Assembly: GCA_027624045.1 (NCBI GenBank)
Contig: JAQBUE010000044.1
Coordinates: 1 to 33,144, forward strand
DNA from: Acidobacteriota bacterium
Lineage (GTDB): Bacteria; Acidobacteriota; Terriglobia; Bryobacterales; UBA6623
Direction: 5' to 3'
DNA length: 33,144 bases
The notes under the pieces were generated by a model. That model was given only the letters and a program-made list of their open reading frames with translations, had not been told where the DNA came from and did not search any database. Shown here in pieces: positions 1 to 33,144 of the stretch; within the stretch, counting starts at the first letter, position 1, and each line of letters starts with the position of its first letter. The translations under genes and the position numbers were made by a program.

Positions 1-1710
1 CTCAATCGCCTGCTCCAAGTTCAAAACCCGCGGCGGCACGAGGCGAATGGCCACCTCGGAATTCGACGCGCGCATGTTGGTGAGCTTCTTCTCGCGGACA
101 ATATTCACGTTGAGGTCGCTGTCACGAGCGTTCTCGCCGATGATCATGCCTTCATAGACCTCCATCGTGGGGCGGATGAAAATCTCGCCGCGCTCTTGCA
201 TGTTGTAGATCGCGAAACCAGTTGCTTTACCCGCTCGATCCGAGACCAGTGAGCCCGTGGGGCGCGTCGGGATCTCGCCTTGCCACTGGATGTATCCGGC
301 GAAGAGCGCGTTGAGAATGGCGGTGCCCTTCGTCTCGGTCAGAATGTTGCTGCGCAGTCCGATCAGGCCGCGAGAGGGGATTTCATACTCGATGCGAACG
401 CGCCCGGAGCCGTGATTAACCATCTTCGATGTCTTGGCTTTGCGCGATCCGAGTTGTTCCATCACAACGCCGATGAACTCCTCCGGGCAATCAACAGTGA
501 GATGCTCCAGTGGTTCGTGCAGCTTGCCGTCGACCTGTTTGGTGAGGATCTCGGGCTTGCCCACCATCAGCTCGTAGCCCTCGCGCCGCATCGTCTCAAC
601 GAGAATCGCCAGTTGCAGCTCACCACGCCCCGAGACCCGGAACGAGTCAGAGCCTTCACCGTCTTCGACGCGGATCGAAACATTGGTCAGCAATTCCCTG
701 TCGAGCCTGTCCCTGATATTGCGGGATGTCACATAACGGCCTTCACGACCCGCGAACGGCGAGGTGTTGACGGCGAACGTCATCGCAATTGTCGGCTCGT
801 CGATCTGTATATGAGGCAGCGGGCGCGGGTCATCCGGATCGCTGACGGTTTCGCCGATCGTGATGCCCTCGACACCAGCGATCGCGAGAATATCGCCCGG
901 GCGGGCCTCGGTCTCTTCGACTCGTTTGAGCCCTTCGAACGAATACATCTTGGTGATACGTGTCTTCTGGATCGAGCCGTCAAGCTTGCAGATCGATACT
1001 TCATCGCCCAGACGCAGGGTCCCGGAAAAGACGCGGCCAATCGCCATCCGCCCGAGGTACTCGCTGTAGTCGAGATTCGCCACCAGCAGCTGCAGCGGCG
1101 CTTCAGAGTCCCCCTTCGGGGCCGGCAGGTGATCGATGATGGTTTCGAACAGTGGGCCCAGATCGGACGCATCGTCCTTCATATCGCGCTTGGCGAGGCC
1201 GTCGCGAGCGATGGAGTACAGGACAGGGAAGTCGAGCTGGTCCTCACTTGCGTCGAGATCGATAAACAGGTCGTAGATCTCGTCGAGGACCTCGGGGATG
1301 CGGGCATCGTCACGATCGATTTTGTTGATCACGACAATGGGCGTAAGCCGTGCCGCGAGCGCCTTCATGAGGACGTAACGCGTCTGCGGCAATGGCCCTT
1401 CGCTGGCGTCAACAAGCAGCATCACGCCATCGACCATCTTGAGGGCGCGCTCGACTTCGCCGCCGAAGTCCGCGTGGCCCGGCGTATCGACGATATTGAT
1501 CTTGTTGTCGCCAAATCGGACGCCGGTCGTCTTCGCGAGGATGGTGATGCCGCGCTCGCGTTCGAGTTCACCGGAATCGAGCGCGCGGTCGGTGAGCTCT
1601 TCTCGGGCCCCGTAAACGCCGCTTTGGCGGAACATGGCGTCGACCAGAGTGGTTTTACCGTGGTCAACGTGCGCGATGATGGCGATATTGCGAATGTGCT
1701 GATTGTGCAT
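1..1710 (-). CDS. typA: Ribosome-associated GTPase TypA/BipA (3' end outside window)
   Basis: Translation GTPase of the EF-G/LepA superfamily that binds the 70S ribosome and supports ribosome assembly and stress adaptation. Reading the minus strand from the ATG at 1710 gives 570 codons. The G1 P-loop ([10 protein letters not shown]) lies near residues 9-18, followed by the switch I ERGITI, the G3 DTPGHADF and the G4 NKID. After these come domain II, an EF-G-like domain ([16 protein letters not shown]) and the TypA-type C-terminal region ([20 protein letters not shown]). Full TypA is about 605-615 aa, so only the last few dozen residues fall outside the left edge. The start is secure because an in-frame TAA lies three codons upstream, but no good Shine-Dalgarno is visible. 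It is the last of three co-directional genes (metH, beta-propeller, typA). The long open frame on the opposite strand here is a shadow of this gene. Confidence 0.96.
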
Positions 1711-1753
1711 AAGGGTGGATTACGAGGGCGGCCAAATAAGCCGCTCCCTTCAG

Positions 1754-1775
1754 CCTGAGGGGTTCATGCCTCAGG
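1754..1775. terminator. Hairpin between beta-propeller gene and typA
   Basis: A perfect 7-bp inverted repeat (CCTGAGG / CCTCAGG, 8-nt loop) lies in the 95-bp gap between the stop of the YVTN gene and the start of typA. There is no T-tract after it on the minus strand, so a full intrinsic terminator is not supported. It could be an attenuator or a structured 5' leader of typA. Confidence 0.3.
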
Positions 1776-1805
1776 ACAATTTCGTTTGCAATAGGGATTT
1801 CCGCG

Positions 1806-2804
1806 TTACTTCGGCGGTTGGTAAGGGCCGATCGCCATGACGGGATCGGGGCCTGCTCCCTTTGGAGTTCTGATCACTTGTACAACTTTGCGGCCGTCAA
1901 CCGAGACGACCCATATCTCATCATTATCCTGTACACCAGCGAAGGCGTGCTTGCCGTCTTTGGAAAGTGAAATCGAGAGCGGACTGCCTCCCAGATCCAC
2001 CTTGCCCGTCTGCTTCCTGGAAGCGATGTCCGCGAAGCCGACTGCCCTGCCCTCACTGCCGATCGAGTAAACGAGCGTTTTCTGGTCCGGAGTTATCGCT
2101 ACCCGGTTCACGCCCTTGCCCGCTTCTATCACCCCGACCTCTTCTTGCGTGGCCGTATCGATGATATGAATGCCGGCGCTGTCAGAGCAGGTTGCGTACA
2201 AGTACTTGCCGTCCTCTGAAAGTGCGCTGCCCTGCGGATACTTGCCGATGGGGATGACCTTCGTCTCCCCTGTCTTTACATTAACGGCTCCGAGGGTATC
2301 GCTGCGCGTGTTGCTGGCATAGACCCACTCCGCATTGGGGCCGAACATCACCATGTGGGGCGCCTTGCCACCGTTATCGAAGTCGTTGATCACCGAGCGG
2401 CTCTTGAGATCCACGAGCACGAGCCGGTCCGGGTTTTCTGACGTCACGATCATGCGATGCGTAAGTGGATCGATCGACATGCCGTGTGGCCGATGAAACT
2501 TGCCGGTCGAGATCTCGCCGACCTTCTTGCGTTCCTTGATATCGACGATCGAGACGGAATTGCCGCCCGGCCCTTCGTAGCTCATCCAAAGCACACCGTT
2601 GTCGCTCACGTACAAGTGGCGTCCGTCAGGATCGAGCACCATCTCGTGCGGCGTCTTGCCCACGGCAACGCCCGCGACACGCTCACCCGAGGAGGTGTAG
2701 AACCCCACTTGGCTGGCCTTCTTTTCGACAACGACAAGAACAGGTTCCTGCGCCGCGGCCACGAGCGAACTGACGGCGAGAAGAATGAAAGCGAGTAATG
2801 GCAT
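1806..2804 (-). CDS. Secreted YVTN/YncE-like beta-propeller protein
   Basis: A 332-aa protein with an N-terminal signal peptide (MPLLAFILLAVSSLVAAAQ, likely cleaved after AAA/Q). It is followed by about seven repeats of roughly 40 residues of the type 'xVxVGKxPHxMVLDPDGRHLYVSDN', 'IPIGKYPQGSALSEDGKYLYAT' and 'LGGSPLSISLSKDGKHAFAG'. This is the 40-residue YVTN beta-propeller pattern found in YncE-like proteins. Such proteins are periplasmic or surface scaffolds, and some bind ligands or accompany quinoprotein dehydrogenases. No catalytic residues are recognisable and no partner dehydrogenase lies nearby, so the role is unknown. It starts at an ATG 59 bp after the metH stop and may be co-transcribed with metH. 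Confidence 0.9.
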   Translation of the reverse strand: MPLLAFILLAVSSLVAAAQEPVLVVVEKKASQVGFYTSSGERVAGVAVGKTPHEMVLDPDGRHLYVSDNGVLWMSYEGPGGNSVSIVDIKERKKVGEISTGKFHRPHGMSIDPLTHRMIVTSENPDRLVLVDLKSRSVINDFDNGGKAPHMVMFGPNAEWVYASNTRSDTLGAVNVKTGETKVIPIGKYPQGSALSEDGKYLYATCSDSAGIHIIDTATQEEVGVIEAGKGVNRVAITPDQKTLVYSIGSEGRAVGFADIASRKQTGKVDLGGSPLSISLSKDGKHAFAGVQDNDEIWVVSVDGRKVVQVIRTPKGAGPDPVMAIGPYQPPK

Positions 2805-2863
2805 GGTCGGTTTTCGGCCTAGCGGGAAGCCCGCTCCAGCGTCTGGATCTCCGCGCGAGGCGG

Positions 2864-5800
2864 TCAGCTATTGACGTCGAAGTAGATGCAGTCGGGGTGC
2901 TGGAAGACGATAGCACTCACGCTGGCCTCGGGTTCCATCATGCAACCCTCTGTAAGTTGCACGCCGATTTCCTGGGGCTGAAGCAGCTCGAAGAGGACTT
3001 CTTGGTCATCAAGGTTGGGACACGCCGCATAGCCGAAACTGTAGCGCCGTCCGCGGTATTTGGATTTAAAGCGTTCGCGCATCGTCATTTCAGCCGGATC
3101 GGCGAAACCCCAGTCCTCGCGAATGCGGCGGTGGACCCACTCGGCCGCGGCTTCCGCCGTCTCGATCGCCAAGGCTTGAATGGCGTGTGACTTCAGGTAT
3201 TCGCCGCGCTGCTTGTATTCTTCAGAGCACTCACGGATACCCTCGCCGGCGCCAACAACGAAGGCCGCGATCGAGTCACGGGTTCCGTTCGAGGTGGGAA
3301 TCACGAAGTCGGCCAACGAAATTCCATCGTCACGGCGTTGCCGGGGGAAGCAGAATTCACGGCTGGCCGTCTCGGATTCGCCTGCGAAGAGCCGGATCGT
3401 GTTCCCCTCGGATTCCGCGTCAAAGAACTGCCACACGGCACGGACTTTCATCAATTCGCGTGCTTCGTCCTTCACCTGCTCCATCACCGCTTGCAGCTCC
3501 AGCGCCTTTGGGTCGCGGTCGGCAAGCTTCTTCTCGAAACTACCTTGCAGACCCAGATGCCGTGAATAAAGCATCTGCGGATTCAGGTAGCTCCACACCT
3601 CATCGAGTTGCGGAACCTCACGCTTCATACGGTCGCGATAAGGCGCGCCGACAGCAGGCAAGTCGACGCGCACTCGCGTACTGCGCCGCAGCGAGATCAC
3701 CGGCGCTTCCTGCTGTCGGGCTGGGCGATCGTCTTCACGCGGGGCGTGCTCGGCGTAAACGGCATCACGCTCGGTCTTATCCATCAGTCGATTCATGAGA
3801 CTGAGGCCGGTCATGGCGTCTTTCGAGTAACAAACAGGCGATCCGTAAGATGGCGCGATCTTACGCCGGGTGAAGCCATCGCTCAGCGCGGCTCCGCCCA
3901 CAAGAATGGGCACCGAGACACCGGCTTCGCGCAGATCGCCGGCCGTGATGACCATCTGCTGGGCGCTCTTCACAAGCAAGCCGGAAAGACCGATGACGTC
4001 TGGATTGTGTTCCCGGTAGGCCTTGATGAGGTCCGCGGGTGGAACCTTGATGCCCAGATTTACTATTTTGTAGCCGTTGTTCGTCAGGATGATATCCACG
4101 AGGTTCTTGCCGATGTCGTGAACATCCCCTTTCACCGTCGCCAGGATGACCTTGCCCTTGGCCGCGGTGTCGACGCGGTCCATGTACTGTTCGAGGTGGT
4201 TGACGGAGGCCTTCATCGCCTCGGCGGATTGCAGAACCTCGGCGACGATGAGTTCGTTGTTGTTGAACAGGCGGCCGACCTCTTTCATGCCGGTCATGAG
4301 CGGACCGTTGATGATATCGAGGGGCGAGGTGCCTTCCAGGCGTTTGATTTCGAGATCAACGACGAGTCCTTCCTTGGTCCCTTCGATGATGTAGTTGGCG
4401 AGCCGTTCGTCGAGCGGCAGGTCGGCGGTAACTTTCCTGACGCGTCCCTTCGACCCGCGGAAGTGCTCGGTGATCTTGGCGATATGGTGCTGGTTGATCT
4501 CGGCTCGCTGTTGAGGTGATTGCTCACGATAATCCTCGGGAGCATCCGAACCATCAAGAGGCGCGTTCTTCAGCAGATCGTCGGCAAGCTTCTTCTCGTT
4601 CTCGGGAATGGCGGCGTAGCGTTCGAGTTTCTCAGTATTGACAATAGCCAGGTCAAGTCCGGCCTTGGTGGCGTGATAGAGAAAGACCGAGTTGACAACT
4701 TCACGCGCGGCGGCAGGCAGACCAAAGCTGACATTGCTCACGCCGAGAACGGTCTTACATTGCGGCAGCGCTTGCTTGATGAGGCGAAGCGATTCGATCG
4801 TTTCCACGGCGCTGCCAATGTAGTTTTCATCGCCGGTGGCACAGGGGAAAACCAGCGGGTCAAAGATCAAGTCTTCGGCTAGGATGTCCCACGTTTCGGT
4901 GCAGAGCTTATGGGCTCGTTGCGCGATGGCCAGTTTGCGTTCGCGTGTAACGGCTTGCGCCTGTAGCTTGTCTTCGTCGATCGATCCGATGATGATCGCC
5001 GCGCCATACTTCTTGACGAGCGGCAGCACTTGGTTGAAGCGCTCTTCGCCGTCTTCAAAGTTGACCGAGTTGATGATGCTCTTGCCAAGACAGTAGGTAA
5101 GAGCGCGCTCGACGGACTGCGAGTTCGTCGTATCGATCATGAAAGGCGCTTTGACCTTGTGGATGACCTTCTCGTAGAAGCGGTCGATGTCTTCGAGTTC
5201 CTCGCGGTCGGGGTTTTCGAGATTGATGTCGATGATCTGCGCGCCGTTCTTCACTTGCCGGCGGCCGATCTCGGAGGCTTCCTCGTATAGTTCGTTGCTG
5301 ATGAGACGTTTGAAGGCGCGCGAGCCGACTTCGTTCGTGCGCTCGCCGACAAGCAGGGGACGATTATCGTCCGACGCCTCGACGAGTTCGATACCGCTGT
5401 AGTAGGTGCGGAGCGCACCGCGATGCCGCCGCGGCTCCTTGCCTTCGACCATTTGGGCGATGGCCCGGATGTGGTCGGGCGTCGTGCCACAGCAACCGCC
5501 GATCAGGTTGATCCAACCGTTTTTGGCGAAGCGTTCGAGCGCGGAGGCTAACGAATCGGGTGTTTCCAGATACTGCCCGTCTTCGTCGGGAAGCCCCGCG
5601 TTGGGATAACAGGATACGGCACACCTCGCCATCTGATGCATCGTGCGCAGATGGTCGGTCATGAACTCGGGGCCGGTTGCGCAATTCAGGCCGACCGAGA
5701 GCAGGTCGATATGCGCGAGCGACGCCACGAAAGCATCCGCCGCTTGGCCGGCGAGCATGGTTCCCATCGGCTCGATCGTTCCCGAGACCATGATCGGCAC

Positions 5801-6373
5801 CTTGCGGCCCAGTTCCTCGAAGACAAGTTGCATCCCGAGCAGCCCTGCTTTGACATTGCGCGTGTCCTGGCAGGTTTCGAGCAACAGCAGGTCGGCTCCC
5901 CCTTCGACCAGCGCCTTGGCCTGATTGAAGTAGTCGAGCTTGAGATCATCGAAAGTGATGCCGCCGGTGACGGTCATGGCCTTCGTGGTTGGCCCCATCG
6001 AGCCGGCTACAAAGCGCGGCTTGGCCGATGTCGAGAACTCGTCGGCGGCCTGACGGGCTAATTTGGCCGCGGTGAAGTTAATCTCGTACGCCTTATCAGC
6101 GAGTCCGAAATCCTTGAGATCACCAGCGGTGGCGTTGAAAGAATCGCTCTCGATGACATCGGAGCCGGCCTTAAGATAGGCGCGGTGAATGTCGAGGATC
6201 ACGTCCGGGCGAGTCAGGACTAGATGGTCGTTGCTGCCTTCGTACTCCGGCCCGCCAAAGTCATCGGCGGTCAGGTCGTGCTGCTGGATGGCTGTCCCCA
6301 TCGCGCCATCAAGCACGACAACGCGCTCGTTGAGCGCTTCGCGGATGAGCCTGCTACGATCGTTTTCATTCAT
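2864..6373 (-). CDS. metH: Cobalamin-dependent methionine synthase MetH
   Basis: Transfers the methyl group of 5-methyltetrahydrofolate to homocysteine through methylcobalamin. The full modular architecture is present in about 1169 aa. The homocysteine domain (about 1-320) has zinc-ligand cysteines in GLNCATG and GGCCGTTPDHI. The pterin-binding domain (about 345-620) contains RTNEVGSRAFK and DTTNSQSVERAL. The cobalamin cap (about 650-740) is followed by the B12 domain with the cobalt-ligating DxHxxG motif (GDVHDIGKNLV; His752, close to His759 of E. coli). The C-terminal reactivation domain carries the AdoMet-binding RRYSFGYAACP. I choose the ATG at 6373 (MNENDRSRLI) because it aligns with the start of known MetH proteins; a TTG 18 nt upstream (6391) is also in frame. 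No B12, SAM or SAH riboswitch could be recognised in the leader. It is divergent from the YkgJ-like gene. Confidence 0.97.
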   Translation of the reverse strand: MNENDRSRLIREALNERVVVLDGAMGTAIQQHDLTADDFGGPEYEGSNDHLVLTRPDVILDIHRAYLKAGSDVIESDSFNATAGDLKDFGLADKAYEINFTAAKLARQAADEFSTSAKPRFVAGSMGPTTKAMTVTGGITFDDLKLDYFNQAKALVEGGADLLLLETCQDTRNVKAGLLGMQLVFEELGRKVPIMVSGTIEPMGTMLAGQAADAFVASLAHIDLLSVGLNCATGPEFMTDHLRTMHQMARCAVSCYPNAGLPDEDGQYLETPDSLASALERFAKNGWINLIGGCCGTTPDHIRAIAQMVEGKEPRRHRGALRTYYSGIELVEASDDNRPLLVGERTNEVGSRAFKRLISNELYEEASEIGRRQVKNGAQIIDINLENPDREELEDIDRFYEKVIHKVKAPFMIDTTNSQSVERALTYCLGKSIINSVNFEDGEERFNQVLPLVKKYGAAIIIGSIDEDKLQAQAVTRERKLAIAQRAHKLCTETWDILAEDLIFDPLVFPCATGDENYIGSAVETIESLRLIKQALPQCKTVLGVSNVSFGLPAAAREVVNSVFLYHATKAGLDLAIVNTEKLERYAAIPENEKKLADDLLKNAPLDGSDAPEDYREQSPQQRAEINQHHIAKITEHFRGSKGRVRKVTADLPLDERLANYIIEGTKEGLVVDLEIKRLEGTSPLDIINGPLMTGMKEVGRLFNNNELIVAEVLQSAEAMKASVNHLEQYMDRVDTAAKGKVILATVKGDVHDIGKNLVDIILTNNGYKIVNLGIKVPPADLIKAYREHNPDVIGLSGLLVKSAQQMVITAGDLREAGVSVPILVGGAALSDGFTRRKIAPSYGSPVCYSKDAMTGLSLMNRLMDKTERDAVYAEHAPREDDRPARQQEAPVISLRRSTRVRVDLPAVGAPYRDRMKREVPQLDEVWSYLNPQMLYSRHLGLQGSFEKKLADRDPKALELQAVMEQVKDEARELMKVRAVWQFFDAESEGNTIRLFAGESETASREFCFPRQRRDDGISLADFVIPTSNGTRDSIAAFVVGAGEGIRECSEEYKQRGEYLKSHAIQALAIETAEAAAEWVHRRIREDWGFADPAEMTMRERFKSKYRGRRYSFGYAACPNLDDQEVLFELLQPQEIGVQLTEGCMMEPEASVSAIVFQHPDCIYFDVNS

Positions 6374-6469
6374 CAGGGTATGAAAAGGCAAACCCCTGAA
6401 TCGTCGCCTTGCCTGTAGGAATACCTGGCGGCCAGAGCAGATTCGGGTTTGTGCGTACGATTACGTTTC

Positions 6470-6475
6470 ATTATA
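6470..6475 (-). promoter_or_regulatory. Possible -10 box of a metH promoter
   Basis: On the minus strand this hexamer reads TATAAT, a perfect sigma-70 -10 consensus, about 97 nt upstream of the metH ATG in the divergent intergenic region. No convincing TTGACA-like -35 lies 16-18 nt further upstream, so the assignment is tentative. Confidence 0.3.
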
Positions 6476-6520
6476 GGCGGCGCTGCTGATCGGCTCGTTC
6501 GCGCTAAGGCTGTAGAAGTG

Positions 6521-6538
6521 TGAACCGTTCCCGGTTCA
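6521..6538. promoter_or_regulatory. Inverted repeat in the metH/ykgJ divergent region (possible operator)
   Basis: TGAACCG-TTCC-CGGTTCA is a perfect 7-bp inverted repeat with a 4-bp centre. It lies 25 bp upstream of the YkgJ-like start and just upstream of the putative metH -10 box. The position suits an operator for a dimeric repressor serving either or both genes, or a short leader hairpin. No regulator is encoded nearby to support a specific factor. Confidence 0.35.
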
Positions 6539-6563
6539 TGCATGAAAAGAGGGAGAGAAGTGC

Positions 6564-7115
6564 GTGGCTAAAATAAGTCCGGCAAGTCAGTCCACAACCA
6601 ACGGTGGGCCATCCGCCACGAAGCAGCCGAGCGCTTCTTCCGGGTTCGTTGCGCTGTCTCTGTTACTGCGCGCGGACCCCAAGAACATGCCCGATCCGAA
6701 GGAGGGCGCGCCGTGTCACTTGTGTACCGCGCGCTGCTGCAAGTACTTCGCGCTCCCGATCGACACTCCTGAGACATTGGAGGACTACGACCAGATTCGC
6801 TGGTACCTGATGCATGAAGGCGTCGCCGTTTGGATGGAAGAGGGTACCTGGTATATCGAGATCCGCACAGTGTGCAAGCATCTCCAGCCGGACAACAGTT
6901 GCGGCATCTATGAGACCCGCCCCCAGATTTGCCGCGACTACGGGACGGTGAAGGAAGGACCTTGCGAGTTCTTCACCGAAGATCTGAAGTACGACCTGTA
7001 TTTCGAGTCAGATACTGACCTGGAGGCGTGGCTGTCAAAAGCTCAGGATCACGAGGTAGAACGCAAAGAGCGGCGCAAGGCGCGGCGCAAGAAACGCTTG
7101 ACGGCGCTGCATTGA
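6564..7115 (+). CDS. YkgJ-family cysteine-cluster protein (putative metal-binding)
   Basis: A 183-aa protein of the YkgJ/PF03692 family, annotated as a putative zinc- or iron-chelating domain. The cysteine cluster is visible: C51-x2-C54-x3-C58-C59, then C104, C113, C123 (in RPQICRDYG) and C134. The ordering CxxCxxxCC...C...C...C is the family signature. The N-terminal ~45 residues are Ser/Gly-rich and look disordered, and the C-terminus is a basic, charged tail (ERKERRKARRKKRL). The start is a GTG at 6564 preceded by a purine-rich GGGAGAGAAG Shine-Dalgarno. The biochemical role of the family is not established; metal chelation or redox cofactor binding is inferred from the cysteines. It stands alone between metH and the pnt operon. 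Confidence 0.88.
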   Translation: MAKISPASQSTTNGGPSATKQPSASSGFVALSLLLRADPKNMPDPKEGAPCHLCTARCCKYFALPIDTPETLEDYDQIRWYLMHEGVAVWMEEGTWYIEIRTVCKHLQPDNSCGIYETRPQICRDYGTVKEGPCEFFTEDLKYDLYFESDTDLEAWLSKAQDHEVERKERRKARRKKRLTALH

Positions 7116-7310
7116 GCCAGTCGTCCCGCGCGACACGCTAGAATAATCAGATAGTCCGAGCGACCTCCGCTTAGAGGTTTGCCCCGCGGTAGTCTTGTCT
7201 CAGCACCAACCAAACCGTTGTTTTTGAACCTCATTTAGTTAGCAGACAGATCAAACGTCGCAGGGGAGGGGTCGCCCTGTTGCCGTCCTCTGGAGAAGTC
7301 TCTTTACATT

Positions 7311-8467
7311 GTGATCGCCGCCATTGCCAAAGAAAGTTATCCCGCTGAGAAGCGCGTAGCATTGATTCCGCGGGATGCCGCCGCCTACCGGAAAGCCGGA
7401 CTCGACATTGTTGTCGAAGCGGGCTCTGGAGACGCGGCATTGCACGCCGACTCCGTGTATGAAGCGCACGGGGCGCGGATCGAGCCGGATCGGGCGGCGA
7501 TATTCTCCGCCGCTGACCTGCTGCTCACCGTTCGCGGGCCGGGTGCTCACCTGGGTTTCCCGGCAGCCGATCTGGATCGACTCAAGAAGGGTGCCGTGGT
7601 GATCGGCTTCCTCGAACCGCTCGCGCAGCCCGAGGCGATGCGTGCGTTAGCCGAACGGGGATTGACGGCCTTCGCAATGGAATTGATCCCGCGCACAACG
7701 CGCGCCCAAAGCATGGACGCCCTAAGTTCCATGGCGAACATCGCCGGCTACGAAGCCGTGCTGCTGGCGGCGACGCGCTCGCCGAAAATGTTCCCAATGA
7801 TGATGACCGCGGCGGGAACGATCACGCCGTCCAAGGTCTTCGTTCTGGGAGTCGGTGTCGCGGGATTGCAGGCCATTGCCACCGCACGACGGCTTGGAGC
7901 GTTGGTCGAGGCGTATGATATTCGCCCCGAGGTCAAGGAGCAGGTGGAAAGCGTTGGCGGACGGTTTGTGGAACTCGAGATCGAAAGCGAGACGTCCGCG
8001 GGCAAGGGCGGTTACGCGGCGGCACAGTCAGAGGATTTCTACAAGCGTCAGCGCGAGCTGCTTGCCGAGCGGCTGGAGTCGGTGGACGTTCTCATTACAA
8101 CCGCCGCAGTGCCGGGCAAGCGCGCCCCAGTTCTGATTACGAAAGAGATGGCGGAGCACCTGCCTCTCGGGGCGGTGGTTGTGGACTTGGCGGCCGAAAA
8201 GGGCGGCAATTGCGAGTTGACCCAGCCCGGCGTCGAGGTCGTGCATCAAGGAGTAACGATTCTCGGCCCGCTGAATCTAGCCGCGAAAGCAGCCTATCAC
8301 GCCAGTCAAATGTATTCGAAGAATCTCACCAGTTTCGTCACCCTAGTTGTGAAGGAAGGCAAGCTGGAGCTGAACCTGGACGACGACATCATCAGTGGCA
8401 CTCTGGTGGCGCACGATGGCAAAGTCGTGCATCCGGCGGTGCGCAAGGCGCTCGGGGAGGCAGACTG

Positions 8468-8468
<1 letters not shown>
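7311..8468 (+). CDS. pntAA: NAD(P) transhydrogenase subunit alpha, soluble NAD(H)-binding part
   Basis: Domain I of the proton-translocating (Re/Si-specific) transhydrogenase, which transfers hydride between NADH and NADP+ using the proton gradient. The 385-aa protein begins with the alanine dehydrogenase/PNT N-terminal fold (AIAKESYPAEKRVALIPRD). The NAD-binding Rossmann motif follows at about residues 180-190 (GVGVAGLQAIATARRLGA), and AYDIRPEVKEQVESVGG is typical of the family. The start is a GTG at 7311; a GGAGAAG sequence lies somewhat far upstream. In many bacteria the alpha subunit is a single polypeptide; here it is split, with the membrane part encoded by the next gene, which overlaps it by one base (TGATG). 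Confidence 0.96.
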
Positions 8469-8749
<281 letters not shown>

Positions 8750-8779
8750 GGAAACACCCGTTCCAGACAAAAATTTACC

Positions 8780-10165
8780 GTGCAGCAAAACCTCATCAAT
8801 ATCGCTTACCTGCTGGCCTCAGTCCTGTTCATTTTGGGCATCAAGGGGCTCACATCCCCTCGCACGGCCGTGCGGGGAAACCTGCTTGGCGCCATGGGCA
8901 TGCTGGTCGCTGTCGTGGCGACATTGCTGGATCAGCACATCGTCAGATTTGAGTTGATTCTCACGGGCATCGTCGTAGGCTCCCTGATCGGCGCTGTGTT
9001 GGCGATCAGAACCCCGCTCACTTCGATGCCGGAGCTCGTCGCGATGTTCAACGGGTTCGGGGGTGGCGCTTCGGCGCTCGTTGCCGCAACGGCGGTGTTG
9101 ACGCCCGAGATGATCGGTGATGTTCCCCCGATACAGCTCTACACCGCTAGTGTGGCGAGCGCGATTATCGGCGCGGCGACGTTGACGGGCAGTCTGGTTG
9201 CTTGGGCAAAACTGCAGGGCGTGCTCTCGATGCAGCCCCGCGGCGGTTTTCTGCAGACGTTGAACTTCGTTTGTATCGCGGCCTCGATCGGGCTCGGCGT
9301 TTATTATTGCTACGACCCGACGGCGCTTTGGGCCTTCTGGGGACTGACCGCCGCCGCCGCCCTCTACGGAGTGCTTTTCACAGTGCCGGTGGGCGGAGCC
9401 GATATGCCGGTCGTCATCGCGATCCTCAACTCGTTATCGGGGCTGGCCGCCGCCGCAACTGGATTTGTCTTCGGTAACAATGTCCTCATCATCAGCGGAT
9501 CGCTGGTGGGCGCATCGGGCTTCATTCTCACCCAGGTCATGTGCCGCGCCATGAACCGTTCGCTGTGGGACGTGCTTTCCGGCGACATGGGCCAGGTGGC
9601 TGTCGGCGGTCCGACTGACGACGAGGTCTACAAAGGCCGCGTCAAGAGCGCGTCCGCCGAAGAGGCGGCCATGATTCTAGAAACAGCCCGTAGCGTGACG
9701 ATCGTTCCCGGGTACGGCATGGCGGTAGCTCAGGCACAGCATGCCGTGAGGGATTTGGCGAACAAGCTCAAAGCCAAGGGTGTGAAGATTCGTTACGGCA
9801 TACACCCCGTCGCGGGCCGCATGCCGGGGCACATGAACGTGCTGCTAGCTGAAGCCGATATCCCCTATGACGAGCTCCTCGACATGGATCAGATCAACCC
9901 GACGTTCGCGCAGACCGACGTCGTCATTGTGCTCGGCGCCAACGATGTGGTAAATCCGGCGGCACGCGATGAGACCAGCAGCCCGATCTACGGCATGCCG
10001 ATACTCGACGTCGATAAGGCGCAGACCGTGATGGTGATTAAGCGAAGCTTGAGTCCGGGCTTCGCCGGAATTCCCAACCGCCTTTTCGCGGCTGACAACT
10101 CACTCATGCTCTACGGCGATGGCGAGAAGGTGGTTCGGGAACTCATAGCCGCCTTCGACCAGTAG
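8780..10165 (+). CDS. pntB: NAD(P) transhydrogenase subunit beta
   Basis: A 461-aa beta subunit. Residues 1 to about 270 form eight or nine membrane helices with the family signature MFNGFGGGASALVA. The C-terminal ~180 residues are the NADP(H)-binding domain III, with VPGYGMAVAQAQHAVRDLA, GIHPVAGRMPGHMNVLLAEA and GANDVVNPAA. The start is a GTG at 8780, 30 bp after pntAB. The three genes form one operon. The complete enzyme supplies NADPH for biosynthesis or redox defence. Confidence 0.97.
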   Translation: MQQNLINIAYLLASVLFILGIKGLTSPRTAVRGNLLGAMGMLVAVVATLLDQHIVRFELILTGIVVGSLIGAVLAIRTPLTSMPELVAMFNGFGGGASALVAATAVLTPEMIGDVPPIQLYTASVASAIIGAATLTGSLVAWAKLQGVLSMQPRGGFLQTLNFVCIAASIGLGVYYCYDPTALWAFWGLTAAAALYGVLFTVPVGGADMPVVIAILNSLSGLAAAATGFVFGNNVLIISGSLVGASGFILTQVMCRAMNRSLWDVLSGDMGQVAVGGPTDDEVYKGRVKSASAEEAAMILETARSVTIVPGYGMAVAQAQHAVRDLANKLKAKGVKIRYGIHPVAGRMPGHMNVLLAEADIPYDELLDMDQINPTFAQTDVVIVLGANDVVNPAARDETSSPIYGMPILDVDKAQTVMVIKRSLSPGFAGIPNRLFAADNSLMLYGDGEKVVRELIAAFDQ

Positions 10166-10276
10166 CTCTTCCTAGCCAGGAAGGCTCACCTTGCCTGCGC
10201 CAAGACTACGCCTTGTCATCCCCCAGCCCGTCCGCTAAGCTGACCGATTGACGCTAGGCGTTGCCTCCTACCCAAC

Positions 10277-11374
10277 ATGCCGCAACATATTTCCGAACTC
10301 GACACACCCGCGCTGCTCATTGATCTCGACCGTATGGAGGCCAATCTGCGGCGAGCGGCCGACTACGCGGCCGGGCACAATCTCAAGCTGCGCCCTCATA
10401 CGAAGACCCACAAGAGCCCCGTCGTCGGCAAGATGCAGCTCGATCTCGGCGCCGTCGGCCTGACGGTAGCCAAGGTGGGGGAAGCCGAGATCATCGTCAA
10501 AACCGGCACGCCCGAACTCCTGGTGGCTTACCCGATCATCGGCGAAGCGAAGCTCAAACGATTGATGGATGTCGCCAAGCAGACCCGCATCATCGTCGGA
10601 CTTGACGATCTCGTCGTCGCGCAAGGTCTATCCGCGGCCGCCCAAGCGGCAAACGTCGAAGTCGGAGTCTTCCTTGAGGCTAACCTCGGCATGGATCGCG
10701 TCGGCGTCGAACCCGGCCCTGCCCTCGTCGAACTCGGCAAGGCTGTTTCGAAACTTCCCAACTTAAGCCTCGACGGCGTCGAATTCTACTCCGGCCACAT
10801 CAACAAACTCGTTCCCGGCTGGGAAGAGAAACTGGCGAGCGTTATCACTAATATCCAGAAGATTCGCCAAGGCTTCGCTCGGGCCGGCATCGAACTCAAG
10901 ACCATCAGCGGCGGCTCCACCCCCATGCTGTTCCACTCACATGAAATAGAGGGACTGACCGAGATCCGCCCCGGCACCTACGTCTTCTACGACGTCATGC
11001 AGGTCAGCATGGGCGCGGCTACGTGGGACGATTGCGCCGCCAGCATCATGACGACCGTCATTTCGACGGCCCGTCCCGGCTTCGCCGTGATCGACGGCGG
11101 ATCGAAAACTTTCACGTCCGATAACGCGCGCGCCGGCGGCGACACCTTCGGACGCGTGATCGAGGCGCCCGAAAGCCGCTTCTACAAAATGAACGAGGAA
11201 CACGGCTATCTCGAAATCCGTGACGCCCCCGCACCGCTGCGCATCGGCGACCGTTTGCGGATCATCCCGAACCACGTCTGTGTCGCCGTCAACATGCACG
11301 CGTACGCCTACGGCATTCGCGGCGAGACCGTCGAGCAGGTGTGGAAGGTCGAAGGGCGCGGCAAGTTACAGTAG
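10277..11374 (+). CDS. PLP-dependent D-serine dehydratase / D-threonine aldolase-like enzyme
   Basis: A 365-aa fold-type III PLP protein of the DSD1/D-threonine aldolase family: an alanine-racemase-like barrel plus a C-terminal D-serine-dehydratase-like domain. The PLP-lysine motif is RPHTKTHK, with Lys43 the expected Schiff-base lysine. The metal site near the C-terminus reads H333-V-C335. Known D-serine dehydratases of this fold bind zinc through a His-x-Cys pair, whereas D-threonine aldolase uses His-x-Asp. The cysteine therefore tilts the call toward a dehydratase, without proving it. The dehydratase reaction on D-serine gives pyruvate and ammonia by way of 2-aminoacrylate. The start is an ATG at 10277 with a weak Shine-Dalgarno. 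The next gene is RidA, which deaminates exactly such enamine intermediates. Confidence 0.88.
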   Translation: MPQHISELDTPALLIDLDRMEANLRRAADYAAGHNLKLRPHTKTHKSPVVGKMQLDLGAVGLTVAKVGEAEIIVKTGTPELLVAYPIIGEAKLKRLMDVAKQTRIIVGLDDLVVAQGLSAAAQAANVEVGVFLEANLGMDRVGVEPGPALVELGKAVSKLPNLSLDGVEFYSGHINKLVPGWEEKLASVITNIQKIRQGFARAGIELKTISGGSTPMLFHSHEIEGLTEIRPGTYVFYDVMQVSMGAATWDDCAASIMTTVISTARPGFAVIDGGSKTFTSDNARAGGDTFGRVIEAPESRFYKMNEEHGYLEIRDAPAPLRIGDRLRIIPNHVCVAVNMHAYAYGIRGETVEQVWKVEGRGKLQ

Positions 11375-11468
11375 ACGTTTGCTTCAAATGGCGGTCGCGG
11401 AACGTCGCGCCCGCCGGCACGGCATCCCGCGCTGCCGCTTAATTCCCTAGGAGAGAGGTAATCACAAT

Positions 11469-11849
11469 ATGATCGAAAGAGTCATGGATCCGAAGGGCCC
11501 CAACCCCGCCGGCCCCTATTCCCACGCCGTCAAAGCCGGCGGCTTCATCTACGTGTCGGGACAGGCGTCCATCAATCCGAAAACGAAAAAGTTAGCGCCT
11601 GGAACCGTCACCCAAGAAACGCACCAGACGATCAAGAACATCCGATCGATTCTGAAGGCTGCCGGAGCCGGCCTGAAAGACGTCATCAAGTGCTCGGTCT
11701 TCCTGGCCGACATCCGAGACTTCGCTGAGATGAATAAAGTCTACGAAGAATACTTCGGAGCGGCCAAGCCGGCCCGCACCACCGTCAGCGCGGCGCTACC
11801 CGCGCACGGCTTGAAAGTCGAAATCGATTGCGTCGCCTATAAAGAGTAG
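11469..11849 (+). CDS. ridA: RidA/YjgF family enamine/imine deaminase
   Basis: A 126-aa RidA protein that hydrolyses reactive 2-aminoacrylate/enamine intermediates released by PLP enzymes to keto acids and ammonia. Visible family motifs are GPYSHAVKAGGFIYVSGQ near the N-terminus, the conserved arginine in PARTTVSAALP (Arg103, matching the catalytic Arg105 of E. coli RidA), and the C-terminal VEIDCVAYKE. A strong Shine-Dalgarno (GGAGAGAGG) precedes the ATG. It lies 94 bp after the DSD-like gene, and the pair makes biochemical sense. Confidence 0.95.
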   Translation: MIERVMDPKGPNPAGPYSHAVKAGGFIYVSGQASINPKTKKLAPGTVTQETHQTIKNIRSILKAAGAGLKDVIKCSVFLADIRDFAEMNKVYEEYFGAAKPARTTVSAALPAHGLKVEIDCVAYKE

Positions 11850-11869
11850 TCGTCAGCGCACTCAGCGAC

Positions 11870-11893
11870 GCTTCAATAGAATGCTTCAATAGA
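11870..11893. repeat. 11-bp direct repeat
   Basis: GCTTCAATAGA occurs twice, 13 bp apart (11870-11880 and 11883-11893), at the left border of the palindromic cluster. It could be a target-site duplication or slippage product. Confidence 0.5.
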
Positions 11894-11975
11894 AGGGGCG
11901 GACGCCGTGTCCGCCCTTCTGCTTGTAGGCGCACGACATGTCGTGCCCGCGCGCGCAGCATGTTGCGCCCCTACA
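11891..11975. repeat. Cluster of three palindromic units (REP/MITE-like)
   Basis: Three adjoining inverted repeats occupy the ridA / enoyl-CoA hydratase gap. Unit 1 (11891-11920) has arms AGAAGGGGCGGAC / GTCCGCCCTTCT with one bulged base. Unit 2 (11931-11946) is the perfect 16-bp palindrome GCACGACATGTCGTGC. Unit 3 (11953-11968) is GCGCAGCA/TGTTGCGC with one mismatch. Units 2 and 3 are enclosed by TGTAGG (11924-11929) and CCTACA (11970-11975), so the whole can fold into a cruciform. It resembles repetitive extragenic palindromes. No transposase is present. It ends 12 bp before the next ATG and could also act as a transcriptional or mRNA-stability element. Confidence 0.7.
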
Positions 11976-11987
11976 GGGAGAGAAACC

Positions 11988-12770
11988 ATGGCATACGCAA
12001 ACCTACTGTACGAGATCAGCGACTCGATCGCCCAGGTGACGGTGAACCGTCCTGAAAAGCTTAATCCGCTCGACGGCGATACGATCGAAGCCCTTGCGGC
12101 CTGCTTCAGCGACATCGCCGCCGACAGCGCGGTGAAGGCTGTCGTCGTCACCGGCGCGGGCGCGAAAGCCTTCGTCGCCGGAGCCGACATCAACCGCCTC
12201 ACGCAGCTCAGCGCTCTCGAAGGTCGTGCCTGGGGATTGCGCGGGCAACAAGTGTTTTCACAAATCGAAAACCTGCCCAAGCCCGTCATCGCCGCCATTA
12301 ACGGCTATGCCCTCGGCGGCGGGCTGGAACTCGCCATGGCCTGCCACATCCGCGTTGCGTCGCCCAATGCCAAACTCGGTCAGCCCGAGGTCAAGCTCGG
12401 CATCGTCCCCGGCTATGGAGGCACGCAGCGCCTGCCCCGGCTGGTCGGCAAAGGCCGTGCGCTCGAGATGATTCTCACCGGCGACCCCATCAGCGCCGAC
12501 GAAGCTTATCGCATCGGCCTCGTCAACCGCATCGTGCCGCAAGAGCAGTTGCTCGCGGAGGCTCGCGCGATAGCGGCTAAAATATTAGAGAACGGACCGG
12601 TCGCCGTCGCCCTGTGCCTCGACGCCGTAAACCGGGGCCTTGAGATGCCTCTCGGCGAGGCGCTTGGGTGGGAGGCCGCGCAGTTCGGTCTCAGTTGTGC
12701 CACTGAAGATATTCGAGAAGGCACACAGGCTTTTCTAGAGAAACGCAAAGCGCGCTTCCAAGGTCGTTAA
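11988..12770 (+). CDS. Enoyl-CoA hydratase/isomerase family protein
   Basis: A 260-aa crotonase-superfamily enzyme that likely hydrates trans-2-enoyl-CoA. The oxyanion-hole segment is VVTGAGAKAFVAGADI. Both catalytic glutamates of true hydratases are present, one in ALGGGLELAMAC and one in LGQPEVKLGIVPGYGGTQRL. I start it at the ATG at 11988 (MAYANLLYE), which has a GGGAG Shine-Dalgarno. A longer in-frame reading from 11907 would translate the palindromic repeat and is rejected. The next gene, ribH, begins three bases after its stop. Its physiological pathway (fatty-acid or amino-acid degradation, or short-chain acyl-CoA synthesis) is not shown by context. Confidence 0.93.
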   Translation: MAYANLLYEISDSIAQVTVNRPEKLNPLDGDTIEALAACFSDIAADSAVKAVVVTGAGAKAFVAGADINRLTQLSALEGRAWGLRGQQVFSQIENLPKPVIAAINGYALGGGLELAMACHIRVASPNAKLGQPEVKLGIVPGYGGTQRLPRLVGKGRALEMILTGDPISADEAYRIGLVNRIVPQEQLLAEARAIAAKILENGPVAVALCLDAVNRGLEMPLGEALGWEAAQFGLSCATEDIREGTQAFLEKRKARFQGR

Positions 12771-12773
12771 CAC

Positions 12774-13280
12774 ATGCGTAAAGACGCGGATAAGTTTCAA
12801 CTCATTGAGGGCGATCTGAGCGCCGCGGGCCTCAGGTTCGCGCTGATCGTGAGCCGTTTCAACAGCTTTATCACCGACCGTCTGCTGGCTGGCGCCCTCG
12901 ACGGCCTGGAACGCATGGGCGCGACGAGCGGCTCGATCGACGTCATCAAGGTTCCAGGCTCGCTTGAGATCCCGGTCGTCGCCCACGAGTTAGGCGAAAA
13001 CGGCGACTACGACGCCATCATTTGTCTCGGGGCCGTGATTCGCGGCGATACGCCTCACTTCGATTACGTCTCGGCCGAAAGCGCCAAAGGCATCGCATCC
13101 GCCTCGATCGTGACCGGCATCCCCACCATCTACGGCGTCCTCACGTGTAACACGCTCGAGCAGGCCATCGATCGCGCCGGCGCCAAGGGTGGCAACAAAG
13201 GCTTCGACGCCGCCATGACCGCCATCGAGATGGCGTCGCTGATGAAAGACCTTCGCAAGAGCGACGAGGGCGAGGACTAG
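12774..13280 (+). CDS. ribH: 6,7-dimethyl-8-ribityllumazine synthase
   Basis: Penultimate enzyme of riboflavin synthesis. It condenses 5-amino-6-ribitylaminouracil with 3,4-dihydroxy-2-butanone 4-phosphate and usually assembles into pentamers or icosahedral capsids. The 168-aa protein shows the signature segments [22 protein letters not shown] and [14 protein letters not shown] (with the active-site His), then [16 protein letters not shown]. It lies between an enoyl-CoA hydratase gene and nusB with gaps of 3 and 2 bp. The ribH-nusB pairing is common in bacteria. The ATG lies just after the upstream stop with only a weak Shine-Dalgarno, so coupled translation is likely. Confidence 0.97.
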
Positions 13281-13282
13281 TC

Positions 13283-13864
13283 ATGCCCTCCCGTCATCGT
13301 TCTCGCGAACGGGCGCTGCAGATGGTCTTTCAGTGGGATCAGAGTCGCGCGCCCGCCGAAAGCATCATGGCCGACTACTGGGGTAGCCTGTCGAAAGACG
13401 AGGACAGCGTGGCTCCCGAACCCGACCTTTTTGCGAACAATCTGCTCACAGGTGTCGTCAAGAATATCGACGTCATCGACGCCCTCATCACGAAACACGC
13501 CCAGAACTGGCGTATCGAGCGCATGTCCACCGTCGATCGCAGCATCCTGCGCTTGGGCATTTGCGAGATGATGCGCGAGCCGTCGCTGGCCCCCGTCGTG
13601 ATTGACGAAGCGATCGAGATTGGCCGGCGCTTTTCGGAAGACTCCGGGCCTTTCCTGAACGGGATACTTGATGCCGTGCGGCGTTCGCTCGAAGGCGGCG
13701 ACCCTGAGCCCGAGCCTGCGGCAGGGGCCGAGCCCGAGTCTGGGGCCGAGCCTGAGCCTGCGGCAGGGGCCGAGTCCGCGGCAGGGGCCGAACCCGAGAC
13801 GGCCTCAGCGGCCGTCTCGGCTACTGAATTGCCCCCGACCCAATCGCCTTCGGATCAATCTTGA
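13283..13864 (+). CDS. nusB: Transcription antitermination factor NusB with low-complexity C-terminal tail
   Basis: NusB binds boxA RNA with S10/NusE and promotes antitermination in rRNA operons. Residues 1 to about 137 form the all-helical NusB domain: RSRERALQMVFQWD, IERMSTVDRSILRLGICEM, VVIDEAIEIGRRFS and FLNGILDAV. Usual NusB length is about 140 aa, whereas this is 193. The extra ~55 residues are a Glu/Pro/Ala/Gly-rich imperfect repeat (units like EPEPAAGA, EPESGA, ESAAGA), then a Ser/Thr-rich end. The tail is encoded by a GC-rich tandem repeat. Its last 44 bp overlap the convergent DUF3467 gene and include that operon's terminator-like hairpin. The tail is probably disordered and dispensable, which is inference. 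Confidence 0.95.
   Translation: MPSRHRSRERALQMVFQWDQSRAPAESIMADYWGSLSKDEDSVAPEPDLFANNLLTGVVKNIDVIDALITKHAQNWRIERMSTVDRSILRLGICEMMREPSLAPVVIDEAIEIGRRFSEDSGPFLNGILDAVRRSLEGGDPEPEPAAGAEPESGAEPEPAAGAESAAGAEPETASAAVSATELPPTQSPSDQS
13794..13820 (-). terminator. Perfect 11-bp hairpin directly after the DUF3467 stop
   Basis: CCGAGACGGCC-TCAGC-GGCCGTCTCGG is a perfect, GC-rich 11-bp stem with a 5-nt loop. It abuts the stop codon of the minus-strand DUF3467 gene (13821-13823) and is embedded in the 3' coding region of nusB. Its position suits termination of the SYLF-SYLF-DUF3467 operon, but no T-tract follows on the minus strand, so it may act as an mRNA 3'-end stabiliser or a Rho-assisted terminator. 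Confidence 0.5.
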
Positions 13865-14135
13865 TCTCCCCAAACGCCCCTTCATACTGGCCAATGTTCT
13901 GGCTCAACGCCAGCAGCAAAGCCTTTGCCTGTTGCGGGCTCAAATAGATCCCCGCGAAATTCTTGATTGTTACTTCATTCGGTTTCTGCTGGTGGATCTT
14001 GCCGAACTGAATAAAGAAGTCCCACAGGTTCACGCGGATCTGCACGCTGTTCGAGTAGTGTTCCTTGTACTCAGGCGTCTCGACCAACTTGATGATGGCC
14101 TGTTGAGGTGGATTGGGCTGGTTTGGTTGACTCAT
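13821..14135 (-). CDS. DUF3467 domain protein
   Basis: A small soluble protein of 104 aa in the DUF3467 family. It shows the typical core SNSVQIRVNLWDFFIQFG, then VTIKNFAGIYLSPQQAKALLLALSQNIGQYEGAFGEI. The N-terminus is Pro/Gln-rich. No function is established for the family. It follows the two SYLF genes on the same strand with a 33-bp gap. The nearest Shine-Dalgarno (GAGG) is only about 3 nt from the ATG, tighter than usual. Its 3' end overlaps the convergent nusB by 44 bp. Confidence 0.85.
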   Translation of the reverse strand: MSQPNQPNPPQQAIIKLVETPEYKEHYSNSVQIRVNLWDFFIQFGKIHQQKPNEVTIKNFAGIYLSPQQAKALLLALSQNIGQYEGAFGEIKIDPKAIGSGAIQ

Positions 14136-14168
14136 TCACCTCATGCTCTCGCAGACCCCTGGGCGGCG

Positions 14169-14852
14169 TCAATCTCCCTGGCGCCGCGCTGGCGAATACT
14201 TGTTCAGAACGTCGAGCAGCGGCCGCGCCGGCGGTGTCGCCGGAATCTGCCCGAGCAGAATCTCTTTCGGGTACGGACCCCAACCCTCATACAACACGCG
14301 GTTCGCTTTGTGCGCCGGCCGCAGCGTCGCGCCGTCGATCGACACACCCGCGAACAGGCCGCGTGATCGCGAGTAGCTCACGATCTCCACTCCCAGCAGC
14401 GCATCGGTTTGTCCGGCCGCCGTACGGCCCACCGGCCCCGCCGCCGCCGTGCCGTCGAGACCGATCGTAAAGCCTGTCCGCAGCAGTTTCGGGATGGCGC
14501 GCTTGCCCATGAACAGCAACACCAAGTCGGTTTGATTGCCGCCGATTTGAAAGCCGATGTTTCCGCCTTCGATGCGAAAGTTCACTGGCGCGCTCCAGGA
14601 CGAATCCTCAACGCGGCACGTCACGACGCCCTTGCCGAAGCGCCCGCCGATCAGCAGCGCGCCCTTCCATACCGACGGAAACACGCCGACGCAATGCGCG
14701 CGGTCGAGCAGGTTCGACGGAATGCCTTCACCAACGCCGTGCAGCGTCTCCGATAAAACCGACGCAGCCGCTTCCAGCCGCTTCTCGACGCCGGACTTCG
14801 CCGCGGCGATTGATGCCGTCCCCAGTGCCACGGCACAGCCAAGAACAAGCAC
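14169..14852 (-). CDS. SYLF-domain (Ysc84-like) lipid-binding protein, 5' end disrupted
   Basis: SYLF/DUF500-family protein, related to the phosphoinositide-binding Ysc84/SH3YL1 domain and to bacterial BPSL1445-type lipoproteins. Core features over 227 aa are the HCVGVFPSVWKGALLIGGRFGKG segment (short form: IGGRFGKGVVTCR), GNIGFQIGGNQTDLVLLFM, AAAGPVGRTAAGQTD, and SYSRSRGLFAGVSIDG with LRP. The only usable start in the intact frame is a GTG at 14852, giving a signal peptide without its positively charged n-region and with no Shine-Dalgarno. A strong AAGGAG plus in-frame ATG lies at 14900-14886, but codon 2 is TAG. Without that stop the protein would begin M-x-RVQFPLRKQWVLVLG, a textbook signal peptide. 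The gene is therefore either freshly damaged, translated at low level from the GTG, or controlled by the start-stop site. It is a paralogue of the gene immediately upstream. Confidence 0.82.
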   Translation of the reverse strand: MLVLGCAVALGTASIAAAKSGVEKRLEAAASVLSETLHGVGEGIPSNLLDRAHCVGVFPSVWKGALLIGGRFGKGVVTCRVEDSSWSAPVNFRIEGGNIGFQIGGNQTDLVLLFMGKRAIPKLLRTGFTIGLDGTAAAGPVGRTAAGQTDALLGVEIVSYSRSRGLFAGVSIDGATLRPAHKANRVLYEGWGPYPKEILLGQIPATPPARPLLDVLNKYSPARRQGD

Positions 14853-14882
14853 CCACTGCTTGCGTAAAGGGAATTGAACTCT

Positions 14883-14900
14883 CTACATAACAGTCTCCTT
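14883..14900 (-). promoter_or_regulatory. Shine-Dalgarno + ATG + TAG (start-stop) before SYLF gene
   Basis: On the minus strand the sequence reads AAGGAG, six bases, ATG, TAG. Spacing and sequence are ideal for initiation, and the ATG is in frame with the downstream SYLF coding sequence, but the very next codon is a stop. The site begins three bases after the stop of the upstream SYLF paralogue, where translational coupling would be expected. Confidence 0.75.
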
Positions 14901-14902
14901 GC

Positions 14903-15598
14903 CTAGCGATGTTTCACGCTCGAATACCTGTTCAGCGCATCCATCAGCGGTTGCACACTTAATGGCGCGGCAACGTCAGCCAGCAGCACCTGCTTCGGGT
15001 CCACAGGCCCGCCGTAGAGCCTCTCATTTGCCCCGTGTGCCGGCCTCAGCGTCGCGCCCTCGAGCGAGACCCCGGCGAACAATCCTTTCGAACGCGAGTA
15101 CGACAGTATCTCGGCGTGAAGTTGAGCGTCCGTCTGAGCCTGCGCTGAACGCCCCACCGGGCCGCCCGCCACGGCGGCGTCCGCGCCCAAAGTAAACTTA
15201 CTGCTGAGCAGCTTCTCCGCTCCGCGTTCGTTCAAAATCAGCAGCACCAGATCTGTAGAACTGCCGCCGATCTGCAACCCCAGGCTGCCGCCTTCGATGC
15301 GAATCGCTGTCGGCGCCGTCCAACCAAAGCCGTTGTCGCCGCGACACGACAGGATACCCTTGCCGTAATGCCCGCCGACCACGAACCCAACCTTCTTGAC
15401 GCCAGGGATGATCGCGACGCAATGACTGCGGCTCATCAGGTCCTGCGGAATCGCCTTTTCAGGCGTACCTATCACGCTGTCGAGCACACGCGCCGCCCGC
15501 AGACAGCGATCAACAGCCGAATTCGACGCCAGGAGACAGGGAACAGCGAGAGCGCAAACAAGAAACAGCCGAACAACCGTGCCGACATAGTGGGTCAT
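14903..15598 (-). CDS. SYLF-domain (Ysc84-like) lipid-binding protein
   Basis: A 231-aa exported SYLF/DUF500 protein. It has a signal peptide (MTHYVGTVVRLFLVCALAVPCLLAS), then HCVAIIPGVKKVGFVVGG, GSLGLQIGGSSTDLVLLIL, AVAGGPVGRSAQAQTDAQ and SYSRSKGLFAGVSLEGATL. I start it at the ATG at 15598 because a strong GGAGAGG Shine-Dalgarno sits six bases upstream; a TTG at 15613 is also in frame but lies upstream of that site. Family members bind membrane lipids; the bacterial role is unclear. The next gene is a clear paralogue, indicating tandem duplication. Confidence 0.9.
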   Translation of the reverse strand: MTHYVGTVVRLFLVCALAVPCLLASNSAVDRCLRAARVLDSVIGTPEKAIPQDLMSRSHCVAIIPGVKKVGFVVGGHYGKGILSCRGDNGFGWTAPTAIRIEGGSLGLQIGGSSTDLVLLILNERGAEKLLSSKFTLGADAAVAGGPVGRSAQAQTDAQLHAEILSYSRSKGLFAGVSLEGATLRPAHGANERLYGGPVDPKQVLLADVAAPLSVQPLMDALNRYSSVKHR

Positions 15599-15817
15599 TA
15601 GAGACCTCTCCAAGGGGACAAACGGACGTCGGCGGGAAGATCGTCCGGAACATTTTGTACTCTTTATGTTTTACCACACAGCGGCTGGTGGCGCGCTGGA
15701 ACCGATACCTGTTGACTATCAGAAGGGGGCTGAACGGTCATTGCCTCTTGCGGCCCGGCTTGGGGATGAGCGGCGGGATCGACAGGATTCCTGAGTGACA
15801 ACCAGCCGATCTCTGCC

Positions 15818-17296
15818 TTGCCATCTCGATCGGCTAACCTGTATGGCTTGTCTTCCTTATCTGACTTCAGCAGGTCGCCACTCGAACGTTCTCAACGGTC
15901 AGAGCCCGCACTTTTCCTGGACTTGTTCCGTGGAAAACACTTACTCTGGCAGGGCTTCTTCGGTTCCTATGTTGTCGGGCTCGACCGCCTGTTGCCGGTC
16001 GCGGCGGTGTCCTGCCTGGACGACGGTTCGGATTTCGACCTGATCAGGGATGGATGCAACATCGAGTTCTGTTCGGTGGATGCGATGCGCCGGCGCCGCA
16101 CAAACTGGATCGGCAGCGGCATCGACGGAATTTTCCAGCAACGCGGCCCCGCCATTCGAGAGTTGCTGCGCCGATATCCCAAAGATTCGTGGCTGCTAAC
16201 TTCCTCGCCGCCATGTCCCCTGATGCGGACTTTTTGCGCGGACCTCGGCTATCGATACGTTGGGACGCAGCCGGAAGCCATCGGGCAATTCAAGCACAAG
16301 GCGCGGTTATTCGAAGCGCTGGACGAGTTGCAGCTACCACGCATCCCCGGCTCTTGGCAGCGGCTCGGCGCCCGATCGTATGAAGAGCTTGCTTCCGAAT
16401 TTGGCTCCGATGTCGTGGTGCAGCAGCCACTCGGCGCGGCTGGCTCAGCAACGGCCCTGCTGCGATCCCGAGCGGATCTCGACCATTTGGACAACACCTT
16501 TCTCGGGATGGACGTTTGGGTAGCGCCCTATCTCGGCGAACTGTCGTTCAACATCAACGCGGCCGTCATCGGGGATTTGGTCTGCGTCGGCTTCCCGAGC
16601 GTGCAACTGGCGGGCTGCGAGGAATTGGGCGCGCCCTGGGGCGGGTATTGCGGCAACGACTATACAGCCGCGACTGAAACAGATGCCGCGATCATTGCCG
16701 ATGTCCAGCAGCAAACCGAAAGAGTCGGCGAGTGGCTTCGGTCCCGAGGGTTTGAAGGCGTCTACGGTTTGGACTTCGTGCTGAATCCCGCCGACGGCCG
16801 AGCGTACGCCGTTGACCTCAACCCACGCTGGCAAGGGTCGACCGCATTGTCGATTCAGGCCGAACTCGAAGCGGGACGTTTGCCCCTGATGGCCGCCCTG
16901 TTTGGGGCGCAATGCGGCGTGTTTGGATCGGGCGACATCCGGCCCCTGCAAGAGTCGTTTCGGAAGCCGATCAGAGGATCTCAGCTCAATCTGCGATGCC
17001 GGATGCGTGTCGAATCGACCGTAACGGAGCCGCTTCAACCCGGTGTGTACCATCTGGCGGGAAATCTGAAATTCAAACACACGGCTTTCCGGCTCGGGGA
17101 CCTCAACGGCGACGAAGTTCTTTTGACCGGCGGCGTGCCTCGCAAGGGCGTCGTGGTGGAACCAGGCGCGTGGCTCTGCCGGCTGGTCTCGGGCAGAAGC
17201 GTCTGCATACCACATTCGCCACGCTTGAACCGCTGGGCTGCGCAGGCCGCCGACGATGTCCATTCGCGATTCAACTTCGAGACAGCCGAGCAGTGA
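15818..17296 (+). CDS. ATP-grasp domain protein of unknown function
   Basis: A protein of about 492 aa with an ATP-grasp core. TQPEAIGQFKHKARLFEALDELQLPRIPGS marks entry to the fold (short form: FKHKARLFEALDELQLPR). The metal-binding motif near the end of the domain is VDLNPRWQGST (D333, N335, R337), typical of carboxylate-amine ligases and biotin-carboxylase-like proteins. An N-terminal pre-ATP-grasp region (about 1-145) and a C-terminal ~120-residue domain flank it. No substrate can be assigned. The start is uncertain: the listed TTG at 15818 has no Shine-Dalgarno, and no in-frame ATG occurs early. A short ATG frame at 15766-15798 overlaps this leader region. It is not visibly related at sequence level to the three GshB-like ligases further right. 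Confidence 0.75.
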   Translation: MPSRSANLYGLSSLSDFSRSPLERSQRSEPALFLDLFRGKHLLWQGFFGSYVVGLDRLLPVAAVSCLDDGSDFDLIRDGCNIEFCSVDAMRRRRTNWIGSGIDGIFQQRGPAIRELLRRYPKDSWLLTSSPPCPLMRTFCADLGYRYVGTQPEAIGQFKHKARLFEALDELQLPRIPGSWQRLGARSYEELASEFGSDVVVQQPLGAAGSATALLRSRADLDHLDNTFLGMDVWVAPYLGELSFNINAAVIGDLVCVGFPSVQLAGCEELGAPWGGYCGNDYTAATETDAAIIADVQQQTERVGEWLRSRGFEGVYGLDFVLNPADGRAYAVDLNPRWQGSTALSIQAELEAGRLPLMAALFGAQCGVFGSGDIRPLQESFRKPIRGSQLNLRCRMRVESTVTEPLQPGVYHLAGNLKFKHTAFRLGDLNGDEVLLTGGVPRKGVVVEPGAWLCRLVSGRSVCIPHSPRLNRWAAQAADDVHSRFNFETAEQ

Positions 17297-17422
17297 AAGC
17301 ACAACACTGAATCCACAACAAGCGTGGCAGGTACGAGCCCGGTTGCGGTGGTCCATCGTTCGCGCGTCCTGTGCTAAATTCGGAGAGGAGGCGTTCTCGG
17401 TCCGGCGCTGGAGAAAACATAA

Positions 17423-18820
17423 ATGACCGAGTTCGCGACTGAGCGACCATCCTTTTTTCAAAACTTACGCCGGAATACCCTTGTCCAAGGGATAGCAATT
17501 GGAACGCTGGCGTTACTTCTTCAAATCCCTGTCCTCTTTATTCAGGGTCTCGTCTGGGAGCGTGAAAGCACGCGCCAAACCGCGATCGAAGAGATCACGG
17601 GCAAGTGGGGCCGCGCTCAGGACGTCTTCGGACCGTTCCTGGTCGTACCCTACCTAAAACGACGCATCGTCCAAACCGACGAGAACAAACCGCCCAAGAT
17701 CGAAGAGTACGAGACGCAGGCGACGTTCCTGCCGCGGCAACTTAAAGTCGACGGGACCCTCGAAACCGAAGTGCGTTACCGCGGCATCTTCGAGGCGCCC
17801 GTCTATCGTTCACAACTTGTGTTCGACGGTTCCTTCGAACGGCCCGACTTCTCGGGGTGGACGATCGACCCCTCCGACATTCTCTGGGATCGCGCTGAAC
17901 TCGTGGTGGAAGTGGCCGACCCTCGCGCGATTCAGAATGCCGTCCAGCTCGATTGGGCCGGAGACGCCATCGAGTTCGAGCCCGGAACCGGGCGGCGGCC
18001 TTCGAAGCGCTCCGGCATTTACGCCGCGCTGGGCGAACGGCTCGACGGCGACGATTTTTCGTTCCACTTCACACTCGACCTGAACGGTAGCGTTCGGGTC
18101 AGCTTCGCACCGGTCGGGCGAAACACCGAGGTCAAACTCAGAGGGGACTGGCCCAGCCCGAGCTTCCAAGGAAACTGGCTGCCGGTTTCACGCGAAGTCG
18201 GCCCCACCAGCTTCAGCGCATCCTGGAACATCCCTTACCTGGGACGCAGTTATCCTCAGCGCTGGAGATCCGGAGACAATGCCGATGAAGTGGCGGCATC
18301 GCAGTTCGGCGTGAACCTGCTCTCCCCGGTCGACGCTTACCGCCAGACCGTACGAAGCTTGAAGTATCAGATTCTATTCCTGAGCCTGACCTTCCTCACT
18401 GTCTGGCTGTTCGAAATCTTGTCCGGCGTGCGGCTGCACCTGATCCAGTACGGCTTCATCGGCATGGCCCTGTGCACGTTCTATCTGCTGGAGCTTTCCC
18501 TTGCCGAGCATCTCGGGTTCGCCACCGCCTACGCCATCGCCGCATCAGCGGTGATCGGACTCGTGACGTTCTACGCCCGCGCCACGATGGGCTCGGCCCG
18601 CCGGGGCGGCATCGTCGGGGCAGTTATTGTCAGCCTGTATGGCTTCCTGTACGTGCTGTTGCTGATGGAGGAATACTCGCTGCTCGTTGGCTCAGTCGGG
18701 CTCTTCTTGATTCTGGCGGCCATCATGTTCGTCACACGGCATGTCGATTGGGATAAGCCGGTCGGCGCCGCATCCGCGATCCCCAATGCTCCTCAGGTTA
18801 GAGAATCGGGACCGGGGTAG
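17423..18820 (+). CDS. creD: CreD-family inner-membrane protein
   Basis: A 465-aa homologue of CreD (CET), the inner-membrane protein of the E. coli CreBC regulon linked to cell-envelope integrity and colicin E2 tolerance. After a short cytoplasmic N-terminus comes one membrane helix (GIAIGTLALLLQIPVLFIQGL). The family signature WERESTRQTAIEEITGKWG leads into a large periplasmic beta-rich domain (about 55-310). Four or five C-terminal helices follow: ILFLSLTFLTVWLFEIL, YGFIGMALCTFYLLELSL, AYAIAASAVIGLVTFYA, GAVIVSLYGFLYVLLLM, LLVGSVGLFLILAAIMFV. The ATG has a GGAG Shine-Dalgarno. No creBC two-component genes are in the window. Confidence 0.93.
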   Translation: MTEFATERPSFFQNLRRNTLVQGIAIGTLALLLQIPVLFIQGLVWERESTRQTAIEEITGKWGRAQDVFGPFLVVPYLKRRIVQTDENKPPKIEEYETQATFLPRQLKVDGTLETEVRYRGIFEAPVYRSQLVFDGSFERPDFSGWTIDPSDILWDRAELVVEVADPRAIQNAVQLDWAGDAIEFEPGTGRRPSKRSGIYAALGERLDGDDFSFHFTLDLNGSVRVSFAPVGRNTEVKLRGDWPSPSFQGNWLPVSREVGPTSFSASWNIPYLGRSYPQRWRSGDNADEVAASQFGVNLLSPVDAYRQTVRSLKYQILFLSLTFLTVWLFEILSGVRLHLIQYGFIGMALCTFYLLELSLAEHLGFATAYAIAASAVIGLVTFYARATMGSARRGGIVGAVIVSLYGFLYVLLLMEEYSLLVGSVGLFLILAAIMFVTRHVDWDKPVGAASAIPNAPQVRESGPG

Positions 18821-18840
18821 TTGACCACTCCCGCAAGCCA

Positions 18841-18870
18841 GGGCACGGTATGCCGCGGCATGCCGTGCCC
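18841..18870. terminator. 30-bp near-perfect palindrome between convergent genes
   Basis: Two 15-bp arms (GGGCACGGTATGCCG / CGGCATGCCGTGCCC) with a single mismatch and no loop lie in the 64-bp gap between creD and the convergent DUF1080 gene. The position suits a bidirectional terminator. The GC-rich GGGCACG...CGTGCCC ends resemble unit 2 of the palindrome cluster at 11931-11946, so it may belong to the same repeat class. Confidence 0.55.
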
Positions 18871-18884
18871 GCTTTCTCGGCCGA

Positions 18885-20069
18885 TTACCGCTCCGCCAAC
18901 TCAGCCGCGCGGATGTCTTTGAAATCGAGATTCGTTGTCGGGTCGTGCGCCTGCAAACTCAGCACACCCGAATCCAGCTTGGCTTGGCGCCGGGCGTTGT
19001 TGCCCGGGGGCCGTGGATCGTCCCAATCAGCCGTTTGGATGCCGTTGATCCAGATCGCCGTGTGACGGCCGTAGGCCACGAGCGTCTTGTGGAAAAACTC
19101 ACCGTCGTTGGGAATCACACGCCGCGCGGGCACATAGAAGTACAGTCCGCCGGTACCGGTGTCAACCGGCTTGGTGCGGTCGCCGTCGCTGAATTCGTTA
19201 CGGATCTGCGACTCATATCCGCTCCAGAAAACGCCCTTCTCGGCGCGGAAGAAGACACCGCTATTCGGATGGTGGTCGGCCGACGGCGGGTTGGTTTTGA
19301 TGGCGAGTTGCAGCACCAGATTCTTAAAGGCTTTCTCGGTCTCGAGTTGTCCGGCGCCTTTCTCGACATGAAGAATCCCGTCCCGCACCGACCACTCGTG
19401 AACGGCATCGCTATTGGGGCGGTCGACCTTTTGCCAGCCGCTCAGGTCCTGTCCGTTGAATAGAGGGCTCAATCCGAGCGGCTTGAGTTTGATGTTGCGG
19501 AACTCGACTGGTTTGTCTTTGTTGTACTGCAGCCCGATCACGCCGGCGGAGTGCGAAGAGTCATTCACATCGAGCACCTCGCGGCCGTTGAGCTTGACGA
19601 CAAAGCGCTCGCCCACCGCCCGCACGTGGTAGCTGTTCCATTGTCCGCCAATAAACTGCGCCGGCTGGGCCTTTGCGTAGTACACCAGGCTGCCTGTGTT
19701 GTATCCCTCGGGTTGGCGGTTGAAGATTTGCAGTTCGTAACCCGTCTTGTGGGGTTCCCCCTCCCGCGCCGAGCGCAGGAAGACGCCGCTGTTGCCGTCA
19801 ACCGCGGTGCGAAAATCAAGCGTCAGCTCGTAGTCCCCGAAACTAGTGGTCGTTCCCAGCCAGCCGTTGGCGCCACCGTCGGACTTCAGCAGGCCGTCCT
19901 CGACTTTCCATCGCGCGTCGCCGTGCCATTCCCAGCCGTACTCCGTTTTGCCGTCCCATAGCAGAATCCAGCCCTGTTCGACTTCCGCCGGGGTTAGCGC
20001 GTTGTCCGCGGCTACAAGCGCGAACGACGACATAAGCCCGAGGATCAACATTAGCGCGGCGCATCTCAT
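18885..20069 (-). CDS. Secreted protein with two DUF1080 (3-keto-disaccharide hydrolase-type) domains
   Basis: A 394-aa exported protein with a signal peptide (MRCAALMLILGLMSSFALVAA, cleavage near ALVAA/D). It carries two tandem concanavalin-like DUF1080 domains. Domain 1 (about 28-200) contains WILLWDGKTEYGWEW, GDYELTLDFRTAVDGNSGVFLRS and GYELQIFN. Domain 2 (about 203-390) contains LSPLFNGQDLSGWQKVD, NSGVFFRAEKGVFWSGYESQI and WDDPRPPGN. DUF1080 proteins are glycan-active or glycan-binding, and the family is now linked to 3-keto-disaccharide hydrolysis. A strong AGGAGGG Shine-Dalgarno precedes the ATG. It lies downstream of the FAD-dependent oxidoreductase; the pairing suggests periplasmic sugar processing but is only suggestive. 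Confidence 0.9.
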   Translation of the reverse strand: MRCAALMLILGLMSSFALVAADNALTPAEVEQGWILLWDGKTEYGWEWHGDARWKVEDGLLKSDGGANGWLGTTTSFGDYELTLDFRTAVDGNSGVFLRSAREGEPHKTGYELQIFNRQPEGYNTGSLVYYAKAQPAQFIGGQWNSYHVRAVGERFVVKLNGREVLDVNDSSHSAGVIGLQYNKDKPVEFRNIKLKPLGLSPLFNGQDLSGWQKVDRPNSDAVHEWSVRDGILHVEKGAGQLETEKAFKNLVLQLAIKTNPPSADHHPNSGVFFRAEKGVFWSGYESQIRNEFSDGDRTKPVDTGTGGLYFYVPARRVIPNDGEFFHKTLVAYGRHTAIWINGIQTADWDDPRPPGNNARRQAKLDSGVLSLQAHDPTTNLDFKDIRAAELAER

Positions 20070-20138
20070 GGTGTGCTTCCCTCCTGTCGAGAAGTGTCTA
20101 AGTATAAACGCCGCGGCGAGGTGAGTTCATGGCAGCGT

Positions 20139-20237
20139 CGTGAAAACATGGGGACTGTACCAAGCGCCGCCCTCGAAACCCCTGTGCTTGCCATAGCCAC
20201 AAGCGGCGCGCAGCTTCCTGTCCCCGATTTTTTCACG
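20139..20237. mobile_element. ~99-bp MITE/REP-like element with terminal inverted repeats
   Basis: The left end (CGTGAAAACATGGGGACTG, 20139-20157) and the right end (CTGTCCCCGATTTTTTCACG, 20218-20237) are imperfect inverted copies sharing CGTGAAAA and GGGGAC(T/A)G. Inside, GCGCCGC (20164-20170) pairs with GCGGCGC (20203-20209), and a shorter GCTTG/CAAGC pair sits in the centre, so the whole can fold as a nested hairpin. It encodes no protein. Such small palindromic elements are typically moved by a transposase supplied elsewhere. The right end overlaps the stop codon of the FAD-dependent oxidoreductase gene. Confidence 0.65.
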
Positions 20238-22365
20238 GCCCCGCCGGAGTCAGCCGCTCCGCCAGTTCCGACCGTCTAATGGGCCCCGTACGGCTGGTCC
20301 GCGCCGCCGGCAGCGCCGCGAGCATTTCCCCTTCGCGCCAATCGGTCCAGTAGAACGGGATGTCGGGGTGGAACCAGTTGCGGTGGTCAACGGCCATCCA
20401 GCCTGCTTCCACCGCGATATCGATGGCGCGGGCGTGCGGGTGCTCTTGCGGCACGTCGAGGCGGACCGAGCCGGGGCCGGTCGCGTCACGTCCGAAGAAT
20501 GCGACGATGGCGCGCGCTGCTTCGCCTCGTGTGACCGGCGCATCGGGAGCGGCGTGCAGGTCATGGTCACTCAGCGGGTAGATGCCCTTGAGCGCGGCGA
20601 GCTGGATCGCGGCGAAGGCGGGGTGGTCAACGTGCAGGTCGTCAAACCAGACAAGCTGAACGCCGGCCTTGACCAGCTCTCGCTGAACGTCTTCGGCCGC
20701 GGGCAGCTTGCCTTGGGCTACCCCGAGTGATGCAATGACCGCCGCTGCCTCCCCCACGTTCCATTCGACCGGATGCAGCCGGTAAGCCCCATTCGTCAAG
20801 TGCGTGACGCCGATATTCTTGCCGGCGGGCAGCAGGTTCGAGACACCCTGCGGAATCAGCGTGCCCATCGGGATCTGGAATGGCCGGGGCATCATCATAC
20901 GGCCGCGTTCGTTCGCGCCACAGGGATGGATGTCAACCATGTAGAACGCCGTCCCCACCGAGTCCCCAAACCACTTCGCCCGCGAGCCGGGCTGGTACTG
21001 ATCGACGATGTCCTGCTCCACCACCCGCGAACGCGCCCGAATCCGACGCGACTCACGAATGTAAGGATATTTCGAGAGCCCGTCTTCGGACCCCATCTGA
21101 TCGGCACGCAACATCAATTCCGGATAACCCTTGCCGTCGCCTCCGCCATCACCATCGCCCTCATCGCGCTCCAGATCCTGCTGCAACCAGTACAGAAACG
21201 AGTAGGCCAGACGCTTTGCCTGCTGCAGTATCCGCGCCTGATCCCGCGGAGAGCGGTCAAGCAGCGACTCGTCTTTATAGTCCTGACGCGGCCAGTTGAT
21301 AAGCGCCAGATCGTTGGGCGGATTCGGGCCGGCGATGTTCTTCGACGCCAGCACGCGCCGCCACGAAAAGAACGGGCGCGGTGATTGATTGTTGGGGATA
21401 GGCGGATCGTCACCGAACATCTTGTACCGCACTTCACCCTTCCAGCCATGGCGCTTCGAGTAGTCGAAGCGCATCGAGAACGGCTGGCCGTCACGAAACT
21501 TCTCATAGTCCGGGGGCTTTGGGATTGTGTGCTCCTCGCCGCCGGGACGGTGCTCAATCACGAACGTGTACGTAAAACTCTGGACGCACGCCTGGTTAGC
21601 CTCATCAGCCGCGTCGGGCTCATTCGTGTCGCTCTGCGCCTCCGAGCCAACCACATAGGGGACACCGGCCAGGGGCAGCAAATCGCCAAGTTCCGTGCCG
21701 TCCAGATAATACTTGGCGCGAATGCGAATAACGTCATTCTGCTCGAAGCGGTACGCCAGAGCCGACTCGATCACGCCCGATTTCACGGCGAGATCAATGA
21801 TCTTTGTTCGCGCGAAAGTTTGGATTCGGCTGTGGTGCTGGGCGAGCATCTCCTGCACGGCGTTGAGAACCACGGGCGGCTCGGCGCACAGCGGTGAAAC
21901 ATAGCACGCGCCCGGATTGAGGTTCTCCTGGTCAGCCACTTCCGGCGCAAGCCGATAACGGTCGCGATAGGAATTGCGAATCCGCCGCCGCATCTCGTAG
22001 TAGGTACGGGTACCGCCGGAGAATTCGATGAAGCGGTTCTCATCCAGCGCCGGGACACTCGCGAACTGGCCGCCAATTTCATCGGTCTCTTCAGTCAGAC
22101 ACACTGAGTTGCCACGCATGGCCGCTCTGAGGGCAGCCGCGACACCTCCGCTACCCGCGCCTGTCACAAGGACGTCGCAGTCAAATGTCTCAGGCTCGGC
22201 CGGTGCTGTGACGGACCGCACCCACTGGCCGGGGTCACCCGTGGTGCGCACCGACTGCACATCGAGCACATCGTACGTTTGCGCCCCGGCGTTCAGCCCA
22301 AGCGCCGCAATCCCCAAAGTGAGCCAAACGAGTCGCTTACTCTTCCAGTTCCGCATTACCGCCAT
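20233..22365 (-). CDS. Secreted FAD-dependent oxidoreductase with C-terminal SLH-like segment
   Basis: A 710-aa exported flavoprotein of the FAD_oxidored (PF12831) type. The signal peptide is WKSKRLVWLTLGIAALGLNAGAQ. The FAD-binding Rossmann motif is VLVTGAGSGGVAAALRAAMRGN, about residues 65-86 (key glycines GAGSGG). Next come EIGGQFASVPAL and YYLDGTELGDLLPLAG, characteristic of the family, and PQGVSNLLPAGKNIGVTHL with a final FAD-contact region NGAYRLHPVEWNVGEAAAV. Residues about 610-690 resemble an S-layer-homology module (AAIQLAALKGIYPL...APVTRGEAARAIVAFF), which may anchor the protein to the cell surface. The start is ATG 22365 or 22356; neither has a strong Shine-Dalgarno. The stop codon lies inside the right inverted repeat of the neighbouring mobile-like element, so the C-terminus may have been altered by its insertion. 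Substrate unknown. Confidence 0.88.
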   Translation of the reverse strand: MAVMRNWKSKRLVWLTLGIAALGLNAGAQTYDVLDVQSVRTTGDPGQWVRSVTAPAEPETFDCDVLVTGAGSGGVAAALRAAMRGNSVCLTEETDEIGGQFASVPALDENRFIEFSGGTRTYYEMRRRIRNSYRDRYRLAPEVADQENLNPGACYVSPLCAEPPVVLNAVQEMLAQHHSRIQTFARTKIIDLAVKSGVIESALAYRFEQNDVIRIRAKYYLDGTELGDLLPLAGVPYVVGSEAQSDTNEPDAADEANQACVQSFTYTFVIEHRPGGEEHTIPKPPDYEKFRDGQPFSMRFDYSKRHGWKGEVRYKMFGDDPPIPNNQSPRPFFSWRRVLASKNIAGPNPPNDLALINWPRQDYKDESLLDRSPRDQARILQQAKRLAYSFLYWLQQDLERDEGDGDGGGDGKGYPELMLRADQMGSEDGLSKYPYIRESRRIRARSRVVEQDIVDQYQPGSRAKWFGDSVGTAFYMVDIHPCGANERGRMMMPRPFQIPMGTLIPQGVSNLLPAGKNIGVTHLTNGAYRLHPVEWNVGEAAAVIASLGVAQGKLPAAEDVQRELVKAGVQLVWFDDLHVDHPAFAAIQLAALKGIYPLSDHDLHAAPDAPVTRGEAARAIVAFFGRDATGPGSVRLDVPQEHPHARAIDIAVEAGWMAVDHRNWFHPDIPFYWTDWREGEMLAALPAARTSRTGPIRRSELAERLTPAGP

Positions 22366-22458
22366 TGTGGCCCATCAACACCCGCAACCGCAGGCGTCAT
22401 CCTGCCTTGAGCGTTCCCTCTCAACAGCTAACTCGTCGCCGTCCGATCGAACGCGCGA

Positions 22459-22490
22459 TTTTTTTGGCGGGCGCCACCGTCCTATATCCT
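22459..22490 (+). promoter_or_regulatory. Possible promoter of the five-gene amidohydrolase/DUF1704/ATP-grasp operon
   Basis: A seven-T run (22459-22465) followed by TTGGCG lies upstream of a TATATCCTAT stretch (22483-22492), in an otherwise GC-rich 142-bp divergent region, 18-25 bp before the operon's first ATG. A -10-like TATCCT or TATATC is plausible; the spacing to TTGGCG (13-15 bp) is shorter than ideal. Tentative. Confidence 0.25.
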
Positions 22491-22507
22491 ATGGTGAGAG
22501 GAAGATT

Positions 22508-23305
22508 ATGCCGCAGCCCAAATGGCGCATTGAGGAAGGCGACGGCCCCTTGATCGCCACAGCAGTTCACGATGGACATACGGTCCGTGAGGAGGCACTC
22601 GGGCTCATGGCGCTCCAAGACGCCGAGCGGTTACGTGAAGAGGACCCCTACACCGGCGGCTGGACCGAGGTTGCGCCTAGCCGTGTCGTCGGCCTTCATT
22701 CCCGTTTCGAGGTCGATCTGAATCGTCCGCGCGGGAAGGCGGTCTACATCCTACCCGAAGATGCTTGGGGCCTGCGGGTCTGGAAGAACCAGCCTTCCGA
22801 CGCGGTCGTGGCGGCCTCCCTCGCTCAATACGATGCCTTCTACGCTGACGTCAAGAAGCTATTGAGCAACATCGAAAGCCGCTTCGGTAATTTCGTCGTT
22901 TTCGACTTGCACACATACAATCACCGGCGCGAGGGCCCCGGCGGTCCCGCCGCTGACCCGCAAGGAAACCCGGAGGTCAATCTGGGCACGGGCACGATTG
23001 ACCGCGGCCGCTGGGGGCCGCTGGTTGACCGTTTCAGTCATGACCTGCGGGCCTTTGATTTTCTCGGCCGCCACCTGGACGTGCGGGAGAACGTCAAGTT
23101 CAAAGGCGGTAACTTCTCACGCTGGATACACCAAACCTTTCCAAAATCGGGTTGCTCGCTGGCGATCGAGTTCAAGAAATTCTTCATGGACGAATGGACA
23201 GGCAAGCTCGATGAGCGGCAGGGTCAGGCGATTCAGCGGGCGCTGGAATCGACTGTGCCCGGCGTGCTCGAAGAGCTTCGCAAGCTGGGCGTCAAAGCAG
23301 GATGA
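22508..23305 (+). CDS. N-formylglutamate amidohydrolase-family protein
   Basis: A 265-aa member of the PF05013 family (zinc hydrolases related to M14 carboxypeptidases). The known reaction of the family is hydrolysis of N-formyl-L-glutamate to formate and glutamate. Probable metal and catalytic residues are H21 and H24 (TAVHDGH), the H64-S-R-F-E68-V-D70-L-N-R segment, and VVFDLHTYNHRR (D133, H135, H139). I start it at the ATG at 22508 with a GAGAGGAAG Shine-Dalgarno; a longer in-frame reading upstream covers the promoter region and is rejected. No hut genes are nearby, so histidine degradation is unlikely to be its role. Its stop overlaps the next start by four bases (ATGA), tying it to the DUF1704 and ATP-grasp genes. 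Confidence 0.88.
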   Translation: MPQPKWRIEEGDGPLIATAVHDGHTVREEALGLMALQDAERLREEDPYTGGWTEVAPSRVVGLHSRFEVDLNRPRGKAVYILPEDAWGLRVWKNQPSDAVVAASLAQYDAFYADVKKLLSNIESRFGNFVVFDLHTYNHRREGPGGPAADPQGNPEVNLGTGTIDRGRWGPLVDRFSHDLRAFDFLGRHLDVRENVKFKGGNFSRWIHQTFPKSGCSLAIEFKKFFMDEWTGKLDERQGQAIQRALESTVPGVLEELRKLGVKAG

Positions 23306-25212
23306 CACAGCCCCGCCCCAAAAGCATTACCGAGCCCTTCATCCAAGCGATCGCTGCACGGCTGGCGGAAGATAAGCCAGTTCGGCGGAATTTACCGCTA
23401 TGGGGAAGGCTGCACATCGACCGCCAACTGCCGTTTCTGTGCGTCTATCGCCTTCCGCCTCGGCGCGACGATCCTGGTACCGACCGTTTAGTTTTAGGAG
23501 AAGCGGCATACCTGCAGGCGGCCGGAAACCGCGTCTTGGGCAAGCAGCTGTCCTCATTGGTGCAAGCGATAGCAGTGGCACAAGGACGAGTTTTTGGGGC
23601 GTTCTTGGTGATCGAAATTTGGTCTTCCGCCGAGATTGAAGATGAGCCGGCCGACAAGGCGGGCGTGCGGCGTCCGGCCTTCCGTATTGTACATTCAGGC
23701 TCGAACGCCGTTTCGTCGACGGTCCAAGCCTTGGAAGAGTCACTGCGGGCCGGCCTGATCCGCAACCAGTCACCGACTGTAGAGATTATCCCGTCGCGCC
23801 GGGTCGCTCCGCCGGGCCTTCCGCCGTTATTGAGCACGCGAGAAGCCGAAGCCTGTGGCGCCGTCGTCCTGGGTTTAGAGGTTCGGCCGGTCTATCGGGA
23901 CAAGAAGAAGGGCACGCTGTACCCGTTGTTGCTGCGGTCGGTCCACCGCCCGCTATACCGCGCCTTCAAACAAGCGTTTTTCGAGTTTACGCGTTCCAAT
24001 ACTTCTCATTTGCCTCCCCACTATCATTCCCTGGGACGGCGGGCTCTGGTAAAGGCCGTTTGGCGAATTGACCGCCAACTAGCCGAAGTGAGCAATGCCT
24101 ACGACTTCTTACTGGCGGTGACACCGGTGAACAGCCACGGGGCGTGGACGGCATTCCGGCGAAGCCACTTCGAGAAAACGCCACGGTTTGTCTACCGCCC
24201 CATTCCGGTTGCGCCGACTTTGCTGAAACGCAAGCTCTTCGCCATCTCGATTGAACGCGTGGAAGATCCGGGTTTGGCACGCATCTTTCGCGAAAAGCAA
24301 AGCGAGATCGATCGTCAGCTTACCGGCTTGCTCGACCGGGAAACGAAGCGTTTCCTCTACACCAGCTTGCAGCTCTTCGGTGAAGTCAACGACGGCTTGC
24401 TGGAGGTGGCGACAACCTTGCTCGATCGTATTCCGCCTCACAGCCGAGAGAAATCAGCCGCGCGTGTCGGAGCAGCGGCCTTCGCTCAGCGGGCGGAGCA
24501 GGAGTTTGCTGTTTTCCGCCAGGCTTTTCCGGAATTCTCAGCCAAGGTCAGCATCCGAAAGGATATTGCCGGCTTGATGGTCTCGCGCGGAAATTTACTG
24601 GTGGCCGCCGATATCAACGTACCGGCATCACGCGTGGAAGCCTTGATCCAACACGAAGTCGGCACCCATGTACTGACGTACTACAACGGGCGCTCGCAGC
24701 GATTCCGGCAGCTTTATTCCGGCTTGGCGGGCTACGAAGAACTGCAAGAAGGACTGGCGGTAATGGCGGAGTACCTGGTCGGGGGCTTGAGCCTGCCGCG
24801 GATGCGGCTGTTGGCGGCCCGCGTGATCGCGGCCCGCCGCCTTACCGACGGGGCGAGCTTCGTGGACACGTTCCGCGAGTTGGACCGCAAGTACGAGTTC
24901 AACCAAGAGATAGCGTTTAATATCACCATGCGGATCTACAGGGGCGGCGGCCTCACCAAGGACGCCGTCTATCTGCGCGGGCTGATTGGCCTGCACCGGT
25001 ACCTGCACAAGGGCGGAGAATTGGAGCCGCTTCTAGTGGGGAAGATCAGCGCCGAGAACGTGCCGGTCATTCAAGAGCTGTTGTGGCGGAAAGTCCTACA
25101 TCCGGCCCCCTTGCGGCCGCGCTACCTCGACGATCCACAAGCCCGCAAGAGGCTGGAGCGGGCCAGGGCGTCATCGTCCGTCCTCGACCTTGTCGACACA
25201 AGGAAGCGCTGA
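23302..25212 (+). CDS. DUF1704 'QEGLA motif' metallopeptidase-like protein (MATCAP-related)
   Basis: A 636-aa protein of the DUF1704/TIGR02421 family, commonly annotated 'flavohemoglobin expression-modulating QEGLA motif protein'. The zinc-peptidase-like motif H451-E-V-G-T-H456 is followed 26 residues later by Q482-E483-G-L-A486; E483 is the likely third metal ligand. The eukaryotic members of this domain (KIAA0895L/MATCAP1) are tubulin tyrosine carboxypeptidases, so a carboxypeptidase activity on a protein or peptide C-terminus is a reasonable inference; the family name does not describe a proven mechanism. The N-terminal ~300 residues hold a second region (DUF1704 N-part) with no motif I recognise. 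It is in the middle of a translationally coupled operon: ATGA overlap with the amidohydrolase, TGATG overlap with the first ATP-grasp ligase. There is no signal peptide, so it is cytoplasmic. Confidence 0.88.
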   Translation: MTQPRPKSITEPFIQAIAARLAEDKPVRRNLPLWGRLHIDRQLPFLCVYRLPPRRDDPGTDRLVLGEAAYLQAAGNRVLGKQLSSLVQAIAVAQGRVFGAFLVIEIWSSAEIEDEPADKAGVRRPAFRIVHSGSNAVSSTVQALEESLRAGLIRNQSPTVEIIPSRRVAPPGLPPLLSTREAEACGAVVLGLEVRPVYRDKKKGTLYPLLLRSVHRPLYRAFKQAFFEFTRSNTSHLPPHYHSLGRRALVKAVWRIDRQLAEVSNAYDFLLAVTPVNSHGAWTAFRRSHFEKTPRFVYRPIPVAPTLLKRKLFAISIERVEDPGLARIFREKQSEIDRQLTGLLDRETKRFLYTSLQLFGEVNDGLLEVATTLLDRIPPHSREKSAARVGAAAFAQRAEQEFAVFRQAFPEFSAKVSIRKDIAGLMVSRGNLLVAADINVPASRVEALIQHEVGTHVLTYYNGRSQRFRQLYSGLAGYEELQEGLAVMAEYLVGGLSLPRMRLLAARVIAARRLTDGASFVDTFRELDRKYEFNQEIAFNITMRIYRGGGLTKDAVYLRGLIGLHRYLHKGGELEPLLVGKISAENVPVIQELLWRKVLHPAPLRPRYLDDPQARKRLERARASSSVLDLVDTRKR

Positions 25213-26258
25213 TGAGATTCGGCTTCACGTTCAACTACGTGCAAACCAAGGCGCCCGGACCTACGACCGTAAGCCTGGCGATGACGGCCGCCAATCGCGG
25301 CCACGAGGTGTGGGCGATGGGCGCGGCTGACTTCTCCTACGGCGCCGACGACAATATCCACGCCTTTGCCCGCTGTGCTCCCGCCGGGCGCTACAGAAGT
25401 CCCCGGGCGTATCACAAGGCGCTCAGCGGCGAGTCGGCTCGCATGGAAACGATTACCGTGGACGACCTCGATCTGCTGATGCTGCGGGGCGATCCCTCCG
25501 CCGAGATCGGCCACCGCCCGTGGGCGCAAGCCACCGCCCTCGACTTTGGCCGCCTCGCCATGCGCCATGGCGTCATTGTCGTCAACGATCCGAACGGATT
25601 GGTCAAGGCTTGCGACAAAACCTACTTCCAACTGTTTCCCAAAGAAGTCCGGCCCCGCACGCTGATTTCGCGCAACCGAGACGAGATCAAACGATTCATC
25701 CGCGACGAGGGTGGCCAAGCAGTGCTCAAGCCTCTGCAAGGCTCCGGAGGCCGGAACGTTTTCCTCGTTCGGCCCGGCGACCGCCCAAACTTGAACCAAA
25801 TGATCGATGCCGTCGGTCGTGATGGTTACGTCGTGGCGCAGGAGTACCTGACCGCCGCCGCCCAGGGAGACATGCGGCTTTTCTTAATGAACGGCGCTCC
25901 GTTCCAGTATCGGGGCAAGTACGCCGCTTTTCGGCGTGTCCGCGCGGGCTCGGACATGCGCAGCAACATCAGCGCCGGAGGCAAGCTGCGGCGCGCCGAA
26001 GTCAGCCACGTTCATCTCAAGTTGGCGGAAGCTGTCCGTCCGAAGCTGGTCCAGGACGGAATGTTCTTCGTGGGCCTCGATGTAGTTGGTGACAAACTCA
26101 TGGAGATCAACGTCTTCAGCGCCGGCGGACTCAACAGCGCCCGCATATTCGAGAAGGTCGACTTCACCGCCGGTGTCATTGATGCTCTGGAGCGTAAGGT
26201 AAACTATATGCGGTCCTACGGTCGCAATTTCAGTAATATCGATCTCGCGACGCTCTAA
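25212..26258 (+). CDS. Glutathione synthetase-like ATP-grasp ligase, copy 1
   Basis: A 348-aa protein with the GshB-type ATP-grasp layout. The N-terminal domain has TVDDLDLLMLRGDPSAE, then VNDPNGLVKACDKTYFQL. The ATP lysine and glycine-rich loop are K173-PLQGSGG180, and QEYLTAAAQGDMRLFLMNG follows. The metal-binding end of the fold is VGDKLMEINVFSAGG (E298, N300). The enzyme class joins a carboxylate to an amine by way of an acyl phosphate. In true GshB the equivalent motif is EINVTSP; here it is EINVFSAGG, and no gshA is nearby, so glutathione is an unlikely product. The ATG overlaps the DUF1704 stop in TGATG. It is the most divergent of the three tandem copies (for example RGDPSAEIGHRPWAQ where copies 2 and 3 have RSDPSTETG). 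Confidence 0.88.
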   Translation: MRFGFTFNYVQTKAPGPTTVSLAMTAANRGHEVWAMGAADFSYGADDNIHAFARCAPAGRYRSPRAYHKALSGESARMETITVDDLDLLMLRGDPSAEIGHRPWAQATALDFGRLAMRHGVIVVNDPNGLVKACDKTYFQLFPKEVRPRTLISRNRDEIKRFIRDEGGQAVLKPLQGSGGRNVFLVRPGDRPNLNQMIDAVGRDGYVVAQEYLTAAAQGDMRLFLMNGAPFQYRGKYAAFRRVRAGSDMRSNISAGGKLRRAEVSHVHLKLAEAVRPKLVQDGMFFVGLDVVGDKLMEINVFSAGGLNSARIFEKVDFTAGVIDALERKVNYMRSYGRNFSNIDLATL

Positions 26259-26295
26259 CAGCTGTGGGTCAGGAAAGCGCAGAAGAGAGAAGAAA

Positions 26296-27342
26296 ATGAG
26301 ATTCGGCTTTATGGTCAACAATGTCGAGACGGAGGAGGCGGGCTACACAACGGTGCGCCTCGGAATGGAAGCCACAAATATGGGCCATGAGGCCTGGTTC
26401 ATCGGGGCGGGTGGTTTTACGTACGACGTGGATGAGAAGATCCACGCACAAGCGCGGGCGGTCTCGAAGACCAACTACAAGTCCAATGAAGTCTATGTGA
26501 AAGATCTGCAAGGGCCGAAAGCTAGAATCGAGTACATCACCGTCGACGACCTCGACGTGCTGATGCTCCGCAGCGACCCTTCCACCGAAACCGGCGCGCG
26601 CTCCTGGGCTCAAACCGCCGGCATCAACTTCGGCCGCGTGGCGATGCGCCACGGCGTGATCGTGCTCAACGACCCCAACGGCCTCTCAAAGGCGATGAAC
26701 AAGATGTACTTCCAGCTTTTTCCCGAGGAAGTGCGCCCGCGAACGCTGATTTCGCACAACCGCGATGAAATCAAAAACTTCGTCAAGGAGCAAGGGGGCC
26801 AGGCCGTCCTCAAGCCGTTGCAAGGATCAGGCGGGTCGGGGGTTTTTCTTGTCAGGCCGGGCGATGCGGCCAACCTGAATCAGATGATTGAATCGCTGAC
26901 TCGGGATGGCTATGTCATCGCCCAAGAGTATCTGCCCGCGGCTCATGAGGGCGATACCCGGCTGTTCCTGATGAACGGGCGCCCCTTTCGCTATCGCGGC
27001 AAATACGCGGCCTTTCGCCGCGTGCGCACCGGGGATGATATGCGCAGCAACATTCACGCGGGCGGCAAGCTGCGCGAGGCCGAGATTACCGACCAACACC
27101 TCAAGATCGCCGAAATCGTCCGTCCCAAGCTGGTTCAGGACGGCATGTTCCTGGTTGGCTTGGACATCGTCGGTGACAAACTAATGGAGATCAATGTCTT
27201 CAGTCCGGGCGGGCTCGGCAGCGCTCAAAAGTTTGAGAAGGTCAAGTTCACCAAGGGTGTGATTCATGCCCTCGAGCGCAAGGTCGACTACATGAGATAC
27301 TACCGTCGCAACTTTGACAATGTCGAGATGGCGACCTTGTAG
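26296..27342 (+). CDS. Glutathione synthetase-like ATP-grasp ligase, copy 2
   Basis: A 348-aa paralogue of the preceding gene, exactly the same length and alignable without gaps. Key elements are LMLRSDPSTETGARSWAQ, NDPNGLSKAMNKMYFQLF, K173-PLQGSGG180, QEYLPAAHEGDTRLFLMNG, the MRSNIHAGGKL segment, and MEINVFSPGGLGSA. All residues expected for ATP and metal binding are present. It has its own strong purine-rich Shine-Dalgarno, 37 bp after copy 1. It is visibly closer to copy 3 than to copy 1. The substrate is unknown; the same pathway as its neighbours is inferred from operon structure. Confidence 0.88.
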   Translation: MRFGFMVNNVETEEAGYTTVRLGMEATNMGHEAWFIGAGGFTYDVDEKIHAQARAVSKTNYKSNEVYVKDLQGPKARIEYITVDDLDVLMLRSDPSTETGARSWAQTAGINFGRVAMRHGVIVLNDPNGLSKAMNKMYFQLFPEEVRPRTLISHNRDEIKNFVKEQGGQAVLKPLQGSGGSGVFLVRPGDAANLNQMIESLTRDGYVIAQEYLPAAHEGDTRLFLMNGRPFRYRGKYAAFRRVRTGDDMRSNIHAGGKLREAEITDQHLKIAEIVRPKLVQDGMFLVGLDIVGDKLMEINVFSPGGLGSAQKFEKVKFTKGVIHALERKVDYMRYYRRNFDNVEMATL

Positions 27343-27387
27343 CGCGGCTTGATTCAGTCAGAGCAGCAGCCGCTTAAGGGAATTCAG

Positions 27388-28434
27388 ATGCGAATCGGTT
27401 TCATGGTCAATGACGTCAAGACCGAGGAAGCGGCCTACACCACGACTCGCTTGGCCATGGAGGCCACGAACACGGGCCATGAGTGTTGGCACATCGGCGC
27501 GGGAGATTTCGTCTACGATGCTGACGGCAACATCGATGCGCACGCTCGCTCGGCGCCCCAAAAGAATTACAAATCGGTCGAATCGTTCCTGGCCGCGCTG
27601 CAAGGCCCGAAAGCACGCGTGGAGCATATCACCGTGGACGATTTAGACGTCCTCATGCTGCGCAGCGATCCTTCGACCGAGACCGGGACACGCGCCTGGG
27701 CGCAGACGGCTGGAATCGATTTCGGGCGGGTTGCGTCGCGCCGCGGCGTGGTCGTCGTGAACGATCCAAGCGGCCTTGCCAAGGCCATGAACAAGATGTA
27801 CTTCCAGCTCTTTCCCGAGGAGGTTCGCCCGCGCACGCTCATCTCCCACAACCGGGACGAGATCAAGCGTTTCATCAAAGCCGAGGGCGGACAGGCCGTG
27901 CTGAAACCTCTCCAGGAGTCCGGCGGCCAGGGCGTGTTCCTGGTGCTCCCTGAACACGCTTCCAACCTGAACCAAATGATTGATGCGGTCATCCGTGACG
28001 GCTATGCCATCGCGCAGGAGTACCTGCCCGCCGCCGCCGAGGGGGACACGCGTCTGTTCCTGCTCAATGGCCGGCCCTACCGCTACAAAGGGAAATACGC
28101 CGCCTTCCGCCGTGTGCGGACTGGCGACGACATGCGCAGCAATATCCATGCCGGAGGCACGAAAGCGCCTGCCGAGATCGGCGATGCCGCCCTGAAGTTA
28201 GCCGAGATTGTTCGCCCTAAGTTGGTCCAGGACGGCATGTTCTTTGTCGGCCTCGACATCGTCGGCGACAAGCTGATGGAGATCAATGTGTTCAGCCCGG
28301 GTGGCCTGGGCAGCGCCCGTCAGTTCGAGAAAGTCAACTTCGCGCGCGGCGTGATCACCGCCCTCGAACGCAAGGCGGATTACATGAAGTACTATCGCCG
28401 CTCGTTCGCCAACGACGAAATGGCTACCCTGTAG
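27388..28434 (+). CDS. Glutathione synthetase-like ATP-grasp ligase, copy 3
   Basis: A third 348-aa paralogue. I start it at the ATG at 27388 (AAGGGA Shine-Dalgarno), which gives the same length as copies 1 and 2; a TTG at 27349 is also in frame but lacks a ribosome site. It has LMLRSDPSTETGTRAWAQ, K173-PLQ, then E177-S-G-G180, QEYLPAAAEGDTRLFLLNG and MEINVFSPGGLGSA. The first glycine of the glycine-rich loop (G177 in copies 1 and 2) is Glu here, a non-conservative change in the ATP-contacting loop, and the following segment reads VLPEHASNLNQM rather than VRPGDxxNLNQM. Activity or specificity may therefore differ. Its 3' end overlaps the convergent GrpB gene by 11 bp. Confidence 0.87.
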   Translation: MRIGFMVNDVKTEEAAYTTTRLAMEATNTGHECWHIGAGDFVYDADGNIDAHARSAPQKNYKSVESFLAALQGPKARVEHITVDDLDVLMLRSDPSTETGTRAWAQTAGIDFGRVASRRGVVVVNDPSGLAKAMNKMYFQLFPEEVRPRTLISHNRDEIKRFIKAEGGQAVLKPLQESGGQGVFLVLPEHASNLNQMIDAVIRDGYAIAQEYLPAAAEGDTRLFLLNGRPYRYKGKYAAFRRVRTGDDMRSNIHAGGTKAPAEIGDAALKLAEIVRPKLVQDGMFFVGLDIVGDKLMEINVFSPGGLGSARQFEKVNFARGVITALERKADYMKYYRRSFANDEMATL

Positions 28435-29017
28435 CTTGATCCGACCGGTAGTACTGTTTGGCTTGCTCAGTTACTTTCTCGATGAACTCTGACTTACCCC
28501 GTGTGTAGGCCACACGGTCATGCGGCGAAGCGGCCGCCAAGCGGAACTTCAGCGCCTCATACTCCTTGGCCAGACGCGGCTGCTCGATCAAGTAGTCGCG
28601 GAAAAGAAGGCGGTCCCAGTGGCCGATGAAATCGCGTTCCACCATGTGGATGTGGTGCGTGCGAGCGCCCGTATCCGGATCTCGTTTGATGAACCAAGCG
28701 TAAAACGGCGGGACGTCATCCCCATGGGTGGGCCGCCAGAGATACTCGTAGGCTTGCGCTTCTAGAATCGGCGCGATGCGAACCTTTGTCTCGTCGAGGT
28801 CGGTCACCTCGACGAGGATGTCCACAATCGGTTTCGCCGCGAGCCCTGGTACGGCTGTACTGCCGAAGTGCTCGACGCGCCGGATGAGCTCGCCGGGCAA
28901 GCAGGAGAGCAGATGCTCCTTCTCCTTGCTGAACGACCCCGGCCACGCGGGATCGTAGGGCACGATCGCCACTTCCTCCCGCACGAGTCGCTCGATGCGT
29001 TGCGCAAGGGTTTCCAT
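28424..29017 (-). CDS. GrpB family protein (nucleotidyltransferase-fold)
   Basis: A 197-aa UPF0157/GrpB protein of the nucleotidyltransferase superfamily. The family signature is VPYDPAWPGSFSKEKEHL, then RRVEHFGSTAVPGLAAKPI and VDILVEV; the GSTAVPGL loop with downstream D-x-x-V is the nucleotidyltransferase-like core. Conserved FRDYL and YEALKFRLA follow. Cellular substrates of GrpB proteins are not established. I start it at the ATG at 29017, which has a GAGGAG Shine-Dalgarno four bases upstream; a TTG at 29050 is in frame but would include that site. It is the last gene of a minus-strand run with the PD40/CehA-like hydrolase (46-bp gap). Its end overlaps the convergent ATP-grasp copy 3. Confidence 0.9.
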   Translation of the reverse strand: METLAQRIERLVREEVAIVPYDPAWPGSFSKEKEHLLSCLPGELIRRVEHFGSTAVPGLAAKPIVDILVEVTDLDETKVRIAPILEAQAYEYLWRPTHGDDVPPFYAWFIKRDPDTGARTHHIHMVERDFIGHWDRLLFRDYLIEQPRLAKEYEALKFRLAAASPHDRVAYTRGKSEFIEKVTEQAKQYYRSDQATG

Positions 29018-29063
29018 GGCGCTCCTCGCGGCTCCGGGCGAGCCGGCCAACTGGAGTCGGTCG

Positions 29064-31580
29064 CTACCGCGCCTCGTCCCGCCGCTGCACCATCACCGCC
29101 CGCGCCTCGCGGAACTGTCCGAGCACGTGCGCCTTCTCGCGGTCCGAGCGCCAGTATTCATGCCCGTCCCAGAGCGTGATCAGGTCGTCAATCCACTGCA
29201 CGAAGTACTCGGCGTCTTCTTTTGAGCGGATCGGTTGGTCGCCGACGTAGACGTAGATTGGGCTTGTCTCGGCCACCGGATAGGAGTCGTCGATGGGATG
29301 CTGAATGCCGCTGCCGGCGGCCTTGAGCGTGTACCAGCCGCTCTCCGTCACGTTCAGGCGTTTCTCGAAGACAGCCTTCTGATTGTCGTTGGCGAGCGAA
29401 ATCGTCTCAACGACCTTGCCGTTCCGAATGATCTCGAAGGTTTCCAGCGGCACGATGGATTCCAGCGTCGCGCGCACGTCAACCGAGCCGCCGCCTGCCG
29501 GCAAGTGAACCTCGCCGCCCGGGATTTCACCGTTGATCGTGAACTGGATCAGCGGCCCATTCGTAACGAAAGTACGTCCACCGCGGATCGCATCAAGCCA
29601 GCCCGGCCAAGTGAGCTTTTCGCCCAGGAAGGCGTACAGGCGGGCGCCGCCAATCATGGGCGTTGCCTGCAGGTTCAGGATCGAATCTTCACCGGCCGAA
29701 GCAGTGACCTTGAAACCGCAGTTGAGCGAGCGATGCCAGGTCTTCGACGTCTCGGTGTAATGGCCGGCGCTGGTCATCACCTCGAGATATTCGAATGAGC
29801 CCAGCGCGAGATCGACCGGATAGGTCTGCGCGACGCGGTACTCCGAGTCCATCGAAGGTTCGCGCGACCAGGGGTGGACGTGGCCCCCGATCGCTCCCTG
29901 CTTGCGGGCCACGCGGAACATGTCGGTATTGCTGGGATAGAGACTGTCAATCCCTGTGTCCTCGTATGCGGTTGTAAAAGGTGAAATGAAGTGCTTGGTG
30001 AGGTTGATGAAGTTGATGTGGCCGTACCAGGCGGGGCGGTATTCTTCGCCGAATGAGATCAAGTTCTGATCGTCGGAGAGCGGGTGCAGCGGTTCGCCCT
30101 TGTAATGGTGCGTGTCGAAGACGCGGTTGTCTTTGTTCGCGATCTTCCAGCCGATGTGATCGAGGTCTTCCGCCTTCGCTTCGAACAGCATGTACTCGGG
30201 CGTATTGTTGAGGTTGCCGCCGTAGTTCATGTGAACGTGGTCCGAGCCGCTCCACCAACCCATGGCGTTCATGTTGGTCATCCGGGTGAGCTCAAGCTCG
30301 ATGCGTGTGACACCTTTGGGGCTGACGTAGAAATTGCCTTGGGAGGGCCAGTACTCAGGTCCTTTGACGACTTCGAGGATCAGGTCGCCGGGCGGGACCT
30401 CGACCGTGAAATGTCCAGGGGCGTGGAAGACATCTTCGTTGGCGGCGCGGGCCGCGATCCTCTGGTAGGTGTTCGTCGGCGCGTACATCTTGCCGTCGGA
30501 AGCCTTCATGTAGACACGCGATTCGGTGAGTTCGCCGGTCGTATCGTCTTTGACGAAGACTTCGATGCGGCCCATCGGGCGGCGCCAGACACGGCGCTTG
30601 ATCTCGATCTTCTCGTCGGTCCCACCGAACGTCTTGAGCAGACGCAATTCCGACAGCCCGTGCTCGTTCGAGATGTAGGCGATCGATTCGCCGTCCGGCG
30701 ACCAGGCCGGGTCGAGGTGATCCCAAGGCTCGCGGGTGAGTTGGGTTGGTTCACCATCATGCACCGGGTAGACATAGAGGTTGCTGAACTGGCCGCCACG
30801 GTACGAAGAGTACAGGATTCGCTTCCCATCGGGCGACCAGTTGGGCTTGGTGCGGTAGAGCGTCTCTTCGCGCAAGATGCGCGTCGCCTTGGACATCGCA
30901 TCCGGTCCGACCGGTGCGCGCCAGATCGCGCCGGAGCCTAGTGTAATCCCGCGATTGGAGACGAGAATGATCTCCTTGCCGTCGGGTGAGAAAGTCGGCT
31001 GGATGTGGTCGTCGTAGCGCGCGAAGTAGAGGCGTGCGCGCCCAAAATCGTTCGGCTCGGTGATGCGAACCGGCTGGCCAAAGGTCCCGTTCTCAAACGG
31101 ACGCGTATAGATGTGAAAACGGCCCTGGGGCTCGTTCTCAACGTAGGCCATCGTCTTGCCGTTCGGTGACCAAACCGGGTCGACATGCAGGCCGGCGCCC
31201 GTGGTAATGGCCGTGCTCTCCGCCGTGGCGACGTTGTAGAGCATCAGGTTGACACCGGCGCCGTCCTCGGCCGTATATACGATCCAGCGGCCGTCAGGCG
31301 ACCAAGCCGGGGCGGAGTCGTAGGTCTTGTTCGCGGTCAGCTCGTATGCCGTGTCATCGCCGACCTTGATCTTCCACAGCGAGCCCGACATCGAGAACGC
31401 GATTTCCTTGCCGTCGGGCGACCACGCCGGCCGCCACGGTGTACTGGCGCTAGGCGGCATGTAGTAGTTGTACATGTAGCCGCCGGCATGGCTGCTGCGG
31501 GCCGGGAACTGGGCCACGGCGGAGGTCGCGCTGACAACGAGCGCAAGGAGGGTGAAAACGGTACGGCGATAACAGTTCAT
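29064..31580 (-). CDS. Secreted PD40 beta-propeller / CehA-McbA-like metallohydrolase
   Basis: An 838-aa exported protein with a signal peptide (CYRRTVFTLLALVVSATSAVA, cleaved near AVA/Q). Residues about 45-340 form six TolB/PD40 blades, each with the W/F-SP-DGK motif (AWSPDGKEIAFS, VWSPNGKTMAYV, TFSPDGKEIILV, NWSPDGKRILYS). After a beta-rich linker comes a PHP-like CehA/McbA-type domain, with the metal-site motif SDHVHMNYGG (D447, H448, H450), then EEYRPAWYGHINF, GAIGGHVHPWS and LRGGRTFVTNGPLI-type elements. CehA is a carbaryl hydrolase and McbA a hydrolase of the same family; the natural substrate here is unknown, probably an extracytoplasmic ester, amide or phosphate. I start it at the ATG at 31580, which places the signal peptide at the N-terminus; an upstream in-frame start at 31637 would add 19 uncharacteristic residues and overlap the preceding gene. 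Confidence 0.88.
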   Translation of the reverse strand: MNCYRRTVFTLLALVVSATSAVAQFPARSSHAGGYMYNYYMPPSASTPWRPAWSPDGKEIAFSMSGSLWKIKVGDDTAYELTANKTYDSAPAWSPDGRWIVYTAEDGAGVNLMLYNVATAESTAITTGAGLHVDPVWSPNGKTMAYVENEPQGRFHIYTRPFENGTFGQPVRITEPNDFGRARLYFARYDDHIQPTFSPDGKEIILVSNRGITLGSGAIWRAPVGPDAMSKATRILREETLYRTKPNWSPDGKRILYSSYRGGQFSNLYVYPVHDGEPTQLTREPWDHLDPAWSPDGESIAYISNEHGLSELRLLKTFGGTDEKIEIKRRVWRRPMGRIEVFVKDDTTGELTESRVYMKASDGKMYAPTNTYQRIAARAANEDVFHAPGHFTVEVPPGDLILEVVKGPEYWPSQGNFYVSPKGVTRIELELTRMTNMNAMGWWSGSDHVHMNYGGNLNNTPEYMLFEAKAEDLDHIGWKIANKDNRVFDTHHYKGEPLHPLSDDQNLISFGEEYRPAWYGHINFINLTKHFISPFTTAYEDTGIDSLYPSNTDMFRVARKQGAIGGHVHPWSREPSMDSEYRVAQTYPVDLALGSFEYLEVMTSAGHYTETSKTWHRSLNCGFKVTASAGEDSILNLQATPMIGGARLYAFLGEKLTWPGWLDAIRGGRTFVTNGPLIQFTINGEIPGGEVHLPAGGGSVDVRATLESIVPLETFEIIRNGKVVETISLANDNQKAVFEKRLNVTESGWYTLKAAGSGIQHPIDDSYPVAETSPIYVYVGDQPIRSKEDAEYFVQWIDDLITLWDGHEYWRSDREKAHVLGQFREARAVMVQRRDEAR

Positions 31581-31623
31581 GACAAGTCTCACGTGTTCGA
31601 ACAACCTAGGGCTAGCGAATCGG

Positions 31624-32898
31624 TCAGGATAGCGCATTCAGCAGCCGGTCCACGTCCTCCATCATATTGAAGACGCTGGGCGAAACCCGCATCTGCTTCC
31701 ACTTGATCTTGGCGACGACGTTTGCCTTCTTCAATTTGGCATTCGTTTCTTCGGGACTCTCAACGAGAAACGCCGCTATCGGCGTCGGGCTGCCCGGGGG
31801 CGTGATACACGGGTAGCCGAGTTTGGGAAGCTCCGCGATGAGCTTGTCGCACATCGGCTTGGCGTGCGCCAGGATGTTGTCGACGCCCAGCTTGAGTATG
31901 TACTTCAACGCCTCGCGTTGCGCGGCTCCGGCGATGTTCGAAACGTTCCCAACTTCGTACATCTCAGCGCCCTCGCGAGTTTCGTACGTAACGGGCTCGT
32001 CCCCCGCGGGGCTCCCGGGAAAGTAGTGAAACTCGAAGTTCGCGTATTGCTTGTCGCCATACATCACCGGCTTGAGGACCTCGCCCTGCAGCTCTTCCCG
32101 TACATAGAACAACCCCAGGCCGCGCATCCCCATCAGCCACTTGTAGGTCGAGGCCGAGCAGAAGTCGATACCCATCGCGCGCACATCGACGGGAACACAA
32201 CCGGCGGCCTGAACGATATCGGCGTAGACGTACGCGCCGTTGGCGTGAGCGATATCGCTGATCGCCTTCGCATCGTAGAGGTAGCCGTTGATGTTGGAAA
32301 CGAGTGTGAGCGACACGAGCTTCGTGTTCTTGTCGATAGCGCGCTCGTATTCCTCGGGGGTGACCTGCCAGTCCTTCTGCTTGATGATCCGAAGTTCGAG
32401 GCCGGCTTCCTGGAGCCGTCGATAGATATAGCTCCCCCCGTGATAGTGCAACTCGTCGACGACGACATTGCCCTTACCCCCGAGCAATCCGACACGGTGC
32501 AACCCCAAGCCGAGAGCCACCAGATTCTCGCCGATCAGCGTGCTCTGTGTGAGCGCGATTTCCGACGCTTTCGCCCCGATGAGTTGGCCGTACAGTTCCT
32601 TCACTTCGTGGAACTGCTTCTCGCCGAAGTTCGCTCCGTCCCCTGGGCCGCCGAGGATGAATTCGAGATATTCACGCGCCGCATTGACGGCATGGATGCC
32701 GCAGGGATGGCGGCCCGCGTTGTTCAGATAAACTTCTCTTGTCGACCAAGGGAAGGCCACTCGCGCTGTCTCGAAGCTCGCATCTTCGGCGCGGAGTACA
32801 GGGCCGGCGGACTTCGAATCCGCCGGGCTGCAACCGAAGAACATGCCGCTACCAAGAGCGGCGGAACCGGAAAGAAAGTGGCGGCGGTCAAGGTTCAT
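31624..32898 (-). CDS. Tat-exported class-V aminotransferase-fold PLP enzyme
   Basis: A 424-aa PLP enzyme of the aminotransferase class V / isopenicillin-N-epimerase-like group. The N-terminus is MNLDRRHFLSGSAALGSG, a twin-arginine (RRxFL) signal, followed by FFGCSP, a weak lipobox, so the product is probably a periplasmic, perhaps lipid-anchored protein. The catalytic core contains WSTREVYLNNAGRHP, ALTQSTLIGENLVALGL and YVYADIVQAAGCVPVDV (Asp for the pyridine nitrogen). The Schiff-base lysine is K253 in SASTYKWLMGMRGLGLFYV. A GAGGAAGAG Shine-Dalgarno precedes the ATG. Folding with PLP in the cytoplasm before Tat export fits a cofactor enzyme. The PD40/CehA-like hydrolase gene starts 43 bp downstream on the same strand. 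Substrate unknown; cysteine desulfurase is less likely given the Tat signal. Confidence 0.88.
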   Translation of the reverse strand: MNLDRRHFLSGSAALGSGMFFGCSPADSKSAGPVLRAEDASFETARVAFPWSTREVYLNNAGRHPCGIHAVNAAREYLEFILGGPGDGANFGEKQFHEVKELYGQLIGAKASEIALTQSTLIGENLVALGLGLHRVGLLGGKGNVVVDELHYHGGSYIYRRLQEAGLELRIIKQKDWQVTPEEYERAIDKNTKLVSLTLVSNINGYLYDAKAISDIAHANGAYVYADIVQAAGCVPVDVRAMGIDFCSASTYKWLMGMRGLGLFYVREELQGEVLKPVMYGDKQYANFEFHYFPGSPAGDEPVTYETREGAEMYEVGNVSNIAGAAQREALKYILKLGVDNILAHAKPMCDKLIAELPKLGYPCITPPGSPTPIAAFLVESPEETNAKLKKANVVAKIKWKQMRVSPSVFNMMEDVDRLLNALS

Positions 32899-32945
32899 AA
32901 GGGCTCTTCCTCGCTGTCAGCTCTGTACAGTGCTCCAAGGGTTTC

Positions 32946-33144
32946 TCATATCCACCCATGTCTGATCGAAGTCCGCCAGGTCGAGCGGAAAGACACAGCA
33001 TCCGGGACAAACCTGCTATTGTCATCGGCTGGAGACTCGCTCTGTACTGTTTCGTACATTATGGCCGCTTGCGTAGGTGTAGCATTTTCCAATCCAAGAA
33101 TGATCCTGAAATGCGGTAGGTCGAGGCCGGGGACGAAATAGGGT
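32946..33144 (-). CDS. Possible 3' end of an unidentified gene
   Basis: One minus-strand frame stays open from the right edge for 65 codons to a TGA at 32948-32946 (starting PYFVPGLDLPHF). Codon choice near the edge is GC-biased like real genes here, but becomes less so towards the stop. No family is recognisable and the start lies outside the window. If not coding, this 246-bp stretch is simply the upstream region of the aminotransferase gene. Confidence 0.2.
   Translation of the reverse strand, partial: PYFVPGLDLPHFRIILGLENATPTQAAIMYETVQSESPADDNSRFVPDAVSFRSTWRTSIRHGWI

Follow-up and report, generated by a model that had tools for sequence, protein, structure and literature searches.

The window analysed here, 33,144 nucleotides of a contig from an Acidobacteriota genome, holds on its minus strand a gene start in which a good ribosome-binding site and an ATG are followed at once by an in-frame TAG stop. 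Behind the stop, the frame continues into a gene of the SYLF family, which we call SYLF2, and a tandem paralogue, SYLF1, lies immediately upstream of the site. We think that this is probably a nonsense lesion at codon 2 of a dispensable, diverged tandem paralogue, with at most weak reinitiation at a GTG codon downstream (14852). The most likely description of SYLF2 is that of an ordinary broken or nearly silent paralogue.

Under this explanation, SYLF2 would be an extra, fast-evolving, dispensable tandem gene that has kept its ribosome-binding site and its ATG, and that has a stop as its second codon. Ribosomes initiating at 14888 would terminate immediately at the TAG, so that no secreted protein would come from that start. 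At most, a little protein might be made by termination and reinitiation at GTG 14852, and it would come without the positively charged n-region. The ATG would be the former start of the gene, the TAG a real mutation in the organism, and expression would be abolished or strongly reduced.

The site and its genes

The coordinates of the site and of the genes around it are given in Table 1. The first-pass annotation had described the arrangement as AAGGAG-N6-ATG-TAG in frame with a SYLF gene, and re-reading the minus strand gives exactly this, with ACTGTT as the spacer. It had also named GTG 14852 as the only alternative start, without a Shine-Dalgarno and with the positive n-region lost; this GTG is indeed the next in-frame start-type codon, and its description is accurate.

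Table 1. Features of the start-stop site and neighbouring genes (positions in the window)
Feature	Position	Strand	Basis
Shine-Dalgarno AAGGAG	14895..14900	-	sequence
ATG start codon, 6-nt spacing from AAGGAG	14886..14888	-	sequence
TAG stop as codon 2, in frame with SYLF2	14883..14885	-	sequence; RF1 present, no PylS over cut-off
SYLF2: 237 open codons and stop; signal-peptide-like N-terminus and SYLF/Ysc84 domain	14169..14882	-	PF04366, E 1.5e-30; signal peptide judged by eye
Nearest in-frame start-type codon behind the TAG, a GTG; lacks a Shine-Dalgarno; may serve for reinitiation	14850..14852	-	
SYLF1, upstream tandem paralogue, taken from the ATG read as its start	14903..15598	-	PF04366, E 4.8e-37
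DUF3467 gene, downstream of SYLF2	13821..14135	-	PF11950

SYLF1 ends at 14903, and the ATG of SYLF2 comes 14 nt further on, on the same strand. The two proteins are 48-49% identical, and both score far above the curated cut-off of PF04366 (106 bits for SYLF2 and 127 bits for SYLF1, vs. 25.1). As in nonsense pseudogenes generally, the in-frame stop sits between the only good start of SYLF2 and its conserved domain.

That codon TAG should be a stop in this organism follows from the presence of release factor RF1 and the absence of a pyrrolysine synthetase. In a profile search of the genome itself, a draft of 342 contigs that is 93% complete, prfA scores 523 bits, over its cut-off, while the PylS profile finds three weak hits of at most 24 bits vs. 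a 178-bit cut-off. (The same profile gives hits in 13 of 14 control genomes, only 1 of them over the cut-off.) Moreover, SYLF1 uses TAG as its own stop, both in this genome (G000) and in the same-genus genome G002. Recoding of TAG by pyrrolysine or a suppressor tRNA, such that codon 2 is read through, has nothing specific in its favour apart from those three weak hits, and with RF1 present and no PylS over the cut-off we reject it as having a negligible chance of being right.

The frame behind the stop looks healthy. There is no second in-frame stop after the TAG through 237 codons, down to the stop at 14169, and the composition is ordinary for a coding sequence, with GC3 of 0.76 and a codon adaptation of 0.69 vs. 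0.63-0.79 in the neighbours, which are the same genes that serve as the codon-adaptation reference. The first-pass annotation had concluded that any inactivation must be recent. This is fair in that the frame is otherwise undamaged, but it bounds the age only loosely. Of the single-base changes open to this frame, 2133 in all, 70 would create another stop; simple arithmetic from that ratio, ignoring indels, gives about 90 as the number of substitutions that could accumulate before a second stop is to be expected at 95% probability.

The undamaged 237 codons, the ordinary coding composition, and the 106-bit match to PF04366 are at the same time part of what stands against a lesion. The retained open frame, codon usage and domain speak for the proposal that SYLF2 is functional from another start, namely GTG 14852, reached perhaps through translational coupling or reinitiation; the ATG-TAG would then be a relic or a chance occurrence. 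Termination followed by reinitiation is documented in E. coli in the available text of PMC9841429, and we count it in favour of this proposal; the same text has reinitiation falling off with distance, which we count against GTG 14852. This codon lies 30 nt past the TAG, has no Shine-Dalgarno, and a protein started from it loses all positive charge before the hydrophobic stretch. Use of another start seems to us rather improbable.

A more technical possibility is that the TAG is an error of sequencing, assembly or strain mixture, and that codon 2 is a sense codon in the organism, whose SYLF2 gene would be normal. In favour of an error, just one base is anomalous, and the rest of the frame is intact and normal in codon usage; this is, moreover, a draft genome, and most of the named relatives are MAGs, as this assembly may be too. 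Against an error, the site is mid-contig; homopolymers between 14850 and 14950 do not exceed 3 bases, and repeats reaching 14 bases are absent from 14700-15100. Of the 15 window proteins that were scanned, 14 match Pfam families, mostly over nearly their full length. Nonsense-broken genes are also more frequent in bacterial genomes than consensus substitution errors, and the signs of weak constraint on SYLF2 described below fit a real lesion. On balance we consider an error unlikely.

Elsewhere in the window, three regions deserve mention in their own right. A 492-aa frame on the plus strand (15818-17296) has no Pfam match at E 1e-5, and its C-terminal part appears ATP-grasp-like by eye. Also on the plus strand, 7311-10162 holds what appears to be a gene set for an NAD(P) transhydrogenase, with AlaDh/PNT-type and PNTB genes. 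On the minus strand, 2867-6391 encodes a B12-dependent methionine synthase whose five Pfam domains lie in a single frame.

Distribution and divergence of SYLF2

Two same-genus genomes were compared, and SYLF2 is found in neither. On its contig in G002, the SYLF1 orthologue runs up to position 1029 and the DUF3467 gene starts at 1104, leaving no SYLF2 in the interval. G001, which is listed as 98% complete, lacks SYLF and DUF3467 matches alike; this double absence suggests that G001 has lost the SYLF-DUF3467 stretch. Of 17 further family genomes, only 4 have a SYLF match of any kind.

Relatives of SYLF2 above 51% identity are likewise missing from wider searches. None is listed in 61 nearby genomes or among 77 loci of a species collection (which may omit very near records). 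A search of 257 genomes of the order lists none either at E 1e-58 or better, a level that matches in 23 genomes, this one included, reach. The nearest relatives by SYLF2 protein are Acidobacteriota. A comparison of codon 2 thus has only distant relatives to draw on, and these do not have an ATG-stop at that place. Because no orthologue with a sense codon 2 appears in the searched sets, calling the TAG a mutation rests on the anatomy of the site.

The two paralogues differ in how they sit in a tree of 107 SYLF rows. SYLF1 groups with its counterpart in G002 (support 100/98). SYLF2 stands by itself next to the 60 remaining rows of its clade, a weak placement (83/55) that carries a long-branch warning, and its end branch measures 1.35 vs. 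a median of 0.19, the second longest of the 107. The conserved columns, compared over 61 rows taken as Acidobacteriota, give a similar picture. At columns conserved at 95% or more, SYLF2 matches 37 of 42, where the median is 41 of 41. By this measure it comes last among the 61 rows, and it does so also at conservation thresholds of 85% and 70%.

Judged from these comparisons, SYLF2 looks like a dispensable, weakly constrained extra tandem copy. Its divergence fits relaxed constraint, with the caveat that a changed function would look alike; the divergence could mean a new function rather than decay, and this, too, would speak against a lesion.

Starts in the family and the frequency of the motif

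If the ATG-TAG were a regulatory device, one would like to see it elsewhere. The first-pass annotation had left three options standing, a nonsense mutation, an assembly error and a start-stop regulatory element. The comparison favours a lesion, whether real or technical: SYLF2 is missing from the same-genus genomes, is diverged, and has an ATG-stop just upstream of its frame, which 0 of the 103 other untruncated SYLF rows have. Conservation, motif counts, RNA folding and Rfam lend the regulator no support.

SYLF genes usually have a recognizable start. For 92 of 104 untruncated rows, we find a start with a Shine-Dalgarno-like word that leads into a hydrophobic segment. Twelve rows fail this filter: SYLF2 itself and 11 relatives, and in several of the latter there is an ATG but no clear Shine-Dalgarno. 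Among 94 accepted starts (two of them from truncated rows, and selected by a filter that leans towards K/R), 90 have one to three K/R in residues 2-8 and 4 have none. For SYLF2 to match this N-terminal layout, the residues behind the TAG have to be read. The relatives that fail the filter (11 of 103) give a start without a clear Shine-Dalgarno some precedent in the family; they and the four starts lacking K/R speak for use of another start in SYLF2.

A GTG- or TTG-stop at the upstream frame end does occur in five other rows (L005, L027, L033, L056 and L079), two of them with a weak Shine-Dalgarno-like word (L027 and L079). Each of the five has a likely start further downstream, which in L027 and L005 is an ATG without a clear Shine-Dalgarno. 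With these downstream starts, and with no ATG-stop in the other rows, we discard the start-stop as a trait of the SYLF family. A separate irregularity is seen in L070, where a TAA comes directly before the domain-matching residues with no start codon between; this frame looks interrupted or misassembled, and the coverage of the record is 2.2.

Since every open frame is bounded upstream by an in-frame stop, the quantity to count is how often an ATG with a good Shine-Dalgarno precedes that stop. We surveyed 657,231 bases, consisting of the window and loci L003-L108, L110-L112 and L114-L128, which overlap in part, counting each frame once. With spurious frames left in, this yields 652 distinct frames that are open for 200 codons or more. 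An ATG-stop precedes 5 of the 652, and only one of the five has AGGAG or GGAGG 5-9 nt before the ATG: SYLF2.

The bare motif, on the other hand, is common by chance, and what is unusual here is its position at a gene start. Using a reversed pattern as control, an imperfect one since its word content differs, AGGAG-N5-9-ATG-TAG has 2 sites in this genome vs. 9 for the control, and 56 vs. 127 in counts summed over 18 genomes of the family. The form with TAA or TGA (ATGTRA) is about equal to its control in this genome (7 vs. 6), and in one genome, G003, the TAG sites exceed the control (6 vs. 4). We inspected 37 motif sites, namely 30 of the family's 56 TAG sites (this genome's included) and the 7 TAA/TGA sites of this genome, an inspection that genes shorter than about 100 codons behind a site could escape. 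Besides SYLF2, at least 200 open in-frame codons follow the motif only at L164, where there are 500, antisense to a longer frame. Neither the counts vs. the reversed control nor the inspected sites give any sign of a recurrent start-stop class in this genome or family, and we drop that candidate. Taken together, the frame and motif counts indicate that the ATG at 14888 is most likely the former start of SYLF2.

These results weigh heavily on the regulator, in which ribosomes would initiate and terminate at the ATG-TAG, occupy the site, and tune SYLF2 through reinitiation. We judge it very unlikely. It draws on the good Shine-Dalgarno, the ATG and the stop, all directly after the stop of the upstream cistron, and on precedent: the available text of PMC9841429 describes a start-stop site that controls narQ in E. 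coli, and that of PMC11915504 an AUGUAA stalling element in plants. Against it are the absence of an ATG-stop in the other SYLF rows, motif counts that in this genome and in the family sum are not appreciably above control, and the antisense setting of L164. Around the site, the RNA fold is hardly better than that of shuffled sequences (z -1.15, with 25 of 200 shuffles at least as good), the window has no Rfam match, and the searched sets contain no orthologue in which conservation of the start-stop could be seen. Beyond its anatomy, the regulator has no positive support. A more specific version, in which the ATG-TAG is a switch coupled to termination of SYLF1, with SYLF2 kept near silent and released at GTG 14852, perhaps as a shorter protein without the charged n-region, gets very little credence from us.

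Consequences and comparison with known systems

A broken or reduced SYLF2 matters little beyond annotation. There, an automatic gene caller would probably start SYLF2 at GTG 14852, hiding the lesion and giving a false N-terminus; the mechanical list of open reading frames does begin the gene at that GTG. If the start-stop were functional after all, it would be a natural bacterial case of termination at codon 2 controlling a downstream paralogue.

Three known situations can be compared with this site. With its start codon directly before a stop, it resembles the GUGUGA of E. coli narQ, where, in the available text of PMC9841429, the start codon directly precedes or overlaps the stop. The difference is that in narQ a second start overlaps the stop, whereas SYLF2 has only the in-frame GTG 30 nt on. 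The minimal AUG-UAA open reading frame of plant NIP5;1, as described in the available text of PMC11915504, also has its stop directly after the AUG, but it is an element of a eukaryotic 5′ leader with boron-dependent stalling, while the element of SYLF2 is in frame with the coding sequence and directly before it. The third likeness is to a nonsense-broken (pseudo)gene in a paralogous pair: SYLF2 keeps its signals and its frame, has one premature stop next to an intact paralogue, and is missing in the same-genus genomes. It departs from the typical case in that the stop is at codon 2 and leaves the whole domain untouched, and its inactivity is putative.
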